Part shown: positions 1 through 64,000 of the stretch, one piece after another | Layout: every line of letters starts with the position of its first letter | How positions within the stretch are numbered: position 1 is the stretch's first letter | NCBI RefSeq assembly: GCF_000733935.1 | Contig: NZ_JPON01000001.1 | Coordinates: forward strand, 4,166,623 to 4,230,622 | Source: Methylomarinum vadi | GTDB taxonomy: Bacteria > Pseudomonadota > Gammaproteobacteria > Methylococcales > Methylomonadaceae | DNA: 64,000 nucleotides | Direction of reading: 5' to 3' | Notes under the pieces: model-generated | What the model was told of the DNA's origin: nothing | What the model saw: only the letters and a program-made list of their open reading frames with translations | Database searches by the model: none | Position numbers and translations under genes: made by a program

Positions 1-93
1 AGCGATATGAGCGATAATTATTTTTCCAGCAACGCTGACGATAGTTTTTTGGACGAAAGCGGTTTCGATGATTTTGATTCGGACTGGGGATAA
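1..93 (+). CDS. 3' end of an unidentified gene (partial)
   Basis: Frame 1 is open from the window edge to TAA at 91-93, giving 30 codons. The visible tail is very acidic and rich in Ser, Asp and Phe, ending FDDFDSDWG. Such tails occur on several unrelated protein types, so no family can be named. The gene starts outside the window. The next 200 bases hold no convincing gene. Confidence 0.5.
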   Translation, partial: SDMSDNYFSSNADDSFLDESGFDDFDSDWG

Positions 94-332
94 TCGAATA
101 GCCTAAATATCCCCAAAATTAATACAGCGGAAACGTAGCGCGATACAATTTTTTGTCTATGGACAAACGAGTAACCGAAAACCAAATTGTGGGGATATGG
201 AAAGAAGCGAAACCCGGTTGCTGATTTTTTTGAGCGGCCGGAAACACGGTATTGGTAAAAGCACTTTTACTTACCGTCGGGAATAAATGGCGGTAAGAAA
301 CGTCCAATGTGCTGAATGGAAAGACGTTCACA

Positions 333-1082
333 ATGGGAAAGCATCACAAACAAGTTCATTCCGGCCTCGACATCTATGTCGGTGCACGGGCTGCCGAAGT
401 ATTACGTTCGCATTTGCCGGAATTGAAACGGCTGATCGAGATGGAAAGCGATGCCACTTATCATGCTCCCGACATCTTATTCTGGCGTCTACGCGGACGT
501 CTTCATGATTTTCTGCGTCAGGCGCTTGAATGGATCGGCCTTCGTTGTTCTAAACGGCAATCGAAATTCGGCGATCGATTTTTATACCGGCTTTACCCTA
601 GTATCTGGTTTGATAGATGGACTTTGCATCAAGAGCGCGCATGGGCTTTTAAGGATGCGCTAAAGCTTCTGCAGCAGTCCCAACTTGCTGTAGCATTGGT
701 GGAAAATAACATGGTCGGTGTTTCTGGATACAAACTGGGTGGAAAAACGGACGATGGACGCGAGGTCTTTGAAATCACCAAGACGTGCATTTTGCCTCGT
801 TATCGCAAACGCGGTATTTATCAATTGTTGAGGGAAGCCGTCGTTTGTTTGATACGGCAGCGTCACGGTTCTTCCCCGATAATGTCGTTTACCCGCAATC
901 AGTCGGTTATCCGGCGTTGTCGGTTTCTTCGATGGAAAAACATCAGTCTGCAGGAATACGGAACGGTACTTAGCCGGGTAGGGCGGAACGGCCCGCCGGA
1001 GGATTTAATCTCTGAATTTATGAAACATAATTGGCAAGCTTTTATGTACGATCCATCCTGGGGGGCGAACGACGATAGTTAA
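333..1082 (+). CDS. GNAT-like acyltransferase, hypothetical
   Basis: A 249-residue protein if started at ATG 333. This start has a GGAAAG ribosome-binding site about 10 bases upstream and is preferred over an in-frame GTG at 309. The C-terminal half looks like a GNAT fold: a strand followed by RYRKRGIYQLL, which resembles the acyl-CoA-binding motif A (R/Q-x-x-G-x-G/A), then SFTRNQSVIRRCRFLRW, which resembles the motif B region. The N-terminal 100 residues are unassigned. The substrate cannot be inferred and may be a small molecule or a lipid-linked amino acid. The gene stands alone between an unknown gene end and an IS remnant. Confidence 0.5.
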   Translation: MGKHHKQVHSGLDIYVGARAAEVLRSHLPELKRLIEMESDATYHAPDILFWRLRGRLHDFLRQALEWIGLRCSKRQSKFGDRFLYRLYPSIWFDRWTLHQERAWAFKDALKLLQQSQLAVALVENNMVGVSGYKLGGKTDDGREVFEITKTCILPRYRKRGIYQLLREAVVCLIRQRHGSSPIMSFTRNQSVIRRCRFLRWKNISLQEYGTVLSRVGRNGPPEDLISEFMKHNWQAFMYDPSWGANDDS

Positions 1083-1149
1083 CCGGTTATTTAGGCAAGC
1101 CCATAAGGTGCTCCGATAGGATGCGCCTCCTTGCGTCGGCACATTCTTT

Positions 1150-1469
1150 TTAGCGCACCTTTTCGCGTTTACGCCAATTCAAATCCTCCCGCTTCATCGT
1201 GTCGTAAAGCACATCTTTGCCCATGCCGCCTTGTAAACCTTCGCGAACAAACACCTCGACCGACGCCTTTTTCAACCACAGCGTCAGTGCATAAAACACT
1301 TCATCGATGGGCGTTCCCGAGTGCTTCTTGAAACCGGCGCGATGCAGAAGGTTTTCATCCCGATTTGCTTCCAAAGGCTCGCAAAGATGTTATCCATTAA
1401 TAAATCGCTGCGATTCAAAAAATCGACGGTCAAGGCTGGAAGTTCAGTAATTTGTGTGGCACGATGCAT
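1150..1469 (-). pseudogene. IS4-family transposase, N-terminal remnant, frameshifted
   Basis: Two overlapping minus-strand reading frames join into one transposase N-terminus. The first runs from the ATG at 1467-1469 through SDLLMDNIFASLWKQIGMK. The second continues HRAGFKKHSGTPIDEVFYAL and on to KDVLYDTMKREDLNWRK. This pattern (predicted helices, then K-D-x-x-Y and N-W-R) is typical of the N-terminal part of IS4-type DDE transposases. The frame changes near 1350 and a stop follows at about 1150, so no DDE catalytic core remains. No inverted repeats were recognised. Confidence 0.6.
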
Positions 1470-1647
1470 AAGCTTTCTATTTGAAGTGTGGTGTTGGATT
1501 CAAAACACCCCATATTACATCTCATTTAGAATGTATCTTTCCTTATATATCAATTGCTTATTCCGGTTTCTTGGCTCCGACGCTTTAGTTGGTATTATAA
1601 AGATAAGAGGTTTATTTTCCATAATAAAAATAATGAAATAAACATTA

Positions 1648-3750
1648 ATGGATATTCATAAGCGGATATTTGACCATACTCCGGATGGTTTATTGGTTGT
1701 AAGTAAATTGGGCTGTATTTCAGAAGCAAATTCTCAAGCAGAAGCAATGTTCGGGTACGGTAGAAACGAACTCATTGGAAAAGAAATTGAAGTTCTAATA
1801 CCAAGCCGTTTCGCGACATGCCATCGTCAGCACCGCTCAAGCTATTTAAACAATCCCCGTCCCCGACCAATGGGAGCCGATTTGGAGTTGTTCGGTCGAC
1901 GCAAGGATAACAGCGAGTTCCCGGTCGATATTATGCTTAGTCCGATAGGCGATAAGGATGAACATGCCATTTTATGTGTAGTTCGTGACGTAACAGAAAG
2001 GCGACGGGCTGAAAAAAAGTTCCGAGGCCTTTTGGAATCGGCTCCGGACGCCATTGTAATCGTCGATGCCATGGGGCAAATCGTACTTGTAAATTCACAG
2101 ACAGAAAAACTGTTCGGTTACCGCCGGGAAGAGTTGTTGGAGCATCATATTGAGAATCTGATCCCGGAACGCTTTCGTGGCAGACATGTTAAACATCGTC
2201 GCAATTACTTTGATGGTCCGCGGGTGCGGCCTATGGGAGCAGGAACGGAATTGTACGGTTTGCGGAAGGATGGAACGGAATTTCCTGTCGAAATCAGTTT
2301 AAGTCCATTAGAGACAGATGACGGTGTGTTGGTATCCGCTGCAATTCGCGATATCAGTAAGCGTCGAAGTACGGAAAACGAACGCTCACGGCTCGCAGCC
2401 ATTGTTGAATCGGCAACCGATGCAATCATAGGCAAAAATCTTGACGGTTTTATTTTGAGCTGGAACCCTGCCGCGGAAAGTCTGTTTGGTTACCGAGCTG
2501 ACGAAGCAATCGGCCAGAATATCACGATGCTAATTCCGGACGATCACTTGGAAGAAGAAGCGCGAATACTCGAATTAATTCGTAATGACCAGCGCGTTGA
2601 ACCCTACGAATCTATAAGACGTCACAAAGATGGCCGACTAATCGAAGTTTGGCTGACCATGTCGCCCGTAAAAGACGCTAACGGCCATGTTATTGGTGCG
2701 TCTAAAATAGTTGCGGATATTACCGGGCGCCGGCGGGCAGAAAAACAGTTTCGCGGTTTGCTCGAATCAGCGCCTGACGCCATGGTAATTGTCGACGCCA
2801 TGGGCAAAATTGTCTTAGTAAACTCACAGACAGAAAAACTATTCGGATATCAGCGTTCGGAGTTGCTGGGACAGTATGTTGAAATTTTAATTCCGGTACG
2901 ATTTCGGGAGCAGCATCCGGCGTATCGAGAGGGATATTTCCACGGCCCGCGAGTGCGACCGATGGGCGCCGGATTAGAATTGCATGGTTTGCGAAAAGAT
3001 GGGACGGAATTTCCCGTTGAGATCAGTCTCAGTCCACTGGAAACTGAAGAGGGTGTGTTAGTATCCAGCGCCATTCGCGACATCACCGAGCGAACACAAA
3101 CCGAGCAAAAAATACTAGAGTCTCTTCGAGAGAAGGACGTTTTACTCAAGGAGATTCACCACCGGGTCAAAAACAATTTGGCAGTCATATCCAGTTTGTT
3201 CTATTTGCAATCGACCTATACAAGCGACGAATCGATGCTAACGATCTTGCAGGAGTGTCAAGACCGAGTGCGTTCAATGGCTCTAGTACACGAAAGTTTG
3301 TATAGCTCGGAAAATATGGCGGCGGTAAATTTTGCTGAATATGCCAAGAATCTGAGCGAGCAATTAATCAGCACTTACGGAGTTACGAACCACATTCAAT
3401 TGACGACTGAGATGGATGTCGTGCTGATGGGTATTGATACGGCTGTCCCGTGCGGATTGATATTGAATGAAATTATAACAAATGCTGTAAAGCACGCATT
3501 TTCCGGATCGCAGGCAGGAAAAATGCGAATTGTCATACGCCGCGCAGATGACTTTTGCGTCATAAGTGTGTGCGACGATGGCATAGGATTTCCAACAAAT
3601 CTCGATGTCGACACCTCCCCCTCTTTGGGATTGCGTCTAATCCGATCTTTAGCCCGACAGGTCGGCGGTCAAATCGAATTTATGCCGACTGATCCTGGGA
3701 CAGAAGCGCGTTTGACTGTTCCATTGGCTTCCCATGGAGAGAGAACATGA
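1648..3750 (+). CDS. Four-PAS sensor histidine kinase (HisKA_2 type)
   Basis: A 700-residue cytoplasmic sensor kinase with no membrane segment. Four PAS domains (about 1-115, 125-240, 245-365, 370-485) precede a HisKA_2 dimerisation domain with [10 protein letters not shown], where the phospho-accepting histidine is about residue 504. A HATPase domain follows, with N-box [12 protein letters not shown] (about 607) and G-box DDGIGFP. PAS1, PAS2 and PAS4 are close relatives sharing RVRPMGAG and [16 protein letters not shown], which suggests internal duplication. The stop overlaps the next start (ATGA at 3747-3750), so it is translationally coupled to the response regulator, its probable phosphotransfer partner. 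The ligand is unknown. An AT-rich stretch at 1480-1640 probably contains the promoter. Confidence 0.9.
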
Positions 3751-6700
3751 GTACGACGCAAAAGCGTATTCTAATCGTTGAAGACGAAGCCCTCATTGCA
3801 GAAGAGATTCAGGATAGACTGCAACGGCTCGGTTATACAGTCGTTGGGATTGCCGACACGGGGGTACTGGCCATTGATATTGCTACGCAGACGCAGCCCG
3901 ACTTAGTGTTAATGGACATCCAGATTAAGGGCAAGATGGATGGAATCGAGGCATCCGAGCAAATTTATACGTCTTTGGATATCCCAGTCATTTATGCGAC
4001 TGCACATTCGGATCAAGCAACGCTCAATCGTGCCAAAAACATTGCGCAATTTGGATACATTCTCAAGCCTTTCCAGGAAAGGGATTTAATGGTCACCATA
4101 CCGATGGCGATTCATCGGCATGGCATGGAAAGACAGATGCAAGAGAATCAGATTACCTATGCGACTATCCTGAACAGTATTCATGACGGTGTGATTGTCA
4201 CCGACAAGCAAGCCTGCATCCGTTTCTTGAATCCGATCGCCGAATCGTTAACGGGATGGCGTATTGATGAAATGCATGGGATTTCTGCGGAGAGCATAAA
4301 ACTGATTGATGGTCAAACTCGGCGGGCATTGGATAACCCCTTTGTTCAGGCGCTTCATCAAAATACCGAGGTTGTGTACAGCGATCCCTGCATTTTAATT
4401 GGCCACGATGGCTTGGAGATATCTGTCGACTTTAGCGTCTCTCCTGTGAAGAATCTGGCCGGTAAAGTCGTGGGCGCGGCAGCCATTGTAAGAAATATTT
4501 CCGAGCGGCGTATCGCCGAGCAGAAATTCCGCAGTTTATTGGAATCAGTTCCAGAGCCGATGTTAGTTATTAATGCCGAGGGGCAAATTGCCTTGGCGAA
4601 TTCGCAGGCTGGAATGTTATTCGGTTACGGGCATGAGGAAATGGCAGGGATACTCGTCGAAAAACTGATACCGGAGCGGATGCGTATACAGCATAAAGAG
4701 CACCGAAAAAAGTATTTGGGTCATCCTCGTGCTCGATCAATGGGTGAGGGATTGGAATTGTATGGTGTACGCAAGGATGGAGCGGAATTTCCCATTGATG
4801 TCAGTCTAAACACCTTAAATGCGGCAGATGGTATTCTGGTTTTTTGTAGCATTCGTGATATTACCTCACGTAAGCGGCATGAAGAAGAACTGCGTACCAG
4901 CGAGCAGCGTTTTCGCACATTGGTCGAACAAGCTACCGATGGTATTTTCACCTCAGACAAAGAAGGAAACTATCTGGATGTTAATGCTGCCGGTTGCGAA
5001 ATGCTCGGTTACTCACGTGAGGAAATCTTACAATTGTCGATTCCCGACATCCTTTCTCCCGAGGAAGTATTGCGCGTTGAGCCTGAACTTGCACGCCTTA
5101 AGAAAGGTGTCTCGGTAAAAAGCGAGTGGCGGTTCCGATGTAAAGATGGTTCGGTTTTTGTCGGAGAGGTAAATGTTCGACAGTTACCTGACGAAAGATT
5201 GCTTGCCTTTCTCCGTGATATGAGCGAAAGAAAACGTACTGAGGATGCTTTACGCAAGAGTCAAGCAAGCCTTGCCGAAGCTCAAGAAATCGCGCAACTG
5301 GGAAGTTGGGAACGGGATATTGAGCACCAGAGTCTTATCTGGTCAGATGAAGTCTATCGTATTTTCGAAACTTCGTACTCAGAATTCAGTGCGACTCATC
5401 AAGATTTTCTGGAATTCGTACATCCAGATGATCAAGCATTGGTAATTAAGGTGCATGCCGAGTCAATAAAAAAGCCAACGAGTTACGATTTGGAGTACCA
5501 GTTACTGACGAATGGCGGATCTATCAAGCATATTCACGAAAGAGGCCGAACTATTTGTAACGAGGCTGGGATTCCAATACGCGTAGTTGGCACTGTCCAA
5601 GACATCAGCAAACGCAAACGTGCTGAAGCGCGCATCGAGCGTCTGAACAAACTATATGCCACGCTGGCCGAAACGAATGAATCCATTGTCCGCGTTCGAT
5701 CTAGGAATGAACTGTTTTCAAATATTGTTCGTATTGCAGTGGAATTTAGTGAATTAGCGTGCGCCTGGATCGGGTTGGTTGACGAAAAGACGCATAGTTT
5801 GGCGCCAATATCGGTATTTGGGCCTTGCTCGTCATATGTGCGCAACATTTCGATATCCAGCGATTCGCAATCGCTTTTGGGGAGAGGGCCTTCCGGGATA
5901 GCCTTACACGAAGGAATTCATCAAGTCTGTAATGACTTTTTGACCGACCCTAGAACCATTCCATGGCAACAAGCCGCCAAAGCTGCCGGAATCCGATCAT
6001 CAGCCGCATTTCCGTTGCGGCAACAAGGAGCTGTTATTGGGGTAATGACCCTCTATTCCCAGGAGTTGAATTTTTTTACCGAAGACATTGTCCGCTTGCT
6101 AGACGATATGTCGACTGATATCTCTATCGCGCTTGACAATTTTGTCCTTGAAGAGCAACACCAATTAGCCGAAAAAGCCGTCAGAGAAAACGAGATGCGC
6201 CTTAATTTGGCAATCGCTGCATCCGGGCTAGGCATATACGATGTCAATATCAACACTGGAGAAAGAACTTACAACGCCCAATATGCATCGATGTTAGGCT
6301 ATGAATCAGTTGGTTTTCGTGAAGATGCAGAGAACTATTTTCAGCGCATTCATCCGGATGATCGCGCCGGATGGCTGGCCGCTTATAGCGGTTGCATTTC
6401 TGGAGAGCGAAACAATTTTCGAGCCGAATTCCGAATGCGTACCGCTGATAGCGAATGGAAATGGATTTTGGCGATGGGAGCGGTTGTAGAATACGACCAA
6501 CATGGAAATCCCTTGCGCTTTATTGGCACCCACACCGATATTTCTGCTCGTAAGCTCAGTGAGGAACGTTTGCGGCTTTTGGCATCGGTGTTTGATTCCA
6601 GTCATGAATCTATCATCATTACCGATGCGAGTCTAAATATTGTCGCGGTAAATAAGGCTTTTACCGAAATGACTGGTTACACTGCCGAGGAATCAATCGG

Positions 6701-8264
6701 TCAGCACGTCAGATTGCTCAAATCGGGGCTCCATAATAATGCCTACTATAAAGCAATGTGGAAGCACATCAACGAATGGGGATATTGGCAAGGAGAACTT
6801 TGGGTGCGGCACAAGGCTGGCGATAGTTATCCGTCCCTTTCTGCAATATCGGCTGTACGTTCTGAAATAGGTGAAATTACCCATTACGTAAAATTAGCGG
6901 CGGATATCACCCAACACAAGGAATCTGAACAGCGTATCCAGCAACTTGCCTATTATGACGCTTTAACAGGTGTGCCTAATAGGATATTAATGCGCGAGCA
7001 AGCTCAAAAAGCATTTGCTTTGGCGGAACGTAACAACACGGAGCTCGCATTATTTTTTATCGATCTAGATCGATTCAAGAACATTAACGATTCATTGGGA
7101 CATGTTTTTGGCGACCAATTATTACAGATGGTCGCCGAGCGTCTTTACAACGTTGTACGTGATACTGACACAGTATGTCGCCTTGGTGGCGACGAGTTCT
7201 TGTTACTGTTGTCGGCTGATAGCTCCATAGCGGCTCGCGTCGCACGGAAGTTGTTGGCGGTAGTGTGCGAGCCTTACAGCATCGCGGAACATTCGCTGCA
7301 AATTACCTGTAGTATTGGAATTGGGATTTTTCCAAAGGATGGTATTACTTTCGAGGAATTGCTTAAAAACGCCGATATCGCAATGTATAAAGCCAAGGAT
7401 TCTGGGCGCAATTCATTCCATTTCTTTTCTATGGAGATGAATGCCTATGCGATGGAGCGCCTGAAGCTCGAAAACGCGCTTCGACAAGCCATTGCAAACA
7501 ATGAGCTTTCCCTGCATTACCAACCACAGATCAATCTTAGCAGAGGTGAATTAATTGGTATGGAGGCGCTGCTCCGTTGGCAACATCCGGAAATGGGATC
7601 GATATCGCCGGCTAAATTCATTCCGATAGCTGAAGAAACAGGCCTAATAGTAGCGATAGGCGAATGGGTGTTAAAGGAAGCTTGTCGTCAAAATAGGGCT
7701 TGGCAGGAGGCTGATCTGACCGAAGTAACCGTTTCAGTTAATTTATCCGTTCGTCAGTTTTCACATGGAAATGTATTGCAAACGATCGGCAACATCTTAC
7801 GGGATACTGGATTACCTGCTTCTTGCCTGGAAATCGAGATTACCGAAAGTATTCTGGTTCAGGATGTCAAAAAGACACTAAACATATTGAATGAGTTAAA
7901 AGTAATGGGGGTAAAAATTGCGGTTGATGATTTTGGAACCGGTTATTCGAGCTTGTCCTATCTCAAGCGTTTTCCGCTGGACAAACTGAAAATCGATCAG
8001 TCTTTTGTGCGTGATTTGGTAACTAACCAGGACGACCAAGTAATCGCTACCGCCACAATCAACTTAGGGCATGCGCTAAATCTAGTTGTAATTGCAGAAG
8101 GAGTTGAATCCGAAGCGCAATTGGAAGTTTTGGGAGCACTCGGTTGCGACGAGGCCCAAGGGTATTTTTTTGGAAAGCCGATGCCCGCAGCAGAAATGGA
8201 ACAGTTTCTGAAGAGGACTAAAACATCCCGTTATACACAAGTCACCAAAAACGGTAAGATCTGA
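3747..8264 (+). CDS. REC-PAS-GAF-GGDEF-EAL cyclic-di-GMP enzyme
   Basis: A 1505-residue response regulator. The receiver domain (1-125) keeps its phospho-acceptor in LVLMD, Asp about 57. It is followed by about four PAS domains (130-620), a GAF domain (about 640-790), two further PAS domains (800-1065), a GGDEF domain with intact GGDEF at 1147-1151, and an EAL domain with EAL at 1273-1275 plus DDFGTGYSS and KIDQSF. An RDTD inhibitory site lies five residues before GGDEF, implying product feedback. Both catalytic domains look intact, so net synthesis or hydrolysis of c-di-GMP cannot be read from the sequence. Coupling by ATGA to the upstream kinase suggests phosphorylation controls it. One PAS (about 255-370) resembles PAS domains in the kinase. 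Confidence 0.92.
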
Positions 8265-8344
8265 ATTTTTTGCATGGGGAGATGTTAGTCACCACGGGAT
8301 GATTCAAGGAAGAGTTATCACGGATCGATCTTGGAGATCAACGT

Positions 8345-8542
8345 TTGAACCCCCTGCCGCCTGAACCACCCAAACTCAATGAAGCGATTCGATTGATTGC
8401 GAGTTTGGGTGGATTCTTGGGGCGCAAAGGCGATGGTGAGCTTGGCGCCAAATCACTCTAGCAAGGATTACAGCGCGTCATTGACTTCGCCATGGGTATA
8501 CGCGCTGTGTGCGGGAAACTTAGATTTGGGTATAAAGGGATG
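8345..8542 (+). pseudogene. IS4-family transposase, C-terminal remnant
   Basis: The frame starting at 8345 reads PPKLNEAIRLIASLGGF, then LGRKGDGELGAKSL, a TAG stop, and QGLQRVIDFAMGIR. The G-G-F-L-G-R-K-G-D-G-E-x-G-x-K-x-L-W-x-G-L-Q pattern is the conserved C-terminus of IS4/Tn5-like transposases. The expected Trp codon is now TAG at about 8458-8460. No N-terminal part or inverted repeat is present. It lies between the GGDEF-EAL gene and an IS200/IS605-like insertion. Confidence 0.7.
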
Positions 8543-8573
8543 GGTCTAATGTTGGCTTTGCTGGTTTAATTAT

Positions 8574-9156
8574 CCATCATAAGGTTTAAACCACCGGCTT
8601 TAGCCGGTCAGCTTTAGCTGCGATAATTTGCCCAAGGAGGTGGCGATGGACTATAGATACGGCAGCCATACGGTTTACCAAATTGAGTATCATTTTGTTT
8701 GGGTTACGAAGTATCGTTATAAAGTGCTGAAGGATGAAATAGCCGAACGAGTGAGAGACTTGGTGCGGCAGACATGCGAAGCCTTTGAGATACGGATTAT
8801 CAAAGGTGTCGTGAGCAAAGATCATGTGCACATTTTGGTGAGTGCGCCGCCGACTATGGCCCCAAGCGAAATCATGAGGCGAATCAAGGGACGAACTTCG
8901 AGCTATCTGTTCGAAGAGTTCCCGCACTTGAAAAAGCGATATTGGGGTCGACATTTTTGAGCCCGCGGTTATTTTTGCGCCACAGTGGGGCAAATGACTG
9001 ATGAGATGATAAAGCAATATTTGGAGCATCACTTTGAACCTAATCCAAACGATAATTTCAAGATGGAGCCCGACTAAGACGCGTCGTTTAGTCGACGCGT
9101 ATCCGGACTTTCAGTCCGTTATTGGAACCCACCCGCTTGAGCGGGTGGTTGTTTAG
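8574..9156 (+). mobile_element. IS200/IS605-like element, copy A
   Basis: A 589-base segment (8569-9157) appears identical to 33015-33603; the constant offset is 24446. Probable element limits, set from the in-frame repair possible at copy B, are CCATCAT at 8574 to GTTTAG at 9156. The left end has a short hairpin (CCGGC-TTTA-GCCGG, about 8593-8606). The right end has CACCCGC-TTGA-GCGGGTG (about 9129-9147) plus smaller palindromes. Subterminal imperfect palindromes, no terminal inverted repeats and no target duplication are the signature of HUH-type IS200/IS605 elements. There is only a tnpA-like gene and no tnpB. Confidence 0.85.
8646..9077 (+). pseudogene. tnpA: IS200-type TnpA (Y1 transposase) with in-frame TGA, copy A
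   Basis: The start is ATG 8646, preceded by AAGGAGG. The protein reads VYQIEYHFVWVTKYRYKVL and then the HUH motif DHVHIL, as in IS200/IS605 transposases. At 8958-8960 a TGA replaces the codon expected for Trp in the conserved W-x-R-G-Y-F motif. The same frame continues ARGYFCATVG and then MIKQYLEHHF to TAA at 9077, giving 143 codons in total. The catalytic tyrosine (probably in KQYLEHH) lies beyond the TGA, so the 104-residue product should be inactive unless the stop is read through. Copy B has the same TGA. Confidence 0.85.
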
Positions 9157-9157
9157 T

Positions 9158-9639
9158 ATCAGAATCTGAATTATCTGTTATTTCTTATAAATCAAGATAT
9201 CAATTCCCTACAAAATTATCACGTTTTGACCTTTAAATTAGGCAATCTATTCTTGAATAAGTCCTTGGCAATAAATCATGTTGCATAAATACTCATTCGT
9301 GAGCACTAGATTCCGGCAGTTCATGCCGGAATGTCTGTAGGTATTTACCGTCGAATTATTTGCCTGACTCTTATAAATTCAATCAGTCTGTATCCTGGTG
9401 ACAAAATCAATTTTCGAGTAATACTGAAAAAATCGAAATTTGTCAGTAGGATTACACCTATGCGTTCATACAAAATGGCGCATACCTAATAAAATTAGAG
9501 AGCTTATAAAAGCATGATTTGAACCATTTGGTTGAATTACTCTGGATGACTTATAATTAAAATTTGCACAATGCCATTGAATTTCCTAACCTTTTTATAA
9601 TCAGCATGATTCAAGAAATAGCTATAGCCATGCCATCCG
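9158..9639. other. Non-coding stretch with one palindrome
   Basis: No credible gene on either strand between the IS copy and the TAXI-like gene. The stretch is AT-rich. The only clear structure is a perfect 9-bp stem with a 5-base loop at 9310-9332 (ATTCCGGCA / TGCCGGAAT), which could be a REP-like palindrome. Confidence 0.5.
9310..9332. repeat. Palindrome, REP-like
   Basis: ATTCCGGCA, GTTCA loop, TGCCGGAAT: a perfect 9-bp stem. It lacks a following T-run, so an intrinsic terminator is unlikely. It resembles single REP palindromes, but no matching copy was found in this window. Confidence 0.35.
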
Positions 9640-11073
9640 ATGCCAAAAAGAACTGCTAAACGTTTGGAGAAAACGGCCGACTTGGTATCCCGACACAAGA
9701 TGATGCTATGGGGCCGCTTCGCGCTAAGGGCCTCGGTGCTCGCTATAGCCATAGCTTTGGGGGCTTTGTTTTTCCGAGGGTTGGATCTAAGCACCGATCT
9801 TTCCTACCTGGACGTTGCCATACTCTCGGGATCTACTGAGGGACAATACCATGCAGCGATCAAGCAACTTGCTGGTGCCGCAACACAGACCGAGGGGCGG
9901 ATCCAGAACGTCGCCAGCAATGGGTCGCTGAACAACCTTCAACGGTTAGTCGCTGCCAAAGAATCCTGCGAAATACAGTTTGGTTTGGTTCAGGACGGTT
10001 TTAACTGGGCCGACTACCCTGGCCTGGAACTGATTGGACGTGTCGGGCGTACGGAAGCCCTCATGTTGTTGGGCCGCAATGCGGACACGATCCGAAAACT
10101 CAAAGACATGCAGGATATGCGAATCAGCGTCGGTCCTGAGCATAGCGGTGCCGCCTTTCTCGCAGAGCGTCTGTTTAGAGGTAAGGATTTGGCTTCGCTT
10201 AACATCACTTTAGAACACTATCCTTTGAAACGGCAGGCCGAGCTAGCCGCAACCGGAAAGCTGGACCTGGCTTTTTTTGTCATAGAAGAGGATGCAGAAC
10301 TGATCCAAACAGCAGTGAGAGAAAAGGGCCTGCAAATTGTCGGCCTAGAGCAGACCAAAGCCCTGGCTCGGCGTTTCCCGTTCATGAACTACGGCACTCT
10401 GGTAGCTGGTCAGTACGACCCGGTGAAGGTTCTGCCAGCCGAGGAAAAACCGCTACTTCGCCTTGACACTCTTCTCATCAGTAACGGCTGCGCCGCTCAT
10501 TCCGACATCATCGGGCTAATGTCCCTGATAGCTCGGGCCTATCCGAAATTCATTGACCGCAACCGGAGCGCACAGATACCCAACAATCTCACGCTTTCGG
10601 AATCGGCTCGTGGTTTCTTCGATAATCAAGGTGCAGAATTTGCCGATGAGCACATACCTTGGCTGGTGGATATCATGCCGCCCAGCAACTGGGTCTACAC
10701 CATCATGGCGGTGAGTCTGTTCTTCAACCTGGCTGGATTTATAAATAACCACCGCCTGGCCCTTATCGACCTCACCCGAGTATCGTTAGAAAACGATATG
10801 TACCTGATGTTCGGCCAGCGTGTAAGCAACGACGAGATTCGTCATTTCAATCCACAAAAGGTTGGGCGCTCCTTAGACCTAAACAAACTGGACTCACTCA
10901 TTGCTAGCTACAACCGGCACCTGGAGAAATGCCGCCGCCAGTCACTGTCGGTGTTCTCGCCCCTGGGCGAGGAAATGGGCTACCGGGACCAAGAGATTAT
11001 CATGAATGCAACCCTCGATGCGCTGCGGGATCTGCGTGAGAGATTGACACCGGAGAGCAAGGTCGGCGAATAG
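9640..11073 (+). CDS. TAXI-family (TRAP-associated) binding protein, membrane anchored
   Basis: A 477-residue protein with an N-terminal membrane segment (about 28-48). A periplasmic-binding-like region follows, reading AILSGSTEGQYHAAIKQLAG, then VASNGSLNNL and ISVGPEHSG, like TAXI (NMT1_3) solute receptors. A second membrane segment (about 350-370) precedes a cytoplasmic tail of about 100 residues. Typical TAXI receptors are about 320 residues and secreted, so this longer anchored form is probably a sensor or non-transport variant. No TRAP permease gene is adjacent. The gene seems more GC-rich than the flanking DNA and lies among insertions, which suggests horizontal acquisition. The start is the ATG at 9640. 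Confidence 0.7.
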   Translation: MPKRTAKRLEKTADLVSRHKMMLWGRFALRASVLAIAIALGALFFRGLDLSTDLSYLDVAILSGSTEGQYHAAIKQLAGAATQTEGRIQNVASNGSLNNLQRLVAAKESCEIQFGLVQDGFNWADYPGLELIGRVGRTEALMLLGRNADTIRKLKDMQDMRISVGPEHSGAAFLAERLFRGKDLASLNITLEHYPLKRQAELAATGKLDLAFFVIEEDAELIQTAVREKGLQIVGLEQTKALARRFPFMNYGTLVAGQYDPVKVLPAEEKPLLRLDTLLISNGCAAHSDIIGLMSLIARAYPKFIDRNRSAQIPNNLTLSESARGFFDNQGAEFADEHIPWLVDIMPPSNWVYTIMAVSLFFNLAGFINNHRLALIDLTRVSLENDMYLMFGQRVSNDEIRHFNPQKVGRSLDLNKLDSLIASYNRHLEKCRRQSLSVFSPLGEEMGYRDQEIIMNATLDALRDLRERLTPESKVGE

Positions 11074-11561
11074 CATTTCTGTCGCAGAAAATCGAAAAAA
11101 TGCGTAGCAAGAAAAGCATTCGCTTGTCCATGGATAGCATCGCTTAGCTAATCGATTGAAAATTTATGACGGGCTTAATTAATCGGCCAAAAGCGGTCGG
11201 TCTGCCTCGTTGCAAGTTGCAGGGCCGTAGGCTGGGTTGAACAATGTGTCAGTGGATTAACCAACAAGCGACTGTTTATCCTCGAGAGTAACGAATTTAA
11301 CTGCTTGTGCCAAGCCTGTTTCGGTCGGTCCACGATAACGCAATGGGTTTGGTTTCATGTTTTGCGATGTCTTTATTTTTGAGTTCTTAGCCCATGATTA
11401 GGGTTGACTGAAACCGATGATGCGGAGCATCATTAACGGGAATCAGCGAATATGAGCGTAATTGATTGGCTCTTTGGTTAGTCCATTCGGGACCGCGAAT
11501 CGCGCCGGATTGGCAAAGATTGCTCGATACACAAATAATAATTAATTAGGAGCAGAGTCAG
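11074..11561. other. Non-coding stretch with REP copy and palindrome
   Basis: No gene is supported here. It holds a REP-family copy at 11222-11248 and a perfect 7-bp stem (ATGATGC-GGA-GCATCAT) at 11417-11433. The last 40 bases are AT-rich and lead to a GGAGCAG ribosome-binding site about 8 bases before the ATG at 11562, so the promoter of the metallo-hydrolase gene probably lies here. Confidence 0.5.
11222..11248 (+). repeat. REP-family sequence (solo copy)
   Basis: A 27-base sequence beginning GGGCCGTAGGCTGGGTTG and ending CAATGTG. It matches 32315-32341 on the opposite strand with one difference, and its GTAGGCTGGGTTGAA core matches the palindrome at 31082-31113 upstream of the RAYT gene. 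This makes it a dispersed REP of the class linked to that RAYT. Confidence 0.7.
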
Positions 11562-12950
11562 ATGCAGATTGAATTTCTTGGCGCGACACGGGAGGTAACC
11601 GGCTCCTGTTATTTAATTCATGTCGGCGAATATCGGCTGTTGGTTGAATGCGGGTTGATTCAAGGTTCCTCCGATCATGAGCGGCATAACCGCGATCCTT
11701 TTAGGTTCGATCCCGAGGCGATCGACGCCGTCGTGTTGACCCACGCCCATATCGATCATTCCGGCCGCTTGCCATTATTGATCAAACGCGGATATAGCGG
11801 CAAGATTTATACCCATCGAGCGACGGTCGATTTGTGCAAAATCATGCTGGAGGATTCCGGCTATCTCAATGAAAAAGAGGTGCAATGGGAAAACAAAAAG
11901 CGCGAACGCAAAGGACTCGAATTGCTTGAGCCTTTGTATACCCGCAACGAGGCGCGGGAGGCGCATCAACATTTTCGCTCGCTCGATTACGACGAAGCCC
12001 AGGAAATTCTGCCCGGCGTAAGATTGACCCTGCATGATGCCGGCCATATCCTCGGTTCCGCGATTGCCGAATTGGAGCTGACCGAAGGCAACAAAACCCG
12101 CAAGATCGTGTTCAGTGGCGACCTCGGGCATCGCGGCGCGCCTATCCTGCGCGATCCAAAACCTATTAGGCACGCGGACCTGGTCGTCATGGAGAGTACT
12201 TACGGCGACCGTCTGCACCGAAACTGGGATGAGACCTGGCAGGAGATGGGAGAAATCATTTCCAATGCGCGCAGCGGCAAAGGCAATATCCTGATCCCGG
12301 CTTTCGCCGTGGGTAGGACGCAAGAGCTGCTGTATGTCTTCAAACAAAATTTCAAGGAATGGGAGATCGACGACTGGGAAGTGTTTCTCGACAGCCCGAT
12401 GGCGATAGAGGCCACCGACGTTTATTTCCGGCATGCCAAGGTCTACGATAAGCGGGCCAAACAAGTCTATCAACAGAGCGGTAACCCTTTCATGCTGCCG
12501 AATCTGCATCGCTCGCAACGGAGCGAGGATTCCATGAAGATCAACCAGATTCAATCGGGCGCCATTATCATCGCCGGCAGCGGCATGTGTACCGGCGGCC
12601 GGATCAAGCATCATTTCAAGCACAATATTTGGCGGCAAGATGCGCATGTTCTGATCGTCGGTTTCCAGGCCAGCGGGACCTTAGGCCGCGCCTTGGTGGA
12701 TGGTGCCCAACAGATTAGCTTGTGGGGCGAGACCATACAGGTCAAGGCACAGATACATACGATCGGCGGCTTGTCGGCGCATGCCGATCAACAAGGGCTG
12801 CTGGATTGGTACGGTCATTTCGAGAACCGACCGCGCGTCGTCCTGGTACATGGCGAGCCCGAAGCAATGGATGTGTTGGCGCAGCGATTACAGGATAAAT
12901 ATCAGAGCGATGTGGTAAAACCAAATTTTCAACAAAAGCTCGCGTTATGA
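11562..12950 (+). CDS. MBL-fold/beta-CASP RNA-processing type hydrolase
   Basis: A 462-residue metallo-beta-lactamase-fold protein with beta-CASP and RMMBL regions, as in bacterial YsiA/CPSF73-like proteins. The zinc motif LTHAHIDHSG is near residue 60. DAGHILGSA, FSGDLG and ESTYGDR follow, then SGMCTGGRIKHH and the C-terminal GGLSAHADQQGLLDW. All metal-ligand motifs look intact, so it is probably an active endo/exoribonuclease or a related phosphodiesterase. The substrate is unknown. It has its own upstream region and no operon partner. Confidence 0.88.
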   Translation: MQIEFLGATREVTGSCYLIHVGEYRLLVECGLIQGSSDHERHNRDPFRFDPEAIDAVVLTHAHIDHSGRLPLLIKRGYSGKIYTHRATVDLCKIMLEDSGYLNEKEVQWENKKRERKGLELLEPLYTRNEAREAHQHFRSLDYDEAQEILPGVRLTLHDAGHILGSAIAELELTEGNKTRKIVFSGDLGHRGAPILRDPKPIRHADLVVMESTYGDRLHRNWDETWQEMGEIISNARSGKGNILIPAFAVGRTQELLYVFKQNFKEWEIDDWEVFLDSPMAIEATDVYFRHAKVYDKRAKQVYQQSGNPFMLPNLHRSQRSEDSMKINQIQSGAIIIAGSGMCTGGRIKHHFKHNIWRQDAHVLIVGFQASGTLGRALVDGAQQISLWGETIQVKAQIHTIGGLSAHADQQGLLDWYGHFENRPRVVLVHGEPEAMDVLAQRLQDKYQSDVVKPNFQQKLAL

Positions 12951-13377
12951 CAGAGCATTGTGGAACAGACAATTAAAATTATACTCATCGGAGATTAAAA
13001 TTTGGCGCCGTGGATGCGTCCCTGTAGGCTCTATGCCTGCATCTGACCGCCAAGGACGGTGGAATGCAGATTTTGCAGGAGCAAAAACCTGTACTGACAA
13101 AGCCTTTGCCGAACCCTGGCGCCTCCTCAAGCACTCCCGGAATTTGATGATGATATGGATTCAGATCACTCCACGGTGTTAAATAAGCACCTCATTAATA
13201 AACGGAAACAAAAGGAGTTCGTAGCCTGGATGCAGCGTAGCGGAATCCGGGATGGCGTGGTTACGAAATCCTGCATTCCGCGTTGCTTCACGCGGGCTAA
13301 GAGGCTAATGGCGATATACATAAACGTGAGTAACAATAATGTAATCGTATCGATGCTTAGGGTTAGCAAGAATTTTT
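12951..13377. other. Non-coding stretch with repeat-like palindromes
   Basis: No gene is supported. Two REP- or MITE-like segments are visible: one around 13005-13060 (GTGGATGCGTCCCTGTAGGC followed by related inverted pieces) and an imperfect inverted repeat at about 13221-13299. The final 60 bases before 13378 are AT-rich and may hold the promoter of the CheB-CheR gene. Confidence 0.45.
13221..13299. repeat. Imperfect inverted repeat, REP/MITE-like
   Basis: The left arm contains TAGCC...GCGGAATCCGGGAT and the right arm ATCCTGCATTCCGC...GGCTA, so both TAGCC/GGCTA and GCGGAAT/ATTCCGC pair. Sequences of this sort (GTAGCCTGGATGCAGC...GCGGAATCC) recur in many proteobacterial genomes as small palindromic repeats. 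There is no coding potential. Confidence 0.5.
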
Positions 13378-16230
13378 ATGGTTTCTAACAGCACATCTGA
13401 ATTTTTCCCCATAATCGGTATTGGCGCATCAGCTGGCGGTTTAGAAGCGTTCGAGCAATTTTTAAGCTGCATGCCGACTGACAGTGGTATGGCTGTTGTG
13501 TTGGTCCCACATTTGGATCCTAGCCACGATAGTCTGCTCGTCGAAATTCTCCAACGTACTACCAAAATGCCTGTGCTTGAGGCAGAAGATCAAGCTTTGG
13601 TTGAGCCCAATTGCGTCTATGTTATTCCTCCCAATCGAGATATGGCGATCTTCCATGGTTTCCTCCAATTGACGCTTCCCGAGTTACCAAGAGGACAGCG
13701 CATGCCGATCGATGCTTTTTTTCGTTCGCTTGCTGAGGATCAGCAGGAAAATGCCGTCGGTATTATCCTTTCCGGGACCGGTACCGATGGCACTTTGGGA
13801 TTGCGTGCCATCCTTGGCGCGGGAGGCCTTACCTTGGCGCAATCCCCGGAGACGGCAAAATATGATGGCATGCCTTTAAGCACAATCAAGTCTGGTTATG
13901 CTTGTCACGTCCTTCCGGTAAAAAAAATGCCGGACGCAATATTGCAAGGAGTGCGAGCTCAATTTAGTCGCACGAAACCGGCAAAGGAAATAAAGATTGT
14001 CAGTGGTATTAATCATATCCTGTGTCAATTACGCAGTATCACGGGGCACGACTTCTCCTTATATAAAGAAACGACTATTAGTCGCCGCATTGAGCGCCGC
14101 ATGTTGCAGCACAATATCGATGATAGCGATATTTATGCGCGCTATTTACAGGAAAATCCGGACGAAGCACATGCTTTGGTTAAGGCATTGTTGATCAATG
14201 TCACTAGTTTCTTTCGCGACGCCGAAGCTTTTGTCATTTTGCAGAAGGAAATTTTGCCTCGGCTTTTTATGAATAAATCGAATAGCGATGTGTTTCGCGT
14301 CTGGGTGGCGGGCTGTGCTAGCGGTGAAGAGGCATACTCCATTGCTATGTTGATAAGGGAATTAATGGATAAGAAGTTGCAAGGATTCAAAGTGCAAATC
14401 TACGCGACCGATTTGGACGAAGAAACAATCACTTTTGCACGATCGGGTATTTATCCGCCTAATATTACTCAAGATGTTATACCCGAAAGATTACATCGCT
14501 TTTTTCACAAAGAAAATACAGGATATCGGGTCAAGAAAGAGATTCGAGAAATGATGGTGTTCGCTACTCAGAATGTGATGAATGACCCTCCTTTTACTAA
14601 ACTTGATTTTCTCAGTTGTCGTAACCTTTTGATCTACTTGAAACCCGAGCACCAAAATCAATTGGTCAAAACGTTTCATTATGCGCTGAATCCAGGAGGT
14701 ATTTTGTTGTTGTCTCCATCGGAAAATATCGGTAATCATACGGATTTGTTTTCAACGGTAAATCGTAATTGGAAAATTTACAGTAAAAGTGACTCGTTAG
14801 TTTCTCATCGTGCCGTGATTTCGCATTTCGCTAAACGAAAAGAGAGAGGGGACAAATCTCTAATGGCGGAATGTAATAAATCAAAGGAAATTGATTTGGT
14901 CGAACTTACCCGTCGGCTGCTGCTGCAATATTTCGCCCCTCCTTCAGTTATCACCGATCTCAAAGGAAACGCGCTCTATGTCCACGGCGATACCGGTAAA
15001 TATTTACGTCCTGCGCCAGGACATGCAAGTCTTAATATCATAGAAATGGCGCGTGAAGGTTTGGCATCCGAATTACGCAAGGCCATTCAAAAAGCGGTAA
15101 AGAAAGGGGTTTCAGTTATAGACCGACAAGCCCAAGTTAGAACCGCTCATAATTATATCGCTGTCAACCTTAGCGTTCGGCCTATGCCGAAAATCGATTA
15201 TAAGCAAGACTTATTGTTAGTCAGTTTTCAGGATGTTATTCGCAAAATTAGTCAGCCGGCGGATGAACAGAACGTCAAACCGGCAGAATTAAGGCGCATC
15301 GATCAACTGGAGTATGAGTTAGCGAATTTGAAAGAAAACCATCAAGCTACCGTTGAAGAATTGCAAGCAGCCAATGAAGAAATGCAGGCGACCAATGAGG
15401 AGCTTCAATCGACTAATGAAGAATTAGAGACATCCAAAGAGGAGTTGCAATCGGTCAATGAAGAAATGATTACCGTTAATTCCGAACTGCATTCCAAAAT
15501 CGAGCAGCTGGCCGACATGCAGAACGATATGAAAAATTTGTTGGAAAACATTAACGTCGGCATTATTTTTCTTAATCGAGATCTAATAATACGAAGTTAT
15601 ACTCGCGAGGCAGAACGGATCTATCGATTGGTTCCTACGGATATAGGTCGTTCGCTAAATGACATCAAGCCAGTTGCAGGAGCAGATGAGCTATTGGTTG
15701 CCGCCCAAGCTGTGCTTGTTTCACTTGCTCCCTACGAACATGAAATTCAAGTTAGCAGTGATAGTTTCATGATGGTTCGTATCCAGCCTTATCTTACATT
15801 GGATAATATGGTGGATGGGGTAGTGATGGCTTTTACCGATATCACTGAGCGAATCAAGGCGGTAGCCATGCAAGAAACAAGATTGTTGGCTGAAAACATC
15901 GCCTATACGGTCACTGAACCATTCATTGTCCTTGATGGTGATTTAATAATCATCGCGGCCAGTCCTTCTTTTCATCAGGAATTTCAGCTTAGGCCTGAAG
16001 AGAGTATTGGTTATCGAATTAATGAAATTGATCAATGTCCTTGGAATATGCCGTCCTTGCACGATTTATTTGAAACTATCCGGCAGGATGAACAACATTT
16101 AAGCAACTATGCCGTTGAATGTGATTTTCCCGACATTGGACGGCGCAAGGTGAGGTTAAATGCCTGCCGTCCAATTAACAAGGAGGTGAAATCTAAACTG
16201 ATATTGTTAGCGATTGAGGTCGAGAAGTGA
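13378..16230 (+). CDS. CheB-CheR fusion with coiled coil and PAS domains
   Basis: A 950-residue chemotaxis-like fusion. The CheB methylesterase domain (about 8-190) shows the catalytic Ser18 in GIGASAGGLEAF, a His near DPSHDSLL, and an Asp in GTGTDGTLG. The CheR methyltransferase domain (about 200-470) has the SAM motif VWVAGCASGEEAYSIAML and later FLSCRNLLIYL. A long coiled coil of repeated EELQATNEE-type heptads (about 640-720) leads to two PAS domains (about 735-830, 845-945). Unlike many relatives it has no kinase domain. It overlaps the PAS-LuxR gene by GTGA, suggesting a joint signalling unit outside classical chemotaxis. Confidence 0.92.
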   Translation: MVSNSTSEFFPIIGIGASAGGLEAFEQFLSCMPTDSGMAVVLVPHLDPSHDSLLVEILQRTTKMPVLEAEDQALVEPNCVYVIPPNRDMAIFHGFLQLTLPELPRGQRMPIDAFFRSLAEDQQENAVGIILSGTGTDGTLGLRAILGAGGLTLAQSPETAKYDGMPLSTIKSGYACHVLPVKKMPDAILQGVRAQFSRTKPAKEIKIVSGINHILCQLRSITGHDFSLYKETTISRRIERRMLQHNIDDSDIYARYLQENPDEAHALVKALLINVTSFFRDAEAFVILQKEILPRLFMNKSNSDVFRVWVAGCASGEEAYSIAMLIRELMDKKLQGFKVQIYATDLDEETITFARSGIYPPNITQDVIPERLHRFFHKENTGYRVKKEIREMMVFATQNVMNDPPFTKLDFLSCRNLLIYLKPEHQNQLVKTFHYALNPGGILLLSPSENIGNHTDLFSTVNRNWKIYSKSDSLVSHRAVISHFAKRKERGDKSLMAECNKSKEIDLVELTRRLLLQYFAPPSVITDLKGNALYVHGDTGKYLRPAPGHASLNIIEMAREGLASELRKAIQKAVKKGVSVIDRQAQVRTAHNYIAVNLSVRPMPKIDYKQDLLLVSFQDVIRKISQPADEQNVKPAELRRIDQLEYELANLKENHQATVEELQAANEEMQATNEELQSTNEELETSKEELQSVNEEMITVNSELHSKIEQLADMQNDMKNLLENINVGIIFLNRDLIIRSYTREAERIYRLVPTDIGRSLNDIKPVAGADELLVAAQAVLVSLAPYEHEIQVSSDSFMMVRIQPYLTLDNMVDGVVMAFTDITERIKAVAMQETRLLAENIAYTVTEPFIVLDGDLIIIAASPSFHQEFQLRPEESIGYRINEIDQCPWNMPSLHDLFETIRQDEQHLSNYAVECDFPDIGRRKVRLNACRPINKEVKSKLILLAIEVEK

Positions 16231-17633
16231 ATGAGAACAATCAAAAGCCCCGAAGATCACGTCAACTGACAGAAACTAGCTTTGAGCAAAGCGCGGACCA
16301 AACCTCCTCTGACAAGATTTTGCAAGAACTGCAATTACATCAAATTGAATTGGAAATGCAAAACGAGGAGTTACGGCAAGCTCATAGTGCATTGGAAGCT
16401 TCACGCGCTCATTATCTGGAACTTTATGATTTTGCCCCAGTAGGCTATCTTTCTCTCACCGCGCAAGGTGTCATTGCTGAAATTAATCTTTCCGCAGTGA
16501 AGCAACTCAAAACTGAACGTAAGCGTCTTATAAATCGCCCTTTTGCTTTGTTTATCGCGGATAAGGACAAAGATCGTTGGTATCGATTTTTTCGACAAGT
16601 GATGCAAAGGGGGGAGAAAAGAACTTGCGAATTACTCATCCGGCGGTCCAGTGATACTTTTTTTCATGCTCAACTTGATTGTCGTCGGTCGGAATCTGAA
16701 AATCATTCTCCACTGCTTCGCATCACTCTTATCGATATAAGTCAACGTAAGCAAACAGAGGAAGAACAGCGCATTGCCGCTGCGGCATTCGAAACTCAAG
16801 AAGGCATTATTGTAACCGATGCTCAAAAATTCATTTTACGCGTCAATCATTCATTCAGCCGATTAACGGGGTTCAGCAGCAAGGATGTTATAGGTAAAGA
16901 GACCGACCTTCTTCGTCCTGACCTGTATGACGAGGATTTCTATAAAACATTATGGGCAACCGTTGCAGAAAATGGATACTGGCAAGGGGAAGTTTGGATA
17001 AAACGGAAAAATGGCGAAGTTTTTCCGAGTTGGCTTACTTGGAGGACGGTAGTTGATAATGGTGGTTATATTACGCACTATGTGGCTTCGCTTACCGACA
17101 TTACCGCGCAAAAGCAGGCCGAAATTGTGTTACTCGAGTCCCGTCAACGTTTGGCGAACCAGGTGGTGTCGACAATAGAAGAACTTGAAAAGACAAGAGA
17201 GGAAACGGTAGCTGTCAACACAGCGCTTAATGTCATGTTGAAACAGAGAGAATCGGACAAAACCGAAGCGCAGCTCTTGTTGTCACAAGAGGTGGAAACG
17301 ACAGTCCTGCCTATATTGAGAAAATTGAAAAAGATGTGCGAAAAACAGTCGCAAATTTCTCATTTAATGACCATACTAGAATCCAATCTCTTGAACTTAG
17401 TGAAATCATATGGGCGCAGTGCGAATCTAGCAGTAGCCTATCAAAAATTGACGCCGGTGGAAAAACAGGTGGCTTCATTGGTTAGACAAGGTTTGTCCAC
17501 TAAGATGATCTCCACCGCATTAAATATCTCCCCAGGCACCGTGAGTAGTCATCGAAAGCATATCCGTAAAAAACTATGCTTGGATGGCAAAAATGCTAAC
17601 CTCAGAAGTTATCTCGATTCGTTAACTGAATAA
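16227..17633 (+). CDS. PAS-PAS-LuxR transcriptional regulator
   Basis: A 468-residue protein. An N-terminal helix (LQELQLHQIELEMQNEELRQ) of the type found after CheB-CheR or kinase modules precedes two PAS domains (about 65-175 and 185-305), a coiled coil (about 310-360) and a LuxR-type HTH (about 405-465: LTPVEKQVASLVRQGLSTK, then NISPGTVSSHRKHIRKKL). The start is GTG 16227 inside the stop of the upstream gene (GTGA), so translation is coupled. It probably is the transcriptional output of the CheB-CheR-PAS sensor. The target genes are unknown. Confidence 0.88.
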   Translation: MNENNQKPRRSRQLTETSFEQSADQTSSDKILQELQLHQIELEMQNEELRQAHSALEASRAHYLELYDFAPVGYLSLTAQGVIAEINLSAVKQLKTERKRLINRPFALFIADKDKDRWYRFFRQVMQRGEKRTCELLIRRSSDTFFHAQLDCRRSESENHSPLLRITLIDISQRKQTEEEQRIAAAAFETQEGIIVTDAQKFILRVNHSFSRLTGFSSKDVIGKETDLLRPDLYDEDFYKTLWATVAENGYWQGEVWIKRKNGEVFPSWLTWRTVVDNGGYITHYVASLTDITAQKQAEIVLLESRQRLANQVVSTIEELEKTREETVAVNTALNVMLKQRESDKTEAQLLLSQEVETTVLPILRKLKKMCEKQSQISHLMTILESNLLNLVKSYGRSANLAVAYQKLTPVEKQVASLVRQGLSTKMISTALNISPGTVSSHRKHIRKKLCLDGKNANLRSYLDSLTE

Positions 17634-17665
17634 CCGAACGTCTCTAAACGCCAATTTCAACATCT

Positions 17666-17694
17666 AAAGTGGGTGTTTTTATTACCCATTTTAT
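17666..17694 (+). terminator. Probable intrinsic terminator
   Basis: AAAGTGGGT and ACCCATTTT form a 9-bp stem (one G-U pair) about 33 bases after the PAS-LuxR stop. The loop is T-rich, but the 3' T-run is short, so termination strength is uncertain. Confidence 0.45.
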
Positions 17695-17854
17695 GCCTAA
17701 TTATTCCTCTATTTTGCAACTTGTCGAATTTCCTCTTTTAAACAATACTTTGTAATAAATCACAAAAGCTTGAGAAAGCGCTTGCTTTTTCGTTCAATCG
17801 CGCAGCATGAAAAAAGTTTGATTTTTTCAGAGCGTTGTATCTCGAACGGCTCAA

Positions 17855-17863
17855 CTGCCTCTA
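17855..17863. repeat. Target-site duplication, left copy
   Basis: CTGCCTCTA, repeated at 19247-19255 directly after the right end of the IS256-family element. The uninterrupted site would read ...CTCAACTGCCTCTAGGCAC.... Confidence 0.85.
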
Positions 17864-19246
17864 GAGCTATGATCATTTCTGGTGTATGACTTGAGAAGAA
17901 AGCGGTGTAACCTGTTTGGCTAAGATCTCGCCAGATCAACCACCAAACGAGAAGGAAACACCACCATGGTACATAGTAATGTCATCAACCTGAATAAGCT
18001 AGAGCAAAATGATCCGTTGCAAGAAGTGTTGCGAGACGGTGCCCGTAAAATGCTGGAGGTAGCGATTGAAGCGGAAGTAAAAGCCTTTATTGATCAGCAT
18101 AGCGGGCTGAAGACCGACGAAGGTAAGGCAGCGGTCGTTAGAAATGGTTATTTGCCTGAACGTTCAATTCAAACAGGGCTGGGTGATATTGAAGTCAAAG
18201 TCCCGAAGGTTCGGGATCGATCCGGTTCGGGGATCAAGTTTAACAGTCGCTTGGTGCCGCCATATTTGAAGCGAAGCAAGAACATCGAGGAATTTCTGCC
18301 TTGGCTGTATTTGCGAGGAATCTCGACGGGAGATTTCCCGGAGACCTTAAAACACCTATTGGGATCGGACGCTCCTGGCTTATCCGCTGCGACGATCAGT
18401 CGGCTCAAGCAGGATTGGGAGCATCACTATCGGGACTGGACGCGTCGGGATCTGAGTAATAAACGATATGTGTATGTCTGGGCCGATGGTATTTACAGCA
18501 ACGTCAGAATGGATGATCGACTCTGTCTACTAGTCATCATTGGTTCCGATGAAACGGGGCGCAAAGAACTCATCGCCTTAGTCGATGGCTACCGGGAATC
18601 GGCTGCGAGCTGGGAAGAGGTGTTGATGGATTTAAGGCAGCGTGGCCTCTCTACGGACCCGAAATTAGCGATTGGAGATGGCGCTCTCGGTTTCTGGAAA
18701 GCCGTCGCTAAGCTTTGGCCGCAGACCGACCAGCAACGCTGTTGGGTGCATAAGACAGCCAATGTACTGGAGAAATTGCCCAAAGCCATGCAACCCAAGG
18801 TTAAAGAGGCGTTGCACAATATCTGGCAAGCCGAGACGCGGGAGGCGGCCTATCAAGCCTTTGATCACTGCCTCGAACGGTTTAGTCCGAAATACCCGAA
18901 GGCTATGGAATGCTTGGCAAAAGACAAAGCCTCGATGTTGGCATTTTATGATTATCCTGCTGAAAACTGGCAGCATATTCGAACGACCAACCCGATCGAG
19001 TCCGTCTTTGCTACGGTGAGATTGAGAACGACTAAGACCAAGAATTGCGGCAGCCGGATAACCACGTTGGCGATGGCGTTTAAACTGATCGAAACAGCCC
19101 AGAGAAGATGGTTTCGGCTTAGGGGCTATAAACATTTAGCCGATGTGATTACCGGCGTGAAATTCGTCGACGGTATTAAACAAACGGGAGATCAAAAACA
19201 GGACGCCGCTTGATTCTCTTCTATACACCAGATTTGACAATAGCTC
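17864..19246 (+). mobile_element. IS256-family insertion sequence, complete
   Basis: A 1383-bp element bounded by imperfect inverted repeats. The left end starts GAGCTATGATCATTTCTGG and the reverse complement of the right end starts GAGCTATTGTCAAATCTGG; both continue with TGTAT. The 9-bp sequence CTGCCTCTA flanks it directly at 17855-17863 and 19247-19255, the expected 8-9 bp target duplication. Intact ends, duplication and transposase imply recent, possibly active insertion. Confidence 0.93.
17966..19213 (+). CDS. IS256-family (Mutator-type) transposase
   Basis: A 415-residue DDE transposase with no interruption. Recognisable motifs are FLPWLYLRGISTGDFPETL, YVWADGIYSNVRMDD (first catalytic Asp), AIGDGALGFWKAV (second Asp), QQRCWVHKTANVLEKLPK, and the C-terminal NPIESVFATVRLRTTKTKNC containing the catalytic Glu. 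The ATG at 17966 follows GAAGGAAACACC. It acts on the inverted repeats at 17864 and 19246. Confidence 0.95.
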   Translation: MVHSNVINLNKLEQNDPLQEVLRDGARKMLEVAIEAEVKAFIDQHSGLKTDEGKAAVVRNGYLPERSIQTGLGDIEVKVPKVRDRSGSGIKFNSRLVPPYLKRSKNIEEFLPWLYLRGISTGDFPETLKHLLGSDAPGLSAATISRLKQDWEHHYRDWTRRDLSNKRYVYVWADGIYSNVRMDDRLCLLVIIGSDETGRKELIALVDGYRESAASWEEVLMDLRQRGLSTDPKLAIGDGALGFWKAVAKLWPQTDQQRCWVHKTANVLEKLPKAMQPKVKEALHNIWQAETREAAYQAFDHCLERFSPKYPKAMECLAKDKASMLAFYDYPAENWQHIRTTNPIESVFATVRLRTTKTKNCGSRITTLAMAFKLIETAQRRWFRLRGYKHLADVITGVKFVDGIKQTGDQKQDAA

Positions 19247-19255
19247 CTGCCTCTA
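19247..19255. repeat. Target-site duplication, right copy
   Basis: CTGCCTCTA, matching 17855-17863 on the other side of the IS256-family element. Confidence 0.85.
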
Positions 19256-19484
19256 GGCACAATAGCTTTGAAGCCAGTCGAAAGCAAATGCGAAAAATGG
19301 TGCGAGGCAACGCTAATAACTATCAAGAATTTGAGGGTTAATTTTTTTAGGTTAATCCTATCAGTTCTGTTTAATCCGTTTCATATTCGGCGCAGGGATG
19401 TTATTGCTCGTTAAACAATAAGAGCTGTCAGCAGGACGCGCACAATCGTTTTATTTTGTATCAGAGAAAAGGTTGGACGCTAAG

Positions 19485-19604
19485 ATGCAGTATATCAAAG
19501 AGAAATTAGGTTCATGGCAGATAAGTGGTGGAAACAGCCAAGGTAAAATCGGTTTTCGTCTGTTCTTCCCTAATGAAGGAAATGGCCTGCAGCATAACGA
19601 ATAA
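19485..19604 (+). pseudogene. Possible N-terminal fragment of a glycosidase-like gene
   Basis: A 39-codon frame from ATG 19485: a short start, then KLGSWQISGGNSQGKIGFRL and FFPNEGNGLQ, ending at TAA 19604. The G-K-I-x-F-R-L-F-F-P pattern resembles the N-terminus of some alpha-amylase-like proteins with a starch-binding module, but this is recall only. The frame ends exactly where the IS91-like hairpin begins, so the rest of the gene may have been replaced by that insertion. Confidence 0.25.
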
Positions 19605-19643
19605 GGTTAGATTGTAATCGCGGAGCGAGCCACAATCTGAACC
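19605..19643. repeat. Hairpin at the inferred IS91-like terminus
   Basis: GGTTAGATTGT pairs with ACAATCTGAACC (11 bp with one bulged base), enclosing a second small stem TCGC-GGA-GCGA. Subterminal hairpins next to the 3' end of the transposase are typical of rolling-circle elements. It lies about 260 bases beyond the transposase stop. Confidence 0.5.
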
Positions 19644-19906
19644 GTTTGTTGGACAAGCCCGGTATTCGGAGGGAGCGTTATATAAGAAAATAGCTTTTCG
19701 AAGGATTGGGGGATGTGTTGGCCCATTTCAAGCGTTGACGTCGATAAACGGGCTGAAATGGGCGTGATGCTGATCATCACACCCGGAATTTCGGATTTTA
19801 GCGGCATTTTGCCCTGAATTCAGACCGAACGAAAGCCTCGGTGCTAAAATGCCCGATGATCGGTTTGGGTCAGTGAGAAATGCCGCTTACATAACCGGTT
19901 TTGCCT

Positions 19907-21004
19907 CTACGCTTTGGTCGAATTCAATGCCATGACAGCCGAAGAACCGAGAATGCGCGTTTTGATAATCTGCAGGGTTCCACCACAACATGGGCATTGG
20001 AGTTTCGGGCGGGGCCTGAGCCAAGCGATAGCACGATTGGGATTGACGCCGAGCAAGACTTGCAGCAGACGAATCAGCCGTTTGCTGTTGGGGTGCAAAA
20101 AGCCGAAGTTGCGAGTCCGCCTAAAGCCTTTGGGCAGAACATGGCGGAGCATCAGCCACAGAAACTTCACGCCGGGTAGTGTTCGAGTCTGCCACTTTTT
20201 GGTTTTGCTGTCCTGGTAACGGAAGGTTACTTGGCCATCTCGGCAGGCAATAATGTCCTTTTCCTGGATAACGCCCTTATAGAGATAACGTCCCAGATAA
20301 ACCAAGGCTTTATCGCCGCGTCCGACCGACTTGACGTCAACGACCCATTGTTGCGGATAGTAGTCAGGCAATGTCAAACCGGCCTGCGAGATCGCTTCAA
20401 GCAATTTGGCCCGAAACACTTTGGCCACTGCCTTGTGATTGAACAAATAGCCTTTCCGGCCCTTTTTACCCTGTTTGGTGCGCCACAGTCGTTTATCAGG
20501 ATCGATGGCGGCCGCCGGCATCACCAAGTGTACATGCGGATGGTAATCCAATCGGCGGGAATGGGTATGCAACACAGCAATAGCACCGGCATTGCCCTGA
20601 AGCTGTTGATCGTTGCGGGTGAAGGTGTTGACGGTATCCCAACTACAGCGGATCAGCAGATCATACAACGTACGTTGCTGTTGCCAGGCCAACGGCCTGA
20701 GTTCTTTGGGCAAAGTAAACGTCAGCAAAAAATATTCGGCCGGCACCTGCTTCTGCAACTGCCTTTCCAGCCATTGTTGCGATTCGTGCGACTGGCAATG
20801 CGGGCAGCTGCGATGGCCGCAGGAATGCGGCACCAAGCGTTGCCGATCGCAATCATCGCATTGCGCCAACATCACAGGGCCTTGCGACGTGCGGCAGTGT
20901 TTCATCGCGGCCAGCGCCTGACGCTGACTGGGTGACAAGCGACCCTGGTAAGCGACCAGAAACTCGGCTTCGAAGGTTTGGATGATGGCGGAAAGCAAGA
21001 TCAT
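19907..21004 (-). CDS. IS91-family HUH transposase
   Basis: A 365-residue protein. The N-terminal zinc-finger region reads [22 protein letters not shown]. The HUH motif is in [10 protein letters not shown], and the tyrosine region in [10 protein letters not shown] has the paired Tyr spacing expected of Y2 enzymes. A C-terminal CPCCGG may bind metal. Length and motifs match IS91-type transposases, which drive rolling-circle transposition. Its ATG (21002-21004) overlaps the stop of the integrase in the shifted frame (ATGA), so it is translated after it. Confidence 0.92.
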
Positions 21005-21908
21005 TTGACCGCCCCCCAGTCGATGTCGAAGCCATTCATTAAGGCATTAATCAACTGGCCGGTATTTTGATTCGTGCCGTCGGTCAGGTGAGTATAGCGG
21101 GCAGTGGTGAGGATACTGTGGTGACCGAGGATTTTCTGCACTTCCAGTAGATCGACGCCCGCTTCAATCAAATGTGTGGCATAGCTATGCCGCAGACAGT
21201 GCGGGGTAATCTTTTTTTTAAACCGCAGTCTTGCGCGACTTGGCGCAGAGCCTTTTGCACGCCACCGCGATCCAAAGGGCTCTGCGCGCGCTGCGCGCCC
21301 TTCAAACCGCCATGGCGATTGGGAAACAACATGACCGGATGCCGGTGAACTTGCCAGAAGCGGCGTAGCAAATCCAGGGTGGCAGCCGGCAACGGCACCA
21401 GTCTATCCTTATTGCCCTTGGCATCTCGGATATGCACGCGTTGGCGACCGGCATCGATATCCCCAACCTCAAGACGCAATCCCTCGCCGAGGCGCAAACC
21501 TAGACTGTAGAGCGTGAAAAAGAACACCCGGTAACTGAGAATACGCGTGGACTGGAAGATACACCGCGCCTCGTCGACAGTGACGATATCCGGCAAACGT
21601 TGCGCCTTCGGCGGCTTGACCAACTGCGGCGCGACCCAAGGCTTGCGCAGTACATGGGTGTAATAAAACTTGAGACCGTACAGGTCCAACTTGACCGCAC
21701 TCCAAGAATGCGACTCCAGCAAATCGGTGAAATAATCGGTCAGTTGCTGTTCGGTCAACGCATTGATGTCTTCGTTGAAATACTGGCCGATACGTCGAAT
21801 CGCACGGGCATAGGCCTCGATCGTCTTGGGCTGCAACCCTTTAAGTTTGAGGTGTTTCAGATGGCTTTGATAGTTTTGCTTGAAATGGGATTCGAATGAT
21901 GTTGTCAT
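21001..21908 (-). CDS. IS91-associated tyrosine recombinase, needs a -1 frameshift
   Basis: The zero frame gives 246 residues: an N-terminal SAM-like domain, and the first catalytic Arg in [11 protein letters not shown]. It ends after [18 protein letters not shown] at about 21168. In the -1 frame the expected C-terminus appears: [16 protein letters not shown] (His-x-x-Arg), [18 protein letters not shown] (His and nucleophile Tyr), ending at TGA 21001-21003. The switch falls at eight A residues (plus-strand T8, 21212-21219) read TTA-AAA-AAA-AGA, a slippery context. A small palindrome (GGCATAGCTATGCC) lies about 20 bases downstream. Either a programmed frameshift or a degenerate gene; the full product would be about 300 residues. 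Confidence 0.8.
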
Positions 21909-21959
21909 TGTCGCGTAACCTCATGATTCGTCATGGAATAATCCCTCTTAAAAGAGGGC

Positions 21960-24383
21960 GTGAGATTACATTTTATAAATTACCGGCTACTGCCGCTTTT
22001 CTCCGCGTTAGCGGCTTCGTCCAACTCGTTTGTCGACCAGGTCGCCGAGCTTGAAGCCCAGTTGAATAATAAGAGTCGGAATGAGATGATCAACGACATC
22101 GTCAAGTTTCTGACTCATTGGCTGGCTTTTCATATCCTCGACGAGGACCGGCGTATGGCGTTGACTGTCTTGTCAATCGAATCCGGCATGCCTCTTGCCG
22201 ACGCCAAGGTTCGGGCCGAAGAACAGATGAGTTCCTCGATCGATGTATTGATCGATACCGTGTTGATAATGTACGACAGTTTGTCGTCCCGTATGCTGGA
22301 ACTGATGCAGGAGAAAATTGCCCGCCAGCGGGCCGAGGAAGCTTTACACATCAATGAGCAGCGCTGGCAGTTCGTCATGGAAAGCGCGGGCGATGAAATG
22401 TGGGACTGGGATATCAATAGTGGGGAAATCAGCCATTCCGATTGTAATTTGCCGCTGTTCGACCTGCTTAGCAACGAGCAGTCTTCTTCAGGTCGTCTCA
22501 GCAAGATACATCCGGACGACTTGGCACAACTTAAACAAGACCTGCAAGATCATCTCGATGGCGAGACAGAAACCTTTGCCAACAAACACCGCATCGTTAA
22601 TTCCGACAACACCTGCTATTGGGTTCTGACCCGCGGCAAGGTCATCAGTCGGGACAATCAGGGCAAGGCGTTACGCATGGTCGGAACCCATGTCAACATC
22701 ACCGAACGGGAAGTGGCCAATCTCCTTTTCCAAAACAGCAGCGAAGGCATGATCGTCACCGATGTCAACAATAACATCATTACCATCAATCCGGCTTTTA
22801 CCGAGATTACTGGTTATAGCCTGAGGGATGTCGTCGGCAAGAAACCCTCAATCCTGAAATCGGGCCGCCATTCCCATGAGTATTACCGGCAAATGTGGGA
22901 GGACATCGACAGGTATGGACGTTGGCATGGCGAAATATGGAACCGAAAAAAAAACGGTACCGTCTATCCCGAATGGTTAACGATCAACAATGTCTATAAC
23001 CCCGATCAAACGGTGCACTACCGCATCGGATTGTTTTTCGATATCACCGAGAAAAAGGCCTCCGAGGAAGCGGTGTGGCGCCAGGCCAATTTCGATGTGT
23101 TGACCGGTTTACCCAATCGGCAAATGTTTTATGATCGCTTTTCACAGGAAATGAAGGCCGCCCATCGCGAGCGGCAAAAATTGGGATTATTGTTCATCGA
23201 TCTCGATCAATTCAAGGAGGTGAACGATTCCCTGGGACATTCATGTGGCGACTTATTATTGGTCGATGTGGCAAGGCGGTTGCAGAGTTCCGTGCGTGAA
23301 TCCGATACCGTTGCCCGTCTCAGCGGCGATGAATTTACCGTGATTTTAAAAAATATCGGTGCGCCGGATATCGCGGAGCGTATAGCCGGCGACATTCTGA
23401 GAAAACTACAGCAACCTTTTGTGGTGAGGGAGGAAGTGGTTTATGTATCGGGAAGTATCGGCATCACGATCTATCCTGATGATGCGACTAACAGGGAAGA
23501 TTTGTTGCGTAATGCCGACCAGGCGATGTATCAAGCAAAGAAAAACGGTCGCAATTGTTTGGCATACTTCACCCGTTCCATGCAAGATGCAGCGCAGCAT
23601 CGAATCAGTATCGCCAATGACCTGAGAGTCGCGCTGATCAGTCAGCAATTCGAGCTGGCTTACCAACCCATCGTCGAGCTTGCCACGGGCAAGGTGCAGA
23701 AGGCGGAAGCCTTGATACGCTGGCGCCATCCGCAGCGTGGCGTGGTCAATCCCCATGAATTTATTGGAATTGCCGAGGACAGCGGTATCATTCATGAAAT
23801 CGGTAATTGGGTGTTTTATGAAAGCGTGCGGCAAGTCGAGGCGTGGCAAAAGGCATATAAACCCGATTTGCAACTCAGTATCAATAAATCGCCCCTGCAA
23901 TTTCATGTCCATCATGAAACACAGCATCGTTGGCTGGCCTATCTAAAAGAAAAAGGTATTCAGGCAAAGAGCATCATCATTGAGATTACCGAAAGCTTAT
24001 TGTTGGATTCCGGCGAATCGGTTCGTAAACAAATGGATCGATATGCCGAGAATGACGTGCAAATAGCCTTGGATGATTTCGGCACGGGCTTTTCATCGCT
24101 GGCCAATTTACAGCAATTCGACATCGACTTCATCAAGATCGATCAATCGTTCATTAACGGTTTGACCGAGGATTCAACAAATCTGGCCTTGTGCAAGGCC
24201 ATGGTGAAGATGGCGCATGCTTTAGATATCGAGGTTATCGCGGAAGGGATCGAGCAAGAAGAACAAAGGGACTTGTTGCACGCCATGGGGTGCGATTACG
24301 GCCAGGGCTTTTATTTTTCCGCCCCGGTCGTCGTGGAACATTTCGAAGCTTTCCTGGAGCAGGATTTCCAGTTCAAAAACTGA
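21960..24383 (+). CDS. Truncated hemerythrin-PAS-PAS-GGDEF-EAL protein
   Basis: An 807-residue frame from GTG 21960. Residues about 22-60 (SSNSFVDQVAELEAQL... FLTHWLAFHILDEDRRMAL) are the second half of a bacteriohemerythrin domain. The first half with its own His/Asp ligands is missing, so the di-iron site cannot form. Two PAS domains (about 115-240, 250-370) lead to a GGDEF domain with SGDEF (about residue 457), a variant often still active, and an EAL domain with KAEALIRWRHP, DDFGTGFSS and KIDQSF. The first 15-20 residues are probably insertion-derived. The intact ancestor would have sensed oxygen or iron to set c-di-GMP. It may still be expressed using AGAGGG as ribosome-binding site. Confidence 0.88.
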   Translation: MRLHFINYRLLPLFSALAASSNSFVDQVAELEAQLNNKSRNEMINDIVKFLTHWLAFHILDEDRRMALTVLSIESGMPLADAKVRAEEQMSSSIDVLIDTVLIMYDSLSSRMLELMQEKIARQRAEEALHINEQRWQFVMESAGDEMWDWDINSGEISHSDCNLPLFDLLSNEQSSSGRLSKIHPDDLAQLKQDLQDHLDGETETFANKHRIVNSDNTCYWVLTRGKVISRDNQGKALRMVGTHVNITEREVANLLFQNSSEGMIVTDVNNNIITINPAFTEITGYSLRDVVGKKPSILKSGRHSHEYYRQMWEDIDRYGRWHGEIWNRKKNGTVYPEWLTINNVYNPDQTVHYRIGLFFDITEKKASEEAVWRQANFDVLTGLPNRQMFYDRFSQEMKAAHRERQKLGLLFIDLDQFKEVNDSLGHSCGDLLLVDVARRLQSSVRESDTVARLSGDEFTVILKNIGAPDIAERIAGDILRKLQQPFVVREEVVYVSGSIGITIYPDDATNREDLLRNADQAMYQAKKNGRNCLAYFTRSMQDAAQHRISIANDLRVALISQQFELAYQPIVELATGKVQKAEALIRWRHPQRGVVNPHEFIGIAEDSGIIHEIGNWVFYESVRQVEAWQKAYKPDLQLSINKSPLQFHVHHETQHRWLAYLKEKGIQAKSIIIEITESLLLDSGESVRKQMDRYAENDVQIALDDFGTGFSSLANLQQFDIDFIKIDQSFINGLTEDSTNLALCKAMVKMAHALDIEVIAEGIEQEEQRDLLHAMGCDYGQGFYFSAPVVVEHFEAFLEQDFQFKN

Positions 24384-24422
24384 TTTACCTGCCTGAAACA
24401 AATCATCTCACAGGCCAATGAT

Positions 24423-26816
24423 TTATTTCTCCTTGGCCAGGAATTTTTGTTTAAGGGTATTGAAGCTTTCCAATTGTTTTTGTACCCGGCCATTGAACGA
24501 TTCGGGCGGAAACTCTCCTTGTTCGTTTTGTTGGCCGGCTTCTATGTCGGTCAGGTACTCCAACGCGTCATCGACATTTTCAACCGCATAGATATGAAAC
24601 TGGCCGTTTTTAGCGGCATGTACGATATCCCAGCGTAACATTAAATATTTCACGTTGCTGGCCGGAATAATCACGCCTTGCTCGCAAGTCAGGCCTTTTT
24701 GCTTGCAGATATCGAAAAAGCCTTCGATTTTCTCGTTGACGCCGCCGATGGGTTGGACCTGGCCCAATTGATTGACCGAGCCGGTGATGGCGAGGTCCTG
24801 ACGCAGCGGCACTTCCGCCAGAGAAGATAAAATGACGCATAGTTCCGCCAGCGAGGCGCTGTCGCCTTCGACCTGGCCATAGGACTGCTCGAATACCAAG
24901 CTGGCGGTCAGTGAAAATGGGGTTTTACGGGCGTATCGGGAAGCGATAAAACTGGATAGAATCAGCACGCCCTTGGAATGAATGGCGCCGCCCAATTCGG
25001 TTTCCTTCTCGATATCGACGACTTTGCCGTTGCCTAATCGAGTCGTTGCGGTGATGCGGGAAGGCTGTCCAAACATAAATTCACCTAACTGCAGTACCGA
25101 TAAACCGTTAATCTGACCGGTCACGCGGTTGTCGGTGTCAATCATGACGGTGCCGCGATGGATATTTTCGTACATTTTTTCGCGAATGCGGTCGAGTCGA
25201 TGGATTTTATGCTCGATCGCTTGTTGGACGTCGCTGCCGGCAACGATGTCATGGCCATGAAACCCCGCCCAATAATCGGATTCGGTCAACAAATCCTTGA
25301 TGCTGCGCAGATGAGTGGAAAGTTTTTCCGCATCGCCGGTCAGGCGGGCACTTTGTTCGATGATTCTGGCAACGGCTTGCGGGCCAAAAGGCCGCAGTTT
25401 TTCGCGCCTGGCCAGGGTCGCAATCAGTTTGGCATAATCGCTTTCCTTATCGATACGGTCGACACTATCGTCGAAATCGGCGGGGACCTTGAACAGGTCC
25501 TGAAACTCGGGATCGTATAGGTTGAGCAAATAATAAATGAGTCGGTCGCCGTAGATGATTACTTTCAGGGTCAGTGGGATCGGCTCGGGTTCCAACGACG
25601 AGGTGCTGACCAGGCTAAGGGAGCGTTCCAGGGATTCGATACGGATTTCGCCGGCTTGTAGCGCCCGCTTCAAACATTCCCAAGCATAAGGTTGCATCAA
25701 CAGTTTGCGGGCATCGATGATCAGATAGCCGCCGTTGGCACGATGCAACGCGCCGGGTTTGATCATCGTGAAATCGGTGACCAAGGCCCCCATGTAGGCT
25801 TGATGATCGCAGCGCCCCAATAGGTTGGCATAGTTGGGATGGTCTTCCAGCACCACCGGTGCCGATTTACGTTCGCCATTGGAAATAATCAGATTGACAT
25901 GATAGCGCTTGAACGGATTGGATTCCTGGGCCGCTTCCATGAAGGGTAGGACGATTTGTTGTTCGCGATGCGGAATGAAGTCGCGGACATGCTGCAGAAT
26001 ATCGTCGTCGACATCTTCCAGGTAACTCAGCACCTCGGGATGCTTGGCGTATTTCTCCTTGAGATCATGGATGGAATGGTTGACCGCCAGTGCCGCCACT
26101 TCGCGGTTAAGGTTTTGCAGCTTGCGTTTGGTTTCCTTGCGCCAGGCGGGAAATTTTTTCAGCAGTTTTTGTAGGCGTTGTTGCAGCTCGAGAATGCTTT
26201 TCTGGTACTGTTGCTGCTTTTCCTTGTCCAGCTTGTTGAATTGTTCTTGACTGATGATTTTGTCTTCGTCGTCGACCGGCGCGAAGGCGTAACCGGTCGG
26301 GGTTTCGGTCAGGATGATGTGGGAATTGATTGCCTCTTCGCGCAGTTGATTGATTTCATTGAGTTCCCGTTTCCGGTATTCTTCCTCGATTTCCTCGGTC
26401 TTGGAGCGATATTCGTCACCGTCGAAGGCGGCCGGGATCGCAACGCTGAGTTCGTCGATCAATTGTTCCATGTCATCCTGAAATTCCTTGCCCTTGCCGG
26501 AGGCGAATTTTATGGCCTTGGGTTTGGCTTGCGCGCTGAAGTTATTGACATAACACCAATCCGAAGGCGCCGGTTGTTGGGCGGCTTCCTGTTTGACCAG
26601 TTGTTGGATTGTGGTGAGTTTGCCGGTTCCTGAGGGCGCCAAAGCGAAAATATTGTAACCGCGCTGGCCGACCCGCATGCCGAATTGAATGGAATCGGTG
26701 GCGCGGTTCTGGCCCAGAAAAATATCGACGTCTTCCAGTTCTTCGGTACTCTTGAAGTGAAAATGTTCGATGTTACAAGGTTTGTACAGTTCACTTGGGT
26801 CGAGAGCTTTTTTCAT
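24423..26816 (-). CDS. Lon-like AAA+ protease (LonB/YcbZ type)
   Basis: 797 residues from ATG 26816, which begins MKKALDPSELYKPC; a longer start at 26876 is less likely. A P-loop (APSGTGKL) near residue 65 is followed by a long helical insert (about 150-300) and GALHRANGGYLIIDARKLL (Walker B-like). The C-terminal S16 protease domain has its catalytic Ser in VEGDSASLAEL (about 652) and Lys in GGVNEKIEG (about 695). Domain order matches the Lon-like YcbZ group, not classical Lon, which has a separate N-terminal domain. Role: probably degradation of selected proteins. It is transcribed away from the LysR gene. Confidence 0.9.
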   Translation of the reverse strand: MKKALDPSELYKPCNIEHFHFKSTEELEDVDIFLGQNRATDSIQFGMRVGQRGYNIFALAPSGTGKLTTIQQLVKQEAAQQPAPSDWCYVNNFSAQAKPKAIKFASGKGKEFQDDMEQLIDELSVAIPAAFDGDEYRSKTEEIEEEYRKRELNEINQLREEAINSHIILTETPTGYAFAPVDDEDKIISQEQFNKLDKEKQQQYQKSILELQQRLQKLLKKFPAWRKETKRKLQNLNREVAALAVNHSIHDLKEKYAKHPEVLSYLEDVDDDILQHVRDFIPHREQQIVLPFMEAAQESNPFKRYHVNLIISNGERKSAPVVLEDHPNYANLLGRCDHQAYMGALVTDFTMIKPGALHRANGGYLIIDARKLLMQPYAWECLKRALQAGEIRIESLERSLSLVSTSSLEPEPIPLTLKVIIYGDRLIYYLLNLYDPEFQDLFKVPADFDDSVDRIDKESDYAKLIATLARREKLRPFGPQAVARIIEQSARLTGDAEKLSTHLRSIKDLLTESDYWAGFHGHDIVAGSDVQQAIEHKIHRLDRIREKMYENIHRGTVMIDTDNRVTGQINGLSVLQLGEFMFGQPSRITATTRLGNGKVVDIEKETELGGAIHSKGVLILSSFIASRYARKTPFSLTASLVFEQSYGQVEGDSASLAELCVILSSLAEVPLRQDLAITGSVNQLGQVQPIGGVNEKIEGFFDICKQKGLTCEQGVIIPASNVKYLMLRWDIVHAAKNGQFHIYAVENVDDALEYLTDIEAGQQNEQGEFPPESFNGRVQKQLESFNTLKQKFLAKEK

Positions 26817-27195
26817 GGCAATTGTTCGATAAGAAGAAAAAGGAAGGCTGGCTTTCAAAAATAATAGCACAGCCATGAAAGGGCTGTCTTTATTGCCGGG
26901 AGAGAGGGGGCCTTTGCCTTTGTGGCAAGGAGCGCTATTGCCGCCTTATGCCGTCGAGTTAGTATCGTGTGATGTAGCGAGGCGAGATACGGCAATATAC
27001 CGTACTGAAATGTTTACAGGTGGAAAAAGGTGTAGTGGTCACAAAAAAAGATCCGCTCGGAAATCCGCCATATGTTGCCGGCCGAAGTCGAATGACTTCG
27101 AACCAGCTCCACACATCGAAAATCCAAACGGATGCTCTACTATCTCCGGTTCCAATTATATTAAAGGGAATTTTTGGCATAAACGACAATTTAGT
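26817..27195. other. Non-coding region between divergent genes
   Basis: Between the divergent Lon-like gene and the LysR gene. No open frame with family features is seen. It must hold both promoters. AT-rich DNA is concentrated in the last 70 bases before the LysR gene. Confidence 0.5.
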
Positions 27196-27223
27196 TTATA
27201 AATCATAAATTATAGATTTATAA
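27196..27223. promoter_or_regulatory. Perfect inverted repeat upstream of lysR-type gene
   Basis: TTATAAATC and GATTTATAA pair perfectly across a 10-base AT-only spacer, 13 bases before the ATG at 27237. LysR regulators bind interrupted palindromes (T-N11-A type) and often repress their own gene. The position is suited to autorepression. The proposed function is inference. Confidence 0.5.
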
Positions 27224-27236
27224 GTAGGGTGTATCG

Positions 27237-28124
27237 ATGGACAAATTAAACAATATGCGGGTTTTTTGTCGTATTGTCGAGCTGGGTACATTCGCAGCGG
27301 TCGCCAGGGAAATGAATCTGTCGGCGATGATGATCAGTAAATATGTGTCCCAATTGGAACAGTCTTTGGGCGTTGTGCTGTTAAACAGAACCACTCGCAG
27401 TCTGAATTTAACCGAAGCCGGGCAAGCTTACTATACTCGCAGTAAGCAGCTTTTGGAGGATTTGGCCGAATTGGACGAATCGACCGCGCAATTGGGGGGG
27501 AGCGTAAAAGGGGTCTTGAAAATCAGTGCCCCCATCGATTTCGGCGGCTTGTATATGGTTCCCGCCATCGAGTCTTATCAACAAAAATATCCTGACGTCA
27601 AAATATTGATGTCTCTCGACAATAAGTATCAAAATCTGCGCGACGGTCGTTTCGATATGGTCATCCTAGTGACCGATTGCCTGGACCCGGGGGTCGTGGC
27701 CCGTAAGATCACCGATACCGAATTGGGTACGTATGCCTCGCCCGAATACATCGAGCAAAATGGGGCTCCGCAGAATTTAGAGGAACTGGCCCAGCATCGC
27801 TGCCTGCATTATGTCAACACGCCGCATGGCGACTACTGGGTTTTCAATGATCAAGGCGAGACGCGAAAAATCAAAATCGATTGGTATTTCGCGACTAACA
27901 ACGGCCGCGCCTTATCACAGGCGGCAACCCTGGGCATGGGCATTATGCGGGCGCCAAAGCTGTCGGTCCACGATTATCTGCAGCAGGGGCGGCTGGTGGA
28001 AGTACTGCCAGAATACAAGCTGCCTTCGTTGTCGGTGTACGCGACCTATTTGCAAAGACGCTTTTATCCGGCGAAGTTGTCGAGTTTTGTCGAATTCTTA
28101 ATCAAATATTTTGCTAAATCCTAG
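27237..28124 (+). CDS. LysR-family transcriptional regulator
   Basis: A 295-residue protein. The N-terminal winged HTH reads MRVFCRIVELGTFAAVAREM and LSAMMISKYVSQLEQSLG, then LLNRTTRSLNLTEAG, standard for LysR. Residues about 90-290 form the effector-binding domain. It precedes the soxCD-like pair by 60 bases on the same strand and may control it, or its divergent neighbour. The effector is unknown. Confidence 0.92.
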   Translation: MDKLNNMRVFCRIVELGTFAAVAREMNLSAMMISKYVSQLEQSLGVVLLNRTTRSLNLTEAGQAYYTRSKQLLEDLAELDESTAQLGGSVKGVLKISAPIDFGGLYMVPAIESYQQKYPDVKILMSLDNKYQNLRDGRFDMVILVTDCLDPGVVARKITDTELGTYASPEYIEQNGAPQNLEELAQHRCLHYVNTPHGDYWVFNDQGETRKIKIDWYFATNNGRALSQAATLGMGIMRAPKLSVHDYLQQGRLVEVLPEYKLPSLSVYATYLQRRFYPAKLSSFVEFLIKYFAKS

Positions 28125-28181
28125 CGAATTTTTGCTATGTTGTGGTAACGGGCGTTGCTGCGTCAACACATGGGGGAAGGC

Positions 28182-29450
28182 ATGGATAAAAAATCTGTAA
28201 TGCAAACAGTCGCCGGCGGTGGGTTGCTCGATCGCCGCCTGTTCATGAAAAAAGGGCTGGTTTTTTCCATCGCGGCGATGACGGCCGATTCCATGGCAGC
28301 CTCGGAACATGAAAAGTCGCGCCAACCTTGGATGCGGAAGCCCGGCCAACCTTTTTCCAATTACGGCCAGCCTTCGCCGCACGAAAGGCGGACCATCCGC
28401 TGGGTCATGGCCAATAGCATGGCGCCGGGCAACGGAGTTTCCTGGACGCCGTTGCATGACTTGGAAGGCACGATCACTCCCAGCGGTTTGCATTTCGAAC
28501 GCCACCACAACGGCGTGCCGCAAATCGACCCGCAACATCACAGTTTGTTGTTGCACGGTCTGGTCAACAAGCCGCTGCTGTTTAGCATGGAAGACCTGCT
28601 GCGTTATCCGATGTCTTCTCAACTGTGTTTTATCGAATGCGGCGGCAATAGTAACGCCGGTTGGCGAAGCGAACCCATTCAAACGGCGGTCGGTTATTTT
28701 CACGGCATGGCATCCTGCAGCGAATGGACCGGCGTACCGTTGCGCATCCTGTTGGAAGAAGCGAAAGTCAAGGGCAGGGCGAAGTGGCTCATTGCCGAAG
28801 GCGCCGATGCCGCCGTCATGAATGTCAGCATTCCGCTGGAAAAGGCCCTGGATGATTGTATATTGGCTTTGTATCAGAACGGCGAACGTATCCGCCCCGA
28901 AAACGGTTACCCATTGCGCCTGATCGTTCCGGGGTGGGAAGGCGTTACCCATGTCAAGTGGCTGCGGCGCTTGCATCTCACCAATCGGCCGACCATGGCG
29001 CGCAACGAAACCGCCAAATACACCGATTTGCTGCCCGACGGCAAGGCGCGTCAGTTCAGTTTCGTCATGGAAGCGAAATCGTTGATTACCAATCCTTCCT
29101 TCGGGCATCGGCTAGAACGGCCGGGCCTTTATCAAATCAGCGGACTGGCCTGGAGCGGGCGGGGCCGCATCGCTAAGGTCGAGGTCTCGGCCGATGGCGG
29201 CAAGAGTTGGGCCGAAGCCGAGCTGCAAGCGCCTGTGCTGGCGAAATGCTTTACCCGCTTCCGCATTCCCTGGCAATGGAACGGGCAAAAAACCGTGTTG
29301 AAAAGCCGCGCCATCGATGAAAGCGGTTATATCCAGCCGGAGCGGGATGCGTTGATCGAACAACGAGGTAGGCACGGTTATTTTCATTACAATGCCATCG
29401 TCAGCTGGGAAGTTTCCGAACGCGGAGAGGTGAGCCATGTTTATGCTTGA
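28182..29450 (+). CDS. soxC: Sulfite dehydrogenase molybdopterin subunit (SoxC-like)
   Basis: A 422-residue sulfite-oxidase-family protein from ATG 28182, next to a GGGGGAAGG ribosome-binding site. A DRRLFMKKGLVFSIAAM segment suggests a Tat-type export signal, so it acts in the periplasm. The molybdenum cofactor ligand Cys lies in CFIECGGNSNAGW. Dimerisation-domain motifs (AKVEVSADGGKSW, FRIPWQWNG) follow. Families: SoxC of the Sox thiosulfate pathway, or a stand-alone sulfite dehydrogenase. No soxAXYZB is in the window, so it is probably used for sulfite detoxification or oxidation with the cytochrome encoded next. Confidence 0.88.
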   Translation: MDKKSVMQTVAGGGLLDRRLFMKKGLVFSIAAMTADSMAASEHEKSRQPWMRKPGQPFSNYGQPSPHERRTIRWVMANSMAPGNGVSWTPLHDLEGTITPSGLHFERHHNGVPQIDPQHHSLLLHGLVNKPLLFSMEDLLRYPMSSQLCFIECGGNSNAGWRSEPIQTAVGYFHGMASCSEWTGVPLRILLEEAKVKGRAKWLIAEGADAAVMNVSIPLEKALDDCILALYQNGERIRPENGYPLRLIVPGWEGVTHVKWLRRLHLTNRPTMARNETAKYTDLLPDGKARQFSFVMEAKSLITNPSFGHRLERPGLYQISGLAWSGRGRIAKVEVSADGGKSWAEAELQAPVLAKCFTRFRIPWQWNGQKTVLKSRAIDESGYIQPERDALIEQRGRHGYFHYNAIVSWEVSERGEVSHVYA

Positions 29451-30021
29451 ACATACGCAGTACAGCAGGTTAACGGCTTTAATGGTTCGCAGGAAAGCGC
29501 ACAAGATCGCGCTGTTGTTTTTCGTGCTGCTGGCGGCTGCAGAAACCGCCGAATGCCGGCAAAAGGGTCCCGGTTTGGGCCAGCCTGCACCGAGAGCACT
29601 CATACAAGCCTGGAATCTGGACGTGTTTCCCGACGGTACCGGTCTGCCGCCGGGACAGGGTGACGCGCTAACCGGTAAAGCGATTTATCAACGCCATTGC
29701 CAAAGCTGTCATGGCGAGGAAGGAAGCGGCGGCAGCGCCGAAGAGCTGGCGGGAGCGGCCCACGGCCTGACCGACGAGCCGCCGGACAAAACGATCGGAA
29801 CCTACTGGCCTTACGCGACGACCCTGTTCGATTTTACCCGGCGTTCCATGCCGTTAGATGCCCCAGGTAGCCTGGATAACGATCAAATCTACGCAGTGAC
29901 GGCCTATTTGCTTTATTTGAACGGGATAATCAATCAGTTGGAGGTCATGAATGCCTCGACCTTAGCCAAGGTAAAAATGCCGAACCGGGATGGATTCATC
30001 AATGTTTATCAACAACACTAA
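29437..30021 (+). CDS. c-type cytochrome, sulfite dehydrogenase electron acceptor (SoxD-like)
   Basis: A 194-residue protein with an N-terminal hydrophobic signal (about 25-40) and one heme c motif, CQSCH. The Met ligand is probably in RSMPLDAPGSL. It starts with ATG 29437 after GGAGAGG, overlapping the end of the soxC-like gene by 14 bases. This overlap and the Sox-type arrangement support it as the electron-accepting partner. Canonical SoxD has two hemes and is longer, so it is the short monoheme form. Confidence 0.85.
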   Translation: MFMLEHTQYSRLTALMVRRKAHKIALLFFVLLAAAETAECRQKGPGLGQPAPRALIQAWNLDVFPDGTGLPPGQGDALTGKAIYQRHCQSCHGEEGSGGSAEELAGAAHGLTDEPPDKTIGTYWPYATTLFDFTRRSMPLDAPGSLDNDQIYAVTAYLLYLNGIINQLEVMNASTLAKVKMPNRDGFINVYQQH

Positions 30022-30028
30022 CTAACTC

Positions 30029-30835
30029 ATGCATGCGATTAACATAGCGGACTTGTCGATATTGCTGGTCGAACCGTCCAAAACGCAGTTGAAAATCATC
30101 GTTAACCATTTGCACGATGAAGGAGTCGATAGAATCGACGGCGTAGCAACGGGCTCAGAAGCATTGGCGAAAGTGCATCAGTACCGTCCCGACCTCGTAA
30201 TCAGCGCCATGTACTTGCCCGATATGACCGCCACGGAATTGGTCGAGCGGATCAAGGGCGGCGAATCCTCTAAAGACATTCCTTTCATGCTGATCTCCAG
30301 CGAAACCGATTTTGCCGTGCTGGATTCGATCAAACAGGCCGGTGTCGTGGCGATCCTGCCCAAACCTTTCCACAAGGTCGACTTGCAGAATGCGTTGAGC
30401 GCGACCGTACAATACATCGATCCGCAAGAAATGGAATTGGCCCATTATGACACGGAAAATCTCCGGGTATTGGTCGTCGACGACAGTGCCTTGGCCAGAA
30501 AGCATATCAGCCGGGTGCTGACTAACCTGGGAATCAAACATATCCAACAAGCGGGCGATGGCTTGGAAGCCCTGCAGATATTCGGCGAATGCCAGGAGCA
30601 ATTCGACCTGATCGTGACCGATTACAACATGCCGGAAATGGACGGGCAGCAACTGGTCAACGCCATCCGCCAGCACTTAAAAAATGCCTTCATCCCGATC
30701 CTGATGGTGACCAGCGAACAAAACCAAGCTCGTTTGAACAGTGTCGCCAAAGCGGGCGTTTCCGCGATCTGCGACAAACCGTTCGAGCCGCAAACGGTAA
30801 AGGAAATGTTGTTTAGGGTGTTGGAGGAGGCATAA
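30029..30835 (+). CDS. Two-receiver-domain response regulator
   Basis: A 268-residue protein made of two CheY-like receiver domains (about 5-125 and 145-265) and no output domain. The second domain has the full site: VVDDSALAR, phospho-Asp in DLIVTDYNMPEMDG, Thr/Ser in MVTSE, and Lys in CDKPFEP. In the first, the acidic pocket is weaker (LLVEPSKTQ) and the acceptor position reads LVISAMYLPDM, without an Asp, so it is likely degenerate. It starts 8 bases after the cytochrome stop. Partners are unknown. Confidence 0.85.
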   Translation: MHAINIADLSILLVEPSKTQLKIIVNHLHDEGVDRIDGVATGSEALAKVHQYRPDLVISAMYLPDMTATELVERIKGGESSKDIPFMLISSETDFAVLDSIKQAGVVAILPKPFHKVDLQNALSATVQYIDPQEMELAHYDTENLRVLVVDDSALARKHISRVLTNLGIKHIQQAGDGLEALQIFGECQEQFDLIVTDYNMPEMDGQQLVNAIRQHLKNAFIPILMVTSEQNQARLNSVAKAGVSAICDKPFEPQTVKEMLFRVLEEA

Positions 30836-30948
30836 TAAAGTGAATTAGACCGTAATTGGTATGGTTTGTCTGGGTTCGACCTTTTGTCGCCAGATAAGAT
30901 TTAAGTTTCGGGGACAGGAAAAGGCAAAATAAGCTGTCATTCAAAAAG

Positions 30949-31113
30949 GTGCGATTAGCTTGCGTAATCGCACATTTCGAAGTCAACATTCCTCCGATTA
31001 CGCTATCGCTAATCGGAGCTACGCTGGCTAGTTTTATTAATGTCGGCAAATTGACAATAAGCCAATGTTGGGTTTGCAGAAGTAGGCTGGGTTGAATGAT
31101 AATGAAACCCAGC
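30949..31113. repeat. Cluster of three palindromes upstream of RAYT gene
   Basis: Perfect 9-bp stem GTGCGATTA/TAATCGCAC at 30949-30973; perfect 9-bp stem CTCCGATTA/TAATCGGAG at 30992-31018; and 8-bp stem GCTGGGTT/AACCCAGC at 31086-31113. The third carries the same GTAGGCTGGGTTGAA core as 11222-11248 and 32315-32341. A run of palindromes just before a REP transposase is typical BIME-like organisation. Confidence 0.7.
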
Positions 31114-31115
31114 TT

Positions 31116-31562
31116 ATGAATGAATCAATTATGCGTACTTACATTCGTAGCCATGCAAAAAGCGGCGTTTATTTCTTTACCGTCAATCTTGCTCAACAAA
31201 AACATAATGACTTGCTGGTTCGTCATGTCGACGATTTACGCCGAGCATTCCTATATACGAAACAACACCATCCCCTGATCATTGAAGCCATAGTGATATT
31301 AACTGAACATGCACACTGTATTTGGCGATTACCCGAAGACGACGATTATTTGCTGCGTTGGCGTTTGATCAAATCGCATTTTTCCAGATCTATCGAGAAA
31401 GGCGAAAGAGTATCCGGCAGTCGATTGCGTAAAAAAGAACGTGGCCTATGGCAACGCCGTTATTGGGAGCACCAAATCCGAGATGATAGAGATTTTCAGC
31501 GGCATTTTGATTATATTCATTACGTGCGACGTGAAGTCACATCCGTTATTGTCTCACCTTGA
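31116..31562 (+). pseudogene. REP-associated tyrosine transposase (RAYT), 3' end lost
   Basis: A Y1-type transposase related to IS200: MRTYIRSHAKSGVYFFTVNL, HUH motif TEHAHCIWRLP, RRYWEHQIRDDRDF and FDYIHY, which should hold the catalytic Tyr. The family continues with NPVKHG or similar and about 30 more residues, but here the RAYT match stops at 31523, exactly where a group II intron 5' end (GTGCGAC) begins. The residues from 31524 to the stop at 31562 are intron-encoded. Start ATG 31116 or 31131; no clear ribosome-binding site. REP palindromes lie on both sides. Confidence 0.85.
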
Positions 31563-32310
31563 AAGAGGCAGTGAGACTCGTTGTTCCCTCAACGATAGCC
31601 TACCGATGCAAGCGAAGCTGGTAACGGCTTGGTTTGAAGCCATCGAGACAATGAAGCCCTTCGCAAGATAAGGAAGAGCCGCGAGGTGATTCCAAAGGCT
31701 GCCAGCATTAGGTGGCTGGGGTGATAGGCTGGATAGTAAGACTAACATAGGTGAACTGTTGATAAACCTCGTTATGTAAAACAAGCCCAAGATGCTGATA
31801 GGCTTGAACCAAAAGGTATGTGATCGGCTGTTCGTTTGTAGTGTGCGGACACAGGGACAAAGATCTCCGGGGAATAGGCAGGGTCTAGGCTATTCGTGTA
31901 ACGGATGTGAAACACGGTAAGCCCGTATTTCCGCCCTGAACAGGGGCAGACGAACCGCAAGGAACGCCGGCGGAAGTGTGGGTAAAGGAAAGTGGAAAAA
32001 GCGAATGCCGCCTTGTAATCGGGTGGATAGGGGTTGAAACATCATTCTACGCGAAAGCGGGCAGACTTCCACTGGGTCTCTCGTCACAAGAGAGTTTGTA
32101 GAACCTTTTTTTTCAGAAGGAAAGCAAATGAGCGCTGCAACACAGGCGTGTGCGCCTTCAGGCGCTACATGGCACAGCATCAATTGGGCTGATGTTCAAC
32201 GTCAAGTCAGGAGGCTGCAAGCGCGTATTGTGAAGGCCACACAGGAAGGCAGGCATAACAAGGTGAAAGCCCTACAATGGCTGCTGACTCACTCGTTTAG
32301 CGGCAAAGCA
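31524..32310 (+). mobile_element. Group II intron, 5' portion (truncated)
   Basis: It begins GTGCGACGTGAAGTCAC, the conserved group II 5' consensus, directly after RAYT codons. About 600 bases of structured non-coding RNA sequence follow, consistent with domain I-IV, with many short stems. The intron-encoded protein start at 32128 is within domain IV. The protein match ends near 32305, and no domain V/VI sequence was found before the REP at 32315. The 3' half is thus deleted and splicing is impossible. Confidence 0.8.
32128..32310 (+). pseudogene. Group II intron reverse transcriptase, N-terminal remnant
   Basis: ATG 32128 follows AGAAGGAAAG. The sequence ATWHSINWADVQRQVRRLQA and KALQWLLTHSFSGKA is the RT-0 region of intron-encoded proteins (W-x-x-I-N-W ... 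V-x-x-L-Q-x-R-I ... L-x-x-S-x-x-x-K). Similarity ends at about residue 60. The frame continues to 32454 in unrelated sequence that includes the REP. No reverse transcriptase catalytic motif remains. Confidence 0.8.
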
Positions 32311-32314
32311 GTTT

Positions 32315-32341
32315 CACATTGTTCAACCCAGCTTACGGCCC
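32315..32341 (-). repeat. REP-family sequence downstream of RAYT remnant
   Basis: The reverse complement starts GGGCCGTAAGCTGGGTTG and differs at one position from 11222-11248. It sits within 10 bases of where the intron fragment ends, so the deletion that removed the intron 3' half ended at or beside this REP. Confidence 0.75.
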
Positions 32342-33019
32342 TATTATTGAAAAGGTCGTTAACCGACCCAAACGGTCAATCAGTAGAATGTTCTGAATGG
32401 CGGTATCTGGACAAAAAGTGGGCAATTAAAAATGGATCCTGTATTAGAAAATAAAAGGTATGAATGGTGTGCCTGCATCAAAAGAAATATGAATGTATGC
32501 TTGTTTATCATTTTGTCCATTTGGTTGGTGGTAGGACATTCGCAGCCGGATCGGAACTCAACCGTTTCGTATAAAAAAATGGCAGTAAATTTCGATAAGA
32601 GCTTGCTGACGCGTTTTGAACAAGCATTGAAATTACACGGTATTTATTTGGATACGAGTGATCGAGGGCTTACTGAAGAGCGAATTAGTCGCTTGGAACA
32701 AAGGTTTGCACCCTATCGTTTGCCTGAAACCATCAAAACTTTATATCGTTGGAAAGACGGGGTTTCCCATTCGGCTTTACAGGAGATTTTCGGATTTATT
32801 TCTTCTGACCGGCTGTTCAGCGTCTATTGGGAATGGGGAGAATATCTGAGTGCGGAACCTGTTAATCCGTTGCTAGTTCCGGTTGTTGAAGGAAACAACA
32901 GCGGCGATTATTTATTGCTGGAATTGCAAGGCGATGGACCGCGTAAGGATTGGGTGATTCGGCATAGTGGCTTTACCTTTAAACTCGAGCATTTCTCGGC
33001 GAACGCCTATTTTGATTAT

Positions 33020-33602
33020 CCATCATAAGGTTTAAACCACCGGCTTTAGCCGGTCAGCTTTAGCTGCGATAATTTGCCCAAGGAGGTGGCGATGGACTAT
33101 AGATACGGCAGCCATACGGTTTACCAAATTGAGTATCATTTTGTTTGGGTTACGAAGTATCGTTATAAAGTGCTGAAGGATGAAATAGCCGAACGAGTGA
33201 GAGACTTGGTGCGGCAGACATGCGAAGCCTTTGAGATACGGATTATCAAAGGTGTCGTGAGCAAAGATCATGTGCACATTTTGGTGAGTGCGCCGCCGAC
33301 TATGGCCCCAAGCGAAATCATGAGGCGAATCAAGGGACGAACTTCGAGCTATCTGTTCGAAGAGTTCCCGCACTTGAAAAAGCGATATTGGGGTCGACAT
33401 TTTTGAGCCCGCGGTTATTTTTGCGCCACAGTGGGGCAAATGACTGATGAGATGATAAAGCAATATTTGGAGCATCACTTTGAACCTAATCCAAACGATA
33501 ATTTCAAGATGGAGCCCGACTAAGACGCGTCGTTTAGTCGACGCGTATCCGGACTTTCAGTCCGTTATTGGAACCCACCCGCTTGAGCGGGTGGTTGTTT
33601 AG
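33020..33602 (+). mobile_element. IS200/IS605-like element, copy B
   Basis: Apparently identical to 8574-9156. It is inserted in the SMI1-like gene after GATTAT and leaves no target duplication. Copy A has ATTAT in the same position, so the shared target is probably ATTAT or TTAT. Perfect identity of the two copies implies very recent movement. Confidence 0.88.
33092..33523 (+). pseudogene. tnpA: IS200-type TnpA with in-frame TGA, copy B
   Basis: Same sequence as 8646-9077: AAGGAGG before the ATG, HUH motif DHVHIL, TGA at 33404-33406 in the place of the conserved Trp codon, then ARGYFCATVG, KQYLEHHF and TAA at 33523. The TGA therefore predates the duplication of the element. Confidence 0.85.
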
Positions 33603-34591
33603 TTTCTAATTCGATGCCTGGAAACTGCCGGGTGTACAGAGATGGTCAATGGCGTTTTATATTTCAATGAAGCCGTGGCCTTGCAAATCAGATCACTGGT
33701 TAGTCCGGATACATATCTAAACAAACCGGCAGATATAGACGAAATTGGGATCAAATATTTTGATGATGAGAGAACGGCGCTATGGCCGCTAACCTGGCGG
33801 CAGGCTGCCGGTTTTAATGATGGTGATTATCGTCGATCGGGAGCGACTTCCAACACACTGATGTTGAAATTCCAACAATGGTTGCCATTCAATTATTCTC
33901 AGTTTGAAACAATCAAGGTGATTATCGAGCGGCAATATGTGGCTGAACAAGGACTGGTTTTGGTTATTAAGGATCGTTTTGGTGATCTGGAAGCCATCAT
34001 CGACCAGGAAATAAAATACACGAGAGAAATATATCCGTTAGGGGATATTCATGAAGTTGAACTGGAACGTTTGGTTCCACCGCTTCATTCCATCGTGTTG
34101 GTACGCGATAAGCCGGTTACAAGAACGTATCACTACCGGGTCAAAAAAATTGTTTATGTAGCGCAAAGTCCCTTCAATCAGCAAGAAGATCAAATTCGTA
34201 AAAATACTTTGCTTTTTGCTCAATTAACAATGGAAGAAATTTTAGCAAAATTCCACAGTCACAAATTTGCCGACCGCCTCGCCGTCCTTGGGGTTGCGGT
34301 AGAAAAAATGGGAAAACTCCTACAGGAAAAGCAGTCATCGAGCCATCAGCAAGCGGCGCGTTATTATGAAGCAATTAAACAGATGCAGTCTGATCAATCG
34401 AAAGATGACAGAATTCGTTCAACAGCAAAAAGTATGACTAAGCTTTACCGGTCTTTTTTTGAACAACCCGCGGAAGGTGGAATGCATTAGCGGTTCGGCC
34501 GAATAAGCAGAAACAAATTTTGCTTAAAAAACGCTAAAGCAAACCCACTTCCGTTATGCTCCATTGATCTGGTTAGCTCTATGTTGAACGA

Positions 34592-34630
34592 CAGCTTACT
34601 GTGTTGTAGACGCTGTAAGCTGAAAATTTT
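34592..34630. terminator. Possible terminator between convergent genes
   Basis: CAGCTTAC and GTAAGCTG form an 8-bp stem at 34592-34622, followed by AAAATTTT. The position, between the SMI1-like gene end (34490) and the minus-strand CNNM gene end (34724), suits a terminator. The 15-base loop makes it moderate. Confidence 0.45.
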
Positions 34631-34723
34631 GATGTCGTAAAATGGCCGAATTTAGCCTCTCGATGCCAGGAGGAATTGGAACTATCGTTTCAAGATTTCA
34701 GACAAAGTTCAGGGTTCTGCTCG

Positions 34724-35989
34724 TTAGGTTATCTTATCGATGCGCACCGTTTTGATCGCCCGGTCGCTCATGGCGTCTATCGTGAAGCGGAAACCATAGT
34801 CTTCGAAACTTTCCGCAACCGCCGGCAAATGATGCAGATGGGCCAGCATCAAGCCGCCCAGGGAAAAATAGTCCTGGCTGTTGATCTCGGTGCCCAGAAT
34901 TTCGTTGACTTCGGAGATCGGCAGTTTGGCATCGAGCAATATCGCGTCCTCGCTGAGTTTCTGGTACATCATGCGGGTGCGGTAGCGGCGGCGGGACTGG
35001 TCTTCCGGGGTGTCTTCGAGATCGCCGACGACTTCCTCGTATAAATCCTGTTTATTGATCATGCCGATGCAGGTGCCGAATTCGTCGACCGCGATGGCGG
35101 TTTGGCAGTTTTGTTTGTCGAACAGCTGAAACAACTCCTCCAGATATTGGTTTTCGGTCACGAATAAGGCGGGACGGATGATTTCGCACAATTTGTCGTT
35201 GTTCAGGTCCAGCTCCATGACTTCCCAGGGTGTCAACGACAAAATGCCGATGATGTTGCTGATATTGCCGTCGTAGATCGGGATGTCGTTGAAGCTGAGC
35301 GATTTGGCCAGTCTGACAGCATTTCCCAGCGAGCTGTCCTTGTCCAGCGCCACCATGTCGGCGACCGGTGTCATGACTTGGCCGACGGTGGTGTCGGAAA
35401 AACGGATCGCGCGTTTGATGCGGTAACGATCGAATACATCGAGGTTACTGCCCATTTCCGCCATTTCCACCAAGGAGCGCATTTGCTCGCGCGAGATGAA
35501 CAGGCTGGAATCGGATTTGACGCTGCCCGCCAGCCGTGCCAGCAGACGAGCGATGCGGGAGAAAATGAAAATTACCGGGAAAAACAGCCAGGTAAAGACC
35601 GACAGGACTCGTACGAGATAGGGGGCGATCAAAGTGGCATGTTGCTGGTAAATACTTTTCGGTACGATTTCCCCGAAAATCAGGAATAACGGTGAATAGA
35701 TCAGCAGGGCAAAGAGATCGGCGTCCTCGCCGAACACGTCGACCAGCAATAAGGTTCCCAAAGTGGTCAGCGCCACTGTGGCGATATTGGTGCCGACCAG
35801 CGTCGTGCCGAGCAGGATGTCGGGTGTCTTGAATAATTTCAACACGGACTGGGCCCCTTTGTTGCCCAGCCGTGCCTGGTGTCTCAGCTTGATTTTGTCG
35901 GAACTGACCAGGGCGATCTCGGAGCCGGAAAAAAAACCTTTCAACAGCAACAGAAACAACATTAGCAGCAGTGTCAGTAAGGCGTTCAT
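34724..35989 (-). CDS. CNNM/CorC-type membrane protein (second of pair)
   Basis: A 421-residue protein. The N-terminal DUF21/CNNM domain has about four membrane segments (about 5-25, 60-80, 90-110, 125-150), with SGSEIALVSSDKIKLRHQAR. A CBS pair (about 205-330: VGQVMTPVADMVALDKDSS, FDKQNCQTAIAVDEFGTCIG) and a CorC_HlyC domain (about 345-420) follow. Such proteins are linked to Mg2+/Co2+ homeostasis. The start at 35989 overlaps the stop of the upstream homologue (ATGA), so the two form an operon and perhaps a heteromer. Confidence 0.88.
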   Translation of the reverse strand: MNALLTLLLMLFLLLLKGFFSGSEIALVSSDKIKLRHQARLGNKGAQSVLKLFKTPDILLGTTLVGTNIATVALTTLGTLLLVDVFGEDADLFALLIYSPLFLIFGEIVPKSIYQQHATLIAPYLVRVLSVFTWLFFPVIFIFSRIARLLARLAGSVKSDSSLFISREQMRSLVEMAEMGSNLDVFDRYRIKRAIRFSDTTVGQVMTPVADMVALDKDSSLGNAVRLAKSLSFNDIPIYDGNISNIIGILSLTPWEVMELDLNNDKLCEIIRPALFVTENQYLEELFQLFDKQNCQTAIAVDEFGTCIGMINKQDLYEEVVGDLEDTPEDQSRRRYRTRMMYQKLSEDAILLDAKLPISEVNEILGTEINSQDYFSLGGLMLAHLHHLPAVAESFEDYGFRFTIDAMSDRAIKTVRIDKIT

Positions 35990-37377
35990 GCTTGTTCTCC
36001 TTCTTCCTTAATGCTGGTCGAGGCCTTTATTTTTTCGCCACGGGATGCCCGCACCCGGGCGATGCGGTGTCCGTCCATTTCCAGCACGGTCAGCACATAA
36101 TCGTCCAATTGCACCTGGTCGCCGATTTGAGGCAAGCGGTCCAGTCGCCGGAACAGGACGCCGGCGACCGTGGTCATGCGGGCATCGTCGATGACGAAGT
36201 TGGTCAAATCCTCGAATTCGATTAGCTTCATATCGCCCGGAACCTCGTAGATATCGCTGTTCGGTTCATGGACGACGCCCGGCAGTTCGGTCTTGGGGCA
36301 GATTTCGCCAAACACGAATTCCAGTACACCTTCCAATGTCACCATGCCCTCGACGCCGCCGAATTCGTTCAAAATGACTGCCGCCCTGGCATTGTTTAGT
36401 TTGAAGAAATCGAACATTTCGTCGACCTTTTTGGTCAGCGGTACGACGATCGGCGGGTGAATCAGCGCGGCGAGGTCGAGATCGTCCAGGTTGTCTTGTT
36501 CCAGCAATAAGGCGGCGATATCGGCGGCATGCACGAAACCAAGCAAATTATCATGATGGTTTTTGAACACCGGGATACGATGTTGTTTGTGTTGACGAAA
36601 ATAAGTGATGACCTTGCTGACCGGCCATTTGCTATTGATGAACGGCATTTTGGTGCGCGGGATCATGATTTCGACCACTTCAGTAGCGCCGGCTTCCAGT
36701 AGATTGAAGATCATCAATTTTTGGCTGCTGCCCAATTGGCCGGTTTTGACGACATCGTCCACCAGGGTGCGGAATTCGTCGACGTGCAGAATATTGTCGG
36801 GCGACTTTTCCTGACCGACCAGAAAATTGGTGACCCGGTCCGAAATTCTCCACACTACCCAGCGCAAGGGGGCGACGATCCGGATCCAGTTGCGGATGAC
36901 CGGAACGACGATACGGGTGCTGACACCCACCGGATTGGAAACGGCGATGGTTTTCGGAGTCACTTCGCCAAAAACCAGCAATAACGGCACCATAACAAAC
37001 AGTGTGATCCAGCCGGCCTTGGCTTCGCCGTATAGTTCGACCAGAATCACGGTCATATTGGCGGCGGCGGCGATATTGATCAACTCATTGCCGCACAAGA
37101 TAGAGATAATTAATCGTCGCGGTTGCTCTAATAAGGCGTGGATGGTCAATGACTGGGGATGATTTTGATTATGCAGATTTTGTAAATCCAGTCTCGATAA
37201 CGAAAACAAGGCTGTCTCGGAACTCGAGAACAACGCCGAACCAATCAGCAACAATGCCTGAACGATTAAACGCGCGATAATTCCGCCGTCGCGCAGCTTT
37301 TCACTGTCTGGAGTGAGGAAGAGTATAAAATCGTTCCAGAATACAGTCAGTTGGGCGAGATACGTGTCCAATATCAA
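35986..37377 (-). CDS. CNNM/CorC-type membrane protein (first of pair)
   Basis: A 463-residue paralogue of the downstream gene: the CNNM domain has GSALFSSSETALFSLSRLDL and membrane segments; CBS domains with EIMIPRTKMPFINSKWPV and ARAAVILNEFGGVEGMVTLE; CorC_HlyC domain to the C-terminus. It is the promoter-proximal gene of the pair. The role is probably divalent cation handling. An alternative reading as hemolysin is an old name for the same family. Confidence 0.88.
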   Translation of the reverse strand: MILDTYLAQLTVFWNDFILFLTPDSEKLRDGGIIARLIVQALLLIGSALFSSSETALFSLSRLDLQNLHNQNHPQSLTIHALLEQPRRLIISILCGNELINIAAAANMTVILVELYGEAKAGWITLFVMVPLLLVFGEVTPKTIAVSNPVGVSTRIVVPVIRNWIRIVAPLRWVVWRISDRVTNFLVGQEKSPDNILHVDEFRTLVDDVVKTGQLGSSQKLMIFNLLEAGATEVVEIMIPRTKMPFINSKWPVSKVITYFRQHKQHRIPVFKNHHDNLLGFVHAADIAALLLEQDNLDDLDLAALIHPPIVVPLTKKVDEMFDFFKLNNARAAVILNEFGGVEGMVTLEGVLEFVFGEICPKTELPGVVHEPNSDIYEVPGDMKLIEFEDLTNFVIDDARMTTVAGVLFRRLDRLPQIGDQVQLDDYVLTVLEMDGHRIARVRASRGEKIKASTSIKEEGEQA

Positions 37378-37585
37378 TCCTGCGGTGTAGAGCTTGGTTT
37401 TAGAAAAGGATTCGGAGAAATGCTGTAACTAATCTCCATGCCACGAGATGATATCCAATTTTGCAACTAAAACTGTACCGGTCAAGTTTAGCAGCCATCC
37501 ATGTCAATTTTGTGTCAACGGGCGGTTAACCAATAAACTCAGGTAGGAATGAAGGTTCGGTTAAAAACTGTTGAGTAAACGGAAA

Positions 37586-37615
37586 GCCGTGACTGTTCGG
37601 TGAAACAGCCACGGC
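37586..37615 (-). terminator. Hairpin after pntB, probable terminator
   Basis: GCCGTG-A-CTGTT pairs with AACAG-C-CACGGC (11 bp with one mismatch), 12 bases after the pntB stop on the minus strand. The following minus-strand sequence is TTTCC, a weak T-run. Confidence 0.5.
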
Positions 37616-37626
37616 GGCGACCGAGT

Positions 37627-39078
37627 TTAGTTCTGCAAAGCCCTGAGTATACCTTGCAGGCTGTCGTTGGCATCGCCGAACAGCATACGGGTTTTGTCAT
37701 GGACGAATAACGGGTTGCCGACGCCGGCATAACCGGAGGCCATGCTGCGTTTCAGCACGATCGTGGCATGACCTTTCCAACATTCCAATACCGGCATGCC
37801 GGCGATCGGGCTGTTGGGATCGTAGGTTGCGGACGGATTGACGATGTCGTTAGCGCCGATCACGATGGAAATATCGACATCGGGAAAATCCTCGTTGATT
37901 TCGTCCATCTCGAACACGATGTCATAGGGCACCTTGGCTTCGGCCAACAGGACGTTCATGTGGCCGGGCATGCGGCCGGCGACGGGATGGATGCCGAAAC
38001 GAACATTCTTGCTTTGGTTCAGCAAAATCTTGGTGATCTCGTAGACGGTATGCTGGGCCTGCGCCACGGCCATGCCGTAACCCGGAATGATCATGATGTT
38101 TTTGGCGTCTCGCAGCAGTTGCACGGTTTCCTCGATATCGATGGGCTGGACCTCGCCTTCGACCTCGGCCGCTTCCCCGCCGGCATTGCCGAAACCGCCG
38201 GCGATGACGCTGAGGAAGTCGCGGTTCATGGCCCGGCACATGATGTAGCTGAGGATGGCGCCGCTACTGCCGACCAGGGCGCCGGTGATGATCAGTAAGT
38301 CGTTGCTGAGCATGAAACCGGTCGCGGCGGCGGCCCAACCGGAATAACTGTTCAGCATCGAGACCACGACCGGCATGTCGGCACCGCCGATAGCCATGAC
38401 CATGTGGATGCCGAACAGCAGCGCGATAACGGTCATCAGGATCAATGGCCAGGTGCCGCCGCTGGTTTCAACGCCTTGCGTGAATAAGTCGTTGGCCCAA
38501 TCCAGGAATGGACGATAGCCGCCGCCGGTTTCGCCGCCTTGCAGAAAAAAATAGCCGAGACCGATTGCGATAATCAGCAACAGCAAATTCAGCCAATGGC
38601 GGGCCGGCAGTAAAACCGGTTTTCCGGTGACTTTGCCGCATAGTTTGCCGAACGCGATCACCGAGCCGGAAAAGGTCACGGCGCCGATCAGAACGCCGAT
38701 ATAAATTTCCACCTCGTGAATGCTTTTTTCGACGCCGGCCAAGGGCGAGGAAGCGTCGGTAAAATTGGCGTAACCGACCAATACCGCCGCCATACCGACC
38801 AAGCTGTGCATTAGCGCGACCAGCTCCGGCATTTGCGTCATTTCCACCTTGAAGGCCGCGAACACGCCGATCATGCCGCCGATCAACAGGGCGACAATCA
38901 GAATGGTATAGGAAGAAACGGCGTCGCTGACCACGGTGGCAAGGATGGCGATAAGCATGCCGGCCATTCCATAGTAATTGCCGCGTCGGGCCGTTTCCTG
39001 GTTGCTTAGGCCGCCTAGGCTCAAAATGAACAGTATGGAGGCGACAATGTAAGACATTGTGACTAAACCTTGTGACAT
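37627..39078 (-). CDS. pntB: NAD(P) transhydrogenase beta subunit
   Basis: 483 residues. Membrane segments fill about 5-270, followed by the NADP(H)-binding dIII domain with [33 protein letters not shown] and [10 protein letters not shown]. It forms the proton-translocating transhydrogenase with PntA, using the proton gradient to make NADPH from NADH. It lies 12 bases after pntA on the same strand. In methylotrophs, transhydrogenase balances NADH from formaldehyde oxidation with NADPH demand. Confidence 0.97.
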
Positions 39079-39090
39079 TATCCTGATCTC

Positions 39091-40650
39091 CTATTTTCTG
39101 AACATTTCAAGCATGCGGCGGGTCACCAGAAAACCGCCGGCGATATTGATCGAGGCGATGAGTATGGCTAGCCCCGCCAGGATGACGATGGTCATATCCG
39201 ACGAAGAGACCTGAATCAATGCGCCGATGACGATGATGCCGCTGATTGCGTTGGTCACGCTCATCAACGGCGTATGCAGCGACGGCGTCACGTTCCAGAT
39301 GACCTGATAGCCGACGAAGCACGCCAGTACAAAGATCGTGAAATGCTCCATGAAGGCGGGCGGCGCGACCATGCCGACGGTGAATAACAGCAATGCGACA
39401 AGAGCTACCGGAAGAAATTGCTTCACGGCCGTGAAGCGGCCGGGCGCTTCCTCGACTTCAGGTTTGGCCGCCGGCGCCTCGGTTTGCGGCGCCGGAGAGA
39501 CCGACAAGGTCGGCGGTGGCGGAGGCCAGGTGATGTTGCCTTGCAGAATCACGGTGGCGCCGCGAATCACTTCATCGTCCATGTTGATGAAGACATTACC
39601 GTCCTTTTCCGGGCATAAATCGGTCAATAGGTGGCGCAAGTTGGTGGCGTAAAGCTGACTGGATTGATTGGATAAGCGGCTGGGCAAGTCGGTGTAGCCG
39701 ATGATGGTGACGCCGTGTTTGACGACGACCTTGTTCTTTTCCGTCAGTGCGCAGTTGCCGCCTTGTTCGGCGGCTAAATCGACAATGACGCTGCCGTGTT
39801 TCATCGATTCCACCATCCCTGTGGTCACTAATTCCGGCGCTGGTTTGCCGGGAATCAGCGCGGTCGTGATGATGATGTCCACCTCCATCGCCTGGCGGGC
39901 GAACAGGGCCATTTCCGCTTCGATAAATTCCTTGGACATGGTTTTGGCGTAACCGCCCCTGCCGCTGCCTTCTTCCTTGAAATCCAGCATCAGAAATTCC
40001 GCGTCCATGCTCTCGACTTGCTCCTTGACCTCGGGGCGGGTATCGAAGGCTCTGACGATGGCGCCCATGCTTTTGGCGGCGCCGATGGCGGCCAGCCCGG
40101 CAACACCGGCGCCGATTACCAACACCTTGGCAGGAGGGACCTTGCCGGCCGCCGTGATTTGCCCGGTGAAAAAGCGTCCGAAGTGTTGCGCCGCTTCGAC
40201 GACGGCGCGATAACCCGCGATATTGGCCATCGAGCTGAGCGCATCCATTTTTTGTGCCCTGGATAGGCGCGGGATGCTATCCATCGCCAATACCGTCACT
40301 TTTTTGGCCGCCAGTTTCTGCATTAGTTCTTCATTCTGTGCCGGCCAGATGAAACTGATCAGAATTTGTCCTTCACTCATCAACTCCACTTCGTCGATGG
40401 CCAATTCGGGGTGTCGTTCCGGTGCCCTGACTTTCAGGATAATATCGGAATTTGCCCAAATGGCTTTGGCGTTCTCGGCAATTTCGACGCCGATTTCGCG
40501 ATAGGCTTCGTCAGTAGTGTCGGCGCTGAGTCCGGCGCCGCTTTCGATACTGATTGTAAAACCCAGTTTGATGAGTTTTTCGGCTGCTTCCGGTGTCGTC
40601 GCGACACGCTTTTCACCTTCGTGAATTTCTTTTGGTATACCGATCTTCAT
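39091..40650 (-). CDS. pntA: NAD(P) transhydrogenase alpha subunit (fused form)
   Basis: 519 residues: the NAD(H)-binding dI domain (about 1-380) with [20 protein letters not shown] and [18 protein letters not shown], then a Pro/Ala-rich linker (about 380-410) and four membrane helices (about 415-510). This is the single-chain arrangement as in E. coli, not split into pntAA and pntAB. It is first in the pntAB operon, with its promoter in the 325-base gap to the divergent gene at 40976. Confidence 0.97.
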
Positions 40651-40975
40651 ACGTTCTCCTGCAGTGGTCGAGGCTTAAGGGTGAGAACAGCAAGATTTGT
40701 ATCACGCGCCGTTAAAATTAGGCATTCAAGATGTGCAATCAAAGGCCGGCGCCTGACAGCGGAAAATCCTGTTTGCAGCATAGGAGATTGGTTCTTTTTT
40801 TTCAACGCTTTTTCGGTGGATGGCCAATATTGTTTTACAATGCAATACAATGAACATATCGGCAAGCCAATGAATTTATTAGGCTGCTCTAGGTCTCCTA
40901 ATGCAGTTGCCGAATATGTGCGCTTTTTTCATAAAGAATCAATTCAATGATTTCGTTAAATTTAGACAGTAATCG
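40651..40975. promoter_or_regulatory. Divergent promoter region of pntAB and the 40976 gene
   Basis: A gap of 325 bases between divergent genes. No open frame here has family features. It contains AT-rich stretches at 40790-40870 and 40930-40970. Exact -35/-10 boxes were not assigned. Confidence 0.45.
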
Positions 40976-41911
40976 ATGAGGTTCAACCCCAAAGATTTTA
41001 TTGCGACGGCCGAAGGACTGGTCTTTGCAGTTGTGAGCGATGTGGTCGAGGACGGTAAGGTCTTGTGTTTTTTACGCTATGTGCGGAGCTATCGGCAATG
41101 GCGAAAGGTTCATACTGCCGAGGCTAATCTTCTCCTGCAACAGGCTTACCCGCACTATTTGTGCCATTCGAAAAAGTTGGATGCCAAACTCCATGGCGTA
41201 CCGGTTTGCAATATCAACGAGCATTTTCGACCCAGACATAGACTGGCGCAGTTAATGGCTCAACAGCCCAAGGACGAAGTCGAGGATGATTGCCGACGAT
41301 TATGCTTGTTATTACAACAGCAAGGCGTGGTATTGGACGATGTTGGCGTGACCGGTTCCTTATTGCCCGCCTTCCACAATCCCGCTTCCGATATCGATTT
41401 AGTGTTTTACGGCCGAGAAACCTTTCGGCAAGGCCGAAGAGCGATAAAAGTCTTGTTGCGGCAAGGGGAGTGTCAAGCCTTGTCCGAGCAAGATTGGCTT
41501 GAATCCTATCGGCGCCGCGATTGCCATTTGAATTTGCCGGAGTACGTGCGCCATGAGCGGCGCAAATTTAACAAGGCGATGTTTAATCGCCGCAAGGTCG
41601 ATTTGAGCATGATCGTCGAGAAAAGTCATAAACCGCACGGTAACATGACAAAGCTCGGCGCGGTGACAATTAAGGCCCGAGTGATCGATGATCGCTTAGC
41701 CTTCGATTATCCGGCTGAATTTGCTATCGATCATGACGAGATTGATAAAATAGTGTGCTTTACTGCGACCTATACCGGCCAGGCTCGAATAGGCGAGTCG
41801 GTCGAAGTTTCCGGGCAACTGGAACAGACGATGGAGGGGCGTAAATGGTTGGTGGTCGGATCGAGCAGGGAAGCGAAAGGAGAATATATTAAAGTGTTGC
41901 ATGAAATCTGA
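40976..41911 (+). CDS. Nucleotidyltransferase-like protein, unknown role
   Basis: A 311-residue protein. A central nucleotidyltransferase signature is visible: VTGSLLPAFHNPASDIDLVF, the G-S ... D-x-D pattern of pol-beta-type enzymes, near residues 125-145. The C-terminal 90 residues (VTIKARVIDDRLAFDYPA, VEVSGQLEQTMEGRKWLVVG) look like a beta-rich domain. The N-terminus (about 1-100) is unassigned. It overlaps the HAD gene by 11 bases and is in the same direction as the H4MPT genes. A role linked to C1 cofactors is possible from context only. Confidence 0.7.
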   Translation: MRFNPKDFIATAEGLVFAVVSDVVEDGKVLCFLRYVRSYRQWRKVHTAEANLLLQQAYPHYLCHSKKLDAKLHGVPVCNINEHFRPRHRLAQLMAQQPKDEVEDDCRRLCLLLQQQGVVLDDVGVTGSLLPAFHNPASDIDLVFYGRETFRQGRRAIKVLLRQGECQALSEQDWLESYRRRDCHLNLPEYVRHERRKFNKAMFNRRKVDLSMIVEKSHKPHGNMTKLGAVTIKARVIDDRLAFDYPAEFAIDHDEIDKIVCFTATYTGQARIGESVEVSGQLEQTMEGRKWLVVGSSREAKGEYIKVLHEI

Positions 41912-42590
41912 ACCGAGATTGTCTCGTCTCAAGGCTGTCATCTTCGACATGGACGGTTTGGTACTGGATACCGAAAGCACTTATTTTGCCGCCTGGCAGC
42001 AGGCGGCAGCGAAAATGGCCTTTCGGCTAGGCGATGATTTTTGTCTATCGTTATCGGGCTTCGATTATGGTAACGTCATCGAACGCGTCGCCGCCGAGTG
42101 TGGCGGCCATTTCGACCGCGATCAATTCGACCGGCTTAGCGGAATATGCTGGCGAGAGCACGTCGCGACTAAGGGAATCGCCGTGAAAAAAGGGTTTTCC
42201 GCCATGTTGCGGATTGTCCTGGACAAGCAGTTACTTTTTTGCCTGGCGACCAATAGCCTTAATCATAACGCGTTGGAATGCCTGCGCTATGCCGGCTTGG
42301 ATAATACTTTTCCCTTAGTGGTCAGCCGCGATTCAGTGGCAAAAGGCAAGCCGGCGCCGGATATTTTTTATCGCGCCGCCTCGTTGTTGAATGTGCCGAT
42401 ATCCAGCTGTCTGGTTGTGGAAGATTCCCGAGCCGGCATTCTTGCCGCGAAGCAGGCCGGCGCCAGGATCGCCTTCATACCTTCAGTGCTTCCGGCCGCC
42501 TTCGATTGTGTCGAGACCGCTGATTTCACGTTTACCGATTTAGGGCAACTGGCCGAATTTGTCCGACTCAACGTTTTCGATCCTGTATAA
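41901..42590 (+). CDS. HAD-family phosphatase (phosphoglucomutase/phosphatase-like)
   Basis: 229 residues with the HAD motifs: FDMDGLVLDTE (nucleophile and acid Asp), LATNSLNHNAL (motif II), KGKPAPDIF (motif III Lys) and VEDSRAGILAA (motif IV). Cap type as in beta-phosphoglucomutase and GPH-like enzymes. Substrate unknown. The location just before the RFAP-synthase-like gene raises the possibility of a dephosphorylation in cofactor synthesis (inference). Confidence 0.85.
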   Translation: MKSEPRLSRLKAVIFDMDGLVLDTESTYFAAWQQAAAKMAFRLGDDFCLSLSGFDYGNVIERVAAECGGHFDRDQFDRLSGICWREHVATKGIAVKKGFSAMLRIVLDKQLLFCLATNSLNHNALECLRYAGLDNTFPLVVSRDSVAKGKPAPDIFYRAASLLNVPISSCLVVEDSRAGILAAKQAGARIAFIPSVLPAAFDCVETADFTFTDLGQLAEFVRLNVFDPV

Positions 42591-42649
42591 TAAATAGCTT
42601 TTCAAAGGCTGCCGGGTCGGCTATTGGCCCGGCGATAATTAGGTAGGTT

Positions 42650-43612
42650 TTGAAGGTTCAGCATAGACAAGTTTCGGTGATTGCTCCGGCCCGGCTGCAC
42701 ATGGGCTTTATCGATTTGAGCGGGGCATTGGGGCGCCATTTCGGCAGTATCGGCATGGCCCTGAATGAAATCAGTACTCGTCTGACCCTGTCGGCAGCCG
42801 ACGCATTACAGGTGTACGGATCGGTTGCGGGACGGGCGGAGAAATGTGCCCAAGCGTTATGCAATACATTGCAAGTCCCGGAAACGGTTGCGATTACGAT
42901 TCATTCGGCGATTCCTGAGCATATTGGTTTGGGTTCCGGCACGCAACTGTCGCTAGCCATCGGCTCCGCGTTGAATGCTTATTATGATTTGGGTTTGTCG
43001 GTGAGAGAAATCGCCCAGTTGACCGACCGCGGTGCCCGTTCCGGAATCGGCATCGGCGTGTTCGAGCAAGGAGGGCTTGTCGTAGACGGCGGCCGCGGCG
43101 AAGCGACCACGACGCCGCCGATGATCGTTCATATGGATGTGCCGGAGCACTGGCGGTTCATTCTGGCGTTCGACGATAGGGGGCAAGGGCTGCATGGCAA
43201 GCAGGAAGTCGCCGCCTTTAAGGAGCTACCGCCGTTTCCGCAACAGGAAGCGGCGCGGTTATGTTATTTGTTGTTGATGCAAGGGCTGCCGGCCCTTGCC
43301 GAGCAGGATATCGTCGGCTTCGGCGATGTCGTGACGCAATTGCAACGTTCCGTCGGCGAGCATTTCGCTTCGGTGCAGGGCGGCGTATTTACCAGTCCCG
43401 AAGTGGCCCAGGCGATGGCGTGGCTGGAGCGGCAGGGCGCTGTTGCCATCGGCCAGACATCTTGGGGTCCCACCGGCTTTTGTGCGGTTGAGGGTGCTGA
43501 CAAGGCCGAGGCTTTATTAATGCAATTACAGCGTAATTTTTCTGAAGTTCCCCATTTAAGTTTCGCCGTGGCCAGCGCCCGGAATAGCAGCGCGAATGTC
43601 TCGGTAGTTTGA
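42650..43612 (+). CDS. RFAP-synthase-like enzyme of H4MPT biosynthesis (Orf4 type)
   Basis: A 320-residue GHMP-superfamily protein of the beta-ribofuranosylaminobenzene 5'-phosphate synthase family. This enzyme joins 4-aminobenzoate (or 4-hydroxybenzoate) to PRPP with loss of CO2, the first committed H4MPT step. Visible: APARLHMGFIDLSGALGRHF, PEHIGLGSGTQLSLAIG (nucleotide/phosphate loop) and GIGIGVFEQGGLVVDGGRG. The start is TTG 42650 behind AGGTAGG. Known as orf4 in methylotroph clusters. The co-located pabB could supply the aminobenzoate. Confidence 0.9.
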   Translation: MKVQHRQVSVIAPARLHMGFIDLSGALGRHFGSIGMALNEISTRLTLSAADALQVYGSVAGRAEKCAQALCNTLQVPETVAITIHSAIPEHIGLGSGTQLSLAIGSALNAYYDLGLSVREIAQLTDRGARSGIGIGVFEQGGLVVDGGRGEATTTPPMIVHMDVPEHWRFILAFDDRGQGLHGKQEVAAFKELPPFPQQEAARLCYLLLMQGLPALAEQDIVGFGDVVTQLQRSVGEHFASVQGGVFTSPEVAQAMAWLERQGAVAIGQTSWGPTGFCAVEGADKAEALLMQLQRNFSEVPHLSFAVASARNSSANVSVV

Positions 43613-43616
43613 GGTC

Positions 43617-44720
43617 TTGGCCGTTTTCCCCGGCAAAATTCTGGTCATCGCCAAATCCGCGCGTATGCTGGCCGGTTATTTGGCCGAAGCCGGTTATGAC
43701 GCGGTTGCGATCGATTGTTATGGCGATAGCGATACACGGGCCATGGCCTTGGATTATTGTTTTGTGCCGGGGCTGGCGTTGGCCGATATCCAAGAACCGG
43801 TTCTGGCGATGAAAAGCCGGCATGGCCTGAATCATGCCATTTACGGTAGCGGCTTTGAAAGCAATTTGCCGAGCCTGGATTTTTTGCAAGGCCGGTTTAC
43901 GCTTCTGGGTAATGCCGCGAGCCGTTTCGCCAGGGTGCAGGATAAGGCTTTTTTCTTTCAACGGCTCGACGAATTGGGTATAGCGCATCCGGCCGTCTCG
44001 TTCACGCCGCCCGTCTCGGAAGGTCGTTGGTTGGTCAAACCGCTGGCCGGTGAAGGCGGGTTGGGGATTCATCGTTATAGGCCCGATTCGGTCGCGGGGG
44101 TTGAATCGTGCTATTGGCAACACTATATCGATGGCATGGCGATGTCGGTTTTGTTCGTGGCCGCACAAGGTCGGGTGGCCATCGTCGGCTATCAGCGACA
44201 GTTGCTCTGCGCTAACAATTCGTCGCAGCCGTTTTTGTTTGCCGGTGTGCTTTCCTGGCCGGAATTGCCAGGACCGGTTCGGTTATTGGTCGCCGGCTGG
44301 GCGGCAAAACTTGCGCAATGCTTTCGGCTACGGGGGCTGAATAGTTTGGATTTTATATTGCGGGACGGGCGTTGTTACGCCTTGGAGGTCAATGCCAGGC
44401 CGCCGGCGAGTCTGCAGTTGTATGGAGAGGATATCATCGAGGCCCATATAAAAGCCGTTTTGCGGGGGACGGTGGCTGAAGCGGTTCGTCCTGAGCGGCT
44501 GTCGGCCTATAAAATTGTTTACGCCGAACGAGAAATCCTGATCGATGAAAAAATTACTTGGCCGCGATGGACGGCCGACCGGCCCAGGTCGGGGTCGAGA
44601 ATTGGGCAGGGCGAACCGATTTGCAGTATCATTGCCCGCGCGCAAAACCGGCAGCAACTGATGGATCGTCTACGCAATAAACAACAGGTTGTCGAAAAAC
44701 TTTTAAACACAGGTAGTTAA
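43617..44720 (+). CDS. ATP-grasp protein of the H4MPT cluster (Orf17 type)
   Basis: A 367-residue ATP-grasp protein. Motifs: [36 protein letters not shown] (ATP-binding lysine region) and [20 protein letters not shown] with the metal-binding E-x-N. It is placed between the RFAP-synthase-like gene and mch, where other methylotrophs keep such a protein. Likely a carboxylate-amine ligase in side-chain assembly of H4MPT or methylofuran; substrate unproven. TTG at 43617, 4 bases after the previous stop. Confidence 0.8.
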
Positions 44721-44724
44721 TATC

Positions 44725-45708
44725 ATGCAATACACAGCGAGCGTTAATCAACTCACCCAACCTTTGGTTCAGCAATTGATCGAGCAAGCGGATAAATTCA
44801 GAATCGAGGTCAAAACGCTGGAGAGTGGCAGCACGATTATCGATGCGGGTATTAACGCGCCTGGCGGCCTGGAGGCCGGCCGTATCATCACCGAAATCTG
44901 TCTGGGCGGCATGGGCACTGTTTCATTGTCGCACAGTTGTTATACCAAAAACTGGCCGTTGACGGTCAATGTGCATAGCACGAATCCGGTACTGGCCTGT
45001 CTTGGCAGTCAATATGCCGGTTGGAGTCTGTCGCATGAAAAATACTACGCCTTGGGTTCCGGCCCGGCCCGAGCCATGGCAACCAAAGTCAAGGAAGGCG
45101 TCGTCGAGCCGGTCGAAGAGCTTTATAAGGAACTGGATTATCGCGACAGCGCCGACAGCACGGTGCTGGTAATCGAAAACGATGCCGTACCGCCGCTGGC
45201 CATCGTCGAAAAAATCGCCGCCGCGTGCGGAGTCGCCGCCGAAAAGTTGACCATTATCGTAACCCCGACCAGCAGTCTGGCGGGCTGCGTGCAAGTGGTC
45301 GGCAGGGTGCTGGAAGTGGCCATGCACAAGGCCCACGAATTGCATTTTCCATTGGAAAACATCATAGACGGTAGCGGTAGTGCGCCGATTTGTCCGCCGC
45401 ATCCGGATTTCGTCAAGGCGATGGGTCGCACCAATGACGCCATTCTGTTCGCCGGCCAGGTCCAGCTTTACGTCAAGGGTAGCGATGAAGCGGCTGAAAA
45501 ATTGGCCAAGGAATTGCCGAGCTCGACGTCCAAGGATTACGGCAAACCGTTCGCCGAAGTCTTCAAGTCTTATAATTACGATTTCTTTAAGATCGACGGC
45601 ATGTTGTTTAGTCCGGCCAGCGTCATCGTGACGGCGGTCGAATCCGGCAGAAGTTTCCGCGCCGGCAAGCTGGATAACGAGTTGCTCGATTTGTCATTCG
45701 GCGCCTAA
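44725..45708 (+). CDS. mch: Methenyl-H4MPT cyclohydrolase
   Basis: 327 residues of the Mch family. It interconverts 5,10-methenyl-H4MPT and formyl-H4MPT in formaldehyde oxidation. Visible conserved pieces: [43 protein letters not shown], and [20 protein letters not shown]. Full length, ATG 44725 four bases after the upstream stop. Order mch-orf5-orf7-fae is as in other methylotrophs. Confidence 0.97.
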
Positions 45709-45750
45709 GGTTGCGCCGTTCCTGATTATCACTTTTTTTGAAACACACGA

Positions 45751-46671
45751 TTGGGCCGTATAGCGATTTTTACCGATGATCCGGGTTGGCACGGCAGGCA
45801 ACTGCGCCTGGCCTTCGCCAACCGGGGGTTCAGCGGAGAATACGTTTCCTTGACCGAGTGCAGAATGCAGCTCGGCGACGAAGGATTGCCAATAGTCATT
45901 CCCGGTTTCGAGCAAACTTTACCGGATGCCGCTTTTGTCCGCGGCGTGCCGGGAGGTTCGTTGGAAGAGGTGGTGTTCTACCTGGACATCCTGCACGCGC
46001 TGAAATTGGCCGGCGTGCCGGTTTATAACGACGGGCGCGCGGTCGAGCGCAGCGTCGATAAGGGAATGACTACGTTTCTGTTGCATCGCGCCGGTTTGCC
46101 GACACCGGTTACCTGGATCGCCAGGGAGCGGGGCGAGGCGTTGGCGATCGCCGAACGCGAGCTGAAGGCGGGCAATATGCTGATCAGCAAGCCGTTGTTC
46201 GGTTCTCAGGGCGAGGGGATTCGCCGTATCGAGAAAATGACCGATTTGTTCTGGCTGACCAGTAGCCGGGGGATTTATTACCTGCAGCGTTTTGTTCATT
46301 GTGAAGGCGAAGGTTATTCCGATACCCGGGTGTTTGTGGTCAACGGCCGGGCGCTGACGGCGATGCGCCGGCGCGGTAAATCCTGGTTGAACAATGTCGC
46401 CCGCGGCGCTAGTTGCGAAGCTGTCGAGCTAACCGACGAACTGGCACGACTTGCGGTCGAAGCGACCACCGCGTTGGAGATGGATTATGCCGGCGTCGAT
46501 ATCATCAGGGACAGGGAGGGGCGGTATCAAATTATCGAGGTCAACAGCATCCCGGCCTGGAAAGGTTTGGAGAGCGTTTGCGGGTTCAATATCGCCGAGT
46601 GTTTGGCGGAAGACTTGTTTTCCCGTTATCTAAGTGCCAATCAGGCGACTCAGAGTGCCGATGCCTCATGA
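45751..46671 (+). CDS. ATP-grasp RimK-like protein (Orf5 type)
   Basis: 306 residues beginning RIAIFTDDPGWHGRQL, then GLPTPVTWIARERGEAL, LISKPLFGSQGEGIRR (ATP-grasp), CEGEGYSDTRVFVVNGRAL and IIEVNSIPAWKGLE with the metal-binding Glu/Asn. The family resembles RimK and MptN, which add glutamate to cofactors, so a glutamyl or related ligation on H4MPT or methylofuran is likely. It starts with TTG 45751 and overlaps the next ATG (46668-46671, ATGA). Confidence 0.88.
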   Translation: MGRIAIFTDDPGWHGRQLRLAFANRGFSGEYVSLTECRMQLGDEGLPIVIPGFEQTLPDAAFVRGVPGGSLEEVVFYLDILHALKLAGVPVYNDGRAVERSVDKGMTTFLLHRAGLPTPVTWIARERGEALAIAERELKAGNMLISKPLFGSQGEGIRRIEKMTDLFWLTSSRGIYYLQRFVHCEGEGYSDTRVFVVNGRALTAMRRRGKSWLNNVARGASCEAVELTDELARLAVEATTALEMDYAGVDIIRDREGRYQIIEVNSIPAWKGLESVCGFNIAECLAEDLFSRYLSANQATQSADAS

Positions 46672-47528
46672 TTAATCGGCAGCAGTTAATCTCGGCCTAT
46701 GAAGAGGCCTGCGAGGTGGAGTTGCTTGCCTTCAAGCCGGGCAATGTCAGTGTGCATAGTGACGGCCATGACATGACGGTCGAGGATTTCAGAATCAGTT
46801 ACCGGGTAAGTTCAGAACCGATCACCGATCCCAATTATTCTTTGGGCGAGAAAATTTATTACGCGGTAAAGGCGACCCGTGAGGCCGTAGGCTGTAATAC
46901 CAATTTGGGGATCATCCTGTTATGCGCGCCGTTGCTGCAAGTCGCCGCCGATCTGGAGCAAGGACAGTCATTGCGCGAAGCCGTGTGTCGCTTGTTGGCG
47001 AACACGACCCGTCGGGATGCCGATTGGGTGTTCCAGGCCATCGTGCTGGCTTCGCCAGGCGGCTTAGGCGATTCCGGCGAGCAAGATGTCAGGCAGGAGG
47101 CAACGGTGACTCTGACCGAGGCCATGAAAATAGCTGGTAACAAAGATAGAATCGCTTATCAATTTGCTTCAAATTATAAAGATATTTTTGGATTTACTAT
47201 TTTCATGTATAATGCCACTTTCGCGAAATTTGGTGATCGGAATTGGGCGGCGTTGTCTGTCTATGCGGGCATGTTGGAACGCTACGCTGATAGCCATATT
47301 GAACGGAAATATGGCCAGCAATATACAGACTGGGTAGCGGGCGAAATGAAAAGGGTTCATGAGTCCTTGCTCACGGTCAGTAATCCTGAATCGCTGCTAC
47401 CGATGCTGCATGGCATCGATGAAGCGTTCAAGGCGAAAGGTATCAATCCGGGCACGACAGCTGATATAACCGTTGCAACAGTGCTGGCGGTGTTTTTGCA
47501 ACAGTTGATCGGTGATGTGTCCAGTTGA
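46668..47528 (+). CDS. CitG/MdcB-like protein (Orf7 type)
   Basis: 286 residues from ATG 46668, the start coupled to orf5. The beginning LISAYEEACEVELLAFKPGN and LGIILLCAPLLQVA with ASPGGLGDSGEQDV match the triphosphoribosyl-dephospho-CoA synthase (CitG/MdcB) family. Family members transfer a ribosyl group from a nucleotide. In methylotrophs this gene sits beside mch and fae and is thought to act in dephospho-type cofactor steps of H4MPT synthesis; the exact reaction is not established here. Confidence 0.88.
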   Translation: MINRQQLISAYEEACEVELLAFKPGNVSVHSDGHDMTVEDFRISYRVSSEPITDPNYSLGEKIYYAVKATREAVGCNTNLGIILLCAPLLQVAADLEQGQSLREAVCRLLANTTRRDADWVFQAIVLASPGGLGDSGEQDVRQEATVTLTEAMKIAGNKDRIAYQFASNYKDIFGFTIFMYNATFAKFGDRNWAALSVYAGMLERYADSHIERKYGQQYTDWVAGEMKRVHESLLTVSNPESLLPMLHGIDEAFKAKGINPGTTADITVATVLAVFLQQLIGDVSS

Positions 47529-47543
47529 TCCGGCGAAAAGGAA

Positions 47544-47611
47544 TTGGCTGTAACAATAAGACATAAATAATGTCGGTTTTTTGATTCATTCTTTATTCAT
47601 TCTTTATTCAC
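47544..47611 (+). promoter_or_regulatory. fae leader with short direct repeats and possible promoter
   Basis: An 11-base unit ATTCATTCTTT occurs twice in tandem (47584-47594, 47595-47605) with a third partial copy to 47611, in the leader of fae. TTGGCT at 47544 with AATAAT at 47566 (16-base spacing) could be a sigma-70-like promoter. Fae is usually highly expressed, so a dedicated promoter here is plausible. The GGAGAG ribosome-binding site precedes ATG 47633. Confidence 0.4.
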
Positions 47612-47632
47612 TTTTTTTGGAGAGATAGGTAA

Positions 47633-48142
47633 ATGGCTAAAATCAACAACGTACGCGTTGGCGAGTCTTTGGTTGGCGATGGTAATGAAGTTGCTCATAT
47701 CGATTTGATTCTGGGGCCTCGTGGTTCCGCTGCCGAGTCCGCTTTTGCTAACTGTTTGACAAACAATAAAGACGGTTTCTCCAGTCTGTTGGCAGTGGTT
47801 GCCCCTAACTTGATGGTTAAACCAGCAACTGTTATGTTCAACAAGGTAACCATCAAAGGCTCCAAGCAAGCCGTACAAATGTTCGGTCCTGCTCAACGTG
47901 GTGTTGCGATGGCTGTTGCTGATTCTGTAGAAGATGGCACTATCCCAGCTGACGAAGCGGACGATTTGTTCGTTTGTGTAGGTGTATTCATTCACTGGTT
48001 GGCCGATGACGACGCTAAAATCCAAGAGTACAACTACAAAGCGACAAAAGAAGCTATCGAGCGCGCTGTTGCTGGTACTCCTACTGCGTCTGAAGTCGTT
48101 GCCGGAAAAGCAACTGCAGAGCACCCATTCGCTGCAAAGTAA
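47633..48142 (+). CDS. fae: Formaldehyde-activating enzyme
   Basis: 169 residues, full length. Conserved Fae segments: VGEALVG-like [20 protein letters not shown], the active-site region [20 protein letters not shown], and [16 protein letters not shown]. It catalyses condensation of formaldehyde with H4MPT to methylene-H4MPT, the entry to the pathway. Last gene of the H4MPT block, followed by a strong terminator. Codon use looks optimised compared with neighbours, as expected for an abundant protein. Confidence 0.98.
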
Positions 48143-48169
48143 GTTTTTCTTACCGACAGTGGATAAAAA

Positions 48170-48197
48170 ATACCCCGGTTATACGGGGTATTTTTTT
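48170..48197. terminator. Bidirectional intrinsic terminator
   Basis: ATACCCCG-GTTATA-CGGGGTAT (8-bp stem) with A-run before and T-run after, so it can stop both fae (plus) and the HisA-like gene (minus), which converge here. It overlaps the stop codon of the latter. Confidence 0.9.
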
Positions 48198-48874
48198 GTC
48201 TGCAGTTTTTTGATGTCCTCGCCGGTAATGGCGCGGGAATGGAGGGCGCTGGCTACTAAGGCCTTATCGATGCCGATGTCGATTAATCGTTTTAGATCGT
48301 TACCGTCACGGACTCCGCCGGCGGCAATAAATTGTTTGTCGGGGTGTTTTTTCTTGTATTCGGCCAGTTTAACGGTATCGGGGCCGCTATGACTGCCGAC
48401 CCGTGCCAGAGTCATGATGATGACATTTTGCGGCCAGACATCCTTGTTTTCAAATAACAGCGGGTGGCCCAGGCGTTCCTCGCCGGTAAAATCGAGCGAT
48501 AGAATATAATTCTGTCGCGGCTTTACACCTAAATGGTGCTGTGACTCGGTGCCGATGACGGGGGTTAAGTTTGAAGCGCGGGGTTCATCCACTTCCATTA
48601 ATTGACTACCGTTATCCAGCCAGAACTGGATATTGCCATAACGGTCGCTTAGCTCGTGAATTTGTTCGGCGTGATCGCCTTGCCGGGTAATGGCGTTAAG
48701 ATCGGCGATATAAAACGTATCAAAGTCATGTAAGTCCAGAAAAGTCTCCATCACGGCGCAAAGTGATGAAGAGGAACACAGGGGGGTTTTGAGCGGCTGA
48801 TAGCGGTCGCGATCGCCGTGACGGGCGTGGACGACATGACCATCTTTTAAATCTATTACGGGGATTATTTGCAT
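48179..48874 (-). CDS. HisA/HisF-like TIM-barrel protein of the C1-cofactor locus
   Basis: 231 residues. It begins MQIIPVIDLKDGHVVHARHG with the catalytic-type Asp of HisA/TrpF barrels; a second Asp is in ILSLDFTGEE; phosphate-binding loops AAGGVRDGNDLKRL and ALVASALHSRAI. The HisA isomerisation in histidine synthesis is improbable since the gene lies among methylofuran/H4MPT genes. It is head to head with the mfnD-like gene, with starts touching. A cofactor-synthesis role is inferred. Confidence 0.8.
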   Translation of the reverse strand: MQIIPVIDLKDGHVVHARHGDRDRYQPLKTPLCSSSSLCAVMETFLDLHDFDTFYIADLNAITRQGDHAEQIHELSDRYGNIQFWLDNGSQLMEVDEPRASNLTPVIGTESQHHLGVKPRQNYILSLDFTGEERLGHPLLFENKDVWPQNVIIMTLARVGSHSGPDTVKLAEYKKKHPDKQFIAAGGVRDGNDLKRLIDIGIDKALVASALHSRAITGEDIKKLQTKKYPV

Positions 48875-49879
48875 TTGAAAGTTTTGTTGTTCGAATTCAT
48901 TTGCGGCGGCGGTTTGGCCGGTCGGCCGTTGCCGGATTCCCTGGCAAGGGAAGGAAAGATGATGTTACAGGCTTTAGTTAGGGAATTGAAGTCGTTGCCT
49001 GATATCGAGCCGATTATTTTGCTCGACCGGCGCTGTTCTTTGGAGGATGTGCCCGAGAGGGCTCGCATTGTCTACCTAGAGCAAAACCAGCAGTATCAGT
49101 TCGTCGTAGAAATGATGTTGCCTGACTGTGATTTGTTCTGGCCGATAGCGCCGGAAACGGACGATGTATTGTCCTCGTTGGCCGAATTGGCCAAAAAAAC
49201 GAAAGTAGGTGCACTATTATCGACGCCGTCAGCGTTAAGGTTATGCGCGAGCAAATATCGGACTTGCCGGCACCTTCTTCGATCCAAGATCAATGCTGTC
49301 GAGACTAAGTATTTAGCTGATGTCAGTCCATTGGATCATGACGCCATGGTCGTCAAACCAGACGATGGTGTCGGTTGCGAAGGCAGTTTTGTCGTTTTAG
49401 GTCGGCAAGAATGGCAGCAAGTTGTTGATAAACCGGCTAGGGCGGAACACCTTGTCGTGCAGCCTTATTTGCCCGGGCGTTCGCTGAGTTTGTCCTGTTT
49501 GTTCCGTCATGGCCAGGGCTGGTTGTTGTGCTGTAACGAACAAGAACTGTTAATCGATAAAGGCCGTTTACAGTTGACGGCCTGCCGAGTCAATGTGGCC
49601 GATCAGCTTGCCAGCGATTACCAAGCGCTGGTAGAGCAGGTTGCGGTGGCGATTCCCGGATTATGGGGGTATGCCGGTATCGATTTAATCGAATCGCAAC
49701 AGTATGGCGCGGTCGTGCTTGAAATCAATCCGCGTTTGACCACTTCCTATTGCGGTATCCAGGCCGCGACCGGCATCAATGTTGCCGAGCAGGTTATAAA
49801 ATTGCTGGATGAGGCGCCGGCACTTCGTAAAAACGTCAACCAAACGATAACGGTCGATATTCACGCGGGTATTCATTGA
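48875..49879 (+). CDS. mfnD: ATP-grasp ligase, MfnD-like
   Basis: 334 residues from TTG 48875 (an in-frame TTG at 48869 is also possible). LKVLLFEFICGGGLAG opens the protein; VVKPDDGVGCEGSFVV and AGIDLIESQQYGAVVLEINPR are ATP-grasp elements. Matches the ATP-grasp type that joins glutamate to tyramine (MfnD) in methanofuran biosynthesis, and this is followed by mfnF- and mfnE-like genes. Ends overlapping the next ATG at 49879. The exact substrate in methylotrophs is not proven by sequence. Confidence 0.75.
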   Translation: MKVLLFEFICGGGLAGRPLPDSLAREGKMMLQALVRELKSLPDIEPIILLDRRCSLEDVPERARIVYLEQNQQYQFVVEMMLPDCDLFWPIAPETDDVLSSLAELAKKTKVGALLSTPSALRLCASKYRTCRHLLRSKINAVETKYLADVSPLDHDAMVVKPDDGVGCEGSFVVLGRQEWQQVVDKPARAEHLVVQPYLPGRSLSLSCLFRHGQGWLLCCNEQELLIDKGRLQLTACRVNVADQLASDYQALVEQVAVAIPGLWGYAGIDLIESQQYGAVVLEINPRLTTSYCGIQAATGINVAEQVIKLLDEAPALRKNVNQTITVDIHAGIH

Positions 49880-50928
49880 TGCAACAACAAATAATTGGTT
49901 GGGATATTGGCGGGGCGCATCTCAAGGCGGCTCTGTTGGACAGTGAGGGGAAGGTGCTCGATATTGCGCTTTACTCCTGTCCATTATGGAAAGGAATGGA
50001 TTATTTGCGCCAGGCCGTGCAAGCGGTATTGCAGCAGTTTCAATGCAGGGAATGTCGTCATGCCCTGACCATGACCGGCGAGCTGGTCGATTTGTTCGCT
50101 GGCAGAGAACAGGGTGTCAGAGAGATCGTCGCGGCCATGCAAGACTTTTTGTCCCCGGATAGCTGCTGGATTTATGCCAGGCAGCGCGGATTTTTGTCCG
50201 CGACCACGTCGTTATCGAAACAGGATTGCCTCGATATCGCCTCTATGAACTGGCTGGCCAGTGCTTTGTTGGCAGCGCAACGGGTCGATGCGGGGCTGTT
50301 TGTTGACATTGGCAGTACCACAACCGATATTTTGTTATTTGCCGATGATAAAGTCGCTCCGTTGGGGAGTACTGATTATCAGCGGCTGGTTTCGTCCGAA
50401 CTGGTCTATACCGGCATAGTCAGGACGCCGGTGATGGCTCTTGCCCGCCAGGCCGTATTCAAGGGCCGAAGCATGGGATTGATGGCCGAATATTTCGCCA
50501 CGATGGCCGATGTCTATCGTTTGACCGGAGACTTGAAAGAAGTGCACGATCAAAGTGAAACGGCCGATGGCGGCGAGAAGACGCCATTGGCCAGCGCCCG
50601 GCGTTTGTCGCGCATGACAGGTTATGATTTTGTCGAGGAGGACTGGTCTCTTTGGCTGGATTTCGCCAAACATTTGAAGGATATTCAGAAAAGGCAAATC
50701 GGGGAGGGGTGCCTAAAGCAGTTGTCCAGATTGAGCAGGCTGGATAATGTCCAATTAGTCGGTGCCGGGATCGGGCGTTTTCTGGTCAAGGAAATTGCCA
50801 ATGAGTTTGGTTATGTTTATCGGGATTTTAACGAGCTGATCGGAGATGTTGAGTCGGATGTGGAAATCGATAGTGGCGATTGCGCGCCGGCGGTGGCGGT
50901 CGCCAGTCTGGCGCTTAGGGTTTGTTAA
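49879..50928 (+). CDS. mfnF: Hydantoinase-like H4MPT-linked C1 protein, MfnF-like
   Basis: 349 residues of the family named probable H4MPT-linked C1 transfer pathway protein, related to hydantoinase/oxoprolinase ATPases. Visible: IIGWDIGGAHLKAALLD (ASKHA phosphate loop), HALTMTGELVDLFAGREQGV and LFVDIGSTTTDILLF. In archaea MfnF condenses the furan diphosphate with glutamyl-tyramine. Start ATG 49879 overlaps the upstream stop (TGATG type). Confidence 0.85.
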   Translation: MQQQIIGWDIGGAHLKAALLDSEGKVLDIALYSCPLWKGMDYLRQAVQAVLQQFQCRECRHALTMTGELVDLFAGREQGVREIVAAMQDFLSPDSCWIYARQRGFLSATTSLSKQDCLDIASMNWLASALLAAQRVDAGLFVDIGSTTTDILLFADDKVAPLGSTDYQRLVSSELVYTGIVRTPVMALARQAVFKGRSMGLMAEYFATMADVYRLTGDLKEVHDQSETADGGEKTPLASARRLSRMTGYDFVEEDWSLWLDFAKHLKDIQKRQIGEGCLKQLSRLSRLDNVQLVGAGIGRFLVKEIANEFGYVYRDFNELIGDVESDVEIDSGDCAPAVAVASLALRVC

Positions 50929-51045
50929 TTCGAACGGCTGTTATAGAATTGTCACAATTTACCGAAGCGATCTCCGTAATCCCAGAACATGCTCTTGCAA
51001 CACGCTCATCTTTTCACTTTATCGGGGCAAGGGCAGGCATATTGA

Positions 51046-52419
51046 ATGTTAACTTCTAAACAACTTAAACATCCCCTGCCGTATTTTGCCGATAGCGCCC
51101 GGCTGTTTAGTCCGCTTGCCGACAAACCGTGGTCGGTTTTTCTCGACAGCGGTTATCCGAAAAGCAGTCAGGGCCGCTTCGATATCATTGCCGCCGGCCC
51201 GCTATGCACCTTGGTTACCCAGGGTGAACAGACGGAAATCAGACACGGAGGGCACTGTGTTATCTCCAGGGAAGACCCGTTCGAATTACTCAAACAACAA
51301 TTGGGTGAGAAAAAGCAATCAATCGATCATCTTCCCTTCAATGGTGGCGCGCTGGGTTATTTTTCTTATGACTTGGCGCGCCGGCTGGAAAAATTGCCGA
51401 TCATCGCCGAAGACGCCGAACACATTCCCGAGATGGCCGTGGGTATTTATTCCTGGGCGGTCATCATCGATCATAAACGCCAGGAAAGCTGGCTGGTCGG
51501 CCATGAAACCCAGGAAGACGATTGGGAAACCTTGATCGACCAGTTCAGCCTGTTACCGGCTTACCCTGAGCTTGGACAATTCCAGGTACTGGATAAGCCA
51601 TGTTCTAATATGGACAAGGAAGACTATGCCAAAGCCTTCGCCAAAATTAAACATTACCTCAAGGAAGGAGACAGTTATCAGGTCAATTTAGCGCAGCGTT
51701 TTGTCAGCCACTGCAGTGGCGATCCCTGGTTGGCCTATCAACAGTTGCGCAAAATCAACGCGGCACCGTTCAGCGCCTATATCAATTTCCCCGAGGTGAG
51801 GGTGCTCAGCTCATCGCCGGAACGCTTTTTGAAAGTCACCGACGGCGAAGTCGAGACCAAGCCGATCAAGGGGACCCGTCCTAGAAAATTGCTGCTGGAC
51901 CAGGACCGGTTGCAGATCAGCGCCTTGTCCGCCAGCCTGAAAGATCGGGCCGAGAATGTGATGATCGTCGATCTGCTGCGTAACGATATCAGCAAGAATT
52001 GCCGAAAAGGTTCGGTAACGGTGCCAAAATTGTTTGCCGTGGAAAGCTATGCGACGGTGCATCATTTGGTCAGCACGATCAAGGGTATGCTGGCGGAAGG
52101 ACACCATGCGCTGGATTTACTCAGGGGTTGCTTCCCCGGCGGCTCGATAACCGGAGCGCCAAAGATAAGGTCGATGGAGATTATCGAGGAATTGGAACCC
52201 AATCGCCGGGGCGTGTATTGTGGTGCGATCGGTTATATCGGTTTCGACGGCAATATGGATACCAATATCGCCATACGCACGCTGGTCCATTCCGATGACA
52301 TGATCCGTTTCTGGGCGGGTGGCGGCATCGTTAACGATTCGGTGCTGGAAGAGGAATATCAGGAGAGTTTCGACAAGGCGGCCGCGTTGTTGGAATTGTT
52401 GGAATATTTTCGGCACTGA
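51046..52419 (+). CDS. pabB: Aminodeoxychorismate synthase component I
   Basis: 457 residues. Chorismate-binding motifs: EGDSYQVNLAQRF, SSSPERFLKV, PIKGTRPR (the PabB-type Lys), GSITGAPKIRSMEIIEELEP and FWAGGGIVNDS. It makes 4-amino-4-deoxychorismate for p-aminobenzoate, needed both for folate and, through RFAP synthase, for H4MPT. Its stop overlaps the mfnE-like ATG by one base. Located 117 bases after mfnF; that gap may hold a separate promoter. Confidence 0.95.
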   Translation: MLTSKQLKHPLPYFADSARLFSPLADKPWSVFLDSGYPKSSQGRFDIIAAGPLCTLVTQGEQTEIRHGGHCVISREDPFELLKQQLGEKKQSIDHLPFNGGALGYFSYDLARRLEKLPIIAEDAEHIPEMAVGIYSWAVIIDHKRQESWLVGHETQEDDWETLIDQFSLLPAYPELGQFQVLDKPCSNMDKEDYAKAFAKIKHYLKEGDSYQVNLAQRFVSHCSGDPWLAYQQLRKINAAPFSAYINFPEVRVLSSSPERFLKVTDGEVETKPIKGTRPRKLLLDQDRLQISALSASLKDRAENVMIVDLLRNDISKNCRKGSVTVPKLFAVESYATVHHLVSTIKGMLAEGHHALDLLRGCFPGGSITGAPKIRSMEIIEELEPNRRGVYCGAIGYIGFDGNMDTNIAIRTLVHSDDMIRFWAGGGIVNDSVLEEEYQESFDKAAALLELLEYFRH

Positions 52420-52973
52420 TGGAAGTCATTAAGTTGGGAGGAAGCCTGAGCCATTCGACCGGTTTGCTGGACAGCCTGGAACGAGTCGATCGCCGTTCCC
52501 GGGGGCGGTCTGTCGTCATCGTGCCGGGTGGCGGCGCTTTTGCCGATCAGGTCAGAATGGCGCAAGGCCAATGGCGCTTCGATGACCGGGCCGCGCATTG
52601 TATGGCGATTCTGGCGATGCAGCAAATGGCGTTATTGCTGCAAACTCTAAGGCCGAATTGGCGGATTGTTTCTCTCGTCGGCGAGATCGCGGACGAACTC
52701 AATCGTGTGCCTGTGGTGATCTGGTCGCCGCAAGTGGCTGAGTTGGACCAAGGCGGCGTTCCCGCCAGTTGGGAGGTGACATCGGATAGTCTCGCGGCGT
52801 GGCTGGCGGCGCGATTAGAGGCCTCTGAACTGTTCCTGGTCAAGGCCGCGCCATTGCCGGACAGGGCCGGTCTCGAGCAATTGCAGGCGCTGGGGATCGT
52901 CGACCGAGCCTTTCATCGTTATAGCGGACAAGCGTCTTTTACTACTCATTTCCTCAATCCACAGCAGTTGTAA
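52419..52973 (+). CDS. mfnE: Amino-acid-kinase-fold protein, MfnE-like
   Basis: 184 residues with MEVIKLGGSLSHSTGLLD and VIVPGGGAFADQVRMAQ, glycine-rich loops of the amino acid kinase fold. Archaeal MfnE phosphorylates aminomethylfuran phosphate to the diphosphate used by MfnF. Context beside mfnF and mfnD supports that. Shorter than most kinases of this fold (about 200-260), as in other MfnE-like forms. Confidence 0.8.
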   Translation: MEVIKLGGSLSHSTGLLDSLERVDRRSRGRSVVIVPGGGAFADQVRMAQGQWRFDDRAAHCMAILAMQQMALLLQTLRPNWRIVSLVGEIADELNRVPVVIWSPQVAELDQGGVPASWEVTSDSLAAWLAARLEASELFLVKAAPLPDRAGLEQLQALGIVDRAFHRYSGQASFTTHFLNPQQL

Positions 52974-52978
52974 CCTTC

Positions 52979-53635
52979 ATGTATAAGCTATTCAAAACAA
53001 TTTTCCGCAAAGGCATGCGGCAGGTTTATTATAAAGGGCGAGAGTCGCTGCTCGGCCATCACAAACGCGATATTGTCGTCGTCCATGTCGACCAAGCCTG
53101 TGAAAGTTTGCAAGACAGCCGCGATCAATTCGAAGATTCCCTGCACAAATTTAAGACCTTATTAAGCTTGCCGGATTTGTCGCTGGAGTACCGTTACCAA
53201 CAATTAAAAAAGCAGTATGAATTTTGCCGCAGCAAGAGCGATGAAGTCAGTCATCGGATCAAATTGATCGAGGAAGTCAGCGAAGCTTTGTTCAATGAAT
53301 GGGAGGCGGAACTCGAACTTTACAGTAATCGTTCCTTACGCGCACGTAGCCGGCAGCAACTCACTAAGGCCAGGCGTCAATATCAGAAACTGATTTCGGC
53401 TCTGAGCAAGGCCGAGGCTCGTATTCATCCGGTGTTGGGCGCGTTTCAGGATCAGGTCTTGTTTCTGAAGCATAATTTGAACGCGCAGGCCATCGCCGCG
53501 TTGCAGCATGAGTTCGTCGAAATCAGCATCGATATTTCCAAGCTGATCGCGATCATGGAAAAGACTATCAACGAGGCAAGCCAGTTTGTGTCGACATTGG
53601 TCGAACAAAAAGCCTTGCCGAATCCCGGCAGTTGA
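52979..53635 (+). CDS. DUF2959-family protein
   Basis: 218 residues, largely helical and coiled coil. It shows the DUF2959 pattern: GHHKRDIVVVHVDQACESLQ, DEVSHRIKLIEEVSEALF, EWEAELELYSNRSLR and DQVLFLKHNLNAQAIAALQ. No enzyme motif. Many relatives carry a lipoprotein signal; this one does not, beginning instead with a short basic segment. Function unknown. Starts 5 bases after the mfnE-like stop. Confidence 0.8.
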   Translation: MYKLFKTIFRKGMRQVYYKGRESLLGHHKRDIVVVHVDQACESLQDSRDQFEDSLHKFKTLLSLPDLSLEYRYQQLKKQYEFCRSKSDEVSHRIKLIEEVSEALFNEWEAELELYSNRSLRARSRQQLTKARRQYQKLISALSKAEARIHPVLGAFQDQVLFLKHNLNAQAIAALQHEFVEISIDISKLIAIMEKTINEASQFVSTLVEQKALPNPGS

Positions 53636-53636
53636 A

Positions 53637-53658
53637 GCGGGATGCAAAGGCATCCCGC
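53637..53658. terminator. Hairpin after DUF2959 gene
   Basis: GCGGGATGC-AAAG-GCATCCCGC, perfect 9-bp stem two bases after the stop. No T-run follows, so it may be a REP-like palindrome or an mRNA end-stabilising structure instead of a true terminator. Confidence 0.5.
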
Positions 53659-53707
53659 CTAGTATGCTTACTAAATTCGAGAGAAAGCCGTGTAGCCGCT
53701 CAAGGGC

Positions 53708-54127
53708 TTACAGCTTGTACAAAACGTTGTTTTGTCGGTCGCGCGGATCGGCTTTTTTGCGTCGGTTCTGATCGATCCGTTCCTGAGTGTAATGGTCGAT
53801 CATCTGTTCCCAGCTGGCAAATTGTTCATAATCCTTGTAGCCTTCGCTTTTTCGTTTTTGAAACAGTTTTTTGCCCAGATCGATCATCTCTTCCGGCGTT
53901 TTGCCGTCGATCGTGTCCAAAAATTCTTCATTGTTTCGGATTGCATCACGAAGCGACCAGAACGAAATTTCGAAGGCGACCCGTTGTTCGACAGGCAGGC
54001 GGTCTTTAATGAAGCTGACCGATCTATTCGCGGTACGTAAACTACGGCCGTTGATTTCGTTGCTTTTTGAGCAGCCGAGTAACAAGGCGCACAGAGATAA
54101 AATAACAATAGGAGTGGAGAGTTTCAT
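53708..54127 (-). CDS. Small lipoprotein, unknown function
   Basis: 139 residues: signal peptide and lipobox (ALLLGC, Cys19) followed by a soluble, charged domain with a Lys/Arg-rich tail (RRKKADPRDRQ). Some likeness to the DUF6694 lipoprotein group, recalled only. Converges with the DUF2959 gene. The cell location is probably outer or inner membrane facing the periplasm. Confidence 0.7.
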   Translation of the reverse strand: MKLSTPIVILSLCALLLGCSKSNEINGRSLRTANRSVSFIKDRLPVEQRVAFEISFWSLRDAIRNNEEFLDTIDGKTPEEMIDLGKKLFQKRKSEGYKDYEQFASWEQMIDHYTQERIDQNRRKKADPRDRQNNVLYKL

Positions 54128-54245
54128 AGATCAAACCTCGATGAATAGATAAACAAACCTGGTATTTATAATTATAATGATGAGCTTACTTCAGGTTTGA
54201 AACAAAGCAAATCACTCGGTTATTATAAACCCAAGCCCATATTAT

Positions 54246-55988
54246 ATGTTGGAATTTATCCAAATTCTTAAGCAGCGCTATCAGGCCGTCATCGGCCAAA
54301 TGAATGAGAGGGAACCGCTGCTCACCGAATACCAGCAACGCGTTGAACAGCTGATCTATGCCGAAGCTTTTATTCGCAAGGGACAGATACAGGAAGCGAG
54401 AAAACACTTTCCCTTGCAAATTGCCGTCATCGGTCCTACCCAGGCAGGCAAGAGCTCGGTAGTCAATTTATTGTTGGGCGATGAAATCGCCGGAGTCAGT
54501 CCGTTGGCCGGCTATACCGTGCATCCGCACGGTTTTTGTCATAATACCGCCATCGACGATTGTGTCGGCCTACAAAACTATTTCGGCCGTTTTCAGCAAT
54601 TGGCCGAACAGCAACTGAGCAATTCCCGTTACGATTGTTATTCTTTGGCGCATACTGCGGCCAGTTCCGCGTTATTACCTGACTGCGTGTTATGGGACAC
54701 CCCCGACTTCGATTCCATCGACTCGGCCGATTACAAGGAGGGCGTGATCAGAACAATCGCCCTGGCCGATATCGTTGTATTGGTGGTCAGCAAGGAGAAA
54801 TATGCCGATCAATCGGTTTGGGAAATCATGGCGACCATCGAATCCTTCCATCAGCCGACATTGATTTGTTTGAACAAGCTGATCGAAGGCAGTGAACAGT
54901 TCATCGTTCCCTCGTTAAAGGAAAAATGGTTGCAGGTTCGCCGTGATGCGTTTCCGGATGTCGTGCCGCTGTTTTTCAACAAGCAAACCGGCGCGCCGCT
55001 TTGGCCGGAGTCGGCCGGGGCGATGTTTTCAGGTCTGGTTAAAAAAGTGGCGCCCACCAAACATGCGTTGTACCAACAGCAACTTTTGAGCAAGTATTGG
55101 CAATCCTGGCTGGAGCCCGTTTACGCGGAACGGCAAGCGAGTGAAAATTGGCGCGCGATGGTGGACCGTAGTCTCGCCAATGCAGTCAAGGAATATCAAC
55201 GCGATTATTTGGATCATCCGCATCATTATCTGACCTTTCAAACGGCGTTGTTGGAGTTGCTCAATCTGCTGGAAATTCCCGGCATCGCCAAGGTATTGAG
55301 TAAAACCCGGCGCGTCATGACCTGGCCGGTCAGGAAACTGATCGAATTGGGCAAAAACAGATCGCTGGACGGGGTTAGCCAGGAAGTCAGCTTGCTGCAG
55401 CAGATCGGCGAACATGTCATTATCCAGTTGGCCGACCGGTTGTTGCAAAAAGCCGAGACGGAGACGGGCGATCACGGTTGGTGGCGGGATGCCTGCAACA
55501 TTCTCAGGAAGCGCAAACAGCTTATTCTGCAAGAATACGAGACCGAAGTGCGGCATTACCATGCCAATTTTCAACAGGATGTCGAGGCGACCGCCCATCG
55601 CCTGTACAACAAGTTGCTGGAGCAGCCGATGACGCTGAATGCGCTACGCGCGACCCGCATCACGACCGATGCCACGGCGATGGCGTTGGCGATCAAGACC
55701 GGCGGGATCGGCGTCCATGATCTGTTGTTGACGCCGGCGATGTTGTCGGTCACCTCGTTGTTGGCGGAAAGTGCGATCGGCAGCTATATGAACAAATTGG
55801 AAGCGGAATTGAAACAGCATCAACTGGAGACCGTTACGGCCTTATTATTCGAAGACACATTAAAACAAGCCTTATATCGGTTGCCGGAACATTTGGCCGG
55901 CCATAAACGCTTCAATATTTCTCCCGAACAATTACAACAGGCTGAACAGTATTTAAAAGAGAAAAAACATGGCTTACGCATACTCTGA
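54246..55988 (+). CDS. Dynamin-like GTPase A of overlapping pair
   Basis: 580 residues. G1 GPTQAGKSS at 63-71, G3 DTPD at 151-154, and G4-like LNK at 209-211 without the usual Asp (LNKLIEG). A long helical region (about 270-560) follows, with a weakly hydrophobic stretch about 470-510 (GGIGVHDLLLTPAMLSVTSL). Architecture resembles bacterial dynamin-like or ribosome-binding GTPases. Ends 20 bases inside gene B. Function not known; membrane remodelling is an inference. Confidence 0.8.
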   Translation: MLEFIQILKQRYQAVIGQMNEREPLLTEYQQRVEQLIYAEAFIRKGQIQEARKHFPLQIAVIGPTQAGKSSVVNLLLGDEIAGVSPLAGYTVHPHGFCHNTAIDDCVGLQNYFGRFQQLAEQQLSNSRYDCYSLAHTAASSALLPDCVLWDTPDFDSIDSADYKEGVIRTIALADIVVLVVSKEKYADQSVWEIMATIESFHQPTLICLNKLIEGSEQFIVPSLKEKWLQVRRDAFPDVVPLFFNKQTGAPLWPESAGAMFSGLVKKVAPTKHALYQQQLLSKYWQSWLEPVYAERQASENWRAMVDRSLANAVKEYQRDYLDHPHHYLTFQTALLELLNLLEIPGIAKVLSKTRRVMTWPVRKLIELGKNRSLDGVSQEVSLLQQIGEHVIIQLADRLLQKAETETGDHGWWRDACNILRKRKQLILQEYETEVRHYHANFQQDVEATAHRLYNKLLEQPMTLNALRATRITTDATAMALAIKTGGIGVHDLLLTPAMLSVTSLLAESAIGSYMNKLEAELKQHQLETVTALLFEDTLKQALYRLPEHLAGHKRFNISPEQLQQAEQYLKEKKHGLRIL

Positions 55989-57543
55989 CTTGGTAGGGCG
56001 CGCCCAGGCCTGGGCCCGACAGGCGATCGCGGATAGGCGACTCGAACCCGAACAGGCTGAGGAAATTCTATCGATCGACACGCGCACGCCCGACAATTTA
56101 TTCGCCGATATCGACAGCCGGCCGTTGATAGTCGCTTTCATGGGGGGGACTGGCGTCGGCAAGAGTTCGTTGCTGAATCGTTTGGCAGGCCAGGCGATCG
56201 CCCGGACCGGCATAGAAAGGCCAACCTCGCGGGAAGTTACCTTGTACCATCACGAGGCGGTCGCTCTGAAACAATTGCCGGCCGGCTTGCCGTTGGAAAA
56301 AATCACGATCAGTCGCCATCGGGACGATAGCAAGAGCAATATAATTTGGGTCGATATGCCCGATTTCGACAGCGTTGAACAGAGTAACAAACAGTTGGTG
56401 CTGGAATGGCTGCCGCATATCGACGTATTGCTCTATGTCGTCAGTCCGGAGCGGTATCGAGATAACAAAGCCTGGCGGTTGTTATTGGCCGAGGGCGCTC
56501 GCCATGCCTGGTTGTTCGTTTTGAACCAATGGGATAGGGGGCAAACCGAGCAATATCAGGATTTCAGGCGGCAGCTGGCCAAGGCCGGTTTCGAAGATCC
56601 TTTGGTTTATCGCACGATATGTACCGAAAACACACAGGATGAGTTCGGCGAACTGGTGGATCAATTGGACCGATTGTCGACCGGTTACAGTTTGCAGGAG
56701 CTGGAACAGCGCGGCCGGGAGGTGCGCATCCGACAATTGCTGGAGACGATGCAGCAATGCCAAAAAGGTCTCGCGGGACTGGATTTTCAGCGCTTGCAGG
56801 ATTGTTGTAACCAGCAATGGCAAAAAACCGAACAGTTGTTAAGCGAGGGTTTTAACTGGCCGCTGATGCAATTGGCGAGCGCCTATGCGGAAAAAGGCGG
56901 GGGCAAGCCGGATATTTCAATATGGGATGATTGGGCGCAAAGCCGCTTCAATGATTTGTTGGATGGCATGGTCGTGAAGGCCGCACAACTGGATATACCG
57001 GCCAAACCGTTGAAAGCCGCGCTGGCGCCGTTACGGGAAAACGCGGCCAAAATCATCGGCACGCAGACGGAATTGTCCTGCCGTAAAGCTTTAATCCGGC
57101 CTGGCAATAGTCTGCAACGTTTTTTGATCAAGTTCCTGCGCTTTGCCGAATTCGTCTTGCCGTTGGCGGCCATGACCTTGGTCGGTTATTTGGTCGTGAC
57201 CGGTTTTTACCAGAGCGCGCAAACCGGGAAGTCTTATCTCGGCACCGATTTCGCCATACACAGTGTCTTATTGATCGGCCTCAGTTGGCTGGCGCCTTAT
57301 TTTTTACATAAGAAACTGCAGCCGTCATTGCAAAAGGCGGCGTTGGCGGGGCTTAAAAAAGGCCTGGATTCCGCTTTTGTGCAAATAGAAGGGGAAATCA
57401 AGCAAGCCTTGGAAAACGACATACGGCAACATCGGTTGTTGTATGGTCAATTGTCGGAATTGATTGCCGCGTGCCGGGAAAGGGCCGAATCGTCCAAGCC
57501 GTTGCAGCATGACCGTCAACTGGAACGCATGCTGATCGAATAG
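55969..57543 (+). CDS. Dynamin-like GTPase B of overlapping pair
   Basis: 524 residues. G1 GGTGVGKSS at 59-67, G3 DMPD at 129-132, G4 variant NQWD at 186-189. Helical middle region, two membrane segments near 395-415 and 425-445 (FVLPLAAMTLVGYLVVTG and SVLLIGLSWLAPYFLHK), then a helical tail. The membrane hairpin is absent in GTPase A, so the pair could form an asymmetric complex. Start ATG 55969 overlaps gene A by 20 bases. Confidence 0.82.
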   Translation: MAYAYSDLVGRAQAWARQAIADRRLEPEQAEEILSIDTRTPDNLFADIDSRPLIVAFMGGTGVGKSSLLNRLAGQAIARTGIERPTSREVTLYHHEAVALKQLPAGLPLEKITISRHRDDSKSNIIWVDMPDFDSVEQSNKQLVLEWLPHIDVLLYVVSPERYRDNKAWRLLLAEGARHAWLFVLNQWDRGQTEQYQDFRRQLAKAGFEDPLVYRTICTENTQDEFGELVDQLDRLSTGYSLQELEQRGREVRIRQLLETMQQCQKGLAGLDFQRLQDCCNQQWQKTEQLLSEGFNWPLMQLASAYAEKGGGKPDISIWDDWAQSRFNDLLDGMVVKAAQLDIPAKPLKAALAPLRENAAKIIGTQTELSCRKALIRPGNSLQRFLIKFLRFAEFVLPLAAMTLVGYLVVTGFYQSAQTGKSYLGTDFAIHSVLLIGLSWLAPYFLHKKLQPSLQKAALAGLKKGLDSAFVQIEGEIKQALENDIRQHRLLYGQLSELIAACRERAESSKPLQHDRQLERMLIE

Positions 57544-57559
57544 CGGTCGACTGTTTCTA

Positions 57560-58627
57560 ATGAGAACCGGTTACAGTCAATTGCCTTTGCACGGCGGTAG
57601 GGCGCCGCGCTGGCTATTCGAACGAATGACCCGGCTGGCGCGCGAGATCATTTGTCATTTGGTGGCCGAGTTCGGTGCCGAAGGCGCGTTGCAGCGGCTA
57701 TCCGACCCCTTTTGGTTTCAGGCTTTCGGCTGCGTTCTCGGATTCGATTGGCATTCCAGCGGCGTAACGACCACCACTTGCGGCGCGGTCAAGGAAGGTA
57801 TCAAGGGGCTCGAACGCGAATTGAACTTTTATGCGGCGGGCGGTAAGGGCAAGGTGTCGCGCAAGACGCCCGACGAGATTCGCCGCACATGCGAAACTAC
57901 CGGCTATGACGGCGAAAAACTGGTCTCGGCCAGCCGGCTGTCGGCCAAGGTCGACAGCTCCGCCGTTCAAGACGGCTACCAGATTTATCACCATGCTTTT
58001 TTCTTCACCGCTAACGGTCGCTGGTGCGTCGTGCAGCAGGGCATGAACGAGGCTTCCGGGATGGCCAGGCGTTACCATTGGCTAGGCAACGAACAAACCG
58101 ATTTCGTCAACGAACCGCATAGCGCCGTGTGTTGCGATCATCGCGGCAAGGTGCTGAATTTTGTTGCCCGGGAAAGCAAGATTTCCCGGGAACGGGTCAC
58201 GCAACTGGCGGCGCAACCGGAAAGGGAAATGGAACAAGTGCTGCAACGGCGGCCGGAATTGCTGATGCCGCGCCGGCATTGGGTGCGCAGCGAAGATATT
58301 AATTCCAAGTATCTCCACAAAATCTTGCTAAAAACCTATGAAGAGGCGCCGGCCGATTTTACCACGTTGCTCGGTATTCAGGGCGTCGGCCCGAAAACGC
58401 TGAGGGCCTTGGCTTTGACGGCGGAATTGATATACGGCACCAAGACCAGCGTCAGGGACCCGGCGCGTTTCTCTTTCGCCCATGGCGGCAAGGACGGTAC
58501 GCCGTTTCCGGTGGACCGGGAGAATTACGATCGCACGATCGAAGTGTTGCACAACGCCCTGAATCGGGCAAAACTCGATCGCAGCGAGAAACTGGATGCG
58601 TTGAAACGGTTGGGAAGGCTGAGGTAA
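57560..58627 (+). CDS. DUF763 protein
   Basis: 355 residues matching the DUF763 family: RTGYSQLPLHGGRAPRWLFE, SSGVTTTTCGAVKEGIKGLE, and FTTLLGIQGVGPKTLRALAL, which looks like a helix-hairpin-helix DNA-binding element. Function unknown, perhaps DNA metabolism. 17 bases after GTPase B, so probably co-transcribed. Confidence 0.88.
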   Translation: MRTGYSQLPLHGGRAPRWLFERMTRLAREIICHLVAEFGAEGALQRLSDPFWFQAFGCVLGFDWHSSGVTTTTCGAVKEGIKGLERELNFYAAGGKGKVSRKTPDEIRRTCETTGYDGEKLVSASRLSAKVDSSAVQDGYQIYHHAFFFTANGRWCVVQQGMNEASGMARRYHWLGNEQTDFVNEPHSAVCCDHRGKVLNFVARESKISRERVTQLAAQPEREMEQVLQRRPELLMPRRHWVRSEDINSKYLHKILLKTYEEAPADFTTLLGIQGVGPKTLRALALTAELIYGTKTSVRDPARFSFAHGGKDGTPFPVDRENYDRTIEVLHNALNRAKLDRSEKLDALKRLGRLR

Positions 58628-58687
58628 GCGGAAGGGAATATATCAGTCCCTCATTGCTGAGCTTTCTAATGGATTAACTTAGGGTAG

Positions 58688-58715
58688 GTCGGGCAACTGC
58701 TTTTCGTTGCCCGAC
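58688..58715. repeat. Palindrome between convergent genes
   Basis: GTCGGGCAAC-TGCTTTTC-GTTGCCCGAC, perfect 10-bp stem. It lies between the DUF763 gene and the minus-strand GYF_2 gene. GTAGGTCGGGCAAC...GTTGCCCGAC is a common proteobacterial REP form and may also act as terminator for both genes. Confidence 0.65.
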
Positions 58716-58722
58716 AATTTGG

Positions 58723-59370
58723 CTAATCGTCGTTTGTCTCCATCTTCCGGCGAAAATCATCCATTTTATCCTCCCGGTCGCGCTTGTAAATGTAGGCGTC
58801 GTGACTCATTTGGCCGATCTCTCGTTGCGCATCCATTATAGCCCGGTGTTGGGCCTGCCAGCCCGGAGGGGGCGTCTGGCCCATCGGCATTTCCTGCGGG
58901 CCCTGAGTATACTGTTGGATTTGTTCCTTGTCGGAAGATAGAGAAAAGACGAACAGGATAAGGACAGCGATCATGGCGGCGAACGTCCCGGCTACTACAT
59001 AAACAGCGTGCTTCGGGTTTTTCCGAACATAGGCACCGATCGGAAAATGCCTTCCTTTCCAGGGAGGGTACATGGCTTTCGCAAATCGATAAGCCTTTTC
59101 TTCAAAGGGAGTCAATCCTGCAGGGATATCGTCATCAGACAGCGGTGGGGGCGTCTTCGGATTTCGGGGTAAGGGAGGCGGTTTGGCGCCGCTCTTGAAG
59201 AATGTCGATAATTCCTGGATTTGATCGGCAGGCTTCCAATTATCCATGCCTTCGCGCCAGACGAGTGTCTGAGAGGTGATGGTGCCTTCCGCGATCTTCT
59301 TTTTGATCGCTTCCAGGTCCAACGGACCGGTTTGTTGATTATTTTTGCTGAAAAAATAATCTTTACTCAT
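58723..59370 (-). CDS. GYF_2-domain membrane protein
   Basis: 215 residues. N-terminal GYF_2/DUF4339 domain (about 3-55; KDYFFSKNNQQTGPLDLEAI, TLVWREGMDNWKPADQIQEL), a Pro-rich linker (about 65-85), one membrane segment (about 125-145) and a short charged tail. GYF_2 is probably a peptide-binding module. Function unknown; stand-alone. Confidence 0.82.
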   Translation of the reverse strand: MSKDYFFSKNNQQTGPLDLEAIKKKIAEGTITSQTLVWREGMDNWKPADQIQELSTFFKSGAKPPPLPRNPKTPPPLSDDDIPAGLTPFEEKAYRFAKAMYPPWKGRHFPIGAYVRKNPKHAVYVVAGTFAAMIAVLILFVFSLSSDKEQIQQYTQGPQEMPMGQTPPPGWQAQHRAIMDAQREIGQMSHDAYIYKRDREDKMDDFRRKMETNDD

Positions 59371-59871
59371 CTCTTCCCCCTTTTCGGATACCAGCCTCTT
59401 TGGCTTAGAATATCTGAAGAAGTAAAATTATCTTGCGATGAACAGGGATTCCAACGCCACTTTCCAACCCGTTCAATGGTTAAAGCTACTCCAAGCCGGT
59501 CTGTTTGGCAAGGTGTTTTGCAGTTTCTTCGTTATCTAAGGATGTGGGCGCAATCGTCTTGGGATTTTCGAGCGGAAATGATGAATTTTGAGTTCGTTCT
59601 CCGAAAAATCCACAAGGAAACCTCTGCCGGTCAGAATGGTTGACTGGCATCGATAGCGTGATGAGATCTGCTCATGGTCTAATCAAATTCATACTCCGTT
59701 TTAGTTGGGGTCGGATGAAAATTAAATTCGTAATGAGTCCTTTGTCTTTCATCACTCCATTGGTTGGCCGACTTTTTTCGGTTTTATCTCTTTCACATCA
59801 AATTTCAGCAGCCCGCGTAGTTTTGATTAGTCGAATTTGTCGGGCATAAAAAGCCCACCCGATCGAAGCTT

Positions 59872-60165
59872 TCACACAAATCGAGTCCCGAGCCGGATTT
59901 GATCTTTCGATGGCAAAAATGCTTTGGGTTGAAAATTGCGATGGAGGGCTTCGGCCAATAGCGGACTGCTACGACGCAGGAATAGTGACAGCGGTTGATT
60001 CGTTAGCTGCCGGTTAATCAATTTAGAAGCCTGAATATCAGGCGTGGAGAAGTTATCGAGTTGGCTGGCCTTGCCCCAGGCTTCGAAGCTTTGGGCTGGC
60101 GGTCAGTTGGCCTTGGTCGCCGGTCGGGCCGAGGGCGTGGTTGAGGCTGTCTTGCAGATGGCTCT
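59872..60165 (-). pseudogene. Degraded gene remnant, unidentified
   Basis: On the minus strand one frame reads LQSHLQDSLNHALGPTGDQG and then, after a frame change near 60095, SFEAWGKASQLDNFSTPDIQ followed by ASKLINRQLTNQPLSLFLRR and a stop at 59872. Sequence bias looks protein-like, but no start is found and I do not recognise the family. A single frameshift would fuse the two parts. Confidence 0.35.
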
Positions 60166-60198
60166 GTAGCGTGCGGTTCGTACCTCACCGCACGCTAC
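60166..60198. repeat. Strong palindrome, REP-like
   Basis: GTAGCGTGCGGT and ACCGCACGCTAC pair perfectly (12 bp) around a 9-base loop. It sits 52 bases beyond the purK stop. Such GTGCGG...CCGCAC palindromes are common REP forms. No long T-run follows on the minus strand, so it is less likely a simple terminator. Confidence 0.6.
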
Positions 60199-60249
60199 AA
60201 GCTATTTATAAAGTAAGGCGATTTTCATTAAGCAATTAACATGCATTAA

Positions 60250-61344
60250 TCAAGAATCGTCGCTCGCTTCGGCCAACACGATCAATTGCTGCAATGATTG
60301 ACGGAATTGTTCGATATCGTCGGAACGGATCGTGGCATGGGCGACTTTGCGGCCCTTGCGCGCTGCCTTGTCATAAAGATGCAAATGGGCGTTGGGAATC
60401 TTCAGCACTTGTTCGCTGTCCGGCACGCCACCGATGAAATTGACCATGGCAGTGTGGCCGCGCGCCCTGGTCGAACCCAGCGGCAGATCCAGGATTGCGC
60501 GCAGATGATTTTCGAACTGACTGGTTTCGGCGCCTTCGATGGTCCAATGGCCGGAGTTATGCACCCGTGGCGCGAATTCGTTGGCTAGCAACTGGCCATT
60601 CATGTCGAACAATTCTAAGGTGATCACGCCGACATAATTCAATGCTTCCAGCAGGCGGGTTGCAAAGTCCTCGGCGGAAGCTTGCAGCGGATCGTCTTCT
60701 CGGCATTCGGCGACGCGGAGGATACCGCCGCTGTGTCGGTTTTCCGATAATGGATAGAACGCAGTTGCTCCGCTGGGGCTACGGACGGCGATGATCGACA
60801 CTTCGCGTTGGAATGGAACGAAGCCTTCGACGATCGAGGCTGCGCCTTGCATCGATGCCCAGGCAAATGGCAGTTGCTCGGCCGACTTGAGGACCACTTG
60901 GCCCTTGCCATCATAACCCAGGCGCCGGCTTTTCAATATGGCCGGATAACCGATTTCGGTCATCGCCTGCTGCAGATCTTCCAGGCTGTCGACAGGAGCG
61001 AACGGCGCGGTGGGGATTTCTAATTGATGGAAAAAGTTTTTTTCCGTGAGTCGGTCTTGTGCGACCTCCAGCGCCCTGGCCGGCGGATAAATATGCGTGT
61101 GATCACTGAGGAATTCGGCAACCTTGGCGGGTACATTTTCGAATTCATAGGTCACGACATCGGCTTTTTTAGCCAGTTCCGCCACTAGCTTCATGTCGTC
61201 GTAGGCGCCATGCAGGTGTTCGCCCAGGGGGACGGCGCCGGCATCGGCGCCGGGATCGAGAATGATGAAATTTTGCGCCAAAGGGTAGCCTGCTAGGGCG
61301 ATCATGCGGGCCAGCTGGCCGCCTCCTAAAATGCCTATTTTCAT
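60250..61344 (-). CDS. purK: N5-carboxyaminoimidazole ribonucleotide synthase
   Basis: 364 residues. It begins [23 protein letters not shown]-grasp elements [34 protein letters not shown] and [20 protein letters not shown] are all present. Converts AIR, bicarbonate and ATP to N5-CAIR in purine synthesis. Overlaps purE by four bases (ATGA), so translated after it. Confidence 0.97.
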
Positions 61345-61838
61345 GCGTTTACCTTGCGGGGGTCGGGATTGGCTGTTACCTTGTCGGTTTGTCGTTGTCG
61401 ATAATCGAGCAATGATTGGCGATATTGGGGATGTTTGTTGCTGACGATGGCGACGGCCATCAGGGCGGCATTGATCGCGCCGGCGCGGCCGATGGCCAAG
61501 GTGCCGACCGGAATTCCGGCGGGCATTTGTACGATCGACAGCAACGAATCCATGCCGTTAAGCGCTTTCGATTGCACCGGGACGCCCAGTACCGGCAACA
61601 CGGTCTTGGCCGCGGTCATGCCCGGCAGGTGGGCGGCTCCGCCGGCGCCGGCAATAATGACTTCCAGGCCCTTGCCTTCCGCTGTTTCGGCGTATTTGAA
61701 CAATTTGTCAGGAGTCCGGTGCGCAGACACCACTTCCACCTCATGGGGTATATTCAATTGTTCGAGGGTTTGCGCGGCATGCTGCATGGTTTCCCAATCG
61801 GAAGTCGAGCCCATGATAATGCCAATCAATGCTGTCAT
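61341..61838 (-). CDS. purE: N5-CAIR mutase
   Basis: 165 residues. [20 protein letters not shown] (substrate-binding), [20 protein letters not shown] (catalytic His) and [14 protein letters not shown] are visible. Class I PurE that rearranges N5-CAIR to CAIR. First gene of the purEK operon. Confidence 0.97.
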
Positions 61839-62217
61839 GCCCTAATCTCCTGTATTAGCATTTATAGCGGTTCATTCGAAACATGCGAAAGCGATCGGAT
61901 CAATTAGCTTTACGGGCATCTTCGACACTATTGCCCGGTTTGCCGGGTCGATAGTGGTGCTGTCCGAAAAGGCTTCCGCATAAGCTTGCGCCAAAAATAA
62001 ACCTACTATTATCGCATAAAATAGCATTTATGTAAGAAAGCGCTAGCTGGATTAATTGCGAAAACATGTCCTTATTTTTATTCAGGCAAGCAAGAAAGCG
62101 TTATTTGTCTTAAAATCGAACTCGGCCAGATAAAAATTATGCAGAGACAGTTTCGAACTAATCCATTGTATCGCCTGGTCAAATTGTCTGGTTGATCTGT
62201 TTCCAACTCTATAAGGT
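61839..62217. other. Non-coding region before DUF6781 gene
   Basis: About 380 bases without a gene, containing the purEK promoter (minus) and the DUF6781 promoter (plus). A small palindrome (CCCGG-TTTG-CCGGG) lies at about 61933-61946. AT-rich DNA at 61990-62130. AAGGT precedes ATG 62218. Confidence 0.45.
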
Positions 62218-62853
62218 ATGAATATGAACGATACTGCGCAACAAGTCGAAGATACGGTTCGCGAAGCCATTGAATCGGGTGAGGATATATATCAAAAAGT
62301 AAGAACTATTACGTTAAAGGCGTTGACCGAGCGGGAACTCGATCGGGAAAACATCGACGATGTCGTTAAGGCGGTAGGCAAGGGGATCAGTTCTGGCATG
62401 AACAAGCAATACGATTCGACCAGGAATGTCTTGCAGCAATCGACAAAAGCCCTCGACGATGCCTTGGCCAGTACGGCCGAAGCCACGAAGCTAGCCGTAG
62501 AGGAGGCTTCTTCGAGAATGGAAAATTTTTCCCAGACCGACCTGAAGAAGTCGATGGACGATTTGAAGGGGTTGGAGGAAATGTTTTTGGATACGATCGC
62601 TGATATCGCCAAGGAAAGCGGCGGAATGGCAGCGGAAGTTGCCGAAGATTTTTTCAAACACATGCAAATCAAAGGGACGGCCGTGGGTCGCGAAACCAAA
62701 TCCATGTTGGAATCGATCAAGCATATTACCGTAACGGGTGAAAGCTCGGCTGTGTCCACGGCGCGTGATACGGCGGCAACATTGGCCAAGATAGGCAGCG
62801 GCATCCTGGCGGGAATAGCCGAAAGCCTGCAGCCCGAACAAGACAAGAAATAA
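62218..62853 (+). CDS. DUF6781-family helical protein
   Basis: 211 residues, almost entirely amphipathic helix (AAAs and EEs alternate, e.g. ALDDALASTAEATKLAVEEA), matching DUF6781 as recalled. No signal or membrane segment until a mildly hydrophobic C-terminal stretch (LAKIGSGILAGIAESL). Function unknown; phasin-like packing is possible. 14 bases before the UbiB-like gene, so probably the same operon. Confidence 0.7.
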   Translation: MNMNDTAQQVEDTVREAIESGEDIYQKVRTITLKALTERELDRENIDDVVKAVGKGISSGMNKQYDSTRNVLQQSTKALDDALASTAEATKLAVEEASSRMENFSQTDLKKSMDDLKGLEEMFLDTIADIAKESGGMAAEVAEDFFKHMQIKGTAVGRETKSMLESIKHITVTGESSAVSTARDTAATLAKIGSGILAGIAESLQPEQDKK

Positions 62854-62867
62854 GCAAGGACACATTT

Positions 62868-64000
62868 ATGCTGTGGGAAATGCTCAATGCTGCTCGAGAT
62901 CTGGGGCGGGTACAGGAAATTGCCGGCGTCTTGATACGCTACGGTTTTGGCAGCTTTGTGCATTTGTTGGGCATCGGCAATGCGCTGGAAAAAGTTGGCA
63001 GAACGTTGCATTGGCAGCATGCCGACGAATACGGCAAAATGGATACCGCGCCGCGCATGCGACGGGTGTTGGAGGAGCTGGGACCGACCTTCATCAAAGT
63101 CGGTCAAATTCTGGCGACGCGCGTCGATTTGTTTTCCGAGCCATTTATCACTGAATTCGGTAAGTTGCAGGACCAGGCGCCGCCCATGGATTTTGCCGAG
63201 TTGCTGCCGCAGTTGGAGGACGACCTGGGAGGCAAGATTGACGAAATTTTCCTCGAAGTCGACAAGAAGCCCATCGCCGCGGCGTCATTGGCGCAAGTGC
63301 ATAGGGCGGTGTTGCAGGACGGCACTGAAGTAGTGCTGAAAATCCGGCGCCCGGGGATTCGGCGGATCATCGAAGCCGATTTACGCTTGCTCGCACGTTT
63401 GGTCGATATTATCGAAGCGGATGCCGTCGAATTCAGGCGCTATCATCCGCGCGAGGTAGTGAGGCAGATTACGCAATCATTGCGTCGTGAGCTCGATTTC
63501 GCCGCCGAATGCCGTAGCGCCGAACGAGTGGCGGCAAATCTGGCGGAAGACAGCAATATCGTCATTCCCAAGGTTTACTGGGAATGGACCGGAGAGCGGC
63601 TTAATGTCCAGGAATACATACATGGGATTCCAGGGAAGAATCTGGTTATGGTTGATCAGGCTGGCTTGGATAGAAAGCTGTTGGCCGAACGCGGTACGCA
63701 TGCGGTCATTAAGATGATCATGGAAGACGGTTTTTTTCATGCCGATCCCCATCCGGGCAATGTTTTTTTTCTACCCAACAATAAGCTTGCCTTTATTGAC
63801 TTCGGCATGGTCGGCCGTTTGACCGAGGAACGCCGCGAGCAGGTGGTCAGTTTTCTCTACGGAATGGTCAACCAAACGCCGGCAAAGGTCGTCGAAATTT
63901 TGGAAGATTGGTCGGATGTCATCAAGACCGACGAGCAGGCCCTGGCGATCGAGATTGAAGCGTTTGTCGATCAATACAGCTCGCTGCCGTTGAAGGATTT
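62868..64000 (+). CDS. UbiB/AarF-type atypical kinase (partial)
   Basis: The start ATG 62868 opens a frame through the window end (377 codons, no stop). ABC1/UbiB kinase motifs: LEELGPTFIKVGQILATRVD (KxGQ), AAASLAQVHRAVL (Ala-rich loop), VVLKIRRPGI (Lys), FHADPHPGNVFFL and AFIDFGMVGRL (catalytic and metal Asp). These kinases support ubiquinone synthesis or lipid handling. Many AarF homologues exist besides ubiB; it is not beside ubiE/ubiJ here, so a different role is possible. Confidence 0.88.
   Translation, partial: MLWEMLNAARDLGRVQEIAGVLIRYGFGSFVHLLGIGNALEKVGRTLHWQHADEYGKMDTAPRMRRVLEELGPTFIKVGQILATRVDLFSEPFITEFGKLQDQAPPMDFAELLPQLEDDLGGKIDEIFLEVDKKPIAAASLAQVHRAVLQDGTEVVLKIRRPGIRRIIEADLRLLARLVDIIEADAVEFRRYHPREVVRQITQSLRRELDFAAECRSAERVAANLAEDSNIVIPKVYWEWTGERLNVQEYIHGIPGKNLVMVDQAGLDRKLLAERGTHAVIKMIMEDGFFHADPHPGNVFFLPNNKLAFIDFGMVGRLTEERREQVVSFLYGMVNQTPAKVVEILEDWSDVIKTDEQALAIEIEAFVDQYSSLPLKD

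Follow-up and report, generated by a model that had tools for sequence, protein, structure and literature searches.

Locus and family assignment

The locus raises the question of what a HisA-like (beta-alpha)8 barrel does among genes of methylofuran biosynthesis in Methylomarinum vadi, and whether it stands in for MfnB or acts beside it. The DNA analysed, referred to as the window, was a stretch of 64 kb. Its barrel gene, orf17, is convergent with fae on the left in window coordinates (spacing 36 bp) and head to head with a run of mfnD-, mfnF-, pabB and mfnE-like genes on the right (Table 1); profile matches confirmed the arrangement described in an earlier sequence-only reading, where pabB had been omitted from the run. 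The 5' ends of orf17 and the mfnD-like gene overlap by 6 bp, provided that translation of the latter begins with the TTG at 48869. In the window, mfn labels denote matches below curated equivalog cut-offs, and TIGR03123, whose cut-off was passed by the MfnF-like protein, is a hypothetical-equivalog model.

Table 1: Genes around orf17 in the M. vadi window (window coordinates).
Feature	Position	Strand	Details and profile matches
mptG-type beta-RFAP synthase, pterin branch	42650..43612	+	TIGR00144 179 bits (above cut-off)
Second ATP-grasp_3 ligase, presumably MyfA/OrfY-like	43617..44720	+	PF02655 57 bits
mch, methenyl-H4MPT cyclohydrolase	44725..45708	+	phmmer 352 bits against an Azospirillum stretch annotated mch
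RimK-type ligase, MyfB/Orf5-like via MptN resemblance	45751..46671	+	TIGR00768 163 bits (above cut-off); NF040720 212 bits (below cut-off)
CitG-like protein	46665..47528	+	PF01874 212 bits
fae, formaldehyde-activating enzyme	47633..48142	+	TIGR03126 247 bits; convergent with orf17
orf17-type HisA-like (beta-alpha)8 protein	48179..48874	-	231 aa, ATG start; PF00977, TIGR00734
MfnD-like ATP-grasp ligase (tyramine/tyrosine-glutamate ligase type)	48869..49879	+	TTG start; NF040722 87 bits, PF02655 98 bits
MfnF (Orf9) homologue	49876..50928	+	TIGR03123 320 bits (above cut-off); NF040623 146 bits (below cut-off)
pabB, aminodeoxychorismate synthase component I	51046..52419	+	TIGR00553 377 bits (above cut-off)
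MfnE (Orf21) homologue, short	52419..52973	+	NF040622 74 bits, profile positions 1-140 of 211

The window gene is a member of the known Orf17/hisAF_rel family. The protein matched PF00977 with 67.2 bits and carries D8 and D128, and the earlier description of a HisA-like protein with both catalytic-type Asp residues holds. The match to TIGR00734 (hisAF_rel) was 93.8 bits over profile positions 1–218 of 221, the curated cut-off of 179.85 bits not being reached; this cut-off was reached by 0 of 8 bacterial Orf17 genes (150 genomes) and 0 of 16 in the G168 phylum; among methanogen-type genomes it was reached in 6 of 35 and in 3 of 20. With so few members reaching it, the cut-off is apparently set too high for most of the family. 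In the tree, 60 Orf17 rows were split from HisA/HisF (support 100/99) and the window protein fell inside a 12-row bacterial Orf17 set (support 100/100). Of a total of 66 Orf17 genes (8 from the phylum draw, 5 on plasmids and 53 from archaea), all but that of G004 and five from archaea entered the 60 rows; among the HisF rows, L001 was scanned by profile and the other four were labelled by position beside hisA. The family signature defined here (R22, Y25, Y55, D87, E110 and H212 together with D8 and D128) is complete in the window protein. A scan of viral contigs for Orf17 relatives gave none.

Rejected matches: G174 (101 bits, at first counted as Orf17-positive) was dropped, as it passes the HisA model at 234.7 bits and lies beside a weaker HisF-type match; G346, G340 and G312 (98, 95 and 90.5 bits against TIGR00734), G373 (93.5 bits), the second match in G379 and the two next-best bacterial matches all pass the HisA model. 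The one-by-one HisA-model checks in the 121-genome set covered matches above 90 bits.

Distribution and gene linkage

The sequence-only reading had noted no MfnB; this is correct within the 64-kb window but not for the genome, in which MfnB (C1:706878-707519, 230 bits, sole match) accompanies orf17 together with MfnE-like and MfnF-like genes, hisA and hisF. The distance between orf17 and mfnB is 3.5 Mb along the contig, or 0.8 Mb if the contig is circular; a PF00291 PLP-dependent gene, not of an aminotransferase family, lies ca. 3 kb from mfnB.

Orf17 presence follows MfnB rather than RFAP synthase, which is a new result of this work. In the window's phylum, presumably Pseudomonadota, 8 of 150 genomes had Orf17 and the identical 8 had MfnB (Fisher p 1.9e-13, kinship ignored); RFAP synthase occurred in these 8 and in G015, which has neither Orf17 nor MfnB. 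The 35 mcrA-bearing archaeal genomes gave both genes in 22, Orf17 only in 1, MfnB only in 1 and neither in 11, and the 121 genomes of the G168 phylum gave both in 16, MfnB only in 2 and Orf17 only in 0. The 61 genomes of the G165 phylum, searched for Orf17 and RFAP synthase, had Orf17 in 0 and an RFAP-synthase-family gene over the cut-off in 58. We take the G165 phylum to be Thermococci and the G168 phylum to be Thermoproteota, from Methanofastidiosum (L067), Methanomethyliaceae (L084) and the GTDB grouping; Thermococcus makes modified folates with a ribityl-aniline part. Because TIGR00144 and NF040726 also match Haloferax and Sulfolobus, they mark RFAP-synthase-family genes and not proven RFAP synthases. 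The 35-genome set and a further set of 20 were hand-picked from 119 loci, the other sets being sample draws; G258 and G282 belong to both the 20- and the 121-genome sets.

MfnB was present and Orf17 undetected in G169, G263 and G341, and Orf17 was present without MfnB in G154; since many of the genomes are MAGs, absences in the archaeal counts are soft. The G341 contig stops ca. 0.4 kb beyond mfnF, and the other Methanophagales have Orf17 (3 of 3). Nine Orf17-positive archaeal genomes gave no HisA match past E 1e-12 in the search with TIGR00734, the only profile that served to detect HisA there.

In bacteria as in archaea, orf17 shows physical linkage to mfn genes. In 15 archaeal genomes (12 of 22 and 3 of 16 having both) it faces mfnB head to head, with gaps of 8–115 bp (13 measured, from the first start codon of each frame), and it forms one run with mfnD-mfnF-mfnE in 6 of 10 loci inspected in the G168 phylum. 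The six bacterial stretches containing both genes have a spacing of 2.2–13 kb. Scanning of 21 archaeal orf17/mfnB neighbours, mfn genes aside, revealed no aminotransferase and no tyrosine decarboxylase.

The link between orf17 and methylofuran is already published, in 2021. According to that report (PMC8141765), deletion of orf17 in Methylorubrum extorquens abolished methylofuran and a plasmid copy restored it, and the authors, uncertain of its role, did not place Orf17 in the pathway they drew. The sequence-only reading had named two adverse findings, an MfnB homologue elsewhere and normal methylofuran in a deletion strain; the first was obtained, the second is contradicted by the M. extorquens deletion. 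The methylofuran role suggested earlier is supported by that deletion, by membership in the Orf17 family and by the distribution following MfnB.

Putative active site and proposed role

Orf17 probably acts alongside MfnB, which it does not replace, as a furan-branch enzyme in the biosynthesis of methylofuran/methanofuran; its place in that branch, upstream of MfnF, is held with good confidence. D8 and D128, at what we take to be the catalytic Asp positions of HisA/HisF, are Asp in 60 of 60 Orf17 rows of the alignment; R22, Y25, Y55, D58, E110 and H212 are equally invariant (60/60), and D87 is found in 57/60. The loops of HisA that carry the N-half and C-half motifs presumably bind phosphate; in Orf17 the N-half GGGIR motif is absent, with D87 and E110 there instead, and the C-half GG motif is retained. 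V159 stands where 9 HisA rows carry Asp/Glu, and H212 where they carry Tyr; H212 is not family-specific, because HisF has His there too. Thr155 is invariant in 8 bacterial rows and unconserved in archaea. As a conserved pair, D8/D128 have the look of catalytic residues; arguments on the active site are drawn from the alignment, a single-sequence AlphaFold prediction for the window protein (pLDDT 39) having yielded no useful structure.

As a tentative mechanism, Orf17 might catalyse acid-base isomerisation of a one-phosphate intermediate: D8 and D128 would be the acid/base pair, as in HisA, and the substrate, lying between triose phosphate and F1-P, would be gripped at the site of the C-terminal half. 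With less weight, D87 and E110, at the N-half phosphate-loop place of HisA, could hold an amine or other non-phosphate end. No furan step is strictly vacant, because the archaeal MfnB, MfnC and MfnE steps and the MfnF coupling are reported (PMC11365854) with purified enzymes and Orf17 absent. The least covered step is the amination of 4-HFC-P to F1-P, as the bacterial transaminase MfnC is without an assigned gene and no aminotransferase occurred among the scanned neighbours.

It is unlikely, but conceivable, that Orf17 has no separate step and assists MfnB as a partner, by binding or channelling the furan aldehyde or by making isomerisation or cyclisation faster. The facing archaeal genes and the near-strict co-occurrence agree with this, as does the slowness of M. 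maripaludis MfnB alone (0.9 per min at 25 °C and 2.7 per min at 45 °C, the enzyme being inhibited by its substrate; PMC11365854); against it, the same source describes MfnB as a homohexameric type I aldolase that makes 4-HFC-P alone in vitro, the two genes are 2.2–13 kb apart in the bacterial stretches and far more distant in M. vadi, and the D8/D128 pair looks catalytic.

Rather improbable is a more specific role, in which the furan branch of both domains has Orf17/MJ_0703 as its dedicated, PLP-independent amination enzyme and MfnC is a side activity. The HisA-type barrel would then join 4-HFC-P and an amine donor as an imine without PLP, and D8/D128 would shift the proton to give F1-P. 4-HFC-P is itself a PLP-like aromatic aldehyde phosphate.

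It is also improbable that Orf17 belongs not to the furan branch but to the tyrosine/tyramine-glutamate or polyglutamate branch. An MfnD-like ligase does face orf17 in the window and in 4 of 5 opened plasmid loci; in the 15 archaeal genomes, however, it is mfnB that does so, no ligase chemistry is apparent for a barrel of HisA type, and methylofuran-Glu intermediates pile up in MyfA and MyfB deletions whereas the orf17 deletion shows none (PMC8141765).

A function in the tetrahydromethanopterin branch, suggested earlier for MJ_0703, is already largely refuted and very improbable. An Amadori-like opening of the ribofuranosyl ring of RFAP, the chemistry raised here, would be plausible as a reaction and would act on a substrate resembling phosphoribosylanthranilate; V159 lies at the Val position of HisA variant 2w79, and the window holds mptG as well as orf17, as do 8 of the 11 other bacterial stretches. 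Nevertheless, the orf17 deletion of M. extorquens still contains methenyl-dH4MPT (PMC8141765), and 58 of the 61 G165-phylum genomes, and G015 too, carry RFAP-synthase-family genes but no Orf17.

Replacement of MfnB as furan former in M. vadi, for which the lack of MfnB in the window had spoken, is refuted by the mfnB gene of the same genome; the two barrels occur nearly always together in the sampled genomes, PF04476 (MfnB) did not match the window protein, and no profile relation of Orf17 and MfnB was detected (hhalign probability 2; HisA and MfnB, 11). The earlier alternative of a matching or an additional step is thereby reduced to the additional step. That Orf17 is a second HisA, as the superfamily and the profile match (probability 100) might suggest, is next to impossible in view of the separate hisA and hisF (C1:2615159-2616606, passing TIGR00007 and TIGR00735), the 49.6 bits against TIGR00007 (228.95 needed) and the separation from 9 HisA rows in the tree (100/99); nor is it the sole hisA, the other case that had been considered.

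The distribution and neighbourhood data narrow the candidate steps down to those near MfnB and MfnC. Should Orf17 have a step of its own, the methanofuran pathway of six genes (MfnA-F) lacks one gene in both methanogens and methylotrophs.

Comparison with known systems

HisA ProFAR isomerase (1qo2, T. maritima) shares with Orf17 the full-length profile match, both Asp residues at the catalytic positions and the C-half GG; it differs in identity to the window protein (20–23%, 9 HisA rows), in the N-half GGGIR lost from Orf17, and at V159 and H212. MfnB, the 4-HFC-P synthase (4rc1, MJ1099), is a TIM barrel of the same pathway that often faces orf17 in archaea, but it is a type I aldolase and has no detectable sequence-profile relation to Orf17. 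M. extorquens Orf17 (Mext_1835) is of the same PF00977 HisA-like type and lies in the 'archaeal-like' C1 gene cluster of a genome that has hisA/hisF of its own as well as an MfnB homologue (PMC8141765); its orthology to the window gene is by family, tree and neighbourhood, the deletion data being those of M. extorquens only. TIGR00734/MJ_0703 of Methanocaldococcus jannaschii belongs to the same family and the same 60-row archaeal and bacterial clade, with R22, Y25, Y55, E110 and H212 in common and D87 mostly so; archaeal hisAF_rel proteins are 31–32% identical to the window protein (three archaeal rows, MJ_0703 not among them). The earlier assignment of MJ_0703 to H4MPT biosynthesis is unsupported here; against this older pterin assignment, the distribution and neighbourhood data place the Orf17 family in the furan branch in archaea too.

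Identity of the HisA-like protein

Judged by profiles and phylogeny, the HisA-like protein of the window (Orf17; PF00977) is neither HisA nor MfnB: the HisA equivalog model gave 49.6 bits (cut-off 228.95); no PF04476 (MfnB) match was found in the profile scan; profile–profile comparison returned probability 100 (E 6.7e-40) versus HisA and probability 2 versus MfnB. In a 74-row tree, the 60 Orf17-family rows were set apart by a branch with support 100/99, and the 9 HisA rows (95/84; all passing TIGR00007) and 5 HisF rows (100/100) were separate from them. The chance raised by the sequence-only reading that this might be the sole hisA falls away, the genome (4.34 Mb, one contig) carrying two further PF00977 genes (295.6 and 277.7 bits) that score above the cut-offs of the HisA and HisF models; the same reading saw no MfnB, which is true of the window and not of the genome (table).

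A PF00977 gene of this kind was named Orf17 in PMC8141765 (J Biol Chem 2021). In M. extorquens PA1 (mxaF-deletion background), deletion of orf17 abolished methylofuran, which was restored by a plasmid copy; no methylofuran-Glu intermediates were seen, methenyl-dH4MPT was still detected, and Orf17 was kept out of the authors' pathway scheme, its role being described as unclear. MJ_0703 of M. jannaschii, 26% identical, had earlier been proposed for H4MPT (PMC8141765). The name orf17 also occurs together with M. extorquens in PMC6595629 and PMC3615186; the gene is unnamed in the available portions of PMC9982363 and PMC5020050. In the CC-licensed PMC literature, a weak basis for absence, no other paper was found that joins orf17 and methylofuran, and none giving MJ0703 by name. 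The window gene is real and adds a bacterial member to a known family, with the methylofuran link already published; new here is evidence from two domains placing the family in furan synthesis. With 0/8 bacterial and 0/16 G168-phylum (archaeal) Orf17 genes scoring as high as the curated TIGR00734 cut-off (179.85 bits), annotation that relies on it would miss these genes.

Locus organization

An 'archaeal-like' C1 cluster lies in the window, in the order mptG-type RFAP synthase, ATP-grasp ligase, mch, RimK-type ligase, CitG-like, fae, HisA-like, MfnD-like, MfnF-like, pabB, MfnE-like. The sequence-only reading described the barrel gene as facing mfnD-, mfnF- and mfnE-like genes and converging on fae, correctly, pabB alone being left unmentioned. 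This pabB is a pterin-branch supply gene within the furan run; on a Candidatus Thiodictyon plasmid, pabB likewise adjoins mfnF. Between fae and orf17 a hairpin containing A and T runs can be seen by eye, overlapping the orf17 stop codon; it resembles a bidirectional terminator and is absent from the terminator-scan output. In the second C1 island of the genome, mfnB is accompanied by a flavoprotein gene and a DUF6513 gene; beside these three lie a gene resembling dihydropteroate synthase and a PLP-dependent gene of PF00291.

Coordinates of the features discussed (window positions unless a locus or genome is named)
Feature	Position	Remark
mptG-type RFAP synthase	42650-43612	first gene of cluster order
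Hairpin	about 48165-48200	between fae and orf17
orf17 (HisA-like)	48179-48874	(-), strand opposite to fae
orf17/MfnD-like 5' overlap	48869-48874	6 bp, provided TTG at 48869 is the start
pabB	51046-52419	between mfnF and mfnE
mfnB, genome	706,878-707,519	230 bits to PF04476
Second C1 island	G000:C1:700000-716000 (L221)	
hisA/hisF, genome	2.615-2.617 Mb	
RFAP-synthase-like gene	G015:C4:4259930-4260823 (L200)	171 bits
Azoarcus orf17/partner overlap	L224:9001-9002	
Phyllobacterium MfnB	L226:2616-3788	fused to PF02152
Candidatus Thiodictyon pabB	L227:5285-6682	plasmid

Co-occurrence with MfnB

Bacteria: within the phylum of the window, presumably Pseudomonadota, Orf17 (at least 90 bits) was found in 8/150 genomes, and MfnB in exactly the same eight (Fisher p 1.9e-13, a value that ignores shared ancestry). 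The next matches reached at most 68.6 bits; the two best were rejected, both being HisA. RFAP synthase (NF040726, E 1e-20 or better) was present in those eight and in one more genome of the window's class, G015, which has this RFAP-synthase-like gene but neither MfnB nor Orf17.

Archaea: TIGR00734 matches of at least 101 bits were obtained in 24 of 35 mcrA-bearing genomes, 23 after removal of G174, whose match was HisA; MfnB was present in 23 (both 22, Orf17 only 1, MfnB only 1, neither 11). Orf17 stood without MfnB in a 1.4-Mb assembly (G154), and MfnB without Orf17 in a Methanophagales genome (G169); the latter is probably an assembly gap, because three other Methanophagales all carry Orf17. 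A search for Orf17 only in 20 further picked archaeal genomes, two of them also in the next set, gave 14 positives. Among 121 genomes of the G168 phylum, Orf17 (at least 117 bits) was present in 16, all within the 18 having MfnB; in one exception (G341) the contig stops about 0.4 kb past the run mfnB-mfnE-mfnF, whereas no contig end accounts for the other (G263). The next matches (98, 95 and 90.5 bits), checked singly, were rejected as HisA. In 61 genomes of the G165 phylum no Orf17 was found (best TIGR00734 score 63.1 bits), and an RFAP-synthase-family gene was over cut-off in 58; G165 itself, the sole genome of this set searched for MfnB, had none. These distributions align the family with the furan rather than the pterin.

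Neighbourhood in both domains

Archaeal orf17 lies head to head with mfnB in 12/22 and 3/16 genomes carrying both; the remaining 10 and 13 lack this layout. At the 13 head-to-head loci measured, the two genes are 8-115 bp apart (median 32). At 10 inspected loci of the 16 Orf17-positive G168-phylum genomes, orf17 is in one run with mfnD-mfnF-mfnE in six, directly beside mfnD in five and with mfnB in between in one; mfnB lies within the same stretch in five of the six. A seventh locus has orf17 with mfnF-mfnE-mfnB; mptG occurs in one inspected stretch and mch in another. Five of these loci (L203, L206, L208, L209, L212) are compact clusters of orf17, mfnD, mfnF, mfnE and mfnB, among whose scanned neighbours no mfnA or mfnC candidate was found.

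Five of 35 plasmid match records were inspected (the lowest of them all, with 22% identity, is a doubtful match): orf17 is divergent from an MfnD-like gene in Azospirillum, Azoarcus, Paraburkholderia and Candidatus Thiodictyon, and from an MfnF-like gene in Phyllobacterium. An mfn gene thus faces orf17 in both domains, though not the same one: mfnD or mfnF in bacteria and the unrelated mfnB in archaea. In the window, in Azoarcus and at 13 archaeal loci, the divergent starts are at most about 115 bp apart and at the closest only a few bases; those of the window and of Azoarcus overlap. Promoters would therefore have to sit largely inside the facing gene. In Phyllobacterium, MfnB carries a fused FolB-type dihydroneopterin aldolase domain, so that a single protein links the furan and pterin branches.

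Proposed step

Loss of every methylofuran-Glu form on orf17 deletion fits a block before MfnF. Of the pre-MfnF steps, MfnB-, MfnE- and MfnD-type genes were found in the island or genome. For amination, the bacterial transaminase MfnC has no assigned gene according to PMC8141765, and no aminotransferase was found among 21 archaeal neighbours scanned; in the window's genome, though, mfnB has a PLP-dependent gene at a distance of about 3 kb, from a different family (PF00291). From the unassigned amination and the lack of a neighbouring aminotransferase we infer that Orf17 may use an intermediate with a single phosphate, close to the MfnB or MfnC step. A vacant step is argued against by PMC11365854, where activity is reported for each of the six archaeal enzymes after purification; the same paper treats the identity of several intermediates as not settled. 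Orf17 could instead be read as a helper of MfnB: for the M. maripaludis enzyme, that paper reports substrate inhibition and a turnover per minute of 0.9 (25 °C) or 2.7 (45 °C).

Comparison with HisA and HisF

Residues (numbered as in the window protein) invariant in 60 Orf17 members are D8, V15, G20, R22, Y25, Y55, A57, D58, G89, E110, D128, G160, G186, G187 and H212; position 87 is Asp and position 159 Val in 57/60 each. D8, D58 and D128 are common to Orf17 and the 9 HisA rows, which differ in His at 55, Gly/Ala at 87, Lys/Arg/Ser/Met/Leu at 110, Asp/Glu at 159 and Tyr at 212; HisF has His at 212, as in Orf17. In HisA, the two phosphates of the substrate are bound by the N-half GGGIR and C-half GG loops. 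Orf17 retains the C-half GG motif and has lost GGGIR, replaced with acids, which suggests a singly phosphorylated substrate, with acidic residues at the site that binds the other phosphate in HisA. Among solved structures, T. maritima HisA (1qo2) is closest, along with its variant 2w79, reportedly engineered to act on phosphoribosylanthranilate; in the alignment 2w79 has Val in place of D128 and also at the V159 position, whereas Orf17 keeps Asp at 128 and has Val naturally at 159.
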